Of a stretch of 64,000 bases of DNA, positions 1 to 64,000 are shown piece after piece (position 1 is the first letter of the stretch; the number at the start of each line of letters is the position of its first letter). Source of the stretch: Lachnospiraceae bacterium (lineage in GTDB: Bacteria > Bacillota > Clostridia > Lachnospirales > Lachnospiraceae); contig JAFTPO010000057.1 in assembly GCA_017463225.1 (NCBI GenBank), positions 21,447-85,446 on the forward strand. Reading direction: 5' to 3'. The notes under the pieces are model-generated. The model saw only the letters and a program-made list of their open reading frames with translations. It searched no databases and had not been told where the DNA came from. A program made the translations under genes and the position numbers.

Positions 1-177
1 AGTGAGTGGAATCTGGAATATAGGATTATGGATGAGATTCCTCTTAAAAATTATTTGGAGCCAATTAAGAAGAAAAAGTTAAAGACACGATTTGGACTTG
101 CATACAATGGACTTACGTACAATCATAAGATAATTAGAGCAAAGTTCGGCAGTGAAAAGTACCAGATGAATATATAG
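1..177 (+). CDS. C-terminal end of an unknown protein (partial)
   Basis: An open frame enters from the left edge in frame 1 and gives 58 residues ending at TAG (175-177). The fragment is rich in Lys and aromatic residues (motifs such as FGLAYNGLTYNHKIIRAKFG). It has no recognisable domain, membrane segment or cysteine pattern. A hairpin terminator follows within two bases of the stop, which supports this being a true gene end. The family cannot be named from this tail. Confidence 0.6.
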   Translation, partial: SEWNLEYRIMDEIPLKNYLEPIKKKKLKTRFGLAYNGLTYNHKIIRAKFGSEKYQMNI

Positions 178-179
178 CA

Positions 180-216
180 AAAGGCGCTGTCATAACTATC
201 TATGACGGCGCTTTTA
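180..216 (+). terminator. Rho-independent terminator after the partial gene
   Basis: AAGGCGCTGTCATA pairs imperfectly with TATGACGGCGCTT (one G-U pair and one bulge) and is followed by a short T tract. It separates the left-edge gene from the ABC exporter genes. Confidence 0.75.
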
Positions 217-253
217 ATATTTTGGGCATAAGCCCTGTGGGAGGATTTTGATA

Positions 254-1015
254 TTGGAGAATATACTAACAGCTAATAATTTGATAAAAACCTTCGAAAA
301 GCATGAGAAGAAGCAGAAGAAGGTAAGCTTTAATGCAGTGGATGATATATCACTGCAGGTTGGACAGGGGGAGATTGTAGGTGTATTGGGACCTAACGGA
401 GCTGGTAAAACAACGCTGCTTAGGATGCTTGGTATGCTTATGCAGCCTACATCAGGAAGCATTACTATGACAGTGGATGGTGAGCAACTTACCGACGTCA
501 CAAGGATTAAGGCAAATATAGGTTACTTGTCCGGAAATACAAAGCTGTACGGAAGACTGAGTACCAGAGAGCTACTGGAGATATTGGGAAATATATATGG
601 TATGGATAAGCAGGCCATAGACGAGCGCATAGAAGCTATATCCAAGGTGCTTAATCTGGAGAATTTTATAGACAACAGAATAGAGAAGCTTTCTACCGGT
701 CAAACTCAGAGAGCATCCATATCAAGATGTCTGATACACAGTCCAAAGCTATATATATTTGACGAGCCTACACTGGGCCTGGATATAATAAGCAGCAACT
801 CCATCATAGAGTTTATGAAGCAGGAGAGGCAGCAGGGGAAGACTGTGCTTTATTCCACTCATTATATGGAGGAGGCAGAATATCTCTGTGACAGAGTAGT
901 ACTTATAGACAAGGGGAGAATAGTGGCTCAGGGTACCATAGATGAGCTTTCACAGCTTACCGGAAAAAACAAGCTTAGAGATATATTCAACAGCCTTATA
1001 AAGGAGGTGGAGTAA
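254..1015 (+). CDS. natA: NatA-like ABC exporter ATP-binding subunit
   Basis: ATPase subunit of an ABC-2/NatAB-type exporter; the family includes Na+ and drug/peptide exporters. In the longest frame (255 residues) Walker A GPNGAGKT lies near residue 48, the signature LSTGQTQR near 148, Walker B LYIFDEPT near 168 and the switch His in STHYMEE near 205. No ATG is available at the front. TTG at 254 is preferred over TTG at 248 because it sits about nine bases after GGGAGG (239-244), whereas 248 leaves only three. The permease starts two bases after the stop, so the two are surely co-transcribed and form one transporter. NatA is chosen because of the NatB-type partner; the substrate is unknown. 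Confidence 0.9.
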   Translation: MENILTANNLIKTFEKHEKKQKKVSFNAVDDISLQVGQGEIVGVLGPNGAGKTTLLRMLGMLMQPTSGSITMTVDGEQLTDVTRIKANIGYLSGNTKLYGRLSTRELLEILGNIYGMDKQAIDERIEAISKVLNLENFIDNRIEKLSTGQTQRASISRCLIHSPKLYIFDEPTLGLDIISSNSIIEFMKQERQQGKTVLYSTHYMEEAEYLCDRVVLIDKGRIVAQGTIDELSQLTGKNKLRDIFNSLIKEVE

Positions 1016-1017
1016 TC

Positions 1018-3060
1018 ATGAATAGCAGAATTGTTAAGCAGCTTTTTAAGAAGGAAATGCTGGATGTTTTACGAGATAAAAAGACAGTGCTGATGATGGT
1101 GATTGTTCCACTGATTGTCTATCCATTGATTCTTATTCTTGGTATGCAGGTTATGACCGGTGTCAGTCAGGAGATGGCCAAGAGTACATATAAGATAGCA
1201 GTGGTGGGACAGTGCAAGGAGCAGTATATAAGTCTGTTCAAGGATGTAGATGAAAGTACATATTCAGTTGAGATAGTGACAAGTGACAGCTTAGAGCAGG
1301 ATTTGCTTAAGGGAGATGTGGATTGTTATCTTGAGATTACAGAGGATGAAGCTACAGGCGTTGAAAATGTAAATATATACTATCTTTCAGCCTCATCAAG
1401 ATCAAATTACGCAGTGGATGTGGCATATGAGATTATAAAGGATTATTCAAGGGCGAAAACTGAGGCTATGCTTGTGGATGCAAACCTTGATCCTGAGCTG
1501 GTGCTTAGTCCCATAAAGCTTGAGTATGTTGATAAGTCAACTGCAGAGGAGTCTACAGGAAGCCTGCTTGGCTCTATGTTACCTTTTATGCTGGTGGTAA
1601 GTATACTTATGGGAACTATGTATCCTGCCATTGACACTACTTCAGGAGAGAAAGAGAGAGGAACCCTAGAGACGGTGCTGACCCTTCCGGTAACCAGCAG
1701 AGAGCTTATATTTAGTAAGTTTTTAGCAGTGTCAATATTTGGTATAGCATCAGCATTGCTCAATATTCTATCTATGTGTGGCGTTATGGCATATATGATG
1801 AATATGATGAAGACTATGGGGGCAAATTCTTTTGATGGAGTTGATATAGGCAAATTTGTTGGACCTATGCTTATAGGAACTCTTTGTGTATTTGCCTTTG
1901 CGGTGTTTGTCAGTGCTCTTTCTATGTGCGTGTGTGCATTTGCAAAAAGCTACAAGGAGGCAAATAATTACATTACGCCGGTGACGCTGGTGGTAATGCT
2001 TGCATCATTTGTGTCATTTTTACCGAATGTAGAGCTTACTAAAAATATGGCCCTTATTCCGGTAGTAAATATATGTCTGCTTTTAAGAGATTTGCTGGTG
2101 TTTAAGTTTAACTACCTTAATGTACTCATAGTCCTTTTGAGCAATGTAATATATGGAATTATGGCAACCTTGGTGCTTGGAAGAATATATAACAGTGAAT
2201 CTGTAATGTTTGGAGACGGACAGTCAGGTATACAGCTTTTTGAAAAACGTTCAAATATGAAGAAGGGTGGAGTGCCTACCTTAGGGGATTGCGGCTTTGT
2301 TGTAGTGCTTATGGCATTTATATACCTGTATGTTGGAAGCAGTCTTCAGCTTCAGCTTGGAGCTACAGGCTTGGTGTTAAGTCAGCTTCTATTTGTGGCT
2401 GTTCCGCTGGTTATCGCAATATACTCTAAGAAGAGCCTGATAGAAACCTTCAAGCTAAGAATTGGTAGTGTTAAGAAGTTAGTAGGCGGAGTACTTTTGG
2501 GAGTGGGAGTAATAGTTGCAGGACTTGTAATATCAGTAATATCATCCTATATCTTTGCGGAGAGTGCAGGAGCATCTCAGGAAGGTCTTATGAGCTTTGT
2601 GCCGGAGAGCTTTCTGGCAGGATTGCTGGTTATAGCTCTTACTCCTGCTATATGTGAGGAAATGTTCTTTAGAGGTTACGTGTTTGCAGCTCTTGAGAAT
2701 AAGCTAAAGATTGTCACAGCTATATTGATAAATGGTGCTTTGTTTGGTGTGTTTCATATGAGCTTGGCAAAGTTTGTGGGAACAGCATTTTTAGGAGCAA
2801 TGCTTTGCTACATAGGATATAAGACCAGAAGTATTCTTCCTGGAATTATAATCCATTTTATGAATAATGCATTCTCATGCCTCTTGCTTTACTATCCTGA
2901 TAAGATGGTGAGGCTTATGCCTGTGCTGGGTGATGGAGAGTCATCTGAGAGAATGGTTAGCGGAGCCATAGTTATTGTTGCAGGTTTATTGTGCGGAATT
3001 ATAGGTCTTATGCTTCTTAGCAAAAATTCGTCGAAAATTCTGGAAAATGAAAAAATTTAA
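1018..3060 (+). CDS. natB: NatB-like ABC permease fused to a CPBP intramembrane protease
   Basis: A 680-residue membrane protein with two parts. Residues 1-400 resemble NatB/ABC-2 permeases: a membrane segment near 24-45, an extracytoplasmic domain to about 180, the family motif SGEKERGTLE near 210, then several membrane spans. Residues from about 425 form a second membrane block with the CPBP (CAAX protease and bacteriocin-processing) motifs: CEEMFFRGYV, FGVFHMSL and HFMNNAF. The two catalytic Glu, the Arg and both His/Asn motifs are present, so proteolysis is plausible. The gene starts right after natA with an AGGAGG-type site. Such fusions occur in other Clostridia. Coupled export and cleavage of a small peptide is an inference. 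Confidence 0.88.
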   Translation: MNSRIVKQLFKKEMLDVLRDKKTVLMMVIVPLIVYPLILILGMQVMTGVSQEMAKSTYKIAVVGQCKEQYISLFKDVDESTYSVEIVTSDSLEQDLLKGDVDCYLEITEDEATGVENVNIYYLSASSRSNYAVDVAYEIIKDYSRAKTEAMLVDANLDPELVLSPIKLEYVDKSTAEESTGSLLGSMLPFMLVVSILMGTMYPAIDTTSGEKERGTLETVLTLPVTSRELIFSKFLAVSIFGIASALLNILSMCGVMAYMMNMMKTMGANSFDGVDIGKFVGPMLIGTLCVFAFAVFVSALSMCVCAFAKSYKEANNYITPVTLVVMLASFVSFLPNVELTKNMALIPVVNICLLLRDLLVFKFNYLNVLIVLLSNVIYGIMATLVLGRIYNSESVMFGDGQSGIQLFEKRSNMKKGGVPTLGDCGFVVVLMAFIYLYVGSSLQLQLGATGLVLSQLLFVAVPLVIAIYSKKSLIETFKLRIGSVKKLVGGVLLGVGVIVAGLVISVISSYIFAESAGASQEGLMSFVPESFLAGLLVIALTPAICEEMFFRGYVFAALENKLKIVTAILINGALFGVFHMSLAKFVGTAFLGAMLCYIGYKTRSILPGIIIHFMNNAFSCLLLYYPDKMVRLMPVLGDGESSERMVSGAIVIVAGLLCGIIGLMLLSKNSSKILENEKI

Positions 3061-3071
3061 AGGAAACTTGG

Positions 3072-3122
3072 TTGAGTAAGTGAAAATAATATGCTAGAAT
3101 AAAATTGTATATTTGTACAATT
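3072..3122 (+). promoter_or_regulatory. Putative sigma-A promoter with hairpin at +1
   Basis: TTGAGT (3072-3077), a 17-bp spacer and TAGAAT (3095-3100). It is followed at once by AATTGTA-6nt-TACAATT (3103-3122), a 7-bp stem around the predicted start point. A second small hairpin, ATGGGAG-AAAG-CTCCCAT (about 3156-3173), lies just before the ribosome site of the lysozyme gene. Confidence 0.5.
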
Positions 3123-3182
3123 CGTTTTGTAGAAAATACTAAATTATGTTTTGAAATGGGAGAAAGCTCCCATAGGAGATAT

Positions 3183-4133
3183 ATGCAACGAACACAGCTA
3201 ATTAAATACCTTCTTGTGGTGGCGTCGGTGATTATGCTGGTTATGATTGGTGTGATTATTGGTATCAACATAAAGAAGGATAAGGATACATATCCCAGAT
3301 TAGTGATTCCTAATCAGCTTGCATGGACCTTTAAACCTGGGGAAGAGGCGGCTAAGATAGAGGATAACTACTGGAGATTTGCGGAGGCAAGCTATATACT
3401 TATAGGAGAGTATCCTAATTATGAATACTATAAGATAGCTCCGGGAGCCCCTAGAAATGACTATGTTAAGGAAAATTTTTATATAGAAAATGGCAATGAA
3501 ATGTACTATCATAACGAGGCCGGCGAAAGACAGACTACCATAACCATTGATGTGTCAGAGTTTCAGGGAGATATCGACTGGCAGCAGGTTAAGGATGAGG
3601 GTGGCGTAGATATGGCCATCGTAAGAGTGGGCTACAGAGGATATAGTGGTGGCTCTATTAATGAAGACAGTATGTTTTATGACAATGTATCAGGAGCCAA
3701 GGAAGCAGGACTAAAGGTGGGAGTGTACTTTTACAGTCAGGCAATTAACTACGACGAGGGTGTAGAAGAGGCTCAGTTTGTGCTGTCTAATATTGCGGGG
3801 CTTGGTATAGATGGTCCGGTGGTTATAGATACTGAGGATGCCTTTGCTGAGGGTGCCAGAACTAATGGTATATCTATACAGGATAGAACTGACAGTGTGG
3901 TGGCATTTTGTGAAACTGTTAAGGCTTCAGGCTATGAGCCTATGATATATGCCAATAGGAATTGGTATGCAGCCAGTCTTGATATGAGCAGGTTATGTCA
4001 TTACAAGCTCTGGCTTGCACAGTATTCTAATATGCCAAGCTTTCCATATCAATATGTGGGCTGGCAGTACACAGATACAGGTTTTGTATACGGTGTTGAG
4101 GGCTCTGTTGATATGAATGTTTGGTTTGAATAA
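3183..4133 (+). CDS. Membrane-anchored GH25 lysozyme
   Basis: A 316-residue protein with one N-terminal membrane segment (about residues 9-29), a short linker region and a glycoside hydrolase family 25 domain (muramidase cutting MurNAc-GlcNAc bonds). Family motifs seen are IDVSEFQGDIDW, VGVYFYSQA, VVIDTED (the Asp/Glu active-site strand) and a terminal DMNVWF; the usual GWQY strand is also present. ATG 3183 is chosen because it follows TAGGAG at proper spacing. The longer frame starting at 3105 runs through hairpins and has no ribosome site. It faces outward, so cell-wall remodelling is the likely role. No cell-wall binding repeats are present. Confidence 0.88.
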   Translation: MQRTQLIKYLLVVASVIMLVMIGVIIGINIKKDKDTYPRLVIPNQLAWTFKPGEEAAKIEDNYWRFAEASYILIGEYPNYEYYKIAPGAPRNDYVKENFYIENGNEMYYHNEAGERQTTITIDVSEFQGDIDWQQVKDEGGVDMAIVRVGYRGYSGGSINEDSMFYDNVSGAKEAGLKVGVYFYSQAINYDEGVEEAQFVLSNIAGLGIDGPVVIDTEDAFAEGARTNGISIQDRTDSVVAFCETVKASGYEPMIYANRNWYAASLDMSRLCHYKLWLAQYSNMPSFPYQYVGWQYTDTGFVYGVEGSVDMNVWFE

Positions 4134-4195
4134 GAAATATTCTACACATAGATATAAATTATGTCTTTGATAACAGATGAGGAGATGATAGGTAT

Positions 4196-6118
4196 ATGAA
4201 TATATCTAACTGGGATTTGGCCTACGATTTTGCGGCAGCATTTGGCTTGATAATGCTGTTTATATGGTATGGCAATGAAAAGAGAATACCATCTAGAGCC
4301 CACAAGGCATTCTTGGGTGTATGTGTTGGAATAATGTTAGTAATTACCGTTGAGATTATAGAGGTTTTATTCGGTAGATATAGAGATTATATTGACGATA
4401 GAGCTATGTATGTAGTGCTTTATGGTCAGATGCTTGCTATACTTACTGCTTGTCTCTTCTTTGCTTATTATGTAAAGCTACTAACCAAGGTTCCACAGAA
4501 AAATTTGGAGGTTTTTGTAAAAAATATCAAGATAGCTACAGTTGCTTGTGTGGTCTTAATGATATTAAATCCTTTTACTGAGTGGCTATTTGTTATAGAG
4601 GATAAGAAGATACTGGTACACAAGGGCTTTGTTATACCATATATAATAAGTGTATCCATGATGCTTACAGCCTTTAGTAACATTGGTAAGCTTTCCAAGG
4701 AGATTACATTTAGAAAATGTATTATAATGATTCTGAATTTTGTATTCTGTATAGTAGCGTTAGTGTTACAGATAACAGGTATCGCAACCATATTCTCCTT
4801 TACTTTAGTAACAGGATGTATGACTATATATCACTATTTACAGAATCCATATGCGGTTATGGATACAACTACGGGACAGTTTAACCGAAGATTTATGAAT
4901 GATTATATTACATATAGATTCGAGGTTAACAAAAGCATGGGTGTGTTCCTTATTGCTATGGATGACTTTAAGCTAATTAATAAAACCTATGGTATCGATG
5001 TGGGAGATAATCTTTTGCTACAGGTTGGTGAATATCTTAGCAGCCTAAAATATCCGGGTGAGGTGTTCAGATTTGGTTCAGACCAATTTTGCGCTGTTAT
5101 GGATAAAAACCTGTCTCAGATACCGGAGATAGCAGAGGAGATTCATGAGAGGTTTATGCACCCTTGGTATACAGGGGATGGTGAGGCGGTTATGATGTCT
5201 GCATCTATCTGTATAGTCAAGTGTCCACAGGATGCTGCTGATATGGGTGAGCTGGTTGATATTATGGATTATTCTATGGCTTTAGCTAAGAAGACCAAGA
5301 AGGGTAATGTAAGCTATGCTTCAGACATGAAGCTGGATGATGTTAGAAGAGATAAGGCTGTGGAGAAGGCTGTAAAGCTAGCTATGGATAGAGATGAGAT
5401 TATGGTTCACTATCAGCCTATATATTCTGTTGAAAAGGGAGCTTATAATTCTGCGGAGGCGTTGGTAAGACTTAAGGATGATGAGCTTGGTTGGATATCG
5501 CCAGATGAGTTTATACCATTGGCAGAAAAACACGGTTTGATTCTTGAGTTAGGTGATATGATACTTGAAAAGGTTTGTCGCTTTATTAAAGACTTTAATC
5601 TTAAGGATTCAAGTATAGAGTACATAGAGGTTAATATTAGTACAGTTCAGCTTATGCATAAAGGCTTTGCGGGAAGAGTTAAGAAAATTCTTGAGGAATA
5701 TGATGTTACACCGGATCAGATTAATATAGAGATAACAGAGACTGCAACTATGGGTGATGTATCTGTGGTTGATGCTAATATTAAGGAATTGGTTGAGTAT
5801 GGAATTAAGTTCTCACTTGATGATTATGGCTCAGGATACTCCAATATCGACTACATTAATCAGATGCCATTTTCCATCATCAAGCTGGATAAGAGCATTA
5901 TTTGGGAGGCCTTTAAGAATGATAAGGCAGGCATTACCCTTAAGTATACTATTGGAATGCTTAACGCTTTGCAGCTTCTTATAGTAGCAGAGGGTGTGGA
6001 GACAGAGGATATGAAGAATCATTTGGTTGATATAGGATGCCACTATATGCAGGGTTGGTATTACTCGAAGGCAGTAAGTGATCAGGAGTTTATGGAGCTT
6101 GTTGAAAAGTCGGCATAG
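4196..6118 (+). CDS. Membrane EAL phosphodiesterase with degenerate GGDEF domain
   Basis: 640 residues. The N-terminal 215 residues contain about seven hydrophobic segments (a sensory membrane module). A GGDEF-fold domain follows at about 225-365, but its signature is FGSDQF instead of GGDEF, so it probably makes no c-di-GMP. The C-terminal EAL domain (about 390-640) keeps the metal and catalytic motifs: AEALVRL, NIS, EITET, DDYGSGYS, KLDKSII, AEGVET and MQGWYYS. It should therefore hydrolyse c-di-GMP to pGpG. The gene stands alone between the lysozyme gene and a terminator. A PilZ-domain protein, a possible c-di-GMP receptor, is encoded at 30909-31514. Confidence 0.9.
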   Translation: MNISNWDLAYDFAAAFGLIMLFIWYGNEKRIPSRAHKAFLGVCVGIMLVITVEIIEVLFGRYRDYIDDRAMYVVLYGQMLAILTACLFFAYYVKLLTKVPQKNLEVFVKNIKIATVACVVLMILNPFTEWLFVIEDKKILVHKGFVIPYIISVSMMLTAFSNIGKLSKEITFRKCIIMILNFVFCIVALVLQITGIATIFSFTLVTGCMTIYHYLQNPYAVMDTTTGQFNRRFMNDYITYRFEVNKSMGVFLIAMDDFKLINKTYGIDVGDNLLLQVGEYLSSLKYPGEVFRFGSDQFCAVMDKNLSQIPEIAEEIHERFMHPWYTGDGEAVMMSASICIVKCPQDAADMGELVDIMDYSMALAKKTKKGNVSYASDMKLDDVRRDKAVEKAVKLAMDRDEIMVHYQPIYSVEKGAYNSAEALVRLKDDELGWISPDEFIPLAEKHGLILELGDMILEKVCRFIKDFNLKDSSIEYIEVNISTVQLMHKGFAGRVKKILEEYDVTPDQINIEITETATMGDVSVVDANIKELVEYGIKFSLDDYGSGYSNIDYINQMPFSIIKLDKSIIWEAFKNDKAGITLKYTIGMLNALQLLIVAEGVETEDMKNHLVDIGCHYMQGWYYSKAVSDQEFMELVEKSA

Positions 6119-6139
6119 GACAATATATTAACTATTATT

Positions 6140-6177
6140 AGAGGAATGTCAAAATTTTTTTGATATTCCTCTTTTTT
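6140..6177 (+). terminator. Rho-independent terminator after the EAL gene
   Basis: AGAGGAATGTCA pairs with TGATATTCCTCT and is followed by six T (6172-6177). Confidence 0.8.
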
Positions 6178-6243
6178 GATACATTTTAGATACAATTAGA
6201 TTTTATACTACATAGTAGAATGATTTATGCTGGGGGTGTTTGT

Positions 6244-7668
6244 ATGAGGAAGAGATTGCTTGTAGGATGTATGCTTCTTATTTTTTCACTATCAGGCTGT
6301 AATAATAAAGAAGGTCAGGAAATTGATGAGAAGTTATCTTCCCTTGATAGTGGTGAATCTATAGCAGAGGAAGATAATAAGGATGATGAAACATACAGCA
6401 TGCCGGAGTCAGTATCCTATGAGGTGTCAAGTAAGCTTAACTCAGGAAGAACTATTAAGGTAGAGGCTAAAGTATCAGCCGCACAGACAGATGACATATC
6501 AGTATACAGCTTAAGCTACACACCTATGGATGGTGCATATATCAGAGGCTATGCAGACAAGCTTTTTGATAATGGAGAATATACAGTGGTTAAGCCCTAT
6601 GAGATAAGTAGCTTGGAGGAGCTTAATGAAGAGCGAAATCATTCTATGGATATATGGAGCTATTATGGTGGTGCAGATGGCGGAGGAGTAAAACAGCATT
6701 ATGGAGTGTATGGCTCCATAGGCATAGGACCTGAGCATAACATCACAATGATTGACCAGCAGGTGTCAGAGTTTCAGGAAAGTAATGTGGTAGAATATAA
6801 GGGAAATCAGATTTTATATGAGGAAAGCTATGAGGACTTTGATGATGAAGGAAACATAGCAGGAGAGGTAATAGCTAAAAAGGGGAAACTAAGAGGAACT
6901 GTGGATGGTGATGAGTGGGAGCTTAGAGCCTATGGCACCAATGAAAATAATATGCATGATTATGATGTTATGATTATGCATAAGGTTTACACAGATACAG
7001 AGGTTATTCAGTGTATAGGTGTAAATGATTTTGCCACAAGCTGTTATGGAAATAATTTACTTGATATAGATATAGCAAGAGCAGATGCGGAAGAATTTTT
7101 AAATAAGCTGGGCCTTGATAAAATCGATAACATAAGTACATTTCAGTTAGTGACCAAGGTGGATGATAAGGAAGTAAATGATGGTTATAGATTTATATTT
7201 GCACCTAGGTATGATAGCCTGCCCCTGGCATTTTTGAATAGCTCTTATGTTATTGATACACCTACATATGCAAAGGTGTATGGTATAGAGCAGGCATGCT
7301 TTCAGGAATATATTAATGTGAACATTACAAGTGAAGGTATTATAGAGGTATCATTTTATAAGGGCTACGATAAGCCGGTAGAATTGACAGATGATGCGGA
7401 GCTATTAAGCTTTGAGGATGTTGATATAATAGCTAAGAAATATATAGAGGAAAGCTTTCCATTTATACTTACAATTTCTAATATAGAATTAGAATACGTA
7501 ATAACCTATTATGGTGAAGAGGATTACGCCTTGGTACCGGTTTGGTTATATTCCACGGAAATTGATGTTGGTGGTTGGGGTTCTACCTGTTTTGGAGTTA
7601 ATGCCTTAGATGGAAGCATCATAGAATTTGGATTTGAGAATTATGCTGCCCATGTCTGGAGTTATTAA
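6244..7668 (+). CDS. Lipoprotein of unknown function, paralogue 1
   Basis: A 474-residue predicted lipoprotein: basic start (MRKR), hydrophobic stretch and lipobox LSGC with Cys near residue 19. ATG 6244 is chosen because of GGGGGTG six bases upstream; the frame could start 24 bases earlier without a ribosome site. Mature sequence is acidic and Tyr-rich, and lacks membrane spans. It is clearly paralogous to the next gene: both have the segment YADKLFDNGEY followed by an EELN-E-R-H motif, and both end with FGVNALDGSI and an acidic/aromatic tail. I do not recognise a catalytic motif. It resembles uncharacterised Lachnospiraceae lipoproteins; a DUF6034-type assignment is possible but unverified. 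Its position suggests a partner of the downstream ABC system. Confidence 0.8.
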   Translation: MRKRLLVGCMLLIFSLSGCNNKEGQEIDEKLSSLDSGESIAEEDNKDDETYSMPESVSYEVSSKLNSGRTIKVEAKVSAAQTDDISVYSLSYTPMDGAYIRGYADKLFDNGEYTVVKPYEISSLEELNEERNHSMDIWSYYGGADGGGVKQHYGVYGSIGIGPEHNITMIDQQVSEFQESNVVEYKGNQILYEESYEDFDDEGNIAGEVIAKKGKLRGTVDGDEWELRAYGTNENNMHDYDVMIMHKVYTDTEVIQCIGVNDFATSCYGNNLLDIDIARADAEEFLNKLGLDKIDNISTFQLVTKVDDKEVNDGYRFIFAPRYDSLPLAFLNSSYVIDTPTYAKVYGIEQACFQEYINVNITSEGIIEVSFYKGYDKPVELTDDAELLSFEDVDIIAKKYIEESFPFILTISNIELEYVITYYGEEDYALVPVWLYSTEIDVGGWGSTCFGVNALDGSIIEFGFENYAAHVWSY

Positions 7669-7704
7669 TGAGTAGGGACTATAAGAAAGGATACGAGAAA
7701 GATT

Positions 7705-9168
7705 ATGAAGAAAGTATTATTATCAATATTATTAATTATAATCTTATGTACTGCCTGTAATAAGGATAAGAGCGACGACATACAGGATAAGCTAAGTGCT
7801 GTGGAAGGGGAAAATGTTAGCGCAGGAAGTGCAACGGATACAGATACACAGGCTACTTACACTTATCCTGAAACAGTAAACTATGTGTCAAATGCGGATA
7901 TACCGGAGAACAAAACCACCATTGATGCTAAGGTTATAGCGGAGACTACAGAGGATATAAGTGTATATGGATTATCTTTTGTACCTATAGATGATGAGCT
8001 TGTAAAAAGCTATGCAGACAAGCTATTTGATAATGGTGAGTATCAGGTTATAAAGCCCTTTGACATATGTAATGAAGAGGAGCTTAATGACGAGAGAGAG
8101 CATGCAGTAATGCTTATGGATTACTATGGTAATACCAGCCGTGCCGGGCAGAAGTATTATAAGCTTCCTTGTATGACCATACCATATGCACCAGAGGATG
8201 TAATTAACAGTATAGATTATGAACTTTCAAAGTATGAGGAAAGTAACTTTGTGGAGCTTTCGGAGGGGCAACTGCTTTACAAGGAGACTAGAGAAAACTA
8301 TGAGGATACACCTGATGATTCCATTACTACTCGCAAAAGTAAGACTAGACTTAGAGGTAAGGTGGATGGTGAGGAGTGGGATATGACTGTTCAGTATGTA
8401 GAGCCTGTAGGAGGTGTTCCATACGGAGTTATAAGCATGTCCAATGTTTATTCTGACACATTTGTCTTAAAGTATGAGATGATTAACGATAGAAATACTA
8501 TGTTTTTTGGAGAAAATGTAGTGGATATGGATGAAGCAAAAAAGGATGCCACTGATGCTCTGAATAAGCTGGGCTTTGAGGAGATAGATAATATTTATAC
8601 CTATAGTGTAATAAGCTGTGATACCTACACAGTTGAAAATGGTTACTCACAGAGCACTGGTGAAAAAAATAATGGCTACTGCTTTGTCTTCGCTAGAAGA
8701 TACGGAAATTTAGATGTGGGATATGTAGCTCATCCATTTAACAGCATAACCATGACTCAGGTGTATGGGGAAGAGCTTGGAAATTTTCAGGAGTACATAT
8801 ATGTTACTGTAACAGAGGACGGAATATATAATATATCATTCTCTACAGGATACCAGGTGACAGAGAAGTTGGCGGAAGATTCTATCCTCATGGATTTTGA
8901 TTCCGTTAATGATATGGCTATTAGGTATATTGAGGAGAGACCTATAATATGTCAGGATATTGGTAGTGTTGAACTTAAATACATTGCTACATGTTATGAG
9001 GATGATGGTTATGCGTTAGTTCCGGTGTGGGTGTATTATTTTAATATGGATTATCATGACACCACATATTATGAGGAGCCAAGCGCCAGGTTCGGCGTCA
9101 ATGCCCTAGATGGTTCCATAGTAGATTTTATTTGGACAGAGGATCCATTTGATATTGACTTATATTAG
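7705..9168 (+). CDS. Lipoprotein of unknown function, paralogue 2
   Basis: A 487-residue predicted lipoprotein (MKKVLLSILLIIIL, lipobox LCTAC). It aligns over its whole length with the preceding gene (shared YADKLFDNGEY, LRGKVDGEEWD versus LRGTVDGDEWE, FGVNALDGSIVDF), so the pair arose by tandem duplication. It has a similarly acidic mature domain and no visible catalytic residues. The start is the ATG at 7705 after AAGGATACGAGAAAG. The gene begins 36 bases after the previous stop and lies 85 bases before the adaptor genes. The shared C-terminal FGVNALDG motif is the most conserved part and may be a fold signature. Function unknown. Confidence 0.8.
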   Translation: MKKVLLSILLIIILCTACNKDKSDDIQDKLSAVEGENVSAGSATDTDTQATYTYPETVNYVSNADIPENKTTIDAKVIAETTEDISVYGLSFVPIDDELVKSYADKLFDNGEYQVIKPFDICNEEELNDEREHAVMLMDYYGNTSRAGQKYYKLPCMTIPYAPEDVINSIDYELSKYEESNFVELSEGQLLYKETRENYEDTPDDSITTRKSKTRLRGKVDGEEWDMTVQYVEPVGGVPYGVISMSNVYSDTFVLKYEMINDRNTMFFGENVVDMDEAKKDATDALNKLGFEEIDNIYTYSVISCDTYTVENGYSQSTGEKNNGYCFVFARRYGNLDVGYVAHPFNSITMTQVYGEELGNFQEYIYVTVTEDGIYNISFSTGYQVTEKLAEDSILMDFDSVNDMAIRYIEERPIICQDIGSVELKYIATCYEDDGYALVPVWVYYFNMDYHDTTYYEEPSARFGVNALDGSIVDFIWTEDPFDIDLY

Positions 9169-9170
9169 TG

Positions 9171-9200
9171 ATGACAGAGGATATAAATTATTGGTATAAT
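9171..9200 (+). promoter_or_regulatory. Putative promoter of the adaptor/permease/ATPase genes
   Basis: ATGACA (9171-9176), 18-bp spacer, TATAAT (9195-9200). It lies between the second lipoprotein and the first adaptor, so the transporter genes may be transcribed partly on their own. Confidence 0.4.
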
Positions 9201-9253
9201 AAAAACTAGTTTAAAATTAACTTAAAAGTATTTTCAGCTTTTTGGAGGCTATA

Positions 9254-10246
9254 ATGAAAAAGAGTTTAGTGGGAATTATTATTTGCTCCATTGGATGCTC
9301 TATGCTACTTACAGGCTGTGGCAAGGGGAATGACCAGGAGAGAGCGAATATCAGAATAAGTGAATATGACAAAATTACCTATGAGACGGTAGCGGTAGAG
9401 CGGGGAGATATAGTGCCTACTCTTACTCTTGAGGTCACATCAGATACATTTCAGAGGAAAAACTATTTTCCAAGACAGGATGAGATGGAGGTAGACCAGA
9501 TATATGTTACTGAGGGAGATATGGTAAGTGCAGGTCAGACCTTAGTAAGCTTTAAGTCAGGAGATATATCTGACCAGATATCCGCCTATGAGAATCAGCT
9601 GACTGAGGACCAGCTTCTTATAGACCACTACACAAAACTGATGAAGATTGATAGTAGTGTGGATTATACAGAGGATATAAAGACCTTAAAGCAGGATATG
9701 GAGATATGCAGTCTTTATATTCAGGAGCTTAATGCTAAGCTGGATGGGTATAGTATAAAGGCGGAGGGACAGAGCTCTGTAATAATGGTTTCCGATCTGC
9801 TTGACTATGGTGTGGTAAATTCCGGAGATAATGTGCTTACCCTTATATATGGTACAGGGGAGTACTATGCCACAACAACTGATGATTTTGACTTTAAGGT
9901 AGATGAAATATATGAGGCCAGCTATGCTAATTCCACCTATAGCCTAAAATTGGTTTCCATAGAGGACCTTGAAGGAGAAGAGGGTAGAAAGCTTAATTTT
10001 ACTATGGCTGTGGATGGTGTAACAGGAGTGGAGAAGATGGCTATGGTGCTTAACAAGCCAGCCCTAAAGGATGTGCTTTATGTTCCTGAGGACTGTGTGT
10101 TCTCTGTAGATGAGGCTACATATGTTTACACTCTTGATGAAAATGGTTTTAGAGAGGCGGTGTCAGTTACCGTAGGTCAGACTATAGAGGGTATGACCGT
10201 AATTGAGACCGGACTAACTGAAGGGGAAAAGGTGGTGATTAACTAG
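9254..10246 (+). CDS. HlyD/MacA-like membrane-fusion lipoprotein
   Basis: 330 residues from ATG 9254, which follows TTTGGAGG by five bases; the TTG 12 bases upstream overlaps that ribosome site. It has a signal sequence with lipobox LLTGC. The mature part has the layout of periplasmic-adaptor proteins of efflux pumps: a biotinyl/lipoyl-like half near 70-100 (VTEGDMVSAGQTLVSF), a short coiled coil (about 105-160), and a C-terminal beta part ending EGMTVIETGLTEGEKVVI. In Gram-positives such adaptors work with FtsX-type permeases. It is followed by a second, larger adaptor overlapping by one base. Role inferred: extracytoplasmic adaptor of the 6-17 kb ABC system. Confidence 0.8.
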   Translation: MKKSLVGIIICSIGCSMLLTGCGKGNDQERANIRISEYDKITYETVAVERGDIVPTLTLEVTSDTFQRKNYFPRQDEMEVDQIYVTEGDMVSAGQTLVSFKSGDISDQISAYENQLTEDQLLIDHYTKLMKIDSSVDYTEDIKTLKQDMEICSLYIQELNAKLDGYSIKAEGQSSVIMVSDLLDYGVVNSGDNVLTLIYGTGEYYATTTDDFDFKVDEIYEASYANSTYSLKLVSIEDLEGEEGRKLNFTMAVDGVTGVEKMAMVLNKPALKDVLYVPEDCVFSVDEATYVYTLDENGFREAVSVTVGQTIEGMTVIETGLTEGEKVVIN

Positions 10247-12582
10247 TGAAATTAAAGAATGTAAAAACTAAAATTTCATATATGTTATGCGCCATGCTGC
10301 TTCTTACAACAGGCTGTGGAAAGGTTGCTATGGATGTGCCACAGCTACAAAAACCAGTAGCAGTTAATGAATCCTATCGACCTGTTGAGATGGGAAATGT
10401 GGGAGATATAACTATAAGAGATGGTATAGTGGTACCTACAGATTACTGTCATTTTTATCTTGCCACTGCAAAGGTGGCAGATGTTAAGGTTGAAATCGGT
10501 GATTATGTGGAGGCTGGAACAGTTATAGTTCAGGCTGACACTAAGGATGCCAATGAGCAGATATCATCTCTGAATAGTCAAAAGTCACTGAATTTAAATA
10601 CATGGAATATCAGATGTGATATCTTTGAGCAGAATAAAAAGGAGCTTGAATATAGGATAAAGGGTGCCCAGGAAAATGGAACTCAGCAGGAAGTGGATGA
10701 TTTTAAAACTCAGCTGGCTGTTTTGGAGGAGAACCATAGCTTTGACGAATTGTTTTATAACCATCAGCAGAGTGCTTTGGACAAGGAGATAGGCAAGCTT
10801 CAGGAGATAGCCGGAGATGGTACTCTCGTGGCTAAGCACAGTGGATATGTTACATATATTAAGGATTTGGCCGACTCAGATACTGTAAATGGCTGTGATA
10901 ATATAGTTGTAATATCTGATTATGAGGATTGCTATATTGAGATGCCGGGAGATGAAAAGGGTCACAAGCTGGAGAAGATATATCCGGTATTCTACACTGT
11001 CCAGGATGGAAAGAGATGTATGCTTAAGCTATACGAGTATCTTCCAGAAGAGCTTATGACCGCTCAGGCCAGAACCTTAACACCTCCTATAAGAATGAAA
11101 TTCGAAGGGGAAGGTGTTATGCCGGAGGTGGGAAGTAATGTTCCTGTTTTCCTTCAAAAAACTGAGACGAGAGAGTCCTTGGTTGTGGGCAATGATTCAC
11201 TATATGAGGACGAGCAGGGTGACTTTGTCTATGTGAAAAATGGGGATGCAAAGGATATAAGATATGTTGAACTTGGAGCATCAGATACATTTTACACAGA
11301 GATAATCTCAGGACTTTCAGAGGGGGAATTAGTGTATTATACATCAGATTCAGTTCTTCCTGAAAGCTATGAAGAGTACACCGTAGGCTATGGAGATTAT
11401 CTGGCAACAGAGGATTCGGATTTTTATTCTATAAAGGAAACCACGAGAAAAAAGTTTTATTCAGAGTATGAGGGTCAGATAGAGAATATTTCCGTAACCC
11501 AAGGCCAGGAGGTTAGTGTTGGAGATTTGATTTGTACTATAAGAACTAATGAGGGTAGTGCAGCTCTTACAGAAATGTACAATGGAATCATAAACTACAA
11601 GGCTTCTCATGTGGCAACTATTGACTCATACAACAAGAGCATTAGTGAGAAAGAGGATGAGATTGAGGCAGCGTATATTGCAAGACAGCAGTCTCAGACT
11701 ACAGGTGACAATGCTACCGGTGAGGCTGATAGCGATGTGATAACAGAGTCTTCAACAGCTACAGATGCTACCTTGGAACAGGAAGGGGATACAGCTCAAA
11801 CTCCTACAGATGCTACACCTGGAGATGCCCAGGAGAGGGTTTGTCCATATCTTTATGAGGAGCTTAATTGTCAGCTTGAAGTTATTAAGCTTAATAAGCA
11901 GCTTGATGAGTTAAACTATACCCATCAGCTCAGTGCTATGGAGCAGCAGTATAATAAGGTCAGCTGTAATAATGATGGTAATGGCGCCATAAATATATAC
12001 GCTGAAAGATCTGGCAAGGTTACTAACCTAAACCTTAAGCTGGGTAAGAATATAAAGGTTGGAGACAGATTATTTAACATCGAGATTCCGTCAAGCAGTG
12101 TGGTGGAGCTTAGAAGTGAGGACAAGCTTCAGATTAACCAGACGGTGGATTTTATATATGGAGACAGTAAGTATAAGGGTAAGGTTGTAGGAATAAATGG
12201 CAATGATGGCAGCTTTTATTTTACTCACATGGACGGAAAGGTTTACATTAGCACCAATTCAGGAGACCAGGCAGCAAGGTATTTTGTGAAGATGGAGGAT
12301 GAGAAATTCTACGGTCTTGATACAGATTACGTTGCTCGTTATCCTAAGGCGATTATTAAAAACTCTGTGGTTGTTCCGGGATATTATGTCTATCGTGAGG
12401 ACAGAGTGAAGTCCGGTACAGGAACCGTTACCTATACCTTTGTGTGGAAAATAGTAGATGGTCAGCTGGTTAAGCACTATGTTCAGTGTATAGGTACAGC
12501 GGGATATAAGGAGAATGTTTGTATTATCAGTGGCTTAAAGGCAGGAGATGTAATTGCCATAGAGCCTGTGGAAGAAGAATAA
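10246..12582 (+). CDS. Double-length HlyD/MacA-like adaptor lipoprotein
   Basis: 778 residues starting at GTG 10246, which overlaps the previous TAG by one base, a sign of translational coupling. Lipobox LLTTGC. The protein looks like two adaptor units in series. The first (about 30-375) has VKVEIGDYVEAGTVIVQAD, a coiled coil and an end unit SGLSEGELVYY. The second (about 385-778) has ISVTQGQEVSVGDLICTI, a Thr/Ala/Asp-rich linker near 490-530, a further lipoyl half (NLNLKLGKNIKVGDRLF), and an end unit SGLKAGDVIAI. Tandem duplication within one chain is unusual for this family. It probably bridges lipoprotein partners to the FtsX permease that follows. Confidence 0.78.
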   Translation: MKLKNVKTKISYMLCAMLLLTTGCGKVAMDVPQLQKPVAVNESYRPVEMGNVGDITIRDGIVVPTDYCHFYLATAKVADVKVEIGDYVEAGTVIVQADTKDANEQISSLNSQKSLNLNTWNIRCDIFEQNKKELEYRIKGAQENGTQQEVDDFKTQLAVLEENHSFDELFYNHQQSALDKEIGKLQEIAGDGTLVAKHSGYVTYIKDLADSDTVNGCDNIVVISDYEDCYIEMPGDEKGHKLEKIYPVFYTVQDGKRCMLKLYEYLPEELMTAQARTLTPPIRMKFEGEGVMPEVGSNVPVFLQKTETRESLVVGNDSLYEDEQGDFVYVKNGDAKDIRYVELGASDTFYTEIISGLSEGELVYYTSDSVLPESYEEYTVGYGDYLATEDSDFYSIKETTRKKFYSEYEGQIENISVTQGQEVSVGDLICTIRTNEGSAALTEMYNGIINYKASHVATIDSYNKSISEKEDEIEAAYIARQQSQTTGDNATGEADSDVITESSTATDATLEQEGDTAQTPTDATPGDAQERVCPYLYEELNCQLEVIKLNKQLDELNYTHQLSAMEQQYNKVSCNNDGNGAINIYAERSGKVTNLNLKLGKNIKVGDRLFNIEIPSSSVVELRSEDKLQINQTVDFIYGDSKYKGKVVGINGNDGSFYFTHMDGKVYISTNSGDQAARYFVKMEDEKFYGLDTDYVARYPKAIIKNSVVVPGYYVYREDRVKSGTGTVTYTFVWKIVDGQLVKHYVQCIGTAGYKENVCIISGLKAGDVIAIEPVEEE

Positions 12583-12607
12583 TAAGAGAGTAAAAGAGGT
12601 TTAATTT

Positions 12608-15439
12608 ATGTTTCATATGATAATAAAGAAAATTAAAAATAAGCTTTGGCTTACCCTGTGTCTTCTTCTAGGTATGGCATTTCTTGTGGCGGTTTTTTCC
12701 TGTCAGCCAATGTTTAAAAAGGGTTCTCTAAATATGCTTTTGGACAGTAGCTTTAGAGAGCGTGTAGAAGAGGAAAATGAGTATCCAACAGTTATAGGAA
12801 GACCCGGAGCTTACAATGTGGAAGGTTTAAGTGGTGTGGCTGATGTGGTTGCCGGAGTGGATAATTACCACAAGGTGTGGACAGAGTATCTTACCAATGT
12901 GGATGTGCTGGCCAAGCAGACTATAATTTACTTTGACGAGGAAAGCTGTCAGGGTAGCTATGGTAGCAAGGGTAATTATCTTAAGGTTACATATATGCCG
13001 GATATGATGGAGCATACTACACTGCTTAAGGGTGATGGATATAATGCTGGTGTATCTGATAGTCAGGCGGCCTACCCTTGCTTAATCTCACAATATGTGA
13101 TGGACGAGTATGGTCTTATAGAGGGAGAGATACTAAATTTTGTAAACTGGAAGGATGAAAAGGGTAACACCTTAAAGCTTCAGATTACGGGTATATTTAA
13201 GGAGAGTGACAGCGCTGACCTTTATTGGCAGATGGAGCCAAATGATTTTACCGAGCATGTATTTGTAGACTCAGTGACTTTTGATGAGATAATGTTAAAA
13301 TACAGAACAGATAGCACAAGCTATACTGTGAATTACAAGCATTATACTATGCTTGATTATATGGATATAAAAAGCAGTAATCTGGATGACATAGAATACT
13401 ATATGCAGGAATTTATAAAGGCGGACTCAAACTTCTTTTACTCATTCCAGGATATAATGGATGATTTTAAGTCAGAGAGAAAAACTGTAAATATTATACT
13501 ATGGGTTTTGGAGCTTCCTATACTTGGTATGGTACTTGCCTTTATATTTATGGTGTCAAAGCAGATAGTGGAGTCTGAGAGAAATGAAATTGCTATGCAT
13601 AGAAGTAGAGGCTTAAGCAGACTGCAGGTTATAGCTATGTATGGCTTACAGGCAGGAATAATAGCAATTCTTGGACTTTTGGTGGGATTACCACTTTCAT
13701 ACCTGTTATGTAAGGTTGCAGCGGGTACTACAGACTTTTTAACCTTCTCATTTGAGAATATATGGATGTATACATTTGCTCCGGAAATGCTAATCTATGG
13801 TGTGATTGCAGGACTTGTAGGAGTGATATTTGTTTTAGTTCCCGTTATATCAGCTACAAAGGTATCTATAGTGGAGCATAAATCTGATACATCATCAGGT
13901 AAGAAGCCTGCTTGGGAGAAGTATTTTGTAGATATTATAATACTAGGAGTGTCCATCTATTTGCTGTACAATTTCAATCAGGACTTGGAGAATATAAGAG
14001 CTAATGCCATAGCGGGAAGTAAGATGGATCCTATGATATTCCTGGATTCTCTGATTTTTATAATAGGTCTTGGACTTGTGGTATTAAGACTTACCCACTA
14101 TCTGGTAAAGCTTGTTTATAAGCTTGGCAAGAAAATTTGGAAGCCATCTATGTATGCGTCATTTCTTCAGATTACCAGAACTACAGGTAAGCAGGGCTTC
14201 ATATCCGTATTCCTCATACTTACAGTGTCTTTAGGACTGTTCAATGCAAATACTGCAAGAACCATAAATAGAAATAACGAGGATAGAATATATTATGAAA
14301 ATGGTGCAGATATAGTATTGCAGGAAAAGTGGGAGAATAAGATATTCTTTATTCCTGTGAGAGATGTGGATTACGAGTTTCAGGAGCCTGATTTTAACAA
14401 GTATCAGCAGCTTGTGAAAGACGGAATATGTGATGATGTAACCAGAGTGATATATGATGATAAAACTACTGTGTCATACTCAGGCAAAGATATAAAGAAT
14501 TGTATGCTAAGAGGTATTATTACAGATGAGTTTGGAAGAATCGCTTATTTTAAGGATGAGCTTAATAAGACTACGCACTGGTATAATCATCTTAACTCTA
14601 TGGCAGCTAAGCAAAATGGTGTTGTAATATCTTCTAACCTTGCAAAGGAGCTAGGCATAAGTGTTGGCGATAGTTTTAGAGCAAGCCGTATGGGTGCCAT
14701 ACCTCAGAAGGAAGAAACTGTAAGAGGAACTATGGTTTGTGAAGTAACAGCTATAGTGGATGATTGGCCGGGCTACGACAGATATTATTATGACGAGAAT
14801 GGTGACCTAAAGGAGAATTATCTGGTGGTTGCAAATTATGCAACCGTGGCAAAAAGCTTTAAGATATCTCCATATCAGGTGTGGATGAAGCTGTCAGAAG
14901 GAGTAAGCTATGAGGATGTAGAGGACTTCCTAGAGAATAACAAGGTGGATGTTGAGAGCATAGGTATACTAGATGAAGATATTAGTCGTATGAAGAATTC
15001 ACCTATGATTCAGATTACAAATGGTATGTTTACCTTAAGCTTTGTTATAGCTCTTATCCTTTGTGCAATAGGATTTTTGATATACTGGATATCATCTATA
15101 AGACAAAGAGAGCTTCTCTTCGGTGTGTATAGAGCTATGGGTATGTCTCTAAAGGATGTTAATGGAATGCTTATCAATGAGCATATATTTAGTACCTTCT
15201 TATCAGTTATTGCAGGAGGCGTGGTAGGAATGGTGTCCACCCTGTTGTTTGTAAAGCTATTCGGAGTGGTTTATCTTCCGGAGAAGCATAACTTAGACAT
15301 TTATATTTATTTTGAAATGGGAGATATAGTAAAGCTTTCAGTGGTTATAGTGCTGATGATATTAGTGTGTATTTTAGTTCTTAGAAAGCTTCTTAAGTCT
15401 CTTAATATTACACAGGCTCTTAAGCTGGGAGAGGAGTAG
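12608..15439 (+). CDS. FtsX-type ABC permease, large two-module form
   Basis: 943 residues with an N-terminal membrane segment (about 12-31), a large outside domain to about 290, a block of membrane spans (about 295-420 and 440-550), a second outside domain (about 555-800) and a final FtsX block (about 815-935). The motif RSRGLSRLQVIAMYGLQAG and its C-terminal counterpart YRAMGMSLKDVNGMLI are the coupling loops of the MacB/LolC/FtsX superfamily. Both halves sit in one chain, so one polypeptide can pair with two ATPases. The two ATPase genes follow directly (3-bp gap). Such permeases act as mechanical transducers moving lipids, lipoproteins or peptides; the substrate is not visible. Confidence 0.88.
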   Translation: MFHMIIKKIKNKLWLTLCLLLGMAFLVAVFSCQPMFKKGSLNMLLDSSFRERVEEENEYPTVIGRPGAYNVEGLSGVADVVAGVDNYHKVWTEYLTNVDVLAKQTIIYFDEESCQGSYGSKGNYLKVTYMPDMMEHTTLLKGDGYNAGVSDSQAAYPCLISQYVMDEYGLIEGEILNFVNWKDEKGNTLKLQITGIFKESDSADLYWQMEPNDFTEHVFVDSVTFDEIMLKYRTDSTSYTVNYKHYTMLDYMDIKSSNLDDIEYYMQEFIKADSNFFYSFQDIMDDFKSERKTVNIILWVLELPILGMVLAFIFMVSKQIVESERNEIAMHRSRGLSRLQVIAMYGLQAGIIAILGLLVGLPLSYLLCKVAAGTTDFLTFSFENIWMYTFAPEMLIYGVIAGLVGVIFVLVPVISATKVSIVEHKSDTSSGKKPAWEKYFVDIIILGVSIYLLYNFNQDLENIRANAIAGSKMDPMIFLDSLIFIIGLGLVVLRLTHYLVKLVYKLGKKIWKPSMYASFLQITRTTGKQGFISVFLILTVSLGLFNANTARTINRNNEDRIYYENGADIVLQEKWENKIFFIPVRDVDYEFQEPDFNKYQQLVKDGICDDVTRVIYDDKTTVSYSGKDIKNCMLRGIITDEFGRIAYFKDELNKTTHWYNHLNSMAAKQNGVVISSNLAKELGISVGDSFRASRMGAIPQKEETVRGTMVCEVTAIVDDWPGYDRYYYDENGDLKENYLVVANYATVAKSFKISPYQVWMKLSEGVSYEDVEDFLENNKVDVESIGILDEDISRMKNSPMIQITNGMFTLSFVIALILCAIGFLIYWISSIRQRELLFGVYRAMGMSLKDVNGMLINEHIFSTFLSVIAGGVVGMVSTLLFVKLFGVVYLPEKHNLDIYIYFEMGDIVKLSVVIVLMILVCILVLRKLLKSLNITQALKLGEE

Positions 15440-15442
15440 GCT

Positions 15443-16144
15443 ATGCAAATGTATAATTATGAAGAAAATATATTGATTGGCACTGGCATAGTTCGCTGCT
15501 TTAAAACCGGAGGAGAGGATTTCTATGCTCTAAAGGGTGTGGATATAAAGATACCTAGAGGTTCACTTACCATATTAAAGGGACGTTCAGGTAGTGGTAA
15601 GACTACACTTTTAAATATACTGGGTGCTCTAGACCAGCCTACAAAAGGCCAGGTGATATTTGATGGCGAAGAGATTCAAGAACTGCCGGAGTCTGCTCGT
15701 GAAGCTATGAGAAGGAATGATATAGGCTTTGTATTCCAGTCTGTGGCTTTGATTCCTATCATGAATGCTTATGAAAATGTAGACTTTGCCATGAGACTAG
15801 CAGAGTGTGAGGGTGAGTATGATGACAGGATTAAACACGTGCTTAATATAGTAGGTATGGGTGAAAGAATGCAGCATATGCCAGGACAGATGTCCGGAGG
15901 TGAGCAACAGCGTGTTGCCATAGCAAGAGCTATCGCCCACAGTCCGAAGATAATATTTGCAGATGAGCCTACTGGAGCCCTTGATACTGAAACCGGACTT
16001 AAGGTTATGCACCTTTTCAAGAAATTGGTTGAGCAGGAGGGAATAACTATAGTAATGACAACTCATGACCCAAATCTTATGGAGATGGGAGATGTGGTAT
16101 ACGAGGTAGAGGACGGTGAGATAGTTGGAAGATATGAGAACTAA
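15443..16144 (+). CDS. MacB/LolD-type ABC ATPase 1
   Basis: 233 residues with Walker A GRSGSGKT (near 52), Q-loop region VFQSVALIP, signature [14 protein letters not shown], Walker [13 protein letters not shown] and the switch His in MTTHDP. These are hallmarks of the LolD/MacB/SalX ATPase group that partners FtsX permeases. The gene lies three bases behind the permease with GGGAGAGGAG upstream of ATG. It overlaps the start of the second ATPase gene, which points to equal or coupled synthesis of the two, and so to a heterodimeric motor. Confidence 0.93.
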
Positions 16145-17135
16145 TGCAGATAGTCTGATTGATAAAGAAACAATTGATATAGTAAATCGGGTTGAGTTAG
16201 ATGCAGGGAATGGTGGTGAATCCACAGTTAATCAGACTTCTAACGATGATATACTCATCACATGTGATAGCTTGGTAAAAATATTCAAGACAGAGGATGT
16301 TGAGGTTATGGCTCTTCAGGGTCTTGATATGGAGATAAGAAGAGGCGAACTTCTATCAGTAATCGGTAAGAGTGGTAGTGGAAAGAGTACCCTGATGAAT
16401 ATAATAGGTGGTTTGGAAAAGCCATCAGCAGGAAAGATTACAGTAGGTGGAAAGAATCTGTCGGAGATGACAGATAAGGAGATGGTAAGCTACCGAAAGA
16501 AGACAGTGGGCTTTGTGTGGCAGAAAAGTGGAAGAAACCTACTGGGGTATCTTACTTCCTTAGAGAACATAGAATTTGCTATGAACTTTACCGGAATTAA
16601 GGGTAAGGAAAAGCGTGAAAAGGCCTTAAAGCTTATAGAAATGGTAGGTATGAGTCACAAGAAGGATTCCTATCCACATCAAATGTCCGGTGGTGAGCAG
16701 CAGCGTATAGCTATAGCAGTGGCTCTGGCAAATGAGCCGGAAATCTTACTTGCAGATGAGCCTACAGGAGCGGTGGATACCAAGACTTCAAATATGATTC
16801 AGGATTTGTTCCGAGAGCTGAACCGAGAGCTGGGACTTACTATTATCATAGTTACTCACGATATGAAGCTGGCAAATAAGGTTGATAGAGTAGTTATGAT
16901 ATCAGATGGAAAGATTAGTACTGAGAAGATTATGAAGGCTCAGTACAGAGAAAAGATTGACAATATGGAAGGCATGGAGCTTGGGGATGATGCCCACGAG
17001 GAATACTCAGTGCTTGATAAGGCCGGACGAGTTCAGCTTAATCAGGAAATGCTTGAAGCAGCAGGTATAGATACCAACAAGGTTAAAATCTCTGTTGAGG
17101 ATGGCAAGGTTGTGATAACTGCGGAGAATTCCTAA
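16134..17135 (+). CDS. MacB/LolD-type ABC ATPase 2 with AbrB-like C-terminal tail
   Basis: 333 residues from ATG 16134 (a TTG nine bases upstream is possible). Residues about 40-260 are a canonical ATPase: Walker A GKSGSGKS, VWQKSGRNLL, signature [14 protein letters not shown], Walker B ILLADEPTGAVD and switch VTHDM. The N-terminal 35 residues are polar and poorly conserved. Beyond residue 260 is an additional 70-residue tail with the pattern SVLDKAGRVQLNQEMLEAAG followed by VKISVEDGKVVI, which reads like an AbrB/SpoVT swapped-hairpin fold. Similar tails are known on some actinobacterial ABC ATPases. The gene overlaps ATPase 1 by 11 bases and ends the operon. Confidence 0.9.
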   Translation: MRTNADSLIDKETIDIVNRVELDAGNGGESTVNQTSNDDILITCDSLVKIFKTEDVEVMALQGLDMEIRRGELLSVIGKSGSGKSTLMNIIGGLEKPSAGKITVGGKNLSEMTDKEMVSYRKKTVGFVWQKSGRNLLGYLTSLENIEFAMNFTGIKGKEKREKALKLIEMVGMSHKKDSYPHQMSGGEQQRIAIAVALANEPEILLADEPTGAVDTKTSNMIQDLFRELNRELGLTIIIVTHDMKLANKVDRVVMISDGKISTEKIMKAQYREKIDNMEGMELGDDAHEEYSVLDKAGRVQLNQEMLEAAGIDTNKVKISVEDGKVVITAENS

Positions 17136-17144
17136 TATTAGGTA

Positions 17145-17172
17145 TTGAAAAATACTATAATAATAGTATAAT
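17145..17172 (+). promoter_or_regulatory. Promoter of the riboflavin operon
   Basis: TTGAAA (17145-17150), 16-bp spacer, TATAAT (17167-17172). It lies about 25 bases upstream of the riboswitch aptamer. Confidence 0.65.
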
Positions 17173-17197
17173 AAGCATAGTGTAAAAGTAAATAATA

Positions 17198-17314
17198 CTT
17201 CAGGGCAGGGTGAAAGTCCCTACCGGCGGTATTTGCTAAACGCATAAGCCCGCGAGCCGTAAGGCACGAACCAGTGAGATTCTGGTGCCGACAGTATAGT
17301 CTGGATGGAAGAAG
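17198..17314 (+). ncRNA. FMN riboswitch (RFN element)
   Basis: The conserved RFN blocks are all readable in order: CTTCAGGGCAGGG, GAAAGTCCCTACCGGCGGT, AAGCCCGCGAGC, GAACCAGTGAGATTCTGGTG, CCGACAGTATAGTCTGGATG and closing GAAG. The aptamer binds FMN and turns riboflavin genes off when flavin is plentiful. It is followed by a strong intrinsic terminator (17395-17424), so the switch most likely acts by premature termination ahead of ribD. Confidence 0.98.
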
Positions 17315-17394
17315 TTGAGAAAGTCGTGGCATATGTTTTAGGTCTGTATAAGAAATGACGATTATGCCTGCGACATTATCTGTGCGAATTGTTG

Positions 17395-17424
17395 CTGCCC
17401 TGAAATTATTCGGGGCAGTTTTTT
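17395..17424 (+). terminator. Riboswitch-controlled terminator
   Basis: CTGCCCTGAA-ATTA-TTCGGGGCAG, a 10-bp stem with one G-U pair, followed by six T. It is the expression platform of the FMN riboswitch. About 155 bases of leader separate it from ribD, holding no other clear signal. Confidence 0.92.
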
Positions 17425-17578
17425 ATATACTTGATATTTTGGGCATATAGAGAAAAAATATCATCCACTGCCCGAATTTGAATTAGACGCGAATTATTGT
17501 GGATGTGTGCATAGAATATAAGGCAGTATTTGCAGTGAAGTTGTAGGAACGTAAGGTGATTCTCAAAAGGAGGAAGCT

Positions 17579-18985
17579 ATGTACCAGGAAAAATATATGC
17601 TTAGAGCCATAGAGCTGGCTAAAAAGGGAATAGGCGCAGTGAATCCTAATCCTTTGGTGGGAGCAGTAATTGTAAAGAATGGAAAAGTGATAGGTGAGGG
17701 ATATCATGTAAGATATGGAGAGCTACATGCAGAAAGACATGCATTTGCTAATCTTACTGAGGATGCTGAAGGTGCAGATATGTATGTCACCTTAGAGCCT
17801 TGTTGTCATTATGGAAAGCAACCACCATGTGTGGAAGCTATAGTAGAGCACAAGATAAAACATGTATATGTAGGCTCTGATGACCCTAACGAGATGGTGT
17901 CAGGAAAGGGCTATGAGTATCTTAGAAACCATGGAGTTAAGGTAACCACTCACGTGCTTAAGAATAGATGTGATGAGATAAATAGAGTGTTTTTTCACTA
18001 CATTACAACTAGAACACCATATGTTGTTATGAAATATGCTATGACTATGGATGGCAAGATTGCGGCATACACCGGAGAGAGTAAGTGGATTACCAATGAA
18101 GTGTCTAGAATGAAGGTTCAGGAAAGTCGTAACCAGTATGTAGGTATAATGGTAGGTATAGGAACTGTACTTGAGGATGATCCACAGCTTACCTGTCGCA
18201 TAGAGGGTGGAAGAAACCCTATAAGAATAATATGTGATACCAGATTGCAGATTCCTGAGACTTCAAATATTGTAAAGACAGCAGCTCAGGTTCCAACCAT
18301 AGTTGCAGTGGGAGATGAGATATATGAGACCTCATCAGATAAGATAGAAAAGCTGGAACAGCTTGGAGTGAAGATAATCCCTGTTGGAATGGTAGATGGT
18401 CATATAAACCTAAGAGAGCTAATGGGCATTCTTGGAGAAATGAGTATAGACAGTATATTGCTTGAAGGCGGAGGAACACTTAATTACAGTGCTGTTATGC
18501 AGGGCATAGTAAGTGAGGTGCATATGTATGTTGCTCCTAAGATATTTGGTGGTAAGGATGCGCTGACACCTGTAGAAGGACAGGGAGTAGATACACCTAG
18601 TCTTGCAAAGCTATTTGATTTAGAAACGGTAGAGAAAATATTTGATGATATAAAGGTGGTTTATCTAAGTAAGAATAGATATAGATTGCCTGAAACATTT
18701 GTAGATAGAGAGCAGTTCTACAATAACTGGGATGAGGATACCTTAAGTCAGCTTAGTGTGATGGTTGACGAAAAGGCTACAGCTCCGTACTCTACCTGTT
18801 GCTATAAGGAAGATGAGCTATGGCATATAGCAGGTACTAACAATGATGATGAGCTTATCGTTGTGGAATCAGGAGATGAAGCATATATATTTACTAAGCT
18901 GGATAAATTGGTACGTCTTAAGATTTCTCTGAGAGATCAAAGAGACTTATTAGATATAGATGAACTTATGGAACAGTTAACATAA
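17579..18985 (+). CDS. ribD: RibD deaminase/reductase with C-terminal extension
   Basis: Bifunctional riboflavin enzyme: the N-terminal part (about 1-145) is the diaminohydroxyphosphoribosylaminopyrimidine deaminase with zinc motifs LHAERHA and PCCHYGKQPPC. The middle part (about 146-360) is the NADPH-dependent 5-amino-6-(5-phosphoribosylamino)uracil reductase (KYAMTMDGKIA, LLEGGGTLN). Usual length is about 360-370 residues; this one has 468. The extra 100 residues (from RYRLPETFVDREQFYNNW) form an acidic domain of unknown nature. ATG 17579 follows AAAGGAGG at ideal spacing. First gene of the FMN-switch-controlled operon. Confidence 0.95.
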   Translation: MYQEKYMLRAIELAKKGIGAVNPNPLVGAVIVKNGKVIGEGYHVRYGELHAERHAFANLTEDAEGADMYVTLEPCCHYGKQPPCVEAIVEHKIKHVYVGSDDPNEMVSGKGYEYLRNHGVKVTTHVLKNRCDEINRVFFHYITTRTPYVVMKYAMTMDGKIAAYTGESKWITNEVSRMKVQESRNQYVGIMVGIGTVLEDDPQLTCRIEGGRNPIRIICDTRLQIPETSNIVKTAAQVPTIVAVGDEIYETSSDKIEKLEQLGVKIIPVGMVDGHINLRELMGILGEMSIDSILLEGGGTLNYSAVMQGIVSEVHMYVAPKIFGGKDALTPVEGQGVDTPSLAKLFDLETVEKIFDDIKVVYLSKNRYRLPETFVDREQFYNNWDEDTLSQLSVMVDEKATAPYSTCCYKEDELWHIAGTNNDDELIVVESGDEAYIFTKLDKLVRLKISLRDQRDLLDIDELMEQLT

Positions 18986-19005
18986 TATTGTGAAAGGAAG
19001 AGACT

Positions 19006-19713
19006 ATGTTTACCGGAATTATAGAAGAAATCGGTGAAATTAAGAGCATAAAAAAGGGTGCAAAATCCGCAACTCTTACTATACAGGGCTCTGTGGTCAC
19101 AAAGGATTCAAAAATAGGTGATAGTATAGCTGTAAATGGTGTGTGCCTAACTGCAACAACCATTAGCGGTAATATATTTACAGCGGATGTTATGGCGGAA
19201 ACTATGCGACGTTCATCCTTAGGTCAGCTTTCAACCGGAAGTAAGGTGAATCTGGAAAGGGCTATGTCTGCAGAAGGCAGATTTGATGGACATATAGTGT
19301 CCGGGCATATAGATGGCTGTGGAACTATAAGAAGCTTTGTGAGAGAGGATAATGCTGTGTGGGTTACTATAGATACTCCTGCAGGCATATTAAAGTATAT
19401 TATAGAGAAGGGCTCCATCGCAATAGATGGTATAAGCCTTACTGTGGCTTACGTGGATGATACATGCTTTAAGGTGTCTATAATCCCACATACTGCCGGT
19501 GATACCACTCTTCTTATGAAGAAGCCGGGAGATACAGTAAACCTGGAAAATGATGTCATAGGAAAGTACGTGGAGAGGCTCTTAGGTTTTAGTAAAGCTG
19601 CAGACAATGATAAAGAAAGTACTAGCTTAAGTCACACAAGAGGCGCTAAAAACCAGATTACTAAGGAGTCTGGAATAACTTCAGATTTTCTTATGAAAAA
19701 TGGATTTATGTAA
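19006..19713 (+). CDS. ribE: Riboflavin synthase, alpha chain
   Basis: Catalyses dismutation of two 6,7-dimethyl-8-ribityllumazine molecules to riboflavin. It has the two tandem lumazine-binding repeats: start MFTGIIEEIG with NGVCLTAT, and the second with HIVSGHIDGCG and IDGISLTV. Length 235 against the usual about 215; the surplus is a polar linker (about residues 195-222) before the conserved ending SDFLMKNGF. It lies 20 bases after ribD. Also called ribC or ribB in other naming schemes. Confidence 0.95.
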   Translation: MFTGIIEEIGEIKSIKKGAKSATLTIQGSVVTKDSKIGDSIAVNGVCLTATTISGNIFTADVMAETMRRSSLGQLSTGSKVNLERAMSAEGRFDGHIVSGHIDGCGTIRSFVREDNAVWVTIDTPAGILKYIIEKGSIAIDGISLTVAYVDDTCFKVSIIPHTAGDTTLLMKKPGDTVNLENDVIGKYVERLLGFSKAADNDKESTSLSHTRGAKNQITKESGITSDFLMKNGFM

Positions 19714-19756
19714 ACTAAAAAAATAGATATAATACTAACAGGAGGAATAATGCTAG

Positions 19757-20974
19757 ATGAGTAATAAAGTAGAGTTTAACTCAATCGAGGAAATCCTAGA
19801 GGATTTAAGACAAGGAAAGATAGTGGTAATCCTTGATGATGAGGATAGGGAAAATGAGGGAGATGTAATCTGTGCAGCTGAGTTTGCAACAACTGAAAAT
19901 GTAAACTTTATGGCAAGCTACGCTAAGGGACTTATCTGTATGCCTATGGCACCTGAGTACACAGACAGACTTAATCTGCCACAGATGTGTATCACTAATA
20001 CTGATAATCACTGTACAGCATTTTCAGTTTCAGTTGACCATGTGGATACAACCACAGGAATATCTGCTTATGAGAGAGGTATTACTGCCAGAAAGTTTGT
20101 AGAGGATGATGCCAAGCCATCAGACTTTAGAAGACCGGGACATATGTTTCCACTTGAGGCAAAACCTGGTGGAGTAATCGAAAGACAGGGACACACTGAG
20201 GCTACAGTGGACTTAGTAAAGCTGGCAGGCTTAAAGCCGGTAGGTCTTTGCTGTGAGATTATGAGAGACGATGGAAATATGGCTCGTTTAGATGATCTTG
20301 TGGAGTTTGCTAAGAAGCATAACCTGAAGATATCAACCATAGAAAAGCTGGTACAGTACCGTAAGGAGCATGAGGTATTTGTAGAGTGTGTGGCCAAGGC
20401 TAAGATGCCAACCAGATACGGTGAGTTCACAATTCACGGATACATCAACAAGCTTAATGGAGAGCATCATGTAGCTCTTGTAAAAGGAGACATAACAGAT
20501 GGTGCACCTGTACTTTGCAGAGTACATTCGGAGTGTCTTACAGGTGATGCTTTAGGCTCAGCACGCTGTGATTGTGGTCAGCAGTATGATGCGGCTATGA
20601 AGATGATAGCTAAGGAGGGCCGAGGAGTACTTCTTTACATGAGACAGGAGGGCCGTGGCATAGGACTTATCAATAAGATTAGAGCTTATCAGCTTCAGGA
20701 TAATGGAAGAGATACAGTTGAAGCAAACTTAGAACTTGGCTTCCCAGAAGACGCAAGAGACTACACTATAGGAACTCAAATTCTTGTAGACCTCGGAATA
20801 AAGCAGCTTAGACTTATGACTAACAACCCACTTAAGATGTATGGTCTTAAGGGTTATAACTTGGAAATCGTTGAGAGAGTTCCTATAGAGATGGAGCCGG
20901 GAGTACACGATATCTTCTATCTTAAGACAAAGAAGGAGAAGATGGGACATATCCTTAACAACATAGAAGATTAA
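19757..20974 (+). CDS. ribBA: RibBA: DHBP synthase / GTP cyclohydrolase II
   Basis: 405 residues. The N-terminal 200 form 3,4-dihydroxy-2-butanone-4-phosphate synthase ([38 protein letters not shown]). The C-terminal half is GTP cyclohydrolase II ([10 protein letters not shown], zinc ligands [15 protein letters not shown]). It supplies both starting branches of the pathway from ribulose-5-phosphate and GTP. The ATG at 19757 lies 11 bases past GGAGG; an earlier ATG at 19750 reads only four codons before TAA. Confidence 0.97.
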
Positions 20975-20998
20975 ATAATATATCAGGAGGAAAAAATT

Positions 20999-21460
20999 AT
21001 GAAAACATTAGAAGGAAAGATGGTAGCAGAGGGAATTAAGGTAGGTATTGTAGCAGCAAGATTTAACGAATTTATCGTTTCAAAGTTAATCGGTGGTGCT
21101 ATGGATGGTCTTACAAGACATAACGTAAGTGAGGATGATATCACTCTTGCATGGGTACCGGGAGCATTTGAGATTCCACTTGCAGCTAAGAAGATGGCTA
21201 AGTCAGGAAAGTATGATGCAGTTATCTGCCTTGGAACAGTAATCAGAGGTGCAACAAGTCATTATGACTATGTATGTAATGAGGTTTCTAAGGGAATCGC
21301 AGCAGTATCTATGGAGACAGAGGTTCCTGTAATGTTCGGTATCGTTACAACTGAGAATATTGAGCAGGCTATTGAAAGAGCTGGTACAAAGGCTGGTAAT
21401 AAGGGTTATGACTGTGCTCTTGGAGCTATTGAGATGATTAATCTTATGAAGCAGATGTAA
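20999..21460 (+). CDS. ribH: 6,7-dimethyl-8-ribityllumazine synthase
   Basis: A 153-residue lumazine synthase that condenses the RibD product (after dephosphorylation) with the RibBA butanone phosphate. Motifs: [34 protein letters not shown], and [17 protein letters not shown]. The His in TSHYD is the family's catalytic residue. It ends the rib operon and is preceded by TCAGGAGG. The next gene, a HAD phosphatase, starts 24 bases later and could be read through from it. Confidence 0.97.
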
Positions 21461-21483
21461 TAATAAACTAATAAGGTGATTAG

Positions 21484-22287
21484 ATGAATAATTCAGATAT
21501 GAAGCTACTGTTTTTCGATATAGACGGTACATTGATAACTGACGATTCTAGAAAGTATTATCCGGATAGTACCAAGGAAGCTATCCGTAAAGCCAGAGAG
21601 AAGGGGCACAAGTGTTTTATAAACACCGGACGCGTATATGCTACAGTTGACGATTATATTCGTCAGCCCGGCTTTGACGGTTTTGTCTGTGGCTGTGGAA
21701 CAAATATATATGCAGACGGACAGGAGGTATTGTACGTGCCTTATAGTCGGGAGAAGTCCGTAAAGGTGGCTGAGCTTTGCAGAAAGTATGACTATAAGGG
21801 TATATTTGAGCATAAGAATCATATAGCTTTTGACGGAACTATATCTGGTGGTGAGCACAGAGTGATTCTCGACTACTTTATAAATATGGGTGTCAAAATA
21901 ATAGATGACATACATTCGGAGGAGTTTGTATTTGACAAGCTGGCAGTATGGCATGGTGCAGGCAATCCTAATTTGGAGGAGTTCAAGAATCAGATTAGGG
22001 AGGATTTTCAGTGCATTATAAGAAGTGATTCATTTGTGGAGCTTATTCCTCATGGATATTCTAAAGCTACCGGAATAAAATTCCTTATGGACTACTATAA
22101 TGTGCCTATTGAAAATGTTTTTGTATTTGGAGATAGTAATAATGACTTGGAAATGTTAAAATATGTTCCGAACAGCATTGCTATGGGAGTATGCTCAAAG
22201 GAGGTTGCAAGGGTTGCCTCCTACAGAACAGACACTGTGGAAAATGATGGAATATATAAGGCTATGAAGCATTTTGGAGTGATATAG
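21484..22287 (+). CDS. Cof-type HAD phosphatase
   Basis: 267 residues of the HAD superfamily, Cof/YidA subfamily. Motif I is FFDIDGTLI, motif II NTGR, motif III the Lys in YSKATGIKFL, and motif IV FGDSNNDLEML. It dephosphorylates small phosphorylated metabolites in the cytosol. Being placed 24 bases after ribH, it is a candidate for the phosphatase that turns the pyrimidine phosphate from RibD into the RibH substrate, a step done by HAD enzymes in other bacteria. That link is inference only. Confidence 0.9.
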   Translation: MNNSDMKLLFFDIDGTLITDDSRKYYPDSTKEAIRKAREKGHKCFINTGRVYATVDDYIRQPGFDGFVCGCGTNIYADGQEVLYVPYSREKSVKVAELCRKYDYKGIFEHKNHIAFDGTISGGEHRVILDYFINMGVKIIDDIHSEEFVFDKLAVWHGAGNPNLEEFKNQIREDFQCIIRSDSFVELIPHGYSKATGIKFLMDYYNVPIENVFVFGDSNNDLEMLKYVPNSIAMGVCSKEVARVASYRTDTVENDGIYKAMKHFGVI

Positions 22288-22288
22288 A

Positions 22289-24082
22289 ATGAATGAACGA
22301 AAGCTAAAGCAACTTAACATACTGGTTATTGCAGCAATTTTTATAGCTGTGGTGGCATCTGTTTTATTTGCCACCAAGTTTTCTCCTGAGAATGAGAATC
22401 CCATAACAGGTTCTAATTTGGAGGACTTTAACTCTAATTGGGTGCTTAGGGATTATAGAGGAGAAGATGACCAGATAATTGATCTTCCGGCGAATATAGA
22501 GGCTAATGCGGGAGAAACCCTGCTTATTATGCACAAGGTTCCTGATAATGTTACCGACACATCTGTTTTACTATTTGAAACTGAGTTTCAAAATATAGTA
22601 GTAACTATAGGTGAGGAGAAGGTATATTCAAACGGTGTGTTGACAGAGCAGGAATACATGAAGAATGCGGTTCCTTGTCAGAACATAATAAGTATAGGAA
22701 GTGCGAAGCCGGGAGATGTTGTATGTATATATATCGCATCAGCCTACAATAAATACAGTGGTAAAATCGGAAGCATATCCTATGGAACTAAGGGTGATGC
22801 CATAGCAAGTATAGTAAAGGAAAATGGTATCTCCTTTGTTATAGCGGTAACGCTTATAATAGTTACAATTCTTCTGGCAGTTTCCCTGCTCTTTATGAAG
22901 AATGTAAATGTTGATAAGAGAAAATCAATATACGCCTTTGGATTTATACTGCTTACAGCGGTTTGGTGTCTAACAGATAATCCTATATTAGAGCTTTTTA
23001 ATGGCAACGTATTTGGTGTGTATATGACAAATATTGTTATGCTTTTGCTGATGCCTATAGTGTATATTATGCATCAGAGATGCTTTGCGGTTAAGAGAAG
23101 GTTTGCGAAGATATTTGAGATTGCAATGTATGTATATGCGGTTAATCTTTTAACCGGTCTTGTGTTCCAGTTTATGAAGGTGTGTGATTTTGCCACCTAT
23201 GAAACCTTTACTAAGGTGCTCATAACTATAGGACTTGTGCTTTTATCAGGTATAATGTACCTGGCAGCAGACACTTATTCAGATAAGACAATATATAGCA
23301 ACTTGGTTGCTAACCTTACACTGACAGTAGCCTGTGTTTTAGAGGCCATACTTTCACTGTTTAGCTTCTACCTTCCTTATGATGGAGTTGCGTTGCAGAC
23401 AGGAGTGTATATATTCCTTATTCTGCTTGTTGTAGCTACCCAGAAGAATATCATCAAGGAGATGAATAGGGAGAAGGAGCAGGCCATAAGCAATGTGGAG
23501 CACCAGAGAGATGATATGGTTAAAAATATCAACACAGCTCTTATATATAGTGGTATGAATATAGCGGCAGCATCTTTAAAGGATAGAGACAGAGAGAATA
23601 GTCGATTAGTATATGACACATCTAAGTATATGAAATATAATCTGATGGCTATAAATGAGAAGGATTTAGTTCCATTTTCACAGGAGCTTGAATATATTAA
23701 GGCATTTCTCGGCATAGAGAAGAGAAAGAACCCAGAGCTTGAGATTACAGTAGAGGATAAGGTGACAGAATTCCTGGTTCCATTTAATACTATTGAGCCT
23801 CTTGTGGAGAATGCAGTTTTAATGGGAGCCTTAAAGGCTGATGCAAATAGCAGAATAGTATTTAGAAGCTATGAGAGATTGGACTGCTTTGCTATACAGA
23901 TAGTAGATAATGGTAAGGGAATAGGGCCTGACAAGAGGTTCGCAGGTAAGCAAAGCTTTAAAACCATTAAGAAGAGAATAAAATCCGGAGTTAAGGGAAC
24001 AGTAGAGATTAAGACCAAGCCGGATAAGGGAACTATAGTAACTGTAAAGATACCTAAAGAGGGATTTGTAATTAAGGAGTAG
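22289..24082 (+). CDS. LytS-family sensor-kinase-like membrane protein lacking phospho-His
   Basis: 597 residues. One N-terminal membrane span (about 10-29), an outside beta-rich domain to about 170, about seven membrane spans (175-380), then a coiled coil and a cytoplasmic kinase-like region. The ATPase half is intact: N box EPLVENAV, DNGKGIG and a GTIVTVKIP ending. The phosphoacceptor segment, usually QINPHFLFN, reads KNINTALIYSG, so the His is missing. The His normally seen in the N box ENAIKHG is also changed (ENAVLMG). No response regulator lies nearby. It overlaps no neighbour; its start is one base after the HAD gene stop. Confidence 0.8.
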   Translation: MNERKLKQLNILVIAAIFIAVVASVLFATKFSPENENPITGSNLEDFNSNWVLRDYRGEDDQIIDLPANIEANAGETLLIMHKVPDNVTDTSVLLFETEFQNIVVTIGEEKVYSNGVLTEQEYMKNAVPCQNIISIGSAKPGDVVCIYIASAYNKYSGKIGSISYGTKGDAIASIVKENGISFVIAVTLIIVTILLAVSLLFMKNVNVDKRKSIYAFGFILLTAVWCLTDNPILELFNGNVFGVYMTNIVMLLLMPIVYIMHQRCFAVKRRFAKIFEIAMYVYAVNLLTGLVFQFMKVCDFATYETFTKVLITIGLVLLSGIMYLAADTYSDKTIYSNLVANLTLTVACVLEAILSLFSFYLPYDGVALQTGVYIFLILLVVATQKNIIKEMNREKEQAISNVEHQRDDMVKNINTALIYSGMNIAAASLKDRDRENSRLVYDTSKYMKYNLMAINEKDLVPFSQELEYIKAFLGIEKRKNPELEITVEDKVTEFLVPFNTIEPLVENAVLMGALKADANSRIVFRSYERLDCFAIQIVDNGKGIGPDKRFAGKQSFKTIKKRIKSGVKGTVEIKTKPDKGTIVTVKIPKEGFVIKE

Positions 24083-24088
24083 TGTGAC

Positions 24089-24862
24089 ATGACATTTTCA
24101 GAGCAGATTTGGTATGGCATGTTTAAGCCATCAAAATATAAAGAGGTATTAGAGCTAAAAGCAAGACGCTCTGTGCTGTATGTGGTAGTACTTATGCTTA
24201 TCCTTGGTTTGGTAACATTTGTAATGCCCACTGCAGCGGTGATAGCAGGCTTTGGCGGTATGGAGAAGCTGTTTACTGAAACTATGAGTCCTATGAGCTA
24301 TGATGGTGAAGAACTTACCATAGAAAGACCGTTTAGAATGGCTGTTGAGGGAAGTATATTTATAATTGATACAGAGAGCTATACAGTGCCTGATTCAAAG
24401 CTTGAAAGAGATGGCGCTTATATTGCTGTTGGAAGCAAGAATATTAGATTGACCACAGTTATAGGCGGACAGATATGGTCAGACTCAACTATGCCACTTA
24501 ATCAGGTTATAGGTGCAGGCTTTAACAATCAGAGTCTGGTTAGCCTTATACCTGCCATATATGTATCCCTGTTTATATGCTATCTTATAATGTGTCTGGG
24601 ATACTTTGTGAAGTATGCGGTATTCGCCTTGATATTATCCATATTTATCAATTCAGTTAACAAGCAGATGAATATAGGACTATCCTTCGGCCAGGTGTTT
24701 ATGCTGTGCTTCTATGGACAGTCCCTTGGAATGGTAATATCTAATTTTAATCTGGCTATAGGATTTATAGATCCTACCATTGTAAGTCTAGTAACTATGT
24801 TTGTATCAATACATTTTATCACATCAGCAGTTATGCTAATGAATAAGAGCAATCAGGTCTGA
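24089..24862 (+). CDS. DUF1189-like membrane protein
   Basis: 257 residues, four to five hydrophobic segments (about 28-55, 150-180, 183-203, 215-250) with an outside part between. The N-terminal FSEQIWYGMFKPSKY segment and overall layout resemble DUF1189 proteins (often annotated as maltodextrin-utilisation-like); the match is by memory only. It follows the kinase-like gene by six bases, so the two may work together, perhaps as a sensor and membrane partner. Its last 27 bases overlap the end of the opposing CYTH gene. Confidence 0.7.
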   Translation: MTFSEQIWYGMFKPSKYKEVLELKARRSVLYVVVLMLILGLVTFVMPTAAVIAGFGGMEKLFTETMSPMSYDGEELTIERPFRMAVEGSIFIIDTESYTVPDSKLERDGAYIAVGSKNIRLTTVIGGQIWSDSTMPLNQVIGAGFNNQSLVSLIPAIYVSLFICYLIMCLGYFVKYAVFALILSIFINSVNKQMNIGLSFGQVFMLCFYGQSLGMVISNFNLAIGFIDPTIVSLVTMFVSIHFITSAVMLMNKSNQV

Positions 24863-25351
24863 TATTTCAGCCTTAGACATAGAACTCATATTACTGTTGT
24901 GAAAAGCTTTATTATATGTGACCTCCTGGAGTATAAAATCCGGGAGGTTATATTTATTTGCAGCATCCTCGTTAGGAAATTCAATCTCTCCCATGACAAG
25001 TCCGTCAAACAAATCCTTGAAATAATCAAGCTCTAAGATAAGGCCATCATTAAGAGGGATAATATATCTTCGCTTCGTGATAATATTTCCATCAGCCTTT
25101 GCCAGAAGAGAGTTATAATCCTGAGCTTCTAAGCTTAGCTCGAATTCCTCTCTGGAAAGCATACCCTTGGATTTTACTGTAAGAATGTATTCTTCCTCAG
25201 TAGGATTTGTGTTGCCTGCAACAAAGCTAACCTTTTTTCTTACCCTGATAACCGGGGAGGTTGATATATATGCCTGCTGTAGCTCCACATAATTATAATT
25301 ATTTAGATTAAATGCATCTTTTTTGACTAAGAATTTTCTTTCTATTTCCAT
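24836..25351 (-). CDS. CYTH domain protein (triphosphate tunnel metalloenzyme)
   Basis: 171 residues with the CYTH signature MEIERKFLV at the N-terminus and basic/acidic tunnel residues (VIRVRKK, EEYILTVKSKG, KRRYIIPL, LELDYFK, GEIEF). The family hydrolyses inorganic triphosphate, thiamine triphosphate or nucleotide triphosphates with a divalent metal. The start ATG is preceded by TAAAGGAGGC on the minus strand. The 3' end overlaps the DUF1189-like gene tail to tail by 27 bases. A link with the polyphosphate genes near 43-46 kb is conceivable but not shown. Confidence 0.92.
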   Translation of the reverse strand: MEIERKFLVKKDAFNLNNYNYVELQQAYISTSPVIRVRKKVSFVAGNTNPTEEEYILTVKSKGMLSREEFELSLEAQDYNSLLAKADGNIITKRRYIIPLNDGLILELDYFKDLFDGLVMGEIEFPNEDAANKYNLPDFILQEVTYNKAFHNSNMSSMSKAEISDLIALIH

Positions 25352-25368
25352 GATTTGCCTCCTTTAGC

Positions 25369-25397
25369 TTGAAGAAAACTTAAATGTATTATATACT
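25369..25397 (+). promoter_or_regulatory. Putative promoter of the DJ-1 family gene
   Basis: TTGAAG (25369-25374), 17-bp spacer, TATACT (25392-25397), in the gap between the divergent CYTH and DJ-1 genes. Confidence 0.55.
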
Positions 25398-25473
25398 ATT
25401 TCTGTATGAATTTTAAGAATAAAAAATGATTGGTTTACATTTAATGACTAATTATTAAAATTGGGAGGATTTT

Positions 25474-26022
25474 ATGAGTAAGGTAAATATGTATTTTGCA
25501 ACCGGATTTGAAGAGGTTGAAGCTTTGACTGTAGTTGATCTGCTTAGGAGAGTAGGTATTACAGTTGATATGGTATCCATTACAGGTATCAAGGAGGTAA
25601 AGGGGGCTCACGGTATAACTGTAAGGATGGACAAGGTGTTTGATAATGCAGACGATGATGTGGATATGCTTATACTTCCGGGAGGTATGCCTGGAACTAC
25701 CAATCTTGCTGCACATTTAGGTCTTGAAACGATGATTAAAACATATAATAACAGGGGAAAGTATATCGCAGCAATCTGCGCAGCTCCTACAATATTTGGT
25801 AAGATGGGACTTCTCAAGGGAAAGCTTGCAACCTGTTATCCAGGTATGGAGGATGGATTAGTGGACGCGTATGTTCAGTATGATCCGGTTGTTGTAGATG
25901 ATAATATTATTACAAGCCGAGGTGTTGGTACAGCCATAGATTTTGGCTTAGCGATAGTGAAGATATTGATAGACCAGGAGACAGCAGATAAGCTGGCTAA
26001 GGCTATAGTATATAACGTATAG
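25474..26022 (+). CDS. DJ-1/PfpI family protein
   Basis: 182 residues of the DJ-1/ThiJ/YajL group. The reactive Cys is in the nucleophile elbow AAICAAP (near residue 107), with the conserved Glu in GFEEVEA (near 14) and LILPGGMPG. Members act as deglycases/chaperones in oxidative or carbonyl stress. Start follows TTGGGAGG. Its placement ahead of murF (31-bp gap) is likely co-transcription rather than a shared pathway. Confidence 0.92.
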   Translation: MSKVNMYFATGFEEVEALTVVDLLRRVGITVDMVSITGIKEVKGAHGITVRMDKVFDNADDDVDMLILPGGMPGTTNLAAHLGLETMIKTYNNRGKYIAAICAAPTIFGKMGLLKGKLATCYPGMEDGLVDAYVQYDPVVVDDNIITSRGVGTAIDFGLAIVKILIDQETADKLAKAIVYNV

Positions 26023-26052
26023 TCTAAAGGGACTAGAGTAAGGAGACTAAAT

Positions 26053-27417
26053 ATGTTTAGTATTACTGTTAAAGATATATTGGAAGCTACGGGAGGTGTA
26101 CTCCTCAGTGGTAATGAAGAGGTAAGAATCAAGGATGTTTGTATTGATTCCAGACTGATTAAGGAGGGTGACCTGTTCGTACCTTTAGAGGGTGAGAATG
26201 TAGATGGACATCGCTTTATCGAAAGTGCCATGGAAAAGGGAGCTGCAACACTTACCTCACAGCATACAGGAATAGTAATATCAGAGAAGCCATACATATA
26301 CGTAAGTAACGTGTTAAAGGCACATCAGGACATAGCGAAGTACGTGAGGAGTCATCTAAAGCTTCCTGTTATAGGAGTAACAGGTAGTGTGGGAAAGACC
26401 ACAACCAGAGAGATGATAGCCACTGCGTTGTCAGGAAATCTTAATACCTATCAGACAGAGAAGAATTATAATTCACAGATAGGTGTTCCAATATGTATTG
26501 ACAGAATAACCAGAGACCATAAGGCAGCAGTCCTTGAGATGGGAATAAGCTTAGAGGGTCAGATGGATATTCTCTCTGATATAGTTAAGCCTGATGTGTG
26601 CGTAGTAACAGTAATTGGTGTGGCACATATGGAATATCTCAAATCCAGAGAAAACATCAGAGCCGAAAAGCTTGCCATAACTAATCATATGAATCCGGAC
26701 GGATTGGTGCTCTTAAATGGTGATGATGAGATGTTGGCAGAGCTAAGAGGCACTATGAACGAGAAGGTTCGTTTCTACGGTACCGCAGAATGGTGTGATT
26801 ACAGAGCTGAGAATATAGAAGAGAGAAATTATAAGTTCTATTATGACTTTGTATGTGGAGATATTAGGATTCCTGTGGAGCTGAATGCTTTGGGTGTTCA
26901 CAATGTTGGGAATTCTCTGGCTGGTTTAGCCATTAGCCACTATATGGGCTTAGACCTTAAGAAGGCGGCAGGGGGCTACAAGGATTTCAAGGGCTTGAGA
27001 CAAAATCTTATCAGTGTACCGGGAAAGTACACTATAATAGATGATACCTACAATGCCAGCCCAGACTCTATGAAGGCTAGTATAGATGTATTGGCTGACC
27101 TAAAGAGTGAGGGTAAAAAGATAGCTGTCTTAGGCGATATGTTTGAGCTTGGAGAAAATACCGAGCAGTTCCACTATGAGGTTGGAAAGCATCTGGCAAC
27201 TAAAAATATAGATGAGCTGGTGGTTGTGGGAGAGTACTCACAGCAGTATGTAAAGGCTGTAGAGGAATCAGACTGCCAGACCAAGTGCTATTCCTTTAAG
27301 GATAATGGAGAGGTAACATTGTACCTGATGTCAGTTATGGCTCCAGAGGATATAGTGCTTATTAAGGGCTCAAATGGTATGAACTTAAAGGATGTTGTAA
27401 CCAATATGCAGGGCTAA
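26053..27417 (+). CDS. murF: UDP-MurNAc-tripeptide-D-Ala-D-Ala ligase
   Basis: 454-residue Mur ligase adding D-Ala-D-Ala to UDP-MurNAc-tripeptide in cytosolic peptidoglycan synthesis. It has the N-terminal MurF domain (IDSRLIKEGDLFVPLEG), the ATP loop VTGSVGKTTTREMI, the central NYNSQIGVP and EMGISLEGQM motifs, and the C-terminal DDTYNASPDSMKAS motif with LGDMFELG. Length is normal for the family. A terminator follows 20 bases after the stop. Confidence 0.96.
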   Translation: MFSITVKDILEATGGVLLSGNEEVRIKDVCIDSRLIKEGDLFVPLEGENVDGHRFIESAMEKGAATLTSQHTGIVISEKPYIYVSNVLKAHQDIAKYVRSHLKLPVIGVTGSVGKTTTREMIATALSGNLNTYQTEKNYNSQIGVPICIDRITRDHKAAVLEMGISLEGQMDILSDIVKPDVCVVTVIGVAHMEYLKSRENIRAEKLAITNHMNPDGLVLLNGDDEMLAELRGTMNEKVRFYGTAEWCDYRAENIEERNYKFYYDFVCGDIRIPVELNALGVHNVGNSLAGLAISHYMGLDLKKAAGGYKDFKGLRQNLISVPGKYTIIDDTYNASPDSMKASIDVLADLKSEGKKIAVLGDMFELGENTEQFHYEVGKHLATKNIDELVVVGEYSQQYVKAVEESDCQTKCYSFKDNGEVTLYLMSVMAPEDIVLIKGSNGMNLKDVVTNMQG

Positions 27418-27436
27418 GCTTAAAGTAAAAAATATT

Positions 27437-27469
27437 GTCGTTGGACTGTGAGAGTCCAGCGACTTTTTT
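27437..27469 (+). terminator. Rho-independent terminator after murF
   Basis: GTCGTTGGACT-5nt-AGTCCAGCGAC followed by six T; 11-bp stem with one G-T pair. Confidence 0.92.
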
Positions 27470-27517
27470 ACAAGAAAAGTACTGAAAATAAAAATGAAAA
27501 TAATTATCAAAAAGATG

Positions 27518-27546
27518 TTGACAATATCAAAGCCTTGTGATATATT
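27518..27546 (+). promoter_or_regulatory. Promoter of the rubrerythrin gene
   Basis: TTGACA (27518-27523), 17-bp spacer, TATATT (27541-27546), a near-consensus sigma-A promoter. Confidence 0.75.
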
Positions 27547-27562
27547 GAATTCAGAACAAAAC

Positions 27563-27581
27563 AGTAATGATTATCATTATC
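27563..27581. promoter_or_regulatory. Fur/PerR-type operator
   Basis: AGTAATGATTATCATTATC holds the perfect 7-1-7 palindrome TAATGAT-T-ATCATTA and matches the classic 19-bp Fur box GATAATGATAATCATTATC at 16 positions. It lies about 10-30 bases after the predicted transcription start, where a bound repressor would block elongation or initiation. Confidence 0.75.
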
Positions 27582-27642
27582 GAATAGAGAGGAGTCATAG
27601 CTGTTAGATAAATATTTTTTTACATCGAAAGGAGATAAGATT

Positions 27643-28185
27643 ATGAGTAAGTTTGTATGTAGTGTATGTGGATATGTTCATGAGGGAGATGCGGCACCAG
27701 AGAGATGCCCACAGTGTAATGTACCAGCTGAGAAGTTTGTAGAGCAGGCAGCTGAGAGAGTTTGGGCAGCAGAGCATGTTGTAGGTGTAGCACAGGGCGC
27801 TCCAGAGGATATTATGGAGGACTTAAGAGCTAACTTCATGGGAGAGTGTACTGAGGTAGGTATGTACCTTGCTATGGCTAGAGTAGCACATAGAGAGGGA
27901 TACCCAGAGATCGGTCTCTACTGGGAGAAGGCAGCATACGAGGAGGCAGAGCATGCAGCTAAGTTTGCAGAGCTTTTAGGAGAGGTTGTAACAGACTCAA
28001 CTAAGAAGAACCTTGAGATGAGAATCGAGGCTGAGAATGGAGCAACTTTAGGTAAGTTCGACCTTGCTAAGAGAGCTAAGGCACTTGACCTTGACGCAAT
28101 CCATGACACAGTGCATGAGATGGCTAGGGATGAGGCTAGACATGGTAAGGCATTCGAGGGACTTCATAAGAGATACTTTGGCTAA
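27643..28185 (+). CDS. Reverse rubrerythrin (NADH peroxidase type)
   Basis: 180 residues. The N-terminal 35 residues are a rubredoxin-like FeS4 site ([10 protein letters not shown] and CPQCNVP); the rest is a ferritin-like diiron domain with two E-x6-Y/EAEH-type helices ([39 protein letters not shown]). Rubredoxin first is the order found in clostridial reverse rubrerythrins, which reduce H2O2 and O2 in anaerobes. Expression is likely high: preferred codons, a strong promoter and GAAAGGAG before ATG. The Fur/PerR-like operator points to metal- or peroxide-controlled expression. Confidence 0.95.
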
Positions 28186-28234
28186 TTAGAAGCCGCATAG
28201 ATACTAGGTTCTAGAACTTTAAGTATATTGTAAG

Positions 28235-28267
28235 AGGATAGATACAGGTTGTGTCTATCCTTTTTTT
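28235..28267 (+). terminator. Rho-independent terminator after rubrerythrin
   Basis: AGGATAGATAC-AGGTT-GTGTCTATCC followed by seven T. Confidence 0.88.
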
Positions 28268-28408
28268 ATTGGTTTGGTTTGTCCGCTCTTTGTCCTTTTG
28301 CCTTTTGGACTAATTAAAAACAGTTTGAGTTTGTCCTTAAAAAGTTTGTCCTTTACTATAATAACAATATAGTACGACATTATACAAAATTACTATCAAT
28401 ATAAAGTT

Positions 28409-28452
28409 AAAACAATAGAGCAGCAGTGTTAAACTGCTGCTCTATTGTTTTA
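28409..28452. terminator. Hairpin terminator of the opposing lipoprotein gene
   Basis: AAAACAATAGAGCAGCAG, seven-base loop, CTGCTGCTCTATTGTTTT: an 18-bp perfect stem with A/T ends that could stop transcription from both sides. It touches the stop codon of the minus-strand gene at 28453. Confidence 0.85.
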
Positions 28453-28971
28453 TTACTCTACTGGTGTAACGGTTCCACTTATTTCTATTACCTCAACATT
28501 CTTATTATACAAAAGATAATCGTGTGTTACATAACCATCTGGCAAAGAAAAATCATCAGATACCTGTTCGCTATCTCCGGAAATATTAGTATCTAATTCA
28601 AATATCATTTCATATGTACCATTTTCACTTTGCGCAAAAGTCCCTAGCATATATGTATCAAACTTATAAGACTCGTACTCTCCACTTAATTTTATTTTAA
28701 TTTTAACATCATTATAGTTAAAATTTGTGGATGCACCTTTAACATAAGCATTGCCTATTATATCACCATAAAACATCAATGCTGAATAATCATCTGTCAA
28801 TCTTACACTTTGAGACACTCCATACATATCTCCAGAAGCATGCCCGCTTACATCTATGTTCAGGTAATCATCGTAATTTTCTAATGTTAGTTCGATCTCT
28901 TTACTCTTTCCGCAAGCTGTAAGACAAAACACCATAGTACATATCGATAGTAATATTATTATTTTTTTCAT
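28453..28971 (-). CDS. Small lipoprotein of unknown function
   Basis: 172 residues; MKKIIILLSICTMVFCL leads to the lipobox LTAC, so it is predicted to be lipid-anchored outside. The mature domain is acidic and mixed beta in character (alternating hydrophobic patterns such as VKIKIKLSGEYESYKF) with no known motif. It is followed by a strong hairpin and preceded by a small gene two bases upstream of its ATG, so both form a minus-strand pair. Codon use is AT-richer than neighbours, consistent with an acquired patch. Confidence 0.75.
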   Translation of the reverse strand: MKKIIILLSICTMVFCLTACGKSKEIELTLENYDDYLNIDVSGHASGDMYGVSQSVRLTDDYSALMFYGDIIGNAYVKGASTNFNYNDVKIKIKLSGEYESYKFDTYMLGTFAQSENGTYEMIFELDTNISGDSEQVSDDFSLPDGYVTHDYLLYNKNVEVIEISGTVTPVE

Positions 28972-28973
28972 AG

Positions 28974-29258
28974 TTATAGGTCTCCTTTTTCTATTAATTT
29001 GTTTAGCATAGAGTACAATTTTTCAAAATCGAAATTATATTGCTTTAATTGTTGAATAGTTTGTTTTTTGCCCATAGTATCGATATATAATTCGATTTCG
29101 GTTATTATCTCCTTGTATTCTGGTGTTGTTACTTTAGTATAATCCAATACACTCATTATTGAATTGTACGGTTTCTCCTCGATATTTTCTCTAGCAGGAT
29201 AATTGGCAGGGGAAATCTTTTTTAAGATTGTCTCTAATTTTAAACCTTCGGATAACAT
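28974..29258 (-). CDS. Small unknown protein, 94 residues
   Basis: A short soluble helical-looking protein (MLSEGLKLETILKKISPANY..., ending LNKLIEKGDL). It is preceded on the minus strand by TAGGAGG at good spacing and is coupled to the lipoprotein gene (two-base gap), which supports it being real. It is divergent from an XRE regulator gene with a shared 129-bp control region, a layout typical of a regulated small module. No function recognised. Confidence 0.6.
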   Translation of the reverse strand: MLSEGLKLETILKKISPANYPARENIEEKPYNSIMSVLDYTKVTTPEYKEIITEIELYIDTMGKKQTIQQLKQYNFDFEKLYSMLNKLIEKGDL

Positions 29259-29306
29259 ACTATACCTCCTAAATTCATTTTCTGAATATTATAATACAAC
29301 AAATGA

Positions 29307-29339
29307 CTTGTGTCAATCGCGCTACGCTATTGTTACAAG
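29307..29339. promoter_or_regulatory. Imperfect palindrome between divergent genes (candidate operator)
   Basis: CTTGTGTCAATCGCG-CTA-CGCTATTGTTACAAG, 12 of 15 arm positions complementary. It lies between the minus-strand small gene and the XRE gene, the expected place for an XRE operator; it could also form a hairpin in RNA. Confidence 0.45.
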
Positions 29340-29387
29340 GTTTATTGTGCGTGAATATCTCTATAAAATGATATCGGAGGTGTTGTT

Positions 29388-29615
29388 TTGAAACAGGAAT
29401 ATAAAGAGCTTTATGAAAAGTTTGGTTTGAATGTTGTATATTACAGAAAGAAGATGAAAATTACTCAATTGCAGCTTGCGGAGTTGGCAGAAGTTGATCG
29501 AAGTCATATAAGTGCAATCGAGCTGGGAAAGGTTGGAGTATCTTTTGATGTGATTTTTAAATTGTGTGAGGTCTTGAAAATAACACCAAAAGAGTTATTT
29601 GATTTTAGAGATTAG
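29388..29615 (+). CDS. XRE-family transcriptional regulator
   Basis: A 75-residue single-domain helix-turn-helix protein (RKKMKITQLQLAELAEVDRS, then HISAIELGKVGVSFDVIFKL), of the Cro/C1 type. It starts with TTG at 29388, seven bases after CGGAGG; no ATG fits. With no other domain it acts as a small DNA-binding repressor, probably of itself and the divergent pair at 28453-29258. Similar stand-alone XRE proteins control restriction, toxin-antitoxin or phage-derived modules, none of which is seen here. Confidence 0.88.
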   Translation: MKQEYKELYEKFGLNVVYYRKKMKITQLQLAELAEVDRSHISAIELGKVGVSFDVIFKLCEVLKITPKELFDFRD

Positions 29616-29921
29616 AGGCAGCGGAAAATTTCTGCTGTCTTTTGCTTTATCGTCGTAATTTCCCTTAAATAACTTAAACCCCTTATTTTACTCTAATTAC
29701 CTCAAATCATTGAAATTACTGGACAGTAGAAAAATCTCCGTTTTCAAAGAACACAAACATTTCACAGAATGTCACAAATCACGACACTTGTTCAAATCTT
29801 TATTCTTTACTTAAAATAGAAATCCTATCTATAATTGTAATGTAAGAAATGCATTTCTAGGTATTCACATATGTAGCGCGTAGCATATGGGATAAATTGC
29901 TTAGAAAGGAAGATAAAATTA
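29616..29921. other. 306-bp gene-free stretch before the Rpn gene
   Basis: Holds a hairpin that may terminate the XRE transcript (GGCAGCGGAAA paired with TTTCTGCTGTC, 29617-29640, weak T tract), a possible -10 box TATAAT (29831-29836) without a good -35, and two CATATG palindromes around TAGCGCGTA (about 29871-29890). No open frame of note. The rest is plain AT-rich sequence. Confidence 0.4.
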
Positions 29922-30806
29922 ATGGATAATACCACATTTGATTATTCAGGTCTTACTGGACCTCTAAAGTACAGGCTTACCAACGACTATATGTTTAAGG
30001 CGTTTTTGCAGAAGAACGAGAAGGCGCTACGAGGCTTGTTATGTGCTCTGCTTAGGCTAAAACCGGAGGACATAAAATCTGTTGTTATTACTAATCCCAT
30101 AGTTCCTGGGGAGACCATAACTGACAAATCCATTGTTATGGACATCAGGTTGGTTATGAATAATGACAGAAACATTAATATTGAGATGCAGGTGGATAAC
30201 CTGGGTGACTGGCCGGAGCGTTCTCTTACATATCTGTGCAAGAGCTATGATCAGCTTAAAAAGGGAGAGAATTACATCGACTCTATGAAGGTAATACATA
30301 TAGGGATATTGGACTTTACACCGGAAGGATTTCCTAAAGAGTTGTATCTGGACTATCACTTTGTTAATAAAAAAAGTGGTCACATCTATAGTGACAAGCT
30401 TACGATTCTTATGCTACAATTAAATCAACTAGGAAACGCAGAGGATGAGGCGAATATGCCTGATTTGTACCACTGGGCGCGACTATTCCGCGCCACTACC
30501 TGGGAGGAGATTATCATGTTAGCTGAGATGAATGAGAATATAAAGGAATGTATAGTCACACTTAAGGAGCTGTCCGAGGATGAGAAGATTCAGCTTGAAT
30601 GTGAGGCCAGAGAGCGCCATAGAATGGATTTGGCTGCGGCTACTAGGTTTGGTCGTGAAGAAGAACGACACTCTAACATAGTTAAATCTATTTCAAGTCT
30701 TAGAGCTATTTCATTGTCTGACAACCAGATAGCAGAGCATCTGGTAAATACCTTTGACGTTACTCTAGAGCAGGCAAATCAGTACATTAAGGAAAATACA
30801 CACTAA
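29922..30806 (+). CDS. Rpn-family PD-(D/E)XK nuclease
   Basis: 294 residues resembling the Rpn (recombination-promoting nuclease; PDDEXK transposase-like) family. The N-terminal motif TNDYMFKAFLQ, the nuclease core DIRLVMNNDRNINIEMQV (Asp ... Glu-x-Gln) and the RSLTYLCKSYDQLKKGENY segment are typical, as is a polar C-terminal region with charged helices. Family members cut DNA in a RecA-independent recombination role and are scattered, often many per genome, by horizontal spread. No terminal inverted repeats were found, so it is not itself an insertion sequence here. RBS GAAAGGAAG. Confidence 0.88.
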   Translation: MDNTTFDYSGLTGPLKYRLTNDYMFKAFLQKNEKALRGLLCALLRLKPEDIKSVVITNPIVPGETITDKSIVMDIRLVMNNDRNINIEMQVDNLGDWPERSLTYLCKSYDQLKKGENYIDSMKVIHIGILDFTPEGFPKELYLDYHFVNKKSGHIYSDKLTILMLQLNQLGNAEDEANMPDLYHWARLFRATTWEEIIMLAEMNENIKECIVTLKELSEDEKIQLECEARERHRMDLAAATRFGREEERHSNIVKSISSLRAISLSDNQIAEHLVNTFDVTLEQANQYIKENTH

Positions 30807-30908
30807 CACTTTAAAGCGCTACTAATTTTCACGATTATGCAGAAACACATTGAAAAAATGCCATACATCATTTAAAATTAAACTATATGATGTATCGGAG
30901 GATTTTGT

Positions 30909-31514
30909 GTGGGAATAAGATTATCTGAATTAGAGGCTGAAAGCCGCATAACTCTCTTAGTCAGCACCGAAGACAATGAGATGAGACTTGAGGGCTACAT
31001 TAAGAAGGTCATTAACGACGCTGTAGCTATTATAGGCATTGATTTTGAATCCCCCCAGAGACTTAATTTTGATAACGTAAAGGTTCAGCTGGAGTGCTTA
31101 TTAGGTGAGAACATTCCATACTTGTGGAAGCAGGCAAGGATAGTTAATTATAAAAATGAATATGTACTTCAGGTTGCCTGCGAAGGAATAAGACATAACA
31201 GAAGAGGAAGCTTTAGAGTGTCGGTATCCGGTATAGGAACCCTGAAGATGGTAGGTCGTGGCTCTATGAAGGTTATGGTTAAGGATGTTAGTGCCACTGG
31301 TTTTGGATTGTCCGATAGAACTAAGGAGCTTGGGCTTAATATAGGAGACCGAGCTAACCTAATCTATGAGGAGAATGGCTATGAGCTTAATCTTACCGGA
31401 ATTATGGTTCGTATAGAAGAGCGTGAGGATATGATGATCTACGGCTTTGAGATTACTAATCTGTGTAGAGATTTACCAAAATATATCAGCTATAAGCAGA
31501 GACATAAGGGATAA
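30909..31514 (+). CDS. PilZ domain protein
   Basis: 201 residues, GTG start at 30909 seven bases after GGAGG. The N-terminal half is a YcgR-N-like beta region; the C-terminal half is a PilZ domain with the c-di-GMP-binding motifs RRGSFRV (R-x3-R) and DVSATGFGL (D-x-S-x2-G). It probably senses c-di-GMP and changes motility or envelope functions. No flagellar or cellulose genes are next to it. The EAL protein at 4196-6118 would lower its ligand. Confidence 0.9.
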   Translation: MGIRLSELEAESRITLLVSTEDNEMRLEGYIKKVINDAVAIIGIDFESPQRLNFDNVKVQLECLLGENIPYLWKQARIVNYKNEYVLQVACEGIRHNRRGSFRVSVSGIGTLKMVGRGSMKVMVKDVSATGFGLSDRTKELGLNIGDRANLIYEENGYELNLTGIMVRIEEREDMMIYGFEITNLCRDLPKYISYKQRHKG

Positions 31515-31516
31515 AG

Positions 31517-31564
31517 TACATTTTGCATAAGGGCGAAAACCTTTGTGCAAAATGTATTTTTTTT
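31517..31564 (+). terminator. Strong rho-independent terminator after the PilZ gene
   Basis: TACATTTTGCATAAGG pairs with CCTTTGTGCAAAATGTA (small bulge), then eight T. Confidence 0.92.
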
Positions 31565-31616
31565 ATTAGCATTTTATTAAACCATTGGTAAATACTTAAG
31601 AAAATGTCGAAAATCC

Positions 31617-31645
31617 TTGCAAAACCTAGAAAAAAGGGTTATTAT
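31617..31645 (+). promoter_or_regulatory. Promoter of the histone-like gene
   Basis: TTGCAA (31617-31622), 17-bp spacer, TATTAT (31640-31645). A short GGTTA/TAACC repeat spans the -10 box. Confidence 0.6.
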
Positions 31646-31725
31646 CTAACCTAGCGAAAATGTAATAGACATCATTGGTGAGCATATATAACAAATATTT
31701 AGATTTTTTATGGAGGAATTTTACA

Positions 31726-32241
31726 ATGGCAGTTAAGAAGGCAACAGTAGAGGCAGCTATGGCTAAGGTAGAGGCAGCTAAGGCAGCAGAGAAGAAGACT
31801 GAGACTAAGGCAGCAGCTAAGAAGGCTCCAGCAAAGAAGGCAGAGACTAAGGCAGCTCCAAAGGCAGAGGCTAAGAAGGAGGAGGCTCCAAAGGCAGAGG
31901 CTAAGAAGGCACCTGCTAAGAAGGCAGCAGAGAAGAAGACTGAGACTAAGGCAGCAGCTACAAAGGCTCCAGCTAAGAAGGCAGAGACTAAGGCAGCTCC
32001 AAAGGCAGCAGAGAAGAAGGCTCCAGCTAAGAAGGCACCTGCTAAGAAGACAGCAGCTAAGGCAACTGAGACAGTTGTTATCGAGTACGCTGGCGGACAG
32101 GTTAACACAGCTGATATCGTAGCTAAGGCAGTTGAGGTAAGTGGAAAGAAGTCAATCAAGACTCTTAATGTTTACTATCAGCCAGAGACTGGAATGGTTT
32201 ACTTCACAGCTGATGGCGAGGAAGGTTCATTCGCTCTCTAA
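31726..32241 (+). CDS. Lys/Ala/Pro-rich histone H1-like protein with C-terminal domain
   Basis: 171 residues from ATG 31726 (TGGAGGA upstream). Residues 1-115 are a low-complexity tract of AKKAPAKK, AEKKTETKAA and APKAEAKK units, strongly basic, as in histone H1-like and nucleoid-associated proteins. The last 55 residues form a small folded domain (TVVIEYAGGQVNTADI..., ending GEEGSFAL) resembling what I recall as DUF6465. Strict codon use (GCT/GCA, AAG, GAG) suggests very high expression. DNA binding or compaction is the inferred role. The repeat also produces a spurious Ala-rich frame on the minus strand. Confidence 0.85.
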   Translation: MAVKKATVEAAMAKVEAAKAAEKKTETKAAAKKAPAKKAETKAAPKAEAKKEEAPKAEAKKAPAKKAAEKKTETKAAATKAPAKKAETKAAPKAAEKKAPAKKAPAKKTAAKATETVVIEYAGGQVNTADIVAKAVEVSGKKSIKTLNVYYQPETGMVYFTADGEEGSFAL

Positions 32242-32252
32242 GATATGGAAAT

Positions 32253-32284
32253 AAAAAAAGCTCAGGAATTCCTGAGCTTTTTTT
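32253..32284. terminator. Bidirectional terminator
   Basis: AAAAAAAGCTCAGG-AATT-CCTGAGCTTTTTTT, serving the histone-like gene and the opposing proC. Confidence 0.93.
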
Positions 32285-32287
32285 ATA

Positions 32288-33088
32288 TTACATTCCTTTT
32301 GCTTTAGCGGTACATGACTTCATAGCTTCAATTACTGAACTGCGGAAGCCCTTTTCCTCTAGTACTCTTACAGCTTCGATGGTTGTTCCACCAGGTGAGC
32401 ATACCATATCCTTAAGCTCTCCCGGATGCTTTCCGGTTTCTAATACCATCTTTGCACTTCCAAGCACTGCCTGAGCAGCAAACTTATATGCCTTGTCCCT
32501 TGGCATACCATCAGCTACCGCTGCATCAGCCATAGCCTCTATAAACATAAATACATAGGCAGGTGAGCTACCACTTACGGATACACACACGTCCATAAGA
32601 CTTTCAGGGATGGCCTCTGCCATACCAAAGCTTGAAAGTAAGCTCATAACATATGTAAAGTCATCATCAGTTACATTTGCATTCTTGCATACACCGGTTA
32701 CACCCTCACCCACAAGAGCAGGTGTATTTGGCATGGTTCTTACAAGCTTTATGTTGCTTCCGAGGATTGATTCAACCCATGAAATAGTTTTACCCGGGGC
32801 GATAGTTACTATAAGCTGATCAGGTGAGATGATATCCTTGATTTCGTTTAGAACAGTTTCGTAAAACTGTGGCTTTATAGATAGGAATAATACCTCGCTT
32901 TCGGATACGACTCTTGTGTTGCTTCTTGTAGCGTTAACGCCCAAATCATCAGCTGCCTTTGCTATAGCAGCCTCCGATGCATCGGAAACAATAATATCTG
33001 TATTTTTAATATCAGTCTTTTTGGTGATGCCCTGAATTATGGCAGAAGCCATATTTCCACAGCCTATAAATCCAATCTTGTAATTCAT
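32288..33088 (-). CDS. proC: Pyrroline-5-carboxylate reductase
   Basis: 266 residues, last enzyme of proline synthesis: reduces pyrroline-5-carboxylate with NAD(P)H. Seen are the Rossmann loop IGFIGCGNMASAII, the strand FLSIKPQ, the motif VRTMPNTPALVGEG, and the C-terminal signature region SGSSPAYVFMFIEAMADAAV with DMVCSPGGTTIEAV. The length matches the family. It is the last gene of a minus-strand trio clpX-GDPD-proC with short gaps. Confidence 0.96.
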   Translation of the reverse strand: MNYKIGFIGCGNMASAIIQGITKKTDIKNTDIIVSDASEAAIAKAADDLGVNATRSNTRVVSESEVLFLSIKPQFYETVLNEIKDIISPDQLIVTIAPGKTISWVESILGSNIKLVRTMPNTPALVGEGVTGVCKNANVTDDDFTYVMSLLSSFGMAEAIPESLMDVCVSVSGSSPAYVFMFIEAMADAAVADGMPRDKAYKFAAQAVLGSAKMVLETGKHPGELKDMVCSPGGTTIEAVRVLEEKGFRSSVIEAMKSCTAKAKGM

Positions 33089-33105
33089 AATAATACCTTA
33101 ACCAG

Positions 33106-33828
33106 CTAGTGGCCCTTTCCCTTATAGTAATCATCCCTTACTGTTATACCAGTATCTGGGATATCTGTGATAATACCGTCTACTCTCTTTTTTAGAAGCT
33201 TCTTCATAGTTGATTCCTTGTTAACCGTCCATACGTATATCTTCTTTCTAAGAAGTCTCATACGAAGTATAAAATCCCAGGTTACCAGCTTGTGATGAGG
33301 TGAAACAAAGTCAGCATCCACCAGCTTTAATCTTCGGTATGGAAGATATTCGTTTACACGTCTTTTTACATCGGCATCCTTGTATCCAAGCAACAGTCCT
33401 GTGTAAACCTTTTTGTCTAGAAGCTTAACCTTCTTAACAGCAGTGTCTAAAAAGGATTTTATCATAAAGCTGTCATAAGAAAAATATTTTTTTACTAAAG
33501 ATAAAACCTTGAATTCATAGCCTGTTTCCTTAAGCTCTATGTCTAGCTTAATCTTTCCCTGACACAGCTTTAGAATATCCTCGAGCAGTGGAACCTGATA
33601 GCCTTTAGCACCAGCCAAGTTATTTAACTCCTGATATGTTAAGAATTTTATAGGTGTAGCATCCATTAAGTCATCGTGAAAAACTATAAGCTTTTTGTCC
33701 TTGGTTTGGCGCACATCCATCTCTGCATAATCAGCACCAAGAGAAATGGCTAGTGAAAAACTGTCTATGGTATTATCAGTCCCAGCTAATTTGGAAGCTC
33801 CCCTGTGGGCTATAATCTGAGTTCTCAT
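33106..33828 (-). CDS. Glycerophosphodiester phosphodiesterase
   Basis: 240-residue GDPD-family enzyme (UgpQ type) that cuts glycerophosphodiesters to glycerol-3-phosphate and an alcohol. Motifs: IIAHRGAS with the Arg and His, DYAEMDVRQTKDKKLIVFHD (metal-binding Glu/Asp and catalytic His), KLDIELKE, and a C-terminal VWTVN. No signal peptide, so cytosolic. Preceded on the minus strand by GGGAGGA; lies between clpX and proC. Confidence 0.93.
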   Translation of the reverse strand: MRTQIIAHRGASKLAGTDNTIDSFSLAISLGADYAEMDVRQTKDKKLIVFHDDLMDATPIKFLTYQELNNLAGAKGYQVPLLEDILKLCQGKIKLDIELKETGYEFKVLSLVKKYFSYDSFMIKSFLDTAVKKVKLLDKKVYTGLLLGYKDADVKRRVNEYLPYRRLKLVDADFVSPHHKLVTWDFILRMRLLRKKIYVWTVNKESTMKKLLKKRVDGIITDIPDTGITVRDDYYKGKGH

Positions 33829-33846
33829 AGAATCCTCCCATTAATT

Positions 33847-35208
33847 TTAATATGTTCCCCTAAGCTCTATTATAGGCGAGCCCTTGCCTTTGATATAATC
33901 ACCGGTGATGGTCACCCTACCGATGGTGTCATCTCGTGGAATCTGAAACATAATATCAAGCATAAACTTCTCTATGATGGCGCGAAGTGCTCTTGCACCT
34001 GTCTTTCTTTCAAGGGCAAGCTCAGCGATTGCCTCGTAGGCACTGTCATCAAATTGAAGGTCAACCTCATCTAATTCCAGAAGCTTTTTGTACTGCTTTA
34101 ATATAGCATTTTTTGGCTCCTTAAGTATCTTGATATACATATCCTTATCTAAGGCATCCAGAGTGAATAGTACAGGAAGTCTTCCTATAAACTCAGGAAT
34201 CATACCAAATTCTCTAAGATCTTCGATGGAAACCTCCTTCATAATATCCATATTGTCCTTGTGCTTATCCTTAAGGTCTGCATTAAAGCCGATGGCAGAC
34301 TGCTTGTTAAGCCTTGCTGCGATGATTTTTTCCAAATCCGGAAATGCACCGCCACATATGAATAATATGTTCTTAGTGTTCATAGTTGTAACAGGTGTCA
34401 TGGCATTCTTGCTTCCTGAGCCAACAGGAACCTCAACCTCTGAACCCTCTAATATCTTAAGTAAGCCCTGCTGAACTGCCTCGCCACTTACATCTCTGCT
34501 GTGGGTTTCCTTCTTCTTTGCAATCTTATCAATCTCATCTATGAATACGATTCCGCGCTCAGCTTTCTCAACGTCATTGTCAGCAACTGCTAAAAGCTTA
34601 GACAGGATGCTCTCTACGTCGTCACCTATGTAACCGGCCTCTGTAAGTGATGTGGCATCAGTTATGGCGAGAGGTACATTTAACAGCTTAGCCACTGTTT
34701 TAACCAGATAGGTCTTACCGCAGCCTGTAGGTCCAAGCATAAGCATGTTTGACTTTTCGATTTCAATATCGTCCATAGTGTTAGTGATAACTCTCTTATA
34801 GTGGTTGTAAACAGCTACAGATATACATTTTTTTGCGTAGTCTTGTCCTATGACATACTCATCTAACATAGCCTTTATCTTGTGTGGAGCAGGGATGTTC
34901 TCCATAGTTAGTGGAGCTTCCTCCTTTTTCTCCTTAGGCTTTTTCTTCTTAACCTTCTGAGATTTTGGAAGGTCATTAAATGGCATAAACTCTGACAGAT
35001 TTATATTTGGCATCTTGCTCAGGTCTAAAAATGACATAGGATTGCTACTTAGTGAGTCAAAGCTTTTCTGAATACATTCATTACAGATGCACATATTTCC
35101 CGGCATAGTAATAAATGGACCTGCTGATGATTCAGGTCTTCTACACAGGTAGCAATACTTTTCGTATTCGTCTCTTTCATCGTCGTTATTATTTATATTG
35201 TTTGACAT
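33847..35208 (-). CDS. clpX: ClpX ATPase (ClpXP unfoldase)
   Basis: 453 residues from the ATG at 35208, which follows CGGAGGAG; the frame runs nine codons further upstream without reason. The N-terminal zinc domain has CYLC and CICNEC. A basic linker [12 protein letters not shown] follows (near 75-90), longer than usual. The AAA+ core has Walker A GPTGCGKT, Walker [10 protein letters not shown], the sensor [11 protein letters not shown] region, and the pore-loop region GYIGDD. The substrate-recognition C-terminal small domain ([11 protein letters not shown]) is present. It unfolds substrates for ClpP; clpP is not in this window. Confidence 0.96.
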
Positions 35209-35409
35209 ACATTCTCCTCCGTATACTAATTGCAATAAAAAACATTTATATTATAACACCTAATTACACTAATTACTATGTTATAAAAAGGAAAAAATTT
35301 AAATACTATTTTTTCTATTTTAGAGCAACGTATTATTGAAATTCGTAGGAAATTATGTATTAATAATATGTAGATAGCGCAGTGTCTAGTACAAAATATT
35401 AGGGAAGTG

Positions 35410-35769
35410 ATGAAAATGAAGAAGAGAGTTTTGGCATATCTTGCATATATTGATGAGCTTCTTGAGAAAGAGAATGTAGATTGGGAGGCTGAAACTAAAA
35501 AGCATCTGGTTCAGATAGGTTTTTTTGCCCATGAAAGATTAGTGCATCTTATAGTAATGGTTCTTTTTGCTTTAATGACTACGGTTACCATATTATATTG
35601 CAACTACACTAATTCCATGATAGCGCTGGTGCTGACCATAGCACTTTTAGTTTTGCTTATACCTTATATTATGCATTATTATCTATTGGAAAATAGTGTG
35701 CAGCGTATGTACACTCAATATGATAAGATGATGAAAAAACAGGGAGAAGCATTTGAGCTTCAAAAGTAA
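35410..35769 (+). CDS. Small two-span membrane protein
   Basis: About 119 residues, charged N-terminal helix (AYIDELLEKENVDWEAETKKHL), two membrane spans (about 48-66 and 70-92) and a charged C-terminal tail. GTG 35407, ATG 35410 or ATG 35416 are possible starts after TTAGGGAAG. The family is not recognised. It stands alone between the clpX promoter region and a bidirectional terminator. It could be an accessory membrane protein; no residue suggests catalysis. Confidence 0.7.
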   Translation: MKMKKRVLAYLAYIDELLEKENVDWEAETKKHLVQIGFFAHERLVHLIVMVLFALMTTVTILYCNYTNSMIALVLTIALLVLLIPYIMHYYLLENSVQRMYTQYDKMMKKQGEAFELQK

Positions 35770-35772
35770 ATA

Positions 35773-35814
35773 AAAAGTGGTATGTCTTGTGTTTGCAAGT
35801 CATACCACTTTTTT
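35773..35814. terminator. Bidirectional terminator
   Basis: AAAAGTGGTATG...CATACCACTTTTTT with an inner CTTG/CAAG pairing; it lies between two convergent genes. Confidence 0.9.
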
Positions 35815-35818
35815 ATAC

Positions 35819-36208
35819 CTATCTGTTTGTGTTGTTATCTTTTCTGGCAGAATTACCATTGTTAGAGGAATTATCCTCTGTTGTGCTGGTAGTGTTGCTA
35901 TTGTTGTTGTCATTATTGTTGTTGATATCCATATCGTTTGTCATATCGTCTACACCATCAACAACTCCGTCAGTTACATCTTCAACACCATCTATTATGC
36001 CGTCAGTCACATCCTCAACACCATTTCCGATATCATCAGTGATGGAATTGTTATCATTTCTGTTATCGTTGTTTGAGTTCTGAGTTGTGTCTGTCTGACT
36101 AGTACTCCCAGTGTTGTTCTTCTCATCATCCTTGCCACAGCCTGCGAAGCAGAGTGCAAATACTACAAGTGATAATGAAAGTAATAATGCTTTCTTAAAT
36201 TTCTTCAT
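35819..36208 (-). CDS. Asn/Asp-rich small lipoprotein with GVEDVTDG repeats
   Basis: 129 residues from the ATG at 36208 (minus strand, AAGGAG upstream). Signal MKKFKKALLLSLSLVVFAL and lipobox FAGC make it a lipoprotein. The mature part is almost all Asn, Asp, Ser, Thr and Gly. In its middle are three near-repeats of the type GVEDVTDGIID / GVEDVTDGVVD / GVDDMTNDMD, spaced 11 residues, an amphipathic pattern like coat or anchor proteins. No catalytic residues. It may be a surface spacer or spore/envelope filler protein. Confidence 0.75.
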   Translation of the reverse strand: MKKFKKALLLSLSLVVFALCFAGCGKDDEKNNTGSTSQTDTTQNSNNDNRNDNNSITDDIGNGVEDVTDGIIDGVEDVTDGVVDGVDDMTNDMDINNNNDNNNSNTTSTTEDNSSNNGNSARKDNNTNR

Positions 36209-36320
36209 AATTTTAATCTCCTTATCAAAAGAATTATACATATAGTATGACCTAAAATAAGGAGATTATTTATAACTATCAAAAATATTTTCAATTGTAA
36301 AATTAAGGAAATGAATTTAA

Positions 36321-37208
36321 TTAATTGTTTTCATCATTGCAATCAAAGCAATTCCCTATATCCGCCAGCTGACAAAGCTGCTTGCAGTCGTAAGGGTCGT
36401 TGGTTTCAAGTGGCTTAATTCCTCTGTTTAAAAGACCGCCATTGACAAAATCTAAGCATAAAGAATTCTCGGTTTGTGTTGTGCTACCCTTAGATACAAC
36501 TGCTTTTCCGTTGTGTGGAAGCTGATACTGGGAGAAGTAAATGGATTTGACTATCAGTGTAAGACCGACAGTGATGGTTCCGTCAACTGTATCTAATGCT
36601 ATAACCTTAGGTATTCCCATAAGATTAAGTCCTTGCTCTAACTGACTGTTTGTAGTTGAGAAGCCTACCACATTAAGAGAAGGTGTAGTCACGTCTCCAC
36701 CTGTGTATACAACTCCGTAAGGAGCGAAGAGGTTGATAACCAATGAGCTCGGATTAGTATCCTCGTCATAGCCTGGATCTGTTATCAGTGCAGGCAGGTA
36801 AACAACCTCCTCAGCGGTAACAGTGCCAAGCAATCTCTTGCAGCAGTCATAAAGCTTAATGGCAAAAGTAACTAAAAGGTTTGTAAGGGTAATTTCGTAA
36901 CAGTTTGGTCTCTGGGCTATAGGCTCCACGGTTACAGCATCCTCACCGGTGGTTGCGAAGGTGATGTCTATAACCTCCGCACTGGCATATACTGCAGTTG
37001 GATAGGTTGTTGGGACGGTGGCAGGAAGTGGAAATGTTCTGCACACATTGATTCCCAGCTCGTCATATACAACGGGAGCAAGTACGGTTAGATACTGAGG
37101 CTCGCCACATTGAGGGTTAATGCAAGCATCCACACAATCGTGGTCAGACAAGCCGCCATTTATCAAATCACTTACGATGACCTTGTTATTGCATCCGCAT
37201 CTTGACAT
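36321..37208 (-). CDS. Cysteine-rich unknown protein with NGGL motifs at both ends
   Basis: 295 residues, no signal peptide, start preceded by GAAAGGA on the minus strand. It begins MSRCGCNNKV and has about 14 cysteines, clustered near both ends (CVDACINPQCG; CKQLCQ, CFDC). The N-terminal VSDLINGGLSDHDC and the C-terminal LDFVNGGLLNRG look like copies of one motif. The middle is hydrophobic/beta in character with Thr/Val-rich strands. This composition recalls clostridial spore-coat or exosporium proteins, but no named family is certain. It lies between a small lipoprotein and the DnaA-box region. Confidence 0.7.
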   Translation of the reverse strand: MSRCGCNNKVIVSDLINGGLSDHDCVDACINPQCGEPQYLTVLAPVVYDELGINVCRTFPLPATVPTTYPTAVYASAEVIDITFATTGEDAVTVEPIAQRPNCYEITLTNLLVTFAIKLYDCCKRLLGTVTAEEVVYLPALITDPGYDEDTNPSSLVINLFAPYGVVYTGGDVTTPSLNVVGFSTTNSQLEQGLNLMGIPKVIALDTVDGTITVGLTLIVKSIYFSQYQLPHNGKAVVSKGSTTQTENSLCLDFVNGGLLNRGIKPLETNDPYDCKQLCQLADIGNCFDCNDENN

Positions 37209-37338
37209 ATTTTTGTTCCTTTCAAATGTGCTTACAATAATATATTCAGAGTAGTGAGAATTGTTGACAGGTAGTGGCAGAGTTTTATGTATTCGCGTTA
37301 TGTAAACCGATAAAACTCGACAAAATGTTACAAAACTA

Positions 37339-37401
37339 TGTTGATAATTATGTGGATAAAGTGGAAAACTTAGAATTTAAGCCATATGTGACTGTGGATA
37401 A
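37339..37401 (+). promoter_or_regulatory. DnaA-box cluster
   Basis: TGTGGATAA, the exact complement of the DnaA box TTATCCACA, occurs at 37351-37359 and 37393-37401 in the same direction, 42 bp apart. A one-mismatch copy TGTTGATAA lies at 37339-37347. A third exact copy is at 37676-37684 inside the next gene. The surrounding sequence is AT-rich. This accounts for much of the 372-bp gene-free stretch 37209-37580; the remainder is the promoter and hairpin listed next. Confidence 0.6.
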
Positions 37402-37448
37402 TATTACAAAAATGTTACACTAAAATGAAGTTTACTTCACATATTTAC

Positions 37449-37519
37449 TTGACATAATATCCGAAAAGGTTTACAATAAAAAATGCGACCCTTTTTTCGA
37501 AAATTCGAAAAGGTTCGCA
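37449..37519 (+). promoter_or_regulatory. Promoter with a hairpin at the transcript start
   Basis: TTGACA (37449-37454), 17-bp spacer, TACAAT (37472-37477). Directly behind it, TGCGACCCTTTTTTCGAA pairs with TTCGAAAAGGTTCGCA (37484-37519, two extra T on one side), so the mRNA would begin with a stable hairpin. It drives the deacetylase and probably the folate genes. Confidence 0.7.
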
Positions 37520-37580
37520 CCATAGAATTTGTATCTGCAGTAAATTATAACACAATATATTGAAATGTAAAGGATTTTTT

Positions 37581-38705
37581 ATGAAAGACCTTAAAGACAT
37601 GGAAATTGAATATTTTGAGGATTTTTCTGAGGAAAATAATACGGATACTCAGGAATTACCATACAACAGAAGAAATGTGGATAACCTAAAAAGGCTTATA
37701 GGTGCATCATTTGTACTTATGTGCTGCATACCTGTGTTTTTCTGTCTTTATCTTATGGTGAAGATGAACAGACTTGATGCAAGGGTGGAGAATTTAAAAG
37801 AGAACATAAGCGTTATGAATCAGGTAGAACAGGTGGCTGTTAAAACAGAGTCTACAGAGGGGATAAGTAAGCAAGATAAGGAACTGTTGGATCAGAGTGC
37901 GGCGGAGGAGCTGGAGAAAACTCCGGGAGAGGCTACAAATGTGCTTATGGGAAGCAGTGAAAGTCAGGATGCTTCTGCAGAGGATATTACTATGTCTTCG
38001 AATATAAGTGATTCTGCTTCAACTGTGAATCAGCCAACTACCACTGAGAGTGAGTCCGTATCTGTTAAGAGTAAGTATAAGGTTTATCTCACCTTTGATG
38101 ATGGACCAAGTATATATACTGATGAGATACTTGATGTTCTCAAAGCAAACGATGTAAAGGCAACCTTCTTTGTGGTGTATAATCCGGATAAGACCTTGTG
38201 GCCTATGTATCAGAGAATCGTGGACGAGGGTCACACTCTGGCTATGCATTCCTACTCTCATGTATATGATGAGATATATTCCAGCGAAGAGGCGTTTAAG
38301 GATGATGTAAGTAGTATTCAAAGCTTCTTGTATGAGCAGACAGGGGTACAGGTAAAATATTACAGATTCCCAGGTGGAAGCTCCAATTCAGTGGGAGATG
38401 TTGACATTCAGGATTTAATGGGTTATTTATATGAGAGTGGTATTACGTATTATGATTGGAATGCACTTTCTGAGGATGCTGTAGACCCAACGTTAACTCC
38501 TGAGGAACTTAATGACAATGTAATGGGCTACGTCAGAGCTAATAATGAGGACTCCATAGTGCTTCTTCACGACCTTGAGAATGCGCCTGGCACAGCGGAG
38601 GGATTACAACAGCTTATAGATACCTTACAGGAAGAGGGCTACCAGATATGCCCTATCGACGATAATACCATACCAGTGCAGCATATTACCTACGAGGGAG
38701 AGTAG
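37581..38705 (+). CDS. Membrane-anchored polysaccharide deacetylase
   Basis: 374 residues from ATG 37581 (TAAAGGA upstream; a TTG 21 bases earlier lacks a site). A cytoplasmic acidic N-terminus, one membrane span (about 38-58), a Ser/Thr/Glu-rich stalk to about 160, then a NodB-type carbohydrate esterase family 4 domain. Motifs: TFDDGPS (catalytic Asp and metal Asp), HSYSH (metal His pair), RFPGGSSN and LLHDLE. It removes N-acetyl groups from peptidoglycan or another surface glycan. It heads the run of folate genes (nine-base gap), a positional link only. Confidence 0.92.
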   Translation: MKDLKDMEIEYFEDFSEENNTDTQELPYNRRNVDNLKRLIGASFVLMCCIPVFFCLYLMVKMNRLDARVENLKENISVMNQVEQVAVKTESTEGISKQDKELLDQSAAEELEKTPGEATNVLMGSSESQDASAEDITMSSNISDSASTVNQPTTTESESVSVKSKYKVYLTFDDGPSIYTDEILDVLKANDVKATFFVVYNPDKTLWPMYQRIVDEGHTLAMHSYSHVYDEIYSSEEAFKDDVSSIQSFLYEQTGVQVKYYRFPGGSSNSVGDVDIQDLMGYLYESGITYYDWNALSEDAVDPTLTPEELNDNVMGYVRANNEDSIVLLHDLENAPGTAEGLQQLIDTLQEEGYQICPIDDNTIPVQHITYEGE

Positions 38706-38714
38706 ATATTAGAT

Positions 38715-39989
38715 ATGGATTATCCGTCAGCTATTAGTTATATAGAAGAAAAGAATAAGCTGGGCATTACGCCCGGCTTAGACAATATAAAGGAGCTTCT
38801 TAATCGTCTGGGGAATCCCCAGGATTCCTGCAAATGTCTTCACATTGGAGGAACTAACGGTAAGGGCTCTATTTTTGCGTTTTTACAGGACATTCTTATG
38901 GAGGCAGGTATGAAGGTTGGAAGATATGTCTCTCCAACTATTATGACATATCTTGAGAGATTTCAGATTAACAAGATTGATATGCTGGAGGAAAGGTTTG
39001 CCTCATACATTTATAAGGTGGAAGAGTCAGTAAGTGCTATGATGGAGGAGGGCTTTTCCAGTCCCAGCGCATTTGAGATAGAGACAGCTGTGGCATTTAT
39101 GTACTTTAAAGATGAAGATGTTGATGTGGCACTTATTGAGTGTGGTATGGGTGGTAAACTAGATGCTACTAATGTAATGACCAGACCATTGGCATCGGTG
39201 TTTGCATCTATAAGTATGGATCATATGACATTTTTAGGAGATACATTGGAAGAGATTGCAGAGAATAAGTCTCATATTATTAAGGAGGGTTCTGTGTGCG
39301 TAGCTCATCCTCAAAGTGACAGGGTGTCAAAGGTATTAAAAAATAGATGTGAGCAGGTTGGCGCAAGCTATATAGAGGTTGATGAGGCGGATGTAGATGT
39401 TGTATCAGAGGCAGTAACAGGCAGTGTGTTTAAATATAAAAACAAGGAATATTCCATAAGTCTTCCGGGTACATTTCAGATAGGAAATGTGTGTACTGCC
39501 ATAGAGATAGCTCATAAGGTATTTCAGCTTGAGGATGATATAATAGCTAGAGCAATTAGGAGCACTAATTGGCTGGGAAGGTTTACAGTAGTAAATCATG
39601 AACCTCTTACTGTTATAGACGGAGCTCACAACGAGAAGGCGTGGAGTGTGCTTAATTCAAGCATTAATAAGTATTTTACAAATAGACAAATTATCTATAT
39701 AATAGGAGTGCTGAAGGATAAGGAATATGACAAAATGGTAGATATACTAAAGGATACTATGTCATATGCCATAGCAATAACACCGAATACTCCGAGAGGC
39801 TTGGATAAGGATATATTATCCGACCTTCTTCTAGTGAATGGTGTTCCTGCTACCACTGCAGAAAGCGCAAAAGAGGCTGTTTCTATGGCCTACGGGATGG
39901 CTGAGCCGGATGATGTTGTTATGATATGCGGTTCCCTTAGCTTTTTGGCAGAATACATTAATTACGATTACAGTAAGCATAAGGAATAG
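38715..39989 (+). CDS. folC: Folylpolyglutamate/dihydrofolate synthase
   Basis: 424-residue Mur-ligase-fold enzyme that adds Glu to dihydropteroate and extends folate polyglutamates. Motifs: IEEKNKLGITPGLDNI, ATP loop HIGGTNGKGS, CGMGGKLDATNV, SMDHMTFLGDTLEEIAENK and VIDGAHN. Length is normal. The start lies nine bases after the deacetylase stop. Together with the following HD, folP and folBK genes it forms a folate operon. Confidence 0.95.
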   Translation: MDYPSAISYIEEKNKLGITPGLDNIKELLNRLGNPQDSCKCLHIGGTNGKGSIFAFLQDILMEAGMKVGRYVSPTIMTYLERFQINKIDMLEERFASYIYKVEESVSAMMEEGFSSPSAFEIETAVAFMYFKDEDVDVALIECGMGGKLDATNVMTRPLASVFASISMDHMTFLGDTLEEIAENKSHIIKEGSVCVAHPQSDRVSKVLKNRCEQVGASYIEVDEADVDVVSEAVTGSVFKYKNKEYSISLPGTFQIGNVCTAIEIAHKVFQLEDDIIARAIRSTNWLGRFTVVNHEPLTVIDGAHNEKAWSVLNSSINKYFTNRQIIYIIGVLKDKEYDKMVDILKDTMSYAIAITPNTPRGLDKDILSDLLLVNGVPATTAESAKEAVSMAYGMAEPDDVVMICGSLSFLAEYINYDYSKHKE

Positions 39990-40005
39990 TGCTTTGGAGA
40001 TTAGA

Positions 40006-40491
40006 ATGAAAAGAATTGACGATATACTTGAACATCCTGAGTTTAAGGAAAATATAAAGCGAATTAATGAAGCAGAGATTGATAGAATATACTGTCTTCA
40101 TGGTATAGAGCATCTGCTGGATGTGGCAAGAATTAGCTATATCATAAATATGGAGGAAAACCTGGGATATAACAAAGAGGTTATATATGCTATGGGTTTA
40201 CTTCATGATATAGGAAGGAACTTAGAATATCAACAGGGCGTATCTCACCACCAAGCCGGGGGAGAGATAGCATTTGAAATCCTTAAGGATGTGGGGTTTT
40301 GTGAAGAAGAATGTAAGATGATATGTCAGGCAATTAAGAATCATAAGGAGCCTATGGATGGAGAGGACAAAAAGTCTCTAAATTATCTTCTTTTTAAGGC
40401 AGATAAACTATCTCGTAACTGTTTTAATTGTAAGGCTTATGACAGCTGTTATTGGGAAGTATCAAAAAAGAATAAAGGTATTACAGTATAA
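40006..40491 (+). CDS. HD-domain hydrolase of the folate operon
   Basis: 161 residues from ATG 40006 (TTGGAG upstream). The HD metal motif is intact: HGIEHLLDVA, LLHDIGR, SHHQAGGEIA and the Asp in LFKADKLSR. The C-terminus carries CFNCKAYDSCYW, a small Cys cluster. HD proteins hydrolyse phosphate esters of nucleotides. The location between folC and folP suggests it may dephosphorylate dihydroneopterin phosphates, a step for which many bacteria lack an assigned enzyme; this is inference from context. Confidence 0.85.
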   Translation: MKRIDDILEHPEFKENIKRINEAEIDRIYCLHGIEHLLDVARISYIINMEENLGYNKEVIYAMGLLHDIGRNLEYQQGVSHHQAGGEIAFEILKDVGFCEEECKMICQAIKNHKEPMDGEDKKSLNYLLFKADKLSRNCFNCKAYDSCYWEVSKKNKGITV

Positions 40492-40505
40492 GAGGAGAAT
40501 GCGGT

Positions 40506-41330
40506 ATGATTATAGGTAAGAAGGAATTTCACGTTGGTAAGAGACCATATATAATGGGAATCCTTAATGTCACACCGGATTCTTTTTCTGATGGTGGACA
40601 GTTTTACAGAGAGGGAGATATATCTGACGTGGATAAAGCACTTAGACATGTGCGGGATATGGTTAATGATGGAGCAGACATAATAGATGTGGGCGGAGAG
40701 TCCACCAGACCGGGACACACACAGATATCTGTGGCAGAGGAAATAGAAAGAACCTGCTTTATAATAGAAGCAATTAAGGAACATTTTAATGTACCGGTGT
40801 CCTTAGATACTTATAAGGCAAAGGTGGCTCAGGCAGGAATACTTGCCGGTGCAGATATGATAAATGATATCTGGGGCTTAAAATATGACGAGGATATGGC
40901 GGCTGTAATTGCTAAGTCAGGGGTGGCCTGCTGCCTGATGCATAATAAAGATAACACCAACTATTATGATCTAATGGATGATATAAAGGACGACCTAAAT
41001 GAAAGTGTAAGAATTGCCTTGGCTGCAGGCATTCCTAGGGATAAGATAATGCTAGACCCAGGTATAGGCTTTGGCAAAACCTATGAGCAAAATGTAAAGG
41101 TTATGAAACACCTTAGCGAGCTTAAAGCCTTAGACTATCCAATCTTACTTGGAACCTCTAGAAAATCCATGATAGGAAACCTTTTAGACCTGCCGGTAGA
41201 AGAAAGAGATGAAGGCACAATGGCTACTTCAGTATACGGATATATGCAGGGTTGCACCTTCTTTAGAGTGCACAACGTAAAGGCAAATTACCGCGCTTTA
41301 AAGACCGTATATGGAATAATGAAAGAGTAG
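40506..41330 (+). CDS. folP: Dihydropteroate synthase
   Basis: 274 residues; joins p-aminobenzoate and hydroxymethyl-dihydropterin pyrophosphate (the sulfonamide target). Motifs: IMGILNVTPDSFSDGG, DIIDVGGESTRPG, VSLDTYKAKVA, MINDIWG, LDPGIGFGKT and GTSRKSMIG. Preceded by AGAGGAG. No transfer signs or second copy. The structured element at 41533-41649 lies between this gene and folBK. Confidence 0.96.
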   Translation: MIIGKKEFHVGKRPYIMGILNVTPDSFSDGGQFYREGDISDVDKALRHVRDMVNDGADIIDVGGESTRPGHTQISVAEEIERTCFIIEAIKEHFNVPVSLDTYKAKVAQAGILAGADMINDIWGLKYDEDMAAVIAKSGVACCLMHNKDNTNYYDLMDDIKDDLNESVRIALAAGIPRDKIMLDPGIGFGKTYEQNVKVMKHLSELKALDYPILLGTSRKSMIGNLLDLPVEERDEGTMATSVYGYMQGCTFFRVHNVKANYRALKTVYGIMKE

Positions 41331-41532
41331 AGATGGTCGCAAAGTTGAAGGGAAAAATTGCAATAAAAATGCAATAAGAATTGCAAGAAGAATATGTAAA
41401 AATGATAGAATAATGTAGTGAAATATGTTAGAATAAAAACAGTATGTGAACGTGAAAATTTTATTGACAAATGCAAGTGATGGATGTTGATAAAGAGCAT
41501 TCTGCAAAAAATATAAAACATAGTACAAACCA
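41331..41532 (+). other. AT-rich leader between folP and the structured RNA
   Basis: Two hundred bases without a gene. Repeated TTGCAA/TGCAATAA words lie at about 41341-41385. A possible promoter TTGACA (41464-41469), 18 bp, TGATAA (41488-41493) lies about 40 bases before the RNA element; its -10 box is poor. No terminator for folP was seen, so the operon may run through. Confidence 0.35.
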
Positions 41533-41649
41533 GGGCTGGGCCAATAAATTATATTCCGACCGCGCCAGGGTAAGGCGGAGCTGACCGTTTTAGTGTCAGC
41601 GAAGCCTTATCCCTAGGCAGGCCGGCCAGTATGTATGCCTGCCCAGCCC
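41533..41649 (+). ncRNA. Structured RNA element, copy 1 (unidentified class)
   Basis: A 117-nt element closed by the perfect 9-bp helix GGGCTGGGC/GCCCAGCCC. Inside are ATTCCGACCGCG, a variable helix (GGGTAAGGC with GCCTTATCCC), the hairpin GCTGAC-CGTTTTAGT-GTCAGC, and CCCTAGGCAGG followed by CGGCCAGTATGT. The same blocks in the same order, closed by different helices, occur at 52756-52880. It is much GC-richer than its surroundings and ends seven bases before the TGAGG ribosome site of folBK, so it could control that gene. Orientation is assumed plus from context. I could not match it to THF, ZTP, FMN, c-di-GMP or guanidine riboswitches. Confidence 0.75.
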
Positions 41650-41666
41650 GTCGCTTGAGGTATAAT

Positions 41667-42497
41667 ATGGACAAAATACTCATTAAGGACTTAGAAATAT
41701 TTGCATACCATGGTGTCTTAGAGGAAGAGAAGCAAAAGGGCCAACCTTTTTTCGTCTCTGCAGAGCTATACCTTGACCTGCGTGAAGCAGGCATTAAGGA
41801 TGACCTCTCTAAGACTGTTAATTATGCCACTGTATGCGAATTGATTAGGGATATTATGACCAGAGAAAAATTCGACCTTATAGAGGCGGTAGCTGAGACA
41901 GTGGCTGGAGCAATACTTCTTAATTACGAGTTAATTAAGGAGGTACATCTTGTTATTAGCAAGCCTAAGGCGCCTATTCCTATGAGCTTTGATACGGTAT
42001 GCGTTGATATTGTCCGCAAGAAGCATATCGCATATCTGGGGCTTGGCTCTAATTTAGGGGACAAGGAGGGGTATCTTGACTTTGCCATAGATCAGCTTAA
42101 TAAGGATGAATATATTAGAGTGAATAAGGTGTCAGAGTACATTGTCACAGAACCATATGGTGATGTGGAGCAGGACGACTTTTTAAATGGGTGTGTGGAG
42201 ATAGAGACGTTGTACACACCTATGGAGCTTCTCAGTGTTATAAATGATATCGAGCAAAGTGCCGGAAGAAAGCGGCTTATACACTGGGGACCTAGAACCC
42301 TAGACATTGATATTCTTTTATATGATAGAGACATAGTAATGGAGGAGAAGCTTAAGATTCCTCATGTAGAGATGACTAAGAGAGAATTTGTGCTTAAGCC
42401 TTTATTTGAGATAGCTCCATTTGCAGTGCATCCAGGGGTGGGAAAGACTGTTATGGAACTGTATGAAACATTAATGGGAGAAGATATAAAACTATAG
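41667..42497 (+). CDS. folBK: FolB-FolK fusion (dihydroneopterin aldolase / HPPK)
   Basis: 276 residues from ATG 41667, six bases after TGAGG; an ATG 36 bases upstream lies within the structured RNA and is rejected. Residues 1-118 are dihydroneopterin aldolase (IKDLEIFAYHGVLEEEKQKG, VNYATVCELI, KPKAPIP). Residues about 120-276 are hydroxymethyl-dihydropterin pyrophosphokinase (LGLGSNLGDKEGYL, DDFLNGCVEIET, WGPRTLDIDILLYD, IPHVEMTKREFVLKPL). Consecutive folate steps are fused, as in several Firmicutes. folE is not in the window. Confidence 0.95.
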   Translation: MDKILIKDLEIFAYHGVLEEEKQKGQPFFVSAELYLDLREAGIKDDLSKTVNYATVCELIRDIMTREKFDLIEAVAETVAGAILLNYELIKEVHLVISKPKAPIPMSFDTVCVDIVRKKHIAYLGLGSNLGDKEGYLDFAIDQLNKDEYIRVNKVSEYIVTEPYGDVEQDDFLNGCVEIETLYTPMELLSVINDIEQSAGRKRLIHWGPRTLDIDILLYDRDIVMEEKLKIPHVEMTKREFVLKPLFEIAPFAVHPGVGKTVMELYETLMGEDIKL

Positions 42498-42514
42498 ATT
42501 TCGGAGGTGGTTAC

Positions 42515-44050
42515 ATGGCATACAAAATGTTCGCAGCTATTTACGTTGGCTCCAACGAGATAGCTATGAGAATATATGAGATTAATGGAAGAAAATCATT
42601 TAAGTCTATCGATAGAGTAAGCCGTATTATAGAGCTTGGTAAGGATACCTACAGCAATGGCTTTTTGGGTACAGACTCCATTAATCAGATATGTGATGTT
42701 CTGAATTCATTTAAGAAGAAAATGAAGGAGTATCAGGTTACAGAGTACAGAGCCTTTGCCACCAGTGCAGTAAGAGAGGCGGAGAATACAGATATAGTTC
42801 TTGATGCTATTAAGCGTAATACCAATCTGGAGGTTAAGGTCTTAAGTAACTCGGAGCAAAGATATATTAACCTTAAGGGCATGGTGGCAAAATATGAGGA
42901 CTTCCACCAGGTGGTTAGCAAGAACACAGCTTTTGTAGATGTAGGTGCAGGTAGTGTTCAGATATCTTTGTTTGACAAAAATAACCTGATAGTAACAGAG
43001 AATATTCCTATCGGTGCAGTTCGAGTAAGAGATTATCTTTCTATGATGGGCTCTAAGTCAGGTCGATTAGATAAGATAATGTCTGAGTACGTGGAGAATG
43101 ATATTGTAACATTTAGAAATATATACCTTAACGATAAAGAGATTAAGAATGTTATTGCCGTAGGTGAGGTTGCCGCATCTATAAAGAAACTGGTGCCGGA
43201 GCTTGGCGTGGGAGACAGGATTAGTAAGGAGCAGTTTGAGGAGCTTTATAAGCTTATAATCGGGCACCATCCTCAGGAGATATCAGAAAAGTATGGTATC
43301 CCTTATGAGAGAGCAACCCTGATGCTGCCTAACATAATTATCTATCAGTCCTTCCTGAATAACTGTAAGGCAGAGGAGATATATTTCCCAAATGTTGACT
43401 TCAATGACGGTATTACAGCTAACTACATGGATGAGGGAAGCAGGGTTGTGTTTGACCATAATTTTGAAGAGGATGTCATAGCTTCTGCTCACAATATTGC
43501 CAGACGATACAGATGCAATAAGAGTCATATAGAACGAATTGCAGATTACGCTCTTAAGATATTTGATGCTGTGAAGAAACCATATGGTATGGGTAAAATT
43601 GAAAGATTACAGCTTCAGATAAGTGCTTTACTTCATGACTGTGGTAACTTCATAAATATGAATGATGCAGCTAAGAATTCTTACTACATCATAGCCAATA
43701 CAGAGATTATAGGCTTCTCTCACAAGGAACGTATGGAGGTTGCTAATATTGTAAAGTACAACACTCATTATCTTCCAGGTAAGAATAAGGTATCTGCGGA
43801 GCTTGATGGCTGTGATTATATGAATATTGCAAAGCTTACTGCCATACTTAGAATTGCAAATGTATTAGATAAGAGCCATACCCAGAAGATAGAGGATTTA
43901 AGCGTTTCGGTAAAGGATAATCAGCTTATTATTACAGCAAGCACCTATGAGGATATAGCTCTTGAGGCAGGACTTTTTGAGTCAAGAGCAGATTTCTTTG
44001 AGAAGATATATGGTATAAGACCTATTCTAAGACAAAGGAGGACTGTATAA
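42515..44050 (+). CDS. ppx: Ppx/GppA exopolyphosphatase with HD domain
   Basis: 511 residues. The N-terminal 300 are the Ppx/GppA actin-like phosphatase domain (YVGSNEIAMRIYEI, ATSAVREAEN, FVDVGAGSVQISLF, IPIGAVRVRDYL); the last 200 hold an HD-type helical domain (LLHDCGNFINMND, SHKERMEVANIVKYN). It releases phosphate from polyphosphate ends, or acts on pppGpp. The motif DVGAGS replaces the common D-x-GGGS. It is immediately followed by ppk1 with no gap, so synthesis and breakdown of polyphosphate are co-ordered. Confidence 0.92.
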   Translation: MAYKMFAAIYVGSNEIAMRIYEINGRKSFKSIDRVSRIIELGKDTYSNGFLGTDSINQICDVLNSFKKKMKEYQVTEYRAFATSAVREAENTDIVLDAIKRNTNLEVKVLSNSEQRYINLKGMVAKYEDFHQVVSKNTAFVDVGAGSVQISLFDKNNLIVTENIPIGAVRVRDYLSMMGSKSGRLDKIMSEYVENDIVTFRNIYLNDKEIKNVIAVGEVAASIKKLVPELGVGDRISKEQFEELYKLIIGHHPQEISEKYGIPYERATLMLPNIIIYQSFLNNCKAEEIYFPNVDFNDGITANYMDEGSRVVFDHNFEEDVIASAHNIARRYRCNKSHIERIADYALKIFDAVKKPYGMGKIERLQLQISALLHDCGNFINMNDAAKNSYYIIANTEIIGFSHKERMEVANIVKYNTHYLPGKNKVSAELDGCDYMNIAKLTAILRIANVLDKSHTQKIEDLSVSVKDNQLIITASTYEDIALEAGLFESRADFFEKIYGIRPILRQRRTV

Positions 44051-46174
44051 ATGTTAGATAAAAAGCAGTTAGAAAGATATGACAATTATTATAACAGAGA
44101 GTATAGTTGGCTTTTGTTTAATTACAGAATATTAAATGAAGCAAAGGATAAGACCATTCCTTTATTTGAAAGAATCAAATTCTTAAGCATAACAGCATCT
44201 AATTTAGATGAGTTCTTTATGATTAGAGTGGCATCTTTATATGATTTGGTGGATGCAGATGTTACTAAGAAAGATATTGCAGGACTTACTCCTAAGGAGC
44301 AACTTGACTTAATTATCCCAGAGACTAAGGAAATGATGAATGCTCAGTATTCCACACTTAATCGTTCTCTGCTTCCGGCCTTAGAGTCCAACGGACTTAA
44401 GCTTGTAAAGAGCTACGAAGACCTTTCAGAGAAACAGTCAAAATACGTGGATAAGTATTTTGAGAGAGAGGTTTATCCGGTATTAACTCCAATGGCGGTG
44501 GATTCGTCCAGACCATTTCCTCTTATCTCCAATAAGACCCTTAATATAGGAGCACTTATTCATGATAAGAAGAAGGATGTAGTTGATATTGCTACAGTTC
44601 AGGTTCCATCAGTGCTTCCACGTGTTATAGAGCTCCCTGCGGAAGGTGATATAAGGGAGATAATTCTCTTAGAGGAGATTATAGAGAAGAATCTAAATAA
44701 GTTATTCCTCAATTATGAGATTATCTGTGCACACCCATACCGTATTATGAGAAATGCAGACCTTACCATTGATGAGGAGGATGCAGCAGATCTTCTTAAG
44801 GAGATTGAAAAGCAGATTAAGCAGAGAGCCTGGGGTGAGGTTATAAAGCTTGAGATAGAGGCGGATATGGATAAGCGTCTTTTGAAGGAGCTTAAGAAAC
44901 AGCTTCAGGTAAATGCTGATGCAGTATATAAGATTAATGGACCTTTGGACTTAACCTTCCTTATGAAGGTTAATGGTCTTGATGGATTTGAGCATCTTAA
45001 ATACAAGAAATATATTCCGCAGCCGGTACAGGGCCTTAATCGGGAAGAAAGCATTTTTGACCAGATTAAGAGGAAGGATATATTGCTTCATCATCCATAT
45101 GATGAGTTTACGCCGGTTGTAGACTTTATCAAGCAGGCAGCAGTTGACCCTAATGTTTTGGCTATTAAGCAGACCCTGTATCGTGTCAGTGGTAACTCAC
45201 CTATAGTTGCTGCTTTAGCCCAGGCTGCAGAAAATGGTAAGCAGGTTACAGTTTTAGTTGAGCTTAAGGCTAGATTCGATGAGGAGAACAATATTATCTG
45301 GGCCAGAAAGCTTGAGAAGGCCGGATGTCACGTTATCTACGGTTTAGTAGGTCTTAAGACCCACTCGAAGATTGCTCTTGTTGTAAGACGAGAGGAAGAG
45401 GGAATTAAGAGGTATGTTCACTTAGGAACAGGAAATTATAATGATATAACTGCAAAATTATACACAGATATGGGTATGCTAACTGCATCAGACTCCATAG
45501 GTGAGGATGCTACAGCGGTGTTTAATATGCTGTCAGGATATTCTGAGCCACCGGCTTGGAACAAGCTTATGGTTGCTCCTATCTGGCTTAAGGATAGATT
45601 TGTAAGTCTTATAAAGAGAGAGACAGAGAATGCACGAGCAGGCAAGGAGGCGCGTATTATCGCCAAGATGAATTCCCTCTGTGATCCTGTAATAATTAAG
45701 GCTCTTTATGAGGCGGCAAACGCAGGCGTTAAGATAGAACTTATAATAAGAGGAATCTGTTGTCTTAAGACAGGTATAAAGGATTTAAGTGAGAATATCA
45801 CTGTAAGGTCTATAGTTGGAAACTTCCTTGAACACTCTAGAATCTTCTATTTCTACAATAATGGATTTGAAGATGTTTATATGGGAAGTGCAGATTGGAT
45901 GCCTAGAAATCTTGATAAGAGAGTTGAGATAACCTTCCCTGTAGAGGATGAGGATTTAAAGAAGAAGGTTATTGAGATTCTTCATATTCAGCTTGCGGAT
46001 ACGCTTAAAGCTCATATTATGCAGCCTGACGGTTCTTATGAGAAGCAGGATTTAAGAAGAAGAGATAAGCTGGAGGCACAGACCTTCTTCTGTAAGCAGG
46101 CTATGAATACTGCCTCAGACGAGGAAAAAAAGATAGTATCACGTATATTTGTTCCAAGAACAAAGAGTGAATAA
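44051..46174 (+). CDS. ppk1: Polyphosphate kinase 1
   Basis: 707 residues; reversible transfer of ATP gamma-phosphate to polyphosphate. N-terminal YYNREYSWLLFNYRILNEA with FLSITASNLDEFFMIRV; catalytic His residues in HSKIALVVRRE and EHSRIFYFY; phosphate-binding VELKARFDEENNI and HLGTGNYN. ATG directly abuts the ppx stop, with AAGGAGG upstream. Length is normal. Confidence 0.97.
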   Translation: MLDKKQLERYDNYYNREYSWLLFNYRILNEAKDKTIPLFERIKFLSITASNLDEFFMIRVASLYDLVDADVTKKDIAGLTPKEQLDLIIPETKEMMNAQYSTLNRSLLPALESNGLKLVKSYEDLSEKQSKYVDKYFEREVYPVLTPMAVDSSRPFPLISNKTLNIGALIHDKKKDVVDIATVQVPSVLPRVIELPAEGDIREIILLEEIIEKNLNKLFLNYEIICAHPYRIMRNADLTIDEEDAADLLKEIEKQIKQRAWGEVIKLEIEADMDKRLLKELKKQLQVNADAVYKINGPLDLTFLMKVNGLDGFEHLKYKKYIPQPVQGLNREESIFDQIKRKDILLHHPYDEFTPVVDFIKQAAVDPNVLAIKQTLYRVSGNSPIVAALAQAAENGKQVTVLVELKARFDEENNIIWARKLEKAGCHVIYGLVGLKTHSKIALVVRREEEGIKRYVHLGTGNYNDITAKLYTDMGMLTASDSIGEDATAVFNMLSGYSEPPAWNKLMVAPIWLKDRFVSLIKRETENARAGKEARIIAKMNSLCDPVIIKALYEAANAGVKIELIIRGICCLKTGIKDLSENITVRSIVGNFLEHSRIFYFYNNGFEDVYMGSADWMPRNLDKRVEITFPVEDEDLKKKVIEILHIQLADTLKAHIMQPDGSYEKQDLRRRDKLEAQTFFCKQAMNTASDEEKKIVSRIFVPRTKSE

Positions 46175-46181
46175 GTTTAAG

Positions 46182-46203
46182 ACGTTCAGAGGCGACTGGA
46201 CGT
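46182..46203 (+). other. Short hairpin between ppk1 and the purine permease
   Basis: ACGTTCAG-6nt-CTGGACGT, one G-T pair, no T tract. It may be a weak processing or attenuation hairpin; no purine riboswitch was found here. Confidence 0.35.
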
Positions 46204-46232
46204 GTAAATAAAAATAAAGGAGGATTAATTGA

Positions 46233-47711
46233 ATGGAAAAACTATTCAAAATCAGCGAAAGAGGGTCAACAATTCGTACTGAGATTTTTGCGGGAATAAC
46301 TACATTCTTTGCCATGGCGTACATCATATTTGTTAACCCTAATCAGGTAGCAGCAGAGGGAGCCAACGGATGGCTGGTAGGACTTGGAGCGGATCCGGCT
46401 GTTATGGGACAGATATGGAATGCAACCTACGTTGCATCTATATTAGTTGCGGTTGTTGGTACTTTGCTTATGGCATTTCTTGCTAATATGCCATTTGCTC
46501 AGGCTTGTGGTATGGGTCTTAACTCATTTTTCTGTACAATGTTTGTATCAGGAGCATTCTTTGCAGGGGTAGATGTAATAACAGGCTATCAGTCAGGTCT
46601 TGTTATTATCTTCTTGTCAGGTGTTGTATTCCTTGTACTTTCTATAACAGGACTTAGAGAGTATGTGGCAAAGGCTATGCCAGAGTGTTTGAAGAAGGCG
46701 ATACCTGCAGGTATTGGTCTTTTCATAGCTCTTATAGGCTTTAAGAATGCCGGTATTATTGAGGATAATCAGTACACCTTTGTACAGTTCTTTGACTTCC
46801 ACGGAAGAATCAGTGCTGTAGGGACAGAGGTTAATGGTGTAACAATTACAGCTATGGATGCGTGGAAGACCTGTGTTCCTGTAATAGTAGCCCTTCTTGG
46901 TGTTCTTATTATTGCAATTCTTGCTAAGAAGAACGTAAAGGGTAATGTAATTATTGGAATTCTTGTATCAACAGTGCTTTATTATCTGTTTATGTGGGAG
47001 CTTCCAAGCTTTGATATAAGTGCGGTTGGACAGTCTTTTAAGGATTTTGCTGAAGTAGGTTTCCTTGGTGCCTTTAATGGTGATGCTTGGGATGCAGCTT
47101 TTAATGGACCACATATTGGCGGTGTATTCTCAGCAGTAATGCTTATTATTGTATTCTGCCTTGTAGATATGTTTGATACAGTTGGAACTATATATGGTAC
47201 AGCTGCTCAGGCAGATATGCTTGATGAAAACGGTGACCCTATGGCTATGAATCAGAGTATGCTTTGTGATTCTATTGGTACAGTAACAGGTGCTGTTCTT
47301 GGTACTTCAACCTGTACAACCTTCGTAGAGTCAGCTTCAGGTGTTAGTGCAGGTGGTAGAACCGGACTTGCCAGCGTAGTTACAGCAATATGCTTTGCGA
47401 TTTGCTTATTCTTAAGCCCGCTTGCAAGCGTTGTTCCAAGCTGTGCAACAGCTCCGGCGCTTATCTTCGTAGGTGTTCTTATGGCTAAGAACTTTGCCAA
47501 GGTTGATATGGATGATATGCTTTCAGCAGTTCCTGCATTCCTTGCACTTATCCTTATGCCACTTACTTACTCAATCTCAAATGGTATTGGTGTAGGTGCT
47601 ATCGCATACGTGCTTATAGCAATCTTTACTGGTAAGTATACTAAGAAGGATATTGTGGTAACTGTAATTGCAGCACTCTTTGTATGTAAGTTTATATTTG
47701 TTACAATGTAG
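46233..47711 (+). CDS. NCS2 purine permease (AzgA/PbuG type)
   Basis: 492 residues with about 12-14 membrane spans. The N-terminal motif TEIFAGITTFFAMAYIIFVNP, QACGMGLNSFFC, FCLVDMFDTVGTIYG and the conserved STCTTFVESASGVSAGGRTG loop place it in the adenine/guanine/hypoxanthine symporter branch of NCS2. It imports purine bases with protons. AAAGGAGG precedes the start. It stands alone with no purine riboswitch upstream, unusual only in that many Firmicute purine permeases have one. Confidence 0.94.
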   Translation: MEKLFKISERGSTIRTEIFAGITTFFAMAYIIFVNPNQVAAEGANGWLVGLGADPAVMGQIWNATYVASILVAVVGTLLMAFLANMPFAQACGMGLNSFFCTMFVSGAFFAGVDVITGYQSGLVIIFLSGVVFLVLSITGLREYVAKAMPECLKKAIPAGIGLFIALIGFKNAGIIEDNQYTFVQFFDFHGRISAVGTEVNGVTITAMDAWKTCVPVIVALLGVLIIAILAKKNVKGNVIIGILVSTVLYYLFMWELPSFDISAVGQSFKDFAEVGFLGAFNGDAWDAAFNGPHIGGVFSAVMLIIVFCLVDMFDTVGTIYGTAAQADMLDENGDPMAMNQSMLCDSIGTVTGAVLGTSTCTTFVESASGVSAGGRTGLASVVTAICFAICLFLSPLASVVPSCATAPALIFVGVLMAKNFAKVDMDDMLSAVPAFLALILMPLTYSISNGIGVGAIAYVLIAIFTGKYTKKDIVVTVIAALFVCKFIFVTM

Positions 47712-47751
47712 TTTATGACAGAAGAGTCACAAACTCTTCACAAAACTTTCG

Positions 47752-47779
47752 TTGACAATTCAAGTCATAAGTATATAAT
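47752..47779 (+). promoter_or_regulatory. Promoter-like sequence immediately before a perfect palindrome
   Basis: TTGACA (47752-47757), 16-bp spacer, TATAAT (47774-47779). The palindrome 47780-47823 begins at the next base, so any transcript would start inside it. Confidence 0.5.
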
Positions 47780-47826
47780 AAAATTCGGTATAAAGTTTGA
47801 TATCAAACTTTATACCGAATTTTTTT
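47780..47826. terminator. 44-bp perfect palindrome with T tract
   Basis: Arms run from 47780 to 47801 and 47802 to 47823, centred on GATATC, with no mismatch, then a run of T to 47826. It most likely terminates the purine permease transcript, and perhaps also acts as an operator or attenuator for the ABC exporter. Confidence 0.8.
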
Positions 47827-47893
47827 GCTTACATAAAAATATATTGATAATTGAAATAGAATTAGTGAATGAAAGGGGATAAAAAGAGACAGT

Positions 47894-49705
47894 ATGATTA
47901 AAACGCTAGGTAAACATTTGAAGGAATTTAAGCTTCCTTCTATACTCACACCGATTTTTATGATTCTTGAGGTGTTCTTCGAGATTCTGATACCATATCT
48001 TATGGCATCTATTATAGACCAGGGTGTACAAAAGGGAGATTTAAAACACATAGTGACGGTAGGACTACTTATGCTTGTTTTGGCGTTGGGAGGCCTTATA
48101 ACCGGTCTACTTGGAGGAAAGTACGGTGCTAAGGCATCAACTGGATTTGCCAAGAATCTAAGAGAGGCGATGTATGCAAATATTCAGAACTTTTCCTTTG
48201 CTAATATTGATAAGTTCTCTACAGCAGGACTTATAACCAGACTTACCACAGATGTTACCAATATCCAAAATGCTTATCAGATGCTACTTAGAATGTGTAT
48301 GAGAGCACCTGTTAGCCTTATGGCTGCTATGATAATGGCATTTACCATAAGTCCAAGACTTGCTAGTATATATCTTGTTGCAGTACTTATACTTGCAGTG
48401 ATATTGGCTATAATTATTAAAGCTGCTACAGGATACTTTACACAGGTGTTTAGACGATATGATGACCTAAATGCCAGTGTTCAGGAGAATGTATCTGCCA
48501 TAAGAGTGGTTAAAGCATATGTCCGTGAGGATTATGAGAAGAGCAAGTTTACCAAGGCCAGCGAGGCTGTTTATAAGCTGTTTATGAAGGCAGAGAAGGT
48601 AATTATATTAAATGGTCCTGTTATGAATCTTACAGTATATAGCTGTATCCTTCTTATAAGCTGGGTGGGCGCTCATATGATAGTTGATTCAGGCAGTGTG
48701 GCTCTTACCACAGGTAACCTGTCGAGCTTACTTGCTTACTGTATGAATATTCTTATGAATCTTATGATGCTTTCTATGATATTTGTTATGATGTCTATGA
48801 GTGCACCAAGTGCCATAAGAGTAGCAGAGATACTTAATGAAGAGCCGGATATTAAGAATCCTGCAAATCCTGTTATGGAAGTAAAGGACGGTAGTATAGA
48901 GTTTAAGGATGTTGCCTTTGCCTATAAGCACTTTAAGACTGTGGAGAATAAGCATGGTCAGGTGACAGGAACTGTGGAGATAGAGAAAAAGAAGAATGTA
49001 CTTAATGATATAAATCTTTCTATAAAGTCCGGTGAAACCATAGGTATCTTAGGTGGAACCGGTAGCTCTAAGTCCAGTCTTGTTAATCTTATCAGCAGAC
49101 TTTACGATGCTACAGAAGGCGATGTTATAGTAGGCGGAGTAAATGTTAAGGATTACGATATTGAAACCTTAAGAAATCAGGTATCTGTAGTGCTTCAGAA
49201 GAATGTGCTTTTTAGTAGCTCCATATATGACAATCTTCGTTGGGGAGATAAGGATGCTACAGACGAGGAGTGTCAGAATGCATGTAAGCTGGCATGTGCT
49301 CATGACTTTATTATGGCTTTCTCTGATGGCTATGATACCAAGATAGAACAGGGTGGAACTAATGTGTCCGGAGGTCAGAGACAGAGACTTTGCATTGCCA
49401 GAGCACTTCTCAAAAAACCTAAGATACTTATATTAGATGATAGTACAAGTGCTGTAGATACAGCAACCGATGCAAGGATTAGAAAAGCCTTTGCAGAAAA
49501 TATTCCTGATACTACCAAGATTATTATCGCCCAAAGAATCAACAGTATTCAGTTTGCGGATAGAATAGTTGTTATGGAAGAAGGCAGGATTAATGCTGTA
49601 GGAACTCATGAGGAGCTTCTTGCTACTAATGAGATATACCAGGATGTCTACGAATCACAGACCGGTGGAAGCGGAGACTTCGATGAGCAGGGAGGTGAGC
49701 AGTAA
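47894..49705 (+). CDS. Heterodimeric ABC exporter half 1 (degenerate site)
   Basis: 603 residues: type IV ABC exporter membrane domain (six spans, residues 1-310, with the RLTTDVTNIQ and VSAIRVVKAYVRE motifs) and an ATPase domain. Walker A reads GGTGSSKSS (Gly of GK replaced by Ser), signature VSGGQRQR, Walker B LILDDST, where Asp replaces the catalytic Glu, and the switch His position is Q (AQRI). These changes are typical for the inactive-site half of heterodimers such as BmrC/BmrD or TM287/288. A 25-residue insert (ENKHGQVTGTVEIEKKKN) lies at the domain entry. The stop overlaps the second half by one base. Confidence 0.93.
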   Translation: MIKTLGKHLKEFKLPSILTPIFMILEVFFEILIPYLMASIIDQGVQKGDLKHIVTVGLLMLVLALGGLITGLLGGKYGAKASTGFAKNLREAMYANIQNFSFANIDKFSTAGLITRLTTDVTNIQNAYQMLLRMCMRAPVSLMAAMIMAFTISPRLASIYLVAVLILAVILAIIIKAATGYFTQVFRRYDDLNASVQENVSAIRVVKAYVREDYEKSKFTKASEAVYKLFMKAEKVIILNGPVMNLTVYSCILLISWVGAHMIVDSGSVALTTGNLSSLLAYCMNILMNLMMLSMIFVMMSMSAPSAIRVAEILNEEPDIKNPANPVMEVKDGSIEFKDVAFAYKHFKTVENKHGQVTGTVEIEKKKNVLNDINLSIKSGETIGILGGTGSSKSSLVNLISRLYDATEGDVIVGGVNVKDYDIETLRNQVSVVLQKNVLFSSSIYDNLRWGDKDATDEECQNACKLACAHDFIMAFSDGYDTKIEQGGTNVSGGQRQRLCIARALLKKPKILILDDSTSAVDTATDARIRKAFAENIPDTTKIIIAQRINSIQFADRIVVMEEGRINAVGTHEELLATNEIYQDVYESQTGGSGDFDEQGGEQ

Positions 49706-51633
49706 TGGCACAGGCGAAAGAGGTTAGAGGACCTATGGGTCCAAGGGGCAGAGGCAGAGGACCTGCTCCAAAGATTGAAAACCCAGGCAAAATATTTGCC
49801 AGAATAATGGGATATGTTGGTAAGAAATATAAGTTCCACCTATTGGTGGTGCTTGTGTGTATATTTGTAAGTGCCCTGTCTAATGTACAGGGAACAATGT
49901 TTACTAAAACACTTATAGATGAGCATATAACTCCTATGCTTGAAACAGGTGTTAAGGACTATGGTAGTCTTCTTAGGGCTATGGGAAGGGTTGCCATATT
50001 CTATGGCTGTGGAATTATTGCATCATTTACCCACGGGCTTATTATGGCTTATGTGACACAGGGAACCTTAAGGGACCTTCGTGTGGATATGTTTAAGCAT
50101 ATGGAGAGCCTTCCTATAAAGTATTTTGACACTCATGCTCACGGTGATATCATGTCACTTTATACAAATGATATCGATACCCTAAGGCAGATGATAAGTC
50201 AGAGTATCCCGCAGTTTGTTAACAGTGTGGTTATGGTAGTCAGTGTATTTATCAGTATGGTTAGTCTTAGTGTGCCACTTACCTGTGTAACCCTTGTTAT
50301 GGTAGGAGTAATGCTTTTTACCAGTACTAAGGTGGCGGGAAAGAGTGGAAGCTACTTTGTGAAGCAGCAGAAGGCTCTTGGAGAGCTTAATGGTCACATC
50401 GAGGAGATGATGGAGGGTCAGAAGGTTGTCAAGGTGTTTAATCACGAGGATGAGAGTATAGAGGAGTTTAACCAGCTTAACGAGGCATTGTATGATTGCG
50501 CTAAGAATGCAAATGGGTTCGTGAATATGCTAGGACCTATCAATGCCCAGCTTGGTAATTTAAGCTACGTGGTGTGTGCTATAACAGGAGGCGTGCTTGC
50601 TATAAATGGTATCGGCGGTCTTACCTTGGGCGGTTTGGTGAGCTTCCTTACCTTTAACAAAAGCTTTAGTATGCCTATAAATCAGATAAGCCAGCAGATG
50701 AATGCGGTGGTTATGGGTCTTGCAGGTGCAGACAGAATATTTAAACTTCTTGATGAGGAGCCGGAGGTTGATAATGGATATGTAACCTTAGTTAATGCAA
50801 AACGTAATGCTGATGGCGAGCTGGAAGAAACTACTGAGAGAACCGGTATGTGGGCTTGGAAGCATACTCATCAGGCAGACGGCTCTGTTACCTATGTGGA
50901 GCTTACAGGAGATGTGGTATTCGATGATGTGGACTTTGGTTACACTGATGAGAAGATGGTGCTTCACAATGTAGACCTTTACGCTACACCGGGACAGAAG
51001 ATTGCTTTCGTAGGCTCAACAGGTGCGGGTAAAACAACTATTACTAATCTTATAAACCGTTTCTATGATATCCAGGATGGTAAAATTAGATACGATGGAA
51101 TAAATGTTAATAAGATTAAAAAATCAGATTTAAGAAGCTCTCTTGGTATGGTGCTTCAGGATACGCATCTCTTTACTGATACAGTTATGGAGAACATCAG
51201 ATACGGTAGACTTAACGCCACTGATGAAGAGGTAATAGCTGCTGCTAAGCTTGCAAATGCAGATGGATTTATAAACCAGCTTCCAGATGGCTATAACACA
51301 AAGCTTACAGGAGACGGAGCAAACCTAAGCCAGGGCCAGAGACAGCTTCTTGCAATAGCAAGAGCTGCCATAGCAGACCCACCGGTGCTTATACTTGATG
51401 AGGCTACAAGCTCTATCGATACCAGAACAGAAAAGCATGTTCAGGCAGGTATGGATGGACTTATGAAGGGCAGAACCACATTTGTAATAGCCCACAGACT
51501 GTCTACTGTTAAGAATAGTGATTGTATAATAGTATTAGAGCAGGGAAGAGTAATAGAAAGAGGTACTCATGACCAGCTTATAGAACAAAAGGGCAAATAT
51601 TACCAGCTTTATACCGGTAATGCGCCAGCTTAA
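49705..51633 (+). CDS. Heterodimeric ABC exporter half 2 (catalytic site)
   Basis: 642 residues, start ATG overlapping the previous stop (TAATG). After a Gly/Arg/Pro-rich start come six membrane spans and an ATPase with full motifs: Walker A GSTGAGKTT, signature LSQGQRQLL, Walker B LILDEATSSID with the catalytic Glu and switch AHRLST. It would power the pair with half 1. An insert of about 40 residues (WAWKHTHQADGSVTYV region) precedes the ATPase. Multidrug or lipid/peptide export is the family role; substrate unknown. Confidence 0.95.
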   Translation: MAQAKEVRGPMGPRGRGRGPAPKIENPGKIFARIMGYVGKKYKFHLLVVLVCIFVSALSNVQGTMFTKTLIDEHITPMLETGVKDYGSLLRAMGRVAIFYGCGIIASFTHGLIMAYVTQGTLRDLRVDMFKHMESLPIKYFDTHAHGDIMSLYTNDIDTLRQMISQSIPQFVNSVVMVVSVFISMVSLSVPLTCVTLVMVGVMLFTSTKVAGKSGSYFVKQQKALGELNGHIEEMMEGQKVVKVFNHEDESIEEFNQLNEALYDCAKNANGFVNMLGPINAQLGNLSYVVCAITGGVLAINGIGGLTLGGLVSFLTFNKSFSMPINQISQQMNAVVMGLAGADRIFKLLDEEPEVDNGYVTLVNAKRNADGELEETTERTGMWAWKHTHQADGSVTYVELTGDVVFDDVDFGYTDEKMVLHNVDLYATPGQKIAFVGSTGAGKTTITNLINRFYDIQDGKIRYDGINVNKIKKSDLRSSLGMVLQDTHLFTDTVMENIRYGRLNATDEEVIAAAKLANADGFINQLPDGYNTKLTGDGANLSQGQRQLLAIARAAIADPPVLILDEATSSIDTRTEKHVQAGMDGLMKGRTTFVIAHRLSTVKNSDCIIVLEQGRVIERGTHDQLIEQKGKYYQLYTGNAPA

Positions 51634-51675
51634 TATAAATTGATATAGAATAAAAAATACTTCTACAAAACGCAA

Positions 51676-51702
51676 AAATTCCTGGCAAAGATGCAGGAAT
51701 TT
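51676..51702 (+). terminator. Hairpin after the ABC exporter genes
   Basis: AAATTCCTG-8nt-GCAGGAATTT; nine-bp stem with a short T tract, a moderate terminator. Confidence 0.5.
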
Positions 51703-51705
51703 CCA

Positions 51706-51735
51706 TTGACTATAATGCTAAAAATAAGATAAAAT
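51706..51735 (+). promoter_or_regulatory. Promoter of the phospholipase C-like gene
   Basis: TTGACT (51706-51711), 18-bp spacer, TAAAAT (51730-51735). The following leader has CGCAA/TTGCG and GGAT/ATCC pairings (about 51764-51808). Confidence 0.45.
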
Positions 51736-51828
51736 TAAAGTTAGTGGGTAAATGATTTGTCGCAAGGATACACATAATATGATGAATCCTGGCCATAAGA
51801 TTGCGTTTAAAGGTAGGAGTATTTTTTT

Positions 51829-52416
51829 ATGAGAAAAAAATCACATATTTCTCTGTCAAGAGGAGTTATCAAGGGTTTGGGCGAAGACAATATAATAAAG
51901 CATAGATATACTTTTTACATAGGAAGTATAGTTCCTGACTGTATACCTTCCTTTATTACCAGAAGGCATAATATGGAACAGACCTTTGATATATTTGTAA
52001 AGCATATGGAAAAATTTGTTAGGATACTTGGCAAAAGAGAGAAGATAGGCTTTAGGCAGAGTATTAGAATGGGTATGATTCTTCATTATATAGCTGATTA
52101 TTTTACACTTCCTCACAACAGTCACTATGAGGGAGGCTTTAAGGAGCATTGTGTATATGAGGGTGCTCAGCTAAAATGCATGAGGAATTATGTGAAGGAC
52201 GTTAGGTCTGAGGAGATAAATGTAATGCTACCGGATCCGCTTAAGGATGTGAAGCAGGTTGTAGAGTATATTAAGGAAAAACATAAGGAGTATGTTAAGC
52301 TTCATCAGGGAGTTAAGGATGATTGTGAGTTTTCCTTGGAGGCATGTTTGTGTGTGGCCTTATCTTTATTTAAGATAGGTACTGATAGATATGATATGGC
52401 CTATGGATTAGTTTAA
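51829..52416 (+). CDS. Zinc-dependent phospholipase C-like protein
   Basis: 195 residues resembling the zinc-dependent phospholipase C / S1-P1 nuclease-like fold often found in Clostridia. Metal-ligand candidates are the His in KKSHISLSR, the Asp in GSIVPDC, the H...D of LHYIADYFTLPHN and HCVYE. There is no signal peptide, so it is probably cytosolic, unlike toxin-type enzymes. The start follows GGTAGGAG. The family is annotated from sequence profile memory; substrate unknown. Confidence 0.75.
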   Translation: MRKKSHISLSRGVIKGLGEDNIIKHRYTFYIGSIVPDCIPSFITRRHNMEQTFDIFVKHMEKFVRILGKREKIGFRQSIRMGMILHYIADYFTLPHNSHYEGGFKEHCVYEGAQLKCMRNYVKDVRSEEINVMLPDPLKDVKQVVEYIKEKHKEYVKLHQGVKDDCEFSLEACLCVALSLFKIGTDRYDMAYGLV

Positions 52417-52510
52417 TACTATTGTAAATTTAAGAATAAATTGAGCTAAAAATAAGCATACTAATAGAACTTATATGTTATAAGTAATCTATTTTAATGG
52501 AGGGTATGCT

Positions 52511-52702
52511 ATGAGAAGTTCAGCAGATGTATACAAGAAGGTTGCAGAGAGATGTAGCTCATATGACAAGAAGACTAAGAAGGATGCTATGACAAATGTG
52601 GCAGGTGAGTCAAAGAGCTGTCTTAACTGCAAGCATTTTGCAGAGGATGAGCACTGTAAGTTAGATCTTTATGATCCGATTGCAAAAAATATAGGATGCT
52701 AA
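52511..52702 (+). CDS. 63-residue Cys4 protein
   Basis: A small basic protein whose second half has CLNCKHF, HCKLD and a terminal GC, a four-cysteine set able to bind zinc or an iron-sulfur cluster. Strong AATGGAGGG ribosome site and own terminator (52714-52746) support it being real. Similar small proteins are common but uncharacterised in the Lachnospiraceae. Function unknown. Confidence 0.75.
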   Translation: MRSSADVYKKVAERCSSYDKKTKKDAMTNVAGESKSCLNCKHFAEDEHCKLDLYDPIAKNIGC

Positions 52703-52713
52703 TTTGTAAGGCA

Positions 52714-52746
52714 AAGGGGTGTGGGAGTTCCGCACCTCTTTTTTGC
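52714..52746 (+). terminator. Terminator after the Cys4 gene
   Basis: AGGGGTGTGG-AGTT-CCGCACCTCT with G-T pairs, followed by six T. It lies just ahead of the second structured RNA. Confidence 0.8.
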
Positions 52747-52755
52747 AGGGAATTA

Positions 52756-52880
52756 GAAAAGGACGAGGCAATAAATTGCATTCCGACCGCGACAGTGGTC
52801 GGGACTAAGCTGACCGTGTTAGTGTCAGCGTGGACCGACCCTAGGCAGGTCGGCCAGTATGTGAATACCTCGTCCTTTTC
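52756..52880 (+). ncRNA. Structured RNA element, copy 2 (unidentified class)
   Basis: A 125-nt element closed by the perfect 13-bp helix GAAAAGGACGAGG/CCTCGTCCTTTTC, unrelated in sequence to the outer helix of copy 1. The interior repeats copy 1 in order: CAATAAATT, ATTCCGACCGCG, a variable helix (GGTCGG with CCGACC), the hairpin GCTGAC-CGTGTTAGT-GTCAGC, then CCCTAGGCAGG and CGGCCAGTATGT. The base changes between copies keep pairing. It lies between a terminator and the promoter of the ABC-F gene, so it may be a free-standing small RNA, or a mobile structured element. The short open frame across it is not a gene. Confidence 0.75.
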
Positions 52881-52902
52881 GTCTGGATAAAGGATTTGCT
52901 TA

Positions 52903-52931
52903 TTGACACCCCCACCCCTAATTGTTATACT
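52903..52931 (+). promoter_or_regulatory. Promoter of the ABC-F gene
   Basis: TTGACA (52903-52908), 17-bp spacer, TATACT (52926-52931). It begins just after the structured RNA, showing that the RNA is not in the ABC-F leader if this promoter is the main one. Confidence 0.7.
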
Positions 52932-52999
52932 CTACCTTGGTTAAATGGATAATAATGCCTATATATTGGGCACGTATATAAGGAAAGGATTATTGAAAA

Positions 53000-54640
53000 A
53001 TGATTAGTGCGGTTAATGTAACACTTAGACTTGGAAAAAAGGCCTTATTTGAGGATGTAAATATTAAGTTCACAGAGGGTAACTGCTATGGACTTATAGG
53101 AGCAAATGGAGCAGGTAAATCCACATTTCTTAAGATACTTTCAGGTGACTTAGAGCCTTCTAAGGGCGAGGTAATAATGAATGCGGGAGAAAGACTTTCT
53201 GTGCTTCAGCAGGATCACTTTAAGTATGACGAGTTTCAGGTTCTTGATACAGTAATTATGGGAAACAAGAGACTCTACGAGATTATGAAGGAGAAGGATG
53301 CTATCTATATGAAGGAAGACTTCACTGATGAGGATGGTATCAGAGCATCAGAGCTTGAGGCGGAGTTCGCTGAGATGGATGGATGGAATGCAGAGGCAGA
53401 TGCTGCAACTTTATTAAATGGTCTTGGAGTAGATACAGATTTCCACTACAAGCAGATGAGTGAGCTTGATGGTAATCTAAAGGTTAAGGTTCTTCTTGCA
53501 CAGGCACTTTTTGGTAATCCTGATGTACTTCTTCTTGATGAGCCTACAAACCACCTTGACCTTGATGCTATTGCATGGCTTGAGGATTTCCTTATTGATT
53601 TCGAGAATACAGTTATCGTAGTGTCTCACGACAGATACTTCTTAAATAAGGTATGTACACATATTGCAGATATTGACTATGCTAAGATTCAGCTTTATGC
53701 AGGTAACTATGATTTCTGGTATGAGTCAAGTCAGCTTATGATAAAGCAGATGAAGGAAGCTAACAAGAAGAAGGAAGAGAAGATTAAGGAGCTCCAGGAG
53801 TTCATTCAGAGATTCTCTGCAAATGCTTCTAAGTCAAAGCAGGCTACTTCCCGTAAGAGAGCCTTAGAGAAGATTGAGCTTGATGAGATGAAGCCTTCAA
53901 GTAGAAAGTACCCATATATCGATTTCAGACCTAAGAGAGAAATTGGTAATGAGGTTCTTACAGTTGAAAATATTTCTAAGACTATAGATGGTGAGAAGGT
54001 TCTTGATAACATTTCCTTTACTATAGGACGTGAGGATAAGGTTGCATTTGTTGGACCTAATACAATCGCAACAACTACACTCTTTAAGATACTTGCAGGA
54101 GAAGAGGAGCCGGATGAGGGTACATTTAAGTGGGGTGTTACAACTACTCAGGGATACTTCCCTAAGGATAACACTAAGGAATTTGACAATGACCTTGTAA
54201 TCGCAGACTGGCTTGCTCAGTATTCAGAGGATAAGGATGTTACTTATGTTCGTGGATATCTTGGAAGAATGCTCTTCCCGGGTGAGGATGGAGTAAAGAA
54301 GGTTAAGGTTTTATCAGGAGGAGAGAAGGTTAGATGTCTTCTTTCAAAGCTTATGATTATGCAGTCAAATGTACTTATCTTGGATGAGCCAACTAACCAC
54401 CTTGATATGGAATCAATTACAGCTCTTAACAACGGACTTATTAAGTTCCCTGGCGTTGTGCTTTTTGCTTGTCAGGATCATCAGTTTGTACAGACTACAG
54501 CTAACCGTATTATGGAGCTTACAGCAACAGGGCTTATAGATAAGCAGACTACTTATGATGAGTATCTTGCAAATGATGAGTTCGCAAGAAAACGTCAGGT
54601 TATGAACATGGTTAAGGAAGAGGAGCCTAAGGAGGAATAA
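53000..54640 (+). CDS. ABC-F ATPase, YbiT-like, with one degenerate ATP site
   Basis: 546 residues, two ATPase domains and no membrane span, joined by a charged linker (KEANKKKEEKIKELQEF). ABC-F proteins bind the ribosome near the E site and relieve stalls or antibiotics. Domain 1: Walker A GANGAGKS, Walker B LLLDEPTNHLD, but its signature reads MSELDGNLKVKVLL. Domain 2: Walker A is GPNTIATTT, lacking the Lys, while the signature LSGGEKVRCLL and Walker B LILDEPTNHLD are intact. So one composite site is complete and the other has lost both halves. YbiT relatives have a similar domain 1 signature. The start follows AGGAAAGG. Confidence 0.9.
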   Translation: MISAVNVTLRLGKKALFEDVNIKFTEGNCYGLIGANGAGKSTFLKILSGDLEPSKGEVIMNAGERLSVLQQDHFKYDEFQVLDTVIMGNKRLYEIMKEKDAIYMKEDFTDEDGIRASELEAEFAEMDGWNAEADAATLLNGLGVDTDFHYKQMSELDGNLKVKVLLAQALFGNPDVLLLDEPTNHLDLDAIAWLEDFLIDFENTVIVVSHDRYFLNKVCTHIADIDYAKIQLYAGNYDFWYESSQLMIKQMKEANKKKEEKIKELQEFIQRFSANASKSKQATSRKRALEKIELDEMKPSSRKYPYIDFRPKREIGNEVLTVENISKTIDGEKVLDNISFTIGREDKVAFVGPNTIATTTLFKILAGEEEPDEGTFKWGVTTTQGYFPKDNTKEFDNDLVIADWLAQYSEDKDVTYVRGYLGRMLFPGEDGVKKVKVLSGGEKVRCLLSKLMIMQSNVLILDEPTNHLDMESITALNNGLIKFPGVVLFACQDHQFVQTTANRIMELTATGLIDKQTTYDEYLANDEFARKRQVMNMVKEEEPKEE

Positions 54641-54641
54641 T

Positions 54642-55652
54642 ATGTTAGACGGAAAGAAAGTAATGATGTCCGGTATGCAGTCCACAGGTATGATTACCCT
54701 TGGTAATTATCTTGGAGCTCTGAAAAACTGGGTTGATTTAAATGATGATGAGAATCTTAAGTGCTTTTACGGAATTATGGATTTGCACTCAATTACTGTA
54801 AGACAGGATCCTGCAGAGTTAAGAAAGAGTGCCAGAAATCTCCTTATGCTATACATTGCAGCGGGTCTTGATCCTGAGAAGAATTGCATATTCTTCCAGT
54901 CTCATGTATCAGCACATCCTGAGCTTTCATGGATATTAAATTGCTACACATACATGGGTGAGATGAATCGTATGACTCAGTTTAAGGATAAGTCAGCTAA
55001 GCATGCTGATAATATCAACACAGGACTTTTCACATACCCTGTACTTATGGCAGCTGATATTCTTCTGTATCAGGCAGATTATGTTCCTGTTGGTAAGGAT
55101 CAGATGCAGCACTTAGAGATTACAAGAGACATTGCCACAAGATTTAACAATATCTATGGAGATGTATTTACAATTCCTGAGGCTTATGTTGGTAAGGCGG
55201 GAGCTAAGATTATGAGTCTTCAGGAGCCAACTAAGAAGATGTCTAAGTCGGATGAGAATCCTAATGCGAGTATATTCTTGTTAGATGACAAGGATACTAT
55301 TATGAGAAAGTTCAAGAAGGCCGTAACTGATTCAGATGGATTTATAGCTTATTCAGAGGAGAAGCCGGGAATTAAGAATCTTATCGATATCTACAGCGCT
55401 GTTAAGGGTATAGCGCCGGAGGAGGCTGTTAAGGAATTTGACGGTATGGGCTATGGAAAGCTTAAGGAAGCAGTTGGAGAAACTGTTGCTAATGAACTTG
55501 CGCCACTTCAGGCAAGATTTGCTGAGCTTGCTAAGGATAAGGCCTATATTGATTCAATTATGAAGAATAATGCCCAGCAGGCTTCTTACTATGCAAATAA
55601 GACTTTGCGCAAGGTAAAGAAGAAGGTGGGCTTTGTGGAGTTTCCTAAATAG
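54642..55652 (+). CDS. trpS: Tryptophanyl-tRNA synthetase
   Basis: 336-residue class I synthetase charging tRNA(Trp). HIGH-like motif TLGNYLGALKNW after GMQSTGM, the tryptophan pocket region MDLHSITVRQDP, VPVGKDQMQHLEITRDIA, and KMSKS in KKMSKSDENPNAS. It starts two bases after the ABC-F stop, so both are made from one mRNA; a link through translation is natural. No T-box leader is present. Confidence 0.96.
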   Translation: MLDGKKVMMSGMQSTGMITLGNYLGALKNWVDLNDDENLKCFYGIMDLHSITVRQDPAELRKSARNLLMLYIAAGLDPEKNCIFFQSHVSAHPELSWILNCYTYMGEMNRMTQFKDKSAKHADNINTGLFTYPVLMAADILLYQADYVPVGKDQMQHLEITRDIATRFNNIYGDVFTIPEAYVGKAGAKIMSLQEPTKKMSKSDENPNASIFLLDDKDTIMRKFKKAVTDSDGFIAYSEEKPGIKNLIDIYSAVKGIAPEEAVKEFDGMGYGKLKEAVGETVANELAPLQARFAELAKDKAYIDSIMKNNAQQASYYANKTLRKVKKKVGFVEFPK

Positions 55653-55680
55653 AATAATTTAGAATTACTATAATATATAA

Positions 55681-55720
55681 AACAGGTGCTAACCTTTTGA
55701 GGTAGCACCTGTTTTGTTTT
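55681..55720. terminator. Terminator after trpS
   Basis: AACAGGTGCT...AGCACCTGTT with T-rich flank, also serving the opposing gene at 55739. Confidence 0.85.
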
Positions 55721-55738
55721 GAACAACTGATATAATTG

Positions 55739-56542
55739 TTAGTTTGTTGATTTAATACCGTATATAAACTCTATAATTTGCTTTGGTTTTATATTTTCCG
55801 GGTCCTTGGTTTTTGGGAAAGCCAGATATACTTCACTATATGATATATCAAAGCCTTTGACAAAATCGGTATCGCTTACATCTATGGCACATTCTATGGT
55901 GTTTCCATCTGCATCCTGAATACTAATTATCTTAAGCTCCGGATATTTTGCTAAAAGCTGTCGATATATATCACTGGATAAGGTGCTCTCCAGAGAGGTG
56001 AATAAGTCGCTACCGTTTAGACATTCCAGTGCCTGACTGTCCATAAGAACGAAGTCGATGTAACCATCTCTGCACAGGAGTGGAAACTGTATGTACCCTG
56101 CAGAGGTTTCGTTTTGGTATGCTATGGCAATGCTGTCTACGGTTTCGGTGGTAGGCTCGTCCTCCTGTGGCAATAGCTGGATTCCTGAATATTCTTCGGC
56201 TTTATAGCTGCTTCCGTAATCGAAATAATCCATATATTCATTGATGCTGTCCTTAGAAGTGGTGTAGAAGGATGCCTGGTTCAATACTGCGTAGGATATT
56301 GCCACCGGTCTGGTTCTGTTATATATGTGGATTGGTATGGCTATTATAAGAAATAGAAGGATGATTCCTGTAACTATATAGCCTCTGTAAAAATATAAAA
56401 AATATTTTACCTTTTCTTTTTTTGACATTCCTTCCATATTATCTAAGCAACGCTTGTGGTTGGCTTTGAATTTGCTTGTTAGGGAAAGTCCCTCCTGGGA
56501 AAGTCTGTCCTCTTCCTGAGTTGTAATTTTATTTTCAGACAT
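55739..56542 (-). CDS. Single-span membrane protein of unknown function, paralogue A
   Basis: 267 residues: a charged cytoplasmic start (about 1-50), one membrane span (about 54-75) and an outside domain. The segment MSKKEKVKYFLYFYRGYI before the span is typical of a large clostridial family with a binding-protein-like outside domain. It shares its layout with the next upstream gene: ISYAVLN, YIQFPLLC...YIDFVLMD, ECAIDVSDTDFVKGFDISY. No catalytic residues. A ligand-binding or sensing role is a guess. Confidence 0.72.
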   Translation of the reverse strand: MSENKITTQEEDRLSQEGLSLTSKFKANHKRCLDNMEGMSKKEKVKYFLYFYRGYIVTGIILLFLIIAIPIHIYNRTRPVAISYAVLNQASFYTTSKDSINEYMDYFDYGSSYKAEEYSGIQLLPQEDEPTTETVDSIAIAYQNETSAGYIQFPLLCRDGYIDFVLMDSQALECLNGSDLFTSLESTLSSDIYRQLLAKYPELKIISIQDADGNTIECAIDVSDTDFVKGFDISYSEVYLAFPKTKDPENIKPKQIIEFIYGIKSTN

Positions 56543-56562
56543 ATTAATCTCCTGATATATAA

Positions 56563-57477
56563 TTATATTTCTATATCTAATTCTAAAACGTAATTTAAAA
56601 ATCTTCTTATATTAAGCAGGTTTTCTTCGCTGCCACCAGGGAAACATACATAAACCTTATCGTAGCCTACATTTAAGCTTTTTATAAATTCGGTGTTGCT
56701 GATATCTATGGCGAACTCAACCGGCTTATTATCGTAATTTGGTGACTGAACAATAATACCTGGATGTTTTTCCTTGATGGCCATATATATATCATCGAAA
56801 AGCCTGTCCTCTAAAGGCTGAACCAGGCTGGCTGTGGTGCAGTAATGTAACCCAACCTCGTCGGTGATTATAATATCAAAGTAGTTGTTGTAGCAGAGTG
56901 TAGGGAACTGAGTATAACTGGAGTTTCCTTCCTCTTTGACTAGTTCGCTCTCGTAGTCTGTCTGATTAAGGGTTACTGATAGGTTGTTGCGTATCTGATA
57001 ACCATCTACTATATTATAGTAGCGGGCATAGTCCAGGAGAGCATCCTCGTTAATCTCATACGGATTTGTGGAATTAACTACAGCGTATGAAATGGACACA
57101 GGTCTTGAATTTTTGTATATAGCTGTAGGAATAGCTATAAGACAAAAGATGGCTAATGCACCAAATACTACATGCCATTTATAATAGTAGACATAGTATT
57201 TAAACTTTTCCCAATTTGTCATTCCCTCTGTGTTAGCCTTTAGTCTTTCCTGCTTTGCCTTGATTCTGTCTTTGAACTTCATACGTCTAAGCTCCAGATT
57301 ATCCTCGGTACCACCAGCCTTGTGGGAAGCATCACGGTCATCGGAGCTCTCGGTATCAGGTGTAACCACCACACCTGCCACAGTCTTAATGTCTGTGGAG
57401 ATAATCTGAGTATTATCATCTGTTGCTTCAGATGAAGCCACATCTATGGTTTCGTTAGCTTTTGTGCTTTCCTTCAT
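56563..57477 (-). CDS. Single-span membrane protein of unknown function, paralogue B
   Basis: 304 residues with a longer polar N-terminus (about 85 residues), a membrane span (about 100-120) and an outside domain. It is a tandem paralogue of the gene at 55739: ISYAVVN, SYTQFPTLC-YNNYFDIIITD, VEFAIDISNTEFIKSLNVGYDKVYVCFP. The FDIIITD strand and LEDRLF region recall substrate-binding folds. The two genes are 20 bases apart and co-transcribed. Confidence 0.72.
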   Translation of the reverse strand: MKESTKANETIDVASSEATDDNTQIISTDIKTVAGVVVTPDTESSDDRDASHKAGGTEDNLELRRMKFKDRIKAKQERLKANTEGMTNWEKFKYYVYYYKWHVVFGALAIFCLIAIPTAIYKNSRPVSISYAVVNSTNPYEINEDALLDYARYYNIVDGYQIRNNLSVTLNQTDYESELVKEEGNSSYTQFPTLCYNNYFDIIITDEVGLHYCTTASLVQPLEDRLFDDIYMAIKEKHPGIIVQSPNYDNKPVEFAIDISNTEFIKSLNVGYDKVYVCFPGGSEENLLNIRRFLNYVLELDIEI

Positions 57478-57642
57478 ATATGTAATCTCCTTGTAATGAT
57501 TGAACTGAAACTACTTTATTCTAACATAGGATTGTTATTATAAAAAGCAAAAAACTGTGAAATTTGTAAAAACTTATTTACAAGAAAAAAACAGTCTATT
57601 ATTATAGTAGAAGTTATGAATTAGGAAATGGAGTTATATAAT

Positions 57643-58761
57643 ATGAAGGCAGATAAAAACCAAGCGAGTAAAATTACAGTAACTACTGAAACAAGACCAA
57701 AGTCAAAACTGAAACAGTTTTTACATAAGTTTTTTAAGATATTTATAATATTCATGTTGGCTACAGGTGCGCTTAATCTTATAATATTTGCTGTGATATA
57801 TGGTAATCACAAGTCTAAACTAAAGAAAGAGGTGGCTTACCTTAACACTCCGGGACATTTTGTAGATGTGGATGGTCACAGCATACATATTATAGATGAG
57901 GGAAATGTGGATTCGGAAGTAACCTTGCTGTTTTTACATAGTGCGGATGTATCTGACGATTCCGTTGCTCTAAGACCAATGTTTAATGAACTCAAAGATG
58001 ATTATAGAATAGTGTTTGTAGAGAGAAGCGGAGTAGGCTTCAGTGAGAGTAGAGGAATAGATAAGAATATAGACAATATGCTGGAGGAAACCAGAACAGT
58101 TTTGGACAAGGCTGGGGTTGAGGGACCATTTGTTGTAGTGCCTGTTGGAACTGCAGGTCTTGAGGTGATTCATTGGGCAAATAAGTATCCGGATGAGATT
58201 GAGGCTGTTATAGGTATCAATATGACATATCCTGAGCAGTATGCAGATATTACAACAGAGGAGTATTGTGGATTCTTCGATTATCTGTTGGTTCCGTTTT
58301 ACAGCTTAGGCGGACAGAGGTTTATGGAGGTTGTGTATCCTTCTAATGAATATGGTGTATATACAGAGACACAGATGCTAACCAGAAGGGCGTTGGTATC
58401 TAAGGTGGGTTTTACTAAGGATATGTACAATGAGAACCTTGCCATGGTTGATAATGCAAATAAGGTTGCTGAAGAAGGCTGGCCGGAGGAACTTAATATG
58501 TACCTGATATATGCGAATCCTCTTATGGAACCATACAGAAGCTCTAATGAGAGTGTTAATGATTCTTACCAGTCTGCCTTAGAGGAGAATTCGGAGGTGG
58601 ACTATATTACCGAATATAATAGAAGCATCAGGGATTACTTTGCTGATAAGGAAAATATTACAGTAGAGGAGATGGGTGGTCCTGCAAGACTATATACCTA
58701 CGACCCTAAAAATCTGGCAGATAAGGTAAGTGGTTACATTGAGAAGGAATTGTTACAATAG
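57643..58761 (+). CDS. Alpha/beta-hydrolase-fold membrane protein lacking the nucleophile Ser
   Basis: 372 residues from ATG 57643 (TGGAG upstream; ATG 57628 has no site). One N-terminal membrane span (about 36-56) then an alpha/beta hydrolase-like domain: HIIDEG, TLLFLHSAD (oxyanion strand), YRIVFVERSGVGFS, and the elbow region VVPVGTAGLEVIHWANKYP. The usual G-x-S-x-G is replaced by VGTAG, with no Ser in the elbow, so classic serine hydrolysis is unlikely. It may be a binding protein or use another mechanism. Confidence 0.75.
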   Translation: MKADKNQASKITVTTETRPKSKLKQFLHKFFKIFIIFMLATGALNLIIFAVIYGNHKSKLKKEVAYLNTPGHFVDVDGHSIHIIDEGNVDSEVTLLFLHSADVSDDSVALRPMFNELKDDYRIVFVERSGVGFSESRGIDKNIDNMLEETRTVLDKAGVEGPFVVVPVGTAGLEVIHWANKYPDEIEAVIGINMTYPEQYADITTEEYCGFFDYLLVPFYSLGGQRFMEVVYPSNEYGVYTETQMLTRRALVSKVGFTKDMYNENLAMVDNANKVAEEGWPEELNMYLIYANPLMEPYRSSNESVNDSYQSALEENSEVDYITEYNRSIRDYFADKENITVEEMGGPARLYTYDPKNLADKVSGYIEKELLQ

Positions 58762-58824
58762 TGTTACAAAACGGTTATAATTGGTAAAACTGTACAAATA
58801 GACAAATAAAATTCAAAAAAGGGC

Positions 58825-58888
58825 TTGCAAAATTGTTTAATATGTCCTATAATGACTTATGTCACGACGGGATAGTTGCGACATAACA
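58825..58888 (+). promoter_or_regulatory. Promoter of the sugar ABC operon with 5' hairpin
   Basis: TTGCAA (58825-58830), 17-bp spacer, TATAAT (58848-58853). TTATGTCACGAC pairs with GTTGCGACATAA (58857-58888; one mismatch, one G-U), a hairpin at the predicted transcript start. Confidence 0.65.
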
Positions 58889-59118
58889 ACTTATTAAGGA
58901 ACCAACAGTCAAAGACTGAATATGAATAGGTTCATAGAACATGTTCTTTGGTAATGTACATAGTTTTGAGATGAGGCTTAAGCGGAGCTTGTTTTGAGAA
59001 GGGTTTCAAAGAAGTGATTTTTAGAGATTTTTTAAAAAGCTTACACCGTGAAAACCGATTTGAGAAAGGATGAACGTTTGAAGAGAACACACACACATTA
59101 TAAAAGGAGGGTTTTTTT
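58889..59118 (+). other. Long 5' leader of the sugar ABC operon
   Basis: About 260 bases separate the predicted start from the GTG of the binding-protein gene. It contains GAACC...GGTTC around AGTC/GACT (58900-58933) and the perfect palindrome AGAACATGTTCT (about 58936-58947). No open frame was found. It may hold an operator or RNA-level control; no known riboswitch was recognised. Confidence 0.45.
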
Positions 59119-60504
59119 GTGAAAAAATTCAAAAAGGCATTAGCTCTTTCATTAGCACTTGCAATGGGACTTTCACTTTGCGCTTGTGGCGAGAAAGAGG
59201 AGAAGACAGAGGCAACTACAACTGAGGCAGCTACAACTACTGAGGCTGCTACAACTGAGGGTGGAGACACTCCAGCAGAGGATGGCGCTCCTATAACTGT
59301 AACTGATACAGCTACAGCTATCCAGGTTTATTCATGGAATGATGAGTTAGGTTCAAGACTTGATTCACACTTCAGAACTAGATACCCAGAGCTTTCAGAC
59401 TTAGTTGTATACAACAACCTTGATATGTCAGGTACTGGTGAGGAGTACCCAGCTAAGTTACAGGCAGCTATCGATGCAGGTGGAGAGCAGGTTCCATCAA
59501 TCATCGCTGCAGATAACGATGTTGCTCTTTCATTCATGCAGAGAGATTACATCATTCCTGTAACTGATATCGGACTTACTATGGATATGTATGCTAACGC
59601 TTACGATTACACTGTAGAGTACGCAACTGTTGATGGCGAGCTTAAGGCTATGACATGGCAGGCAACTCCTGGTGTTGTTGCTTACAGAACTGATATCGCT
59701 GAGGAAGTTCTTGGTTTCTCAGATCCAGAGTCAGTTCAGGCAGCTATCGGCGACTGGGATAAGTTCTTCGAGACTGCTGAGACTATGAAGGGTGCTGGTT
59801 ACTACATGACTTCAGGTCCAGACGAGATTAAGTATTGTATGCTTGATCAGAGACAGTCAGCATGGGTAGTTGATGGAGCTCTTAACATCGATCCAGCTGT
59901 TAACGATTACTTAGAGTATTCAAAGAAGCTTTATGATAACGATTACACTAAGAAGGCTGCTATGTGGTCATCAGAGTGGACAGCTAACATGGCTGACGAC
60001 GTATTCTGCTTCTTCGGATGTACTTGGTTCATTCCTTGGTCACTTTCAATCGAGGATACAGATGCTATGGGTAAGTATAACGTAGTTACTGGTCCTGCTT
60101 CATATCACTGGGGTGGATCATACCTCATGGTAACTGATAAGTGTCCTAACAAGGAGCTTGCTGCTCTTGTAATTTACACTATGTGCTGTGATACAGAGGC
60201 TATGTACGATATCTTCGCACAGGATACTGACTTCTGTAACAACCAGGAGGCTGTAGCTCAGCTTATCGCTGATGGTAAGGGTGCTCTTGATAAGCTCGGT
60301 GGACAGAACCCACTTGAGATGTATGATGCAGCTGCTAAGGGACTTAGCTTAAAGAACGCTACTTCATACGATAACATCTTCAACGCATACCTTGACACTG
60401 CTTCACAGTCATACAACTCAGGTGATCTTGCAACTGTAGATGATGCTATCATCAACATCAAGGATCAGGTATCAGCTGCATACTCAGATATCGTTGTTGA
60501 GTAA
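59119..60504 (+). CDS. Sugar ABC transporter substrate-binding lipoprotein
   Basis: 461 residues with GTG start after AAAGGAGGG. Signal MKKFKKALALSLALAMGLSL and lipobox LCAC, then a Thr/Ala/Glu stalk (TEAATTTEAATTEGG). The mature protein is a family 1 solute-binding protein of the carbohydrate type (VYSWNDELGSRLDSHF, MTWQATPGVVAYRTDIAEEVLG, ASYHWGGSYLMVT). Highly biased codons suggest strong expression, matching the separate hairpin after it. The sugar is not evident. Confidence 0.93.
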   Translation: MKKFKKALALSLALAMGLSLCACGEKEEKTEATTTEAATTTEAATTEGGDTPAEDGAPITVTDTATAIQVYSWNDELGSRLDSHFRTRYPELSDLVVYNNLDMSGTGEEYPAKLQAAIDAGGEQVPSIIAADNDVALSFMQRDYIIPVTDIGLTMDMYANAYDYTVEYATVDGELKAMTWQATPGVVAYRTDIAEEVLGFSDPESVQAAIGDWDKFFETAETMKGAGYYMTSGPDEIKYCMLDQRQSAWVVDGALNIDPAVNDYLEYSKKLYDNDYTKKAAMWSSEWTANMADDVFCFFGCTWFIPWSLSIEDTDAMGKYNVVTGPASYHWGGSYLMVTDKCPNKELAALVIYTMCCDTEAMYDIFAQDTDFCNNQEAVAQLIADGKGALDKLGGQNPLEMYDAAAKGLSLKNATSYDNIFNAYLDTASQSYNSGDLATVDDAIINIKDQVSAAYSDIVVE

Positions 60505-60540
60505 TTATATCTAGAATAATTTAACATTGTTCAAATAGGT

Positions 60541-60567
60541 TATGCACCGGATTCGTCCGGTGCATAA
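60541..60567 (+). other. Intercistronic hairpin after the binding-protein gene
   Basis: TATGCACCGGA-TTCG-TCCGGTGCATA, an 11-bp perfect stem without a T tract. It likely stabilises the upstream mRNA or slows read-through, giving more binding protein than permease. Confidence 0.7.
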
Positions 60568-60595
60568 TTTAAAAAAAAACCAATTCGCTGTTGGG

Positions 60596-60642
60596 CATTT
60601 TATAAGAAATATAGCCAAATTTACTGTGTTTCTTATAAAATG
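60596..60642. repeat. 14-bp inverted repeat before the permease gene
   Basis: CATTTTATAAGAAA (60596-60609) and TTTCTTATAAAATG (60629-60642), perfect arms 19 bases apart. Candidate operator or hairpin. It covers the ATG at 60640, arguing against that start. Confidence 0.65.
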
Positions 60643-60702
60643 TCTAACGGAGGATACGTGAAATATGTTCAAAAAATATTAAAAGGTTGGGGAAGTGAAA
60701 TC

Positions 60703-61674
60703 ATGAAAAGAAAGACAGTTGAATATGGAAAGTATGGATACATATTCATAGCTCCATTCTTCTTAGTATTCTTAATATTCCAGCTTTATCCGTTACTTTA
60801 TACATTCTACTTAAGCTTTGTAGAGTATAGAATGACACAGGGTAAGTGGTGCGAGCCAAAGTTCTGTGGCTTTGATAACTTCTTATCAATGCTTACAAAG
60901 AAGGACTTCAAGACAGGCGGAACAGTTTGGTTTGATACACTGCCAATGAATTCTATTAAGAATACAATCGTTATGTGGATAATCAACTTTATCCCACAGA
61001 TTCTCTTAGCGTTATTATTAGCATCATGGTTTACTGATACAGTAGTTAAGCTTAAGGGTCAGGGTGCATTCAAGGTTATGATGTTCTTACCAAATATCAT
61101 CACTGCATCTTCAATCGCTATCCTTTTCTATAACTTATTCGGTAACAGTGGTCCTATTACTATTTTGTTAAGAAATATAGGTATTATCGATAAAAACTTT
61201 AGTTTCCTTGAGAGTAAGGCAGCTACAGTTGGTATAATTGGTTTCATGCAGTTCTGGATGTGGTATGGTAATACTATGATCGTACTTATTGCAGGTATTC
61301 TTGGTATTAACCCATCACTTTACGAGGCTGCCATGGTTGATGGTGCAAGCTCAAGACAGCAGTTCTTCAGCATCACTATGCCATTGCTTAAGCCAATTCT
61401 TCAGTTTACACTTGTTACATCAGCAATCGGTGGTCTTCAGATGTTCGATATTCCATCATTGTACAACGTAGCACAGGGTATTGGTCAGCCAGGACGTATC
61501 TCTCATACAGTTACTATGACTATCAAGGAGTATGCGTTCTCACAGAATCCAGATTATGGTAAGGCTGCAGCTATTTCAATCATATTGTTCATCTTCACTT
61601 TAGCTATTTCTCTTCTCTTCTTTGCATTGACAAGAGACAAAGAGCCAAAGCAGAAGCATGCAGTTATTAGATAA
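60703..61674 (+). CDS. Sugar ABC transporter permease 1 (MalF-like)
   Basis: 323 residues from ATG 60703 (GGGGAAG upstream). Six membrane spans (first IFIAPFFLVFLIFQLYPLLY) and the EAA loop YEAAMVDGASSRQQFFSITMPLLKP for ATPase contact. It pairs with permease 2 and the lipoprotein to import a carbohydrate. No ATPase gene is in the operon, as in systems using a shared MsmK-type ATPase. Confidence 0.93.
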   Translation: MKRKTVEYGKYGYIFIAPFFLVFLIFQLYPLLYTFYLSFVEYRMTQGKWCEPKFCGFDNFLSMLTKKDFKTGGTVWFDTLPMNSIKNTIVMWIINFIPQILLALLLASWFTDTVVKLKGQGAFKVMMFLPNIITASSIAILFYNLFGNSGPITILLRNIGIIDKNFSFLESKAATVGIIGFMQFWMWYGNTMIVLIAGILGINPSLYEAAMVDGASSRQQFFSITMPLLKPILQFTLVTSAIGGLQMFDIPSLYNVAQGIGQPGRISHTVTMTIKEYAFSQNPDYGKAAAISIILFIFTLAISLLFFALTRDKEPKQKHAVIR

Positions 61675-61690
61675 GGGAGGTGCGTAGATA

Positions 61691-62566
61691 ATGGCTAAAA
61701 CTAATAGCATGGACGAAAGTTATTCAGCTAAGATTAAAGCTACTAAGATATTTAGAACTGTTATTTGCGTAATTCTTTGTATAATAAGTGTTTTCCCTTT
61801 CTATACAATGATTGTAAACGCAACACATCCATCAGCAGTAATCGAGAGAGGTATTCAGCTTATTCCTGGTGGACAGCTTTTTAAGAATATTAGTGGTTTG
61901 CTTGAGAGAACTAAGGATGTAGGAACAAACGTGTGGGAGGCTCTTCTTCACTCATGTATGATTGCTGCACCTGCAACAATTCTCCAGGTTTACTTTGCAA
62001 CATTTACAGCATACGGCTTAACTGTATATCAGTTCAAGCTTAGGAACCTTGCTTGGTCATTCATTATGGCTATCATGATGATTCCTGCACAGGTTTCTAT
62101 CATTGGATTCATGAACTTCATGATGAAGATTAACCTCTATGATACATATTGGCCACTTATTATCCCAGCAATGGCAGCTCCATCTACAGTTTACTTTATG
62201 AAGCAGTATATGACAGGTGCTCTTTCAGTTGAGATTATTGAGGCAGCGAGAATAGATGGTTCTGGTGAGTTTGCAACCTTCAACAAGATTGCACTTCCAC
62301 TTATGAAGCCAGCTATGGCTACACAGGCTATCTTCGCATTCATTGCATCATGGAACAACTTGTATACTCCATCTATGATGATTACAAACAATCAGAAGTA
62401 TACACTTCCTATGTTCGTACAGGGTCTTAGATCTGACGTTATCAGAACTGACTATGGTTTCGTATACGTAGGACTTACACTTACTATATTACCTCTTCTT
62501 ATTGTTTACTTTGCATTTTCAAAGTACATCATCGCCGGTGTTGCACTCGGTGGTGTAAAGGAGTAA
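61691..62566 (+). CDS. Sugar ABC transporter permease 2 (MalG-like)
   Basis: 291 residues with six membrane spans and the EAA loop IEAARIDGSGEFATFNKIALPLMKPAMAT; C-terminus ends SKYIIAGVALGGVKE, usual for the CUT1 family. ATG 61691 follows GGGAGG. Forms the heterodimeric channel with permease 1. Confidence 0.94.
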   Translation: MAKTNSMDESYSAKIKATKIFRTVICVILCIISVFPFYTMIVNATHPSAVIERGIQLIPGGQLFKNISGLLERTKDVGTNVWEALLHSCMIAAPATILQVYFATFTAYGLTVYQFKLRNLAWSFIMAIMMIPAQVSIIGFMNFMMKINLYDTYWPLIIPAMAAPSTVYFMKQYMTGALSVEIIEAARIDGSGEFATFNKIALPLMKPAMATQAIFAFIASWNNLYTPSMMITNNQKYTLPMFVQGLRSDVIRTDYGFVYVGLTLTILPLLIVYFAFSKYIIAGVALGGVKE

Positions 62567-62585
62567 TATATAACTTGTGTTATTT

Positions 62586-62617
62586 CAGCCGTGGTACATT
62601 AGTACCACGGCTTTTCT
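62586..62617 (+). terminator. Terminator after the sugar ABC operon
   Basis: AGCCGTGGTAC-ATTA-GTACCACGGCT followed by TTTCTTTG. Confidence 0.9.
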
Positions 62618-62701
62618 TTGTATGTAAATATTGTGAAATATGTTGACGGAATGGAAAACTTGTCTTAAAATAGTATGGTATTTGAATAAGTGGAGGCTAT
62701 T

Positions 62702-63766
62702 ATGAGAAAGAGTAATATAATTAAGAAAATATGTGTAGCAGCTTTGTCACTAACAATGGCTATAAGTATGCTTACAGGATGTAATAAGCAGGTGTATACT
62801 CAAGAAGAGGTTTCAACCACCAAGGCTGTTATGATAGGAGACTATACTATTTATCTTGATGAGCTGATAGTATATGCAATTCAGGATTTTTATCTTCAAG
62901 GTGGAAACTCTGCGGAGTTTGATGATGTAAAGGATGCATATAAGAAACTTACAATTTTATCTACTTTACGAGAAAATAAGATTATATATGATGTATCTCA
63001 GAACAATGGCTTGACCTTAGATGAAGAAGATATGGCTTTTGTAGAGCAGTCTTTGAATAATTTTAAAGCTAAGATAGGACAGGATTTTCTTGATAGATAT
63101 GGTATATCAGATGAGCTTTTAGAAAGATTATTTTATGAGCAGGCTTGTGTAACCAAATTTGAGAATGATATGAAGAATGACTTAGGTAGAACAATCCAGG
63201 AGGATTTGGAAAAGTCATATGCTAATACAAAGTTTAATACAATATACTATATGACATTCCCTACAGTTGAGGTTGTAGACGGACAGCCTAAGACAGATGC
63301 TTCAGGAAACTATGTATATTTATCAGATGCTGAGAAGGAAAATGTTAAGGCTCAGGCAGAAGAAGCTGTGGAGAGAATGAGAGCGGGAGAGAATTATATT
63401 GATATTGCCAATGAGTATGGTATAACAGCATATTGTCAGGAGACAAATGGTTATTCAGGAAGCTATTCAGATGATATGAATGCGATAATAGATAGTCTAG
63501 GTGATGGAGATGTTTCTGATCCGATAGATAGTACTTTGGGCTATAATGTAATTTATATGATAAATTCTGATGACCAGCAGTTAAAGGATAGCTATATTTA
63601 TTCTGTTGCATCAGACGGTGTAGAGTCTGAATTTGAGAAGCTTAGACAGATGTGGCTTGGAACCATCGAGATAGATGCCGAAGGTGATAAGATTGGTACT
63701 GTTTGGGACGATTTTGATCTTAAGGGACTTCTTATAGATATGGAAGAAGCTGGATTAATACAGTAA
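62702..63766 (+). CDS. Foldase-like lipoprotein (SurA/PrsA-like)
   Basis: 354 residues from ATG 62702 (GTGGAGG upstream). Lipobox LTGC. The N-terminal helical region resembles the SurA-N fold of PrsA-type chaperones (DYTIYLDELIVYAIQDFYLQ), and the later part has a PpiC parvulin-like stretch (YYMTFPTVEVV, AEEAVERMRAGENYIDIANEYG, YNVIYMINS). The parvulin motif is imperfect, so isomerase activity is uncertain. Such proteins help fold secreted proteins outside the membrane. Confidence 0.8.
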   Translation: MRKSNIIKKICVAALSLTMAISMLTGCNKQVYTQEEVSTTKAVMIGDYTIYLDELIVYAIQDFYLQGGNSAEFDDVKDAYKKLTILSTLRENKIIYDVSQNNGLTLDEEDMAFVEQSLNNFKAKIGQDFLDRYGISDELLERLFYEQACVTKFENDMKNDLGRTIQEDLEKSYANTKFNTIYYMTFPTVEVVDGQPKTDASGNYVYLSDAEKENVKAQAEEAVERMRAGENYIDIANEYGITAYCQETNGYSGSYSDDMNAIIDSLGDGDVSDPIDSTLGYNVIYMINSDDQQLKDSYIYSVASDGVESEFEKLRQMWLGTIEIDAEGDKIGTVWDDFDLKGLLIDMEEAGLIQ

Positions 63767-63767
63767 T

Positions 63768-63806
63768 AAAAAGTCAGTATGAAAGTTTTTCATACTGACT
63801 TTTTTA
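63768..63806 (+). terminator. Terminator after the foldase gene
   Basis: AAAAAGTCAGTATGAAA-GTT-TTTCATACTGACTTTTTT; long A/T-flanked stem, able to work both ways. Confidence 0.92.
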
Positions 63807-63908
63807 TGTCGTGTTTGCTGAATAATGTGAGTTGAGGATAATGTTAAAAGTAAAAATAAGGGAAGTTTTCAACTGTGTTGCATCACAAGGCGAGAATTAA
63901 GCAATAAT

Positions 63909-63981
63909 TAGAAAAAATGGCATTTTTTAGAAGAAACCGTCAATGGTTAATCTTCCGAAAAGTGCCATTTTTCTAGCTTTT
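63909..63981. other. Long imperfect hairpin at the right edge
   Basis: AGAAAAAATGGCATTTTTT, GAAG and AACC on the left arm match GGTT, CTTC and AAAAGTGCCATTTTTCT on the right, enclosing GTCAAT, then CTTTTTT. It may terminate a transcript whose gene lies beyond the edge, or be a small repeat. No gene is seen in 63807-64000. Confidence 0.5.
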
Positions 63982-64000
63982 TTATATGTGAAATTTTAAA

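Follow-up and report, generated by a model that had tools for sequence, protein, structure and literature searches.

Two intergenic elements in the window, the 64,000-nt stretch of DNA analysed here, are likely members of a clade-specific, dispersed, palindromic miniature DNA element, whose closing stem would serve as a (bidirectional) terminator and whose core would be carried along as a passenger. We see in it a probable small mobile palindrome and not a folate switch, its mobility being what we infer from comparing sequences. We regard it as a new family of dispersed palindromic elements, notable for its steady loop motifs and freely changing stems, and no published description of it was found in the openly accessible literature.

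The two elements lie 11.2 kb apart on the forward strand at positions 41533-41649 (copy 1) and 52756-52880 (copy 2), where the original prediction had placed them. The element, about 115-130 bp in length, forms a long rod composed of the closing stem P1, a linker, P2, a conserved internal loop, P3, and P4 with a conserved loop. Copy 1 has a type A core and is located between a folP-like gene and folBK; the covariance model R1 matches it at 41526-41655 with 143.1 bits. Copy 2, with a type B core, lies before an ABC-ATPase gene (53000) and is matched at 52753-52882 with 115.0 bits, R1 having been built from these two copies and six others. In copy 1, P1 consists of GGGCTGGGC (41533-41541) and GCCCAGCCC (41641-41649), P2 of CCGACC (41556-41561) and a 3' arm at 41620-41625, P3 of AGGGTAAGGC (41567-41576) and a 3' arm at 41604-41614, and P4 is the hairpin GCTGAC-CGTTTTAGT-GTCAGC (41580-41600). 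The respective parts of copy 2 are GAAAAGGACGAGG (52756-52768) and CCTCGTCCTTTTC (52868-52880), the latter with a terminator-like T run, for P1, CCGACC (52783-52788) and GGTCGG (52848-52853) for P2, GGTCGG (52797-52802) and CCGACC (52835-52840) for P3, and the hairpin GCTGAC...GTCAGC (52809-52829) for P4. The closing helices of 9 bp and 13 bp are perfectly paired, as had been claimed; the description departs from the sequence in the inner helix P2 of copy 1 (CCGACC/GGCCGG), which contains one A-C mismatch, a position that is paired (GGTCGG) in the ortholog of the sister species G013. Since the P2 and P3 arms of copy 2 (52756-52880) are alike, both being CCGACC/GGTCGG, its predicted fold consists of two side-by-side hairpins in place of the rod. 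Compared with shuffled sequences, folding z-scores were -6.5 (copy 1) and -7.3 (copy 2) on the + strand and -6.0 and -7.5 on the - strand. Searched exactly, the words ATTCCGACCGCG and CCCTAGGCAGG each occur just twice in the window, in every case within the two elements; as CCCTAGGCAGG with one mismatch reached two matches in 9 of 100 shuffles, short words alone are weak evidence, and it is the same motif order in both elements together with the covariance-model match at both that excludes chance.

The class had gone unrecognised in the original prediction, and the Rfam scan proposed there assigned the element to no family. At the gathering score neither element was matched in a scan of the whole window, permissive scans of both copies gave four matches far under threshold (the best being mir-127 with 21.4 of 60 bits), and eight further element loci had no match at E up to 0.5. 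A riboswitch or other known RNA was rejected on the basis of these scans at gathering and permissive thresholds. The sole match in the window at the gathering score is an FMN riboswitch (RF00050, 17192-17320, + strand, 110 bits), an ordinary member of its family.

In the window's own genome (G000, 2.77 Mb), nine copies were picked up by a 14-base pattern allowing one mismatch, and eight of them were aligned, the ninth (L006) being identical to L004 over 160 bases; R1 was built from these eight, with a structure drawn by hand. Building and searching such a model had been proposed as a check, and in G000 it yielded 58 matches (E of at most 1). By our reading these comprise 42 full copies (scores of at least 71 bits), 13 weaker hits to the opposite strand of the same palindromes, and three short or weak ones. 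Copies existing only as protein-free mobile repeats had been named beforehand as an argument against a regulatory RNA, and protein-free dispersed repeats are indeed what the 42 full copies are. R1 matched 7 of 61 genomes, namely G000 and 6 of 36 congeners (G013 with 48, G003 with 42, G009 with 33, G031 with 15, G032 with 6, and G012 with 2 matches, numbers that may count the opposite strand of the same palindromes), whereas the remaining 30 congeners and all 24 genomes of other genera had no match at the stricter filters of this search. Among 397 genomes sampled across the Lachnospiraceae, with at most eight candidates per genome scored, so that weak copies could escape, the only match was G000 itself. 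A 16-base core pattern occurs in at least 92 stretches of named genomes, and among the 80 stretches listed and three viral loci, R1 matches were confined to Lachnospiraceae RGIG6221, SIG296, SIG302, and RGIG8543. In viral contigs, this pattern was present in three, none of them with a model match, and copy 1 had no blastn match in plasmid and phage collections, on which basis a plasmid or phage origin was rejected. Two pairs of G000 loci, L013/L014 (contigs C22/C26) and L018/L022 (C16/C36), have near-identical flanks on two contigs, apparently duplicates or strain variants of each other, which suggests mixed strains in the assembly or a recent rearrangement; L018 bears an extra 3' part of the element, and a similar extra part was seen in G031 (L349).

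The copies are mostly located at the 3' ends of genes, often between convergent genes, and in either orientation. Of the 45 G000 copies (42 full, 3 short), 20 are in convergent, 8 in sense, 9 in antisense, and 2 in divergent position, with 6 edge cases, while the 38 loci of G013 comprise 22, 8, 5, 1, and 2, respectively; the classes were assigned by a crude ORF rule, with edge referring to contig or stretch ends, and an earlier pass over the G000 copies gave 21, 11, 9, 1, and 3 in the same order. A facing stop codon lies within 20 nt of the element for 35 of 62 distances in G000 and 28 of 59 in G013. In 146 distinct copies, the first eight bases contain 4.5 A and the last eight 3.9 T on average, with at least four A in the first eight in 112 copies and at least four T in the last eight in 87; copy 1 is without a T run after P1. 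A-rich to the left and T-rich to the right, P1 resembles a bidirectional terminator, and with a GC-rich stem, a stop codon before it, a T run, and an A run, it displays the sequence features of an intrinsic terminator, which probably is usable from both sides and ends transcription. The neighbouring genes are of varied roles: when 30 neighbour proteins of 24 of the 42 full copies, the window pair not counted among the 24, were scanned against Pfam, 27 matched families such as phosphofructokinase, isopropylmalate synthase, hydrogenase, LuxC, PTS EIIC, phosphate acetyltransferase, and histidine kinases, and three matched none.

Comparison of orthologous sites in the sister species showed how freely the core varies. 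At L015/L207, L066/L236, and L242/L397 (G013/G003), the core is inverted at the same site while P1 is the same or nearly so, and at L025/L396 and L072/L386 the opposite orientation goes along with another P1. L071 and L237 have a near-identical P1 and downstream flank with different core types, so to speak an exchanged core. Nested copies occupy the tip where P3/P4 of the older copy should be (L013, L020, L028, and L033), all four oriented as the outer copy, as judged by eye. Short forms comprise L250 (L072 site) and two in G009, one at folBK and one at the site of L037; going by the G013 copy, the part missing from the latter is bordered by a CCAAT repeat. The G009 copy at the site of L016 (L343/L362) is a perfected palindrome, its two arms being exact reverse complements of each other even through the normally unpaired internal loop. 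A simple pattern search revealed this template-switching footprint in 1 of 148 copies.

Other sites carry P1 without a core, i.e., L025/L245, L234/L263, the near-identical L240/L260, and the L066 site in G031. At the copy 2 site, the core-less stem is AAAAGGACGAGG/CCTCGTC in G009 and AAAAAGACGAGG/CCTCGTC in G003, and this stem (GACGAGG/CCTCGTC) is nearly the same as P1 of copy 2; this site, L025, and L234 are consistent with P1 being a pre-existing host terminator invaded by the core. When 20 G000 sites were queried in G013, giving 16 matches of which one weak match was omitted, the remaining 15 showed, by eye, 10 core-less hairpins (one imperfect), two altered elements, and three cases with no clear hairpin; the reverse comparison of 16 G013 sites in G000, with 12 matches of which three to element sequence were omitted, gave six hairpins, one remnant, and two sites with none. 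The element mostly occupies terminator positions, yet at many sites the sister's hairpin stem is unrelated. Against P1 being a pre-existing host terminator, plain hairpins seldom contain the recurring P1 words: 5 of 93 distinct hairpins did so in 688 kb of clade loci, which overlap and are enriched for element sites (four of the five were at such sites), and in 144 kb from other congeners none of 15 did. At L220, compared with L264, the sister's terminator persists beside the element, so that P1 of L220 was not made from it. Insertion of the core into terminators and loss of the core must both have happened, given that the family is limited to a single clade and that, on the other hand, several of the empty loops resemble leftovers of the linker.

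Further repeats were noticed, the first two of them by eye. A second palindromic repeat, with ends of approximately TGAGTC(A/G)TGC ... GCA(C/T)GACT, is present at terminator positions in the L248 insert (at the G013 ortholog of L074), in L360 and L361 (the L023 site), and in L385 (G009), and once inside a P4 loop of the present element. A third repeat-like stretch (CGCCGAAGGCGATAGTGAAAGTTGTGCCGGTACATA... and variants) lies beside L038/L229, L080, L231, and L033, and in L359 (G009, L066 site) a repeat that bears AACTCATGCGTAGCATGAGTTAGCTC hairpins is arrayed in tandem.

The conserved core with compensating helices, on which the original prediction was founded, was confirmed on 80 copies, with double changes at 25 of 31 pairs. 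In this alignment (A2), 93% of cells pair and 420 are double-change cells, compared with 103.5 in shuffles (0 of 500 reaching the observed number) and at most 97 in slid controls, figures that are flattered by the alignment having been fitted to the structure; alignment A1, made without the structure, agrees (9 of 31 pairs, 15 cells vs. 3.8). P4 pairs in 100% of A1 and 99.6% of A2. The loop motifs are steadier than the stems, with GCG[AC]CAG in 121, CCTAGGCAG in 115, and ACCGT in 128 of 146 copies, while P1 takes 84 different 9-mers in the same copies, a number taken at a fixed offset and inflated by register shifts, the commonest being GGGCTGTGC (24 of 146).

Selection on an RNA strand should give a clear excess of G-U over A-C cells; the two are about equal (P1 21/13, P2 9/8, P3 29/32, blurred by an alternative register, and P4 3/2), so that neither strand looks favoured. 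By folding energy, a weak test, the + strand was lower in 92 of 147 cases with a mean difference of 1.1 kcal/mol. From G013, 38 loci with 39 copies were fetched out of 48 matches, which provided counterparts with the same flanks for 25 of the 45 G000 copies; 17 of the 25 were compared, eight being omitted as inverted (two), duplicates (two), an adjacent pair, or nested (two). In these 17 pairs, for which fold labels are rough, 39 of 685 base pairs had changed on both sides compared with 5.5 expected if independent, and 45 on one side compared with 112 expected; the one-sided changes resulted in 1 G-U, 10 A-C, 27 other mismatches, and 7 Watson-Crick pairs. Unpaired core positions had diverged by 9.4% and flanks by 10.0%.

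These observations also bear on the possibility that the copies are a functional structured 3' UTR RNA, either an mRNA stabiliser or a 3'-derived small RNA, whose loops bind protein or RNA and whose copies were spread and kept for that function. Steady loop motifs, stems changing with compensation, and the frequent location within 20 nt of a stop codon would all suit such an RNA. However, with G-U and A-C cells similar in number no strand is preferred, copies in tandem genes are both sense and antisense, and the core is inverted, shortened, or lost at orthologous sites, which makes this explanation doubtful. The original reading as a functional RNA is likewise not supported, in view of 42 full copies dispersed at varied genes with no favoured strand, and of cores in opposite orientations at the same site.

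We therefore return to the dispersed palindromic DNA element. Here, the P1 terminator stem would be the part kept by the host, and the core a passenger that can be dispensed with, belonging to a miniature element that is non-autonomous or was once mobile. Pairing would be kept largely by templated palindrome repair at the DNA level and by exchange between copies, with selection on the terminator stem also helping and selection on a ligand-binding or catalytic RNA contributing less, and whatever spreads the element probably recognises it by the conserved loops. Several observations count against this explanation: loops steadier than stems are what RNA selection would also give, the unpaired core is no more conserved than the flanks, the 27 one-sided changes mentioned above gave mismatches other than A-C, copy 1 lacks the T run, and some core-less sites carry unrelated hairpins or none.

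How the element spreads is addressed by two further proposals. Tentatively, and with rather low probability, it may be a mobile hairpin, in which folded single-stranded DNA (or RNA) would be recognised via the conserved loops, leaving the stems free to vary, and a putative enzyme would insert it, facing either way, at terminator hairpin tips. The same stems with and without a core and the nested copies in hairpin tips would suit such targeting, while the linker-like remnants and short direct repeats at sites suit core loss equally well. If true, the host's terminator stem would become the closing stem, and the element would be mobile by a strategy that needs no terminal repeats. Neither a transposase nor a signature of terminal repeats was found, so that mobility is indirect; Y1_Tnp had no match in G000, G013, G003, and G009 and one partial match in G031, and RVT_1 none in the former four and two in G031, the assemblies of G009 and G003 being 82% and 87% complete. 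A Y1 transposase or a reverse transcriptase was rejected as the mover, neither having been found in these four copy-rich genomes, and the element qualifies neither as REP with RAYT nor as a relic of a retroelement or group II intron.

A classical MITE, i.e., a DDE transposon relative with an internal deletion, which would be moved in trans via P1 as terminal inverted repeats, is unlikely. Its palindromic ends, its dispersal, its limitation to certain species, and the recurrence of one commonest P1 9-mer would agree with such an origin, as would what looks by eye like a 7-base repeat (ATAGAAT/ATAAAAT) at the element ends of L220 compared with L264, which may be a target duplication. Against this, the ends of the element vary most and the middle least, even though the number of P1 words is inflated, and visual inspection of the compared sites, L220 apart, showed no clear duplication of the target; conserved terminal inverted repeats and clear target-site duplications, the hallmarks of MITEs, are thus not apparent.

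The proposal that copy 1 gates a folate gene started from an accurate description of its surroundings. Copy 1 ends seven bases before the GAGG (41657-41660) of folBK, which begins at 41667 and by its matches is a FolB-HPPK fusion, and the preceding gene matches Pterin_bind (folP-like). The full element is present at this site in G000 and G013, G009 has a short form without P3/P4, G003 has another core type and another P1, and G031 has no element, so that the core is shortened or missing in sister species, which a folate switch would hardly tolerate, and no folate role is supported. No folate-biosynthesis family occurs among the 30 neighbour proteins of the 24 other copies, L011 adjoining AICARFT/IMPCHase, a folate-using purine enzyme. 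A simple scan near copy 1 revealed no sigma-70-like promoter on the + strand and no excess over shuffles; we would guess that copy 1 is within the folBK leader if folBK has its own upstream promoter, and an incidental effect on folBK is possible. A cis-regulatory RNA (riboswitch or attenuator) gating folBK is therefore very improbable, despite the proximity to the ribosome site and some form of the element in four of five copy-rich species, given the variation at this very site and the non-folate neighbours elsewhere.

With its conserved loops, strong covariation, and lack of an Rfam match, the element resembles a textbook new riboswitch; copy number, strand symmetry, and orthologous sites reveal a dispersed palindrome. 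This is a warning for covariation-based RNA discovery, as templated palindrome repair and exchange between copies can imitate RNA selection. Moreover, close species offer a natural series in which the same terminators carry the element complete, inverted, nested, shortened, or stripped of its core, which lets the spread of terminator-borne repeats be studied directly.

The element is closest in kind to palindromic repeats such as EFAR, bcr1, and ERIC. EFAR of Enterococcus faecalis are L-shaped double hairpins which target stem-loop sites and retain at their own ends a portion of the stem they have entered, and Efa-1 is, at a guess, probably of the same family. Like EFAR, our repeats are dispersed palindromic miniature elements without genes, but they form a single rod with conserved internal loops and reside in another host, and the likeness is one of description. 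EFAR is listed among bacterial MITEs (PMC3733652), and Efa-1 of Cozzuto et al. was given as 163 bp with 65 copies (PMC2267715). The repeats bcr1 (Bacillus cereus), ERIC, YPAL, RUP, BOX, and NEMIS are similarly repeated and foldable, and each was described from a single bacterial group (PMC3733652, PMC2267715). MITEs are described as having terminal inverted repeats (PMC3733652), whereas in our element it is the outer stem that varies, the middle being steadier. REP elements with RAYT transposases are repeated extragenic palindromes as well, but our element is much longer than the 20-40 bp of REP (PMC3733652), and the four copy-rich genomes gave no Y1_Tnp match. Finally, footprints of template switching in RNA hairpins comprise multiple simultaneous compensatory changes, inverted loops, and perfected stems (PMC8794818), and our element likewise displays loops that are inverted, double changes in numbers, and stems that have been perfected, although RNA genes are concerned there and a dispersed DNA repeat at terminators here.
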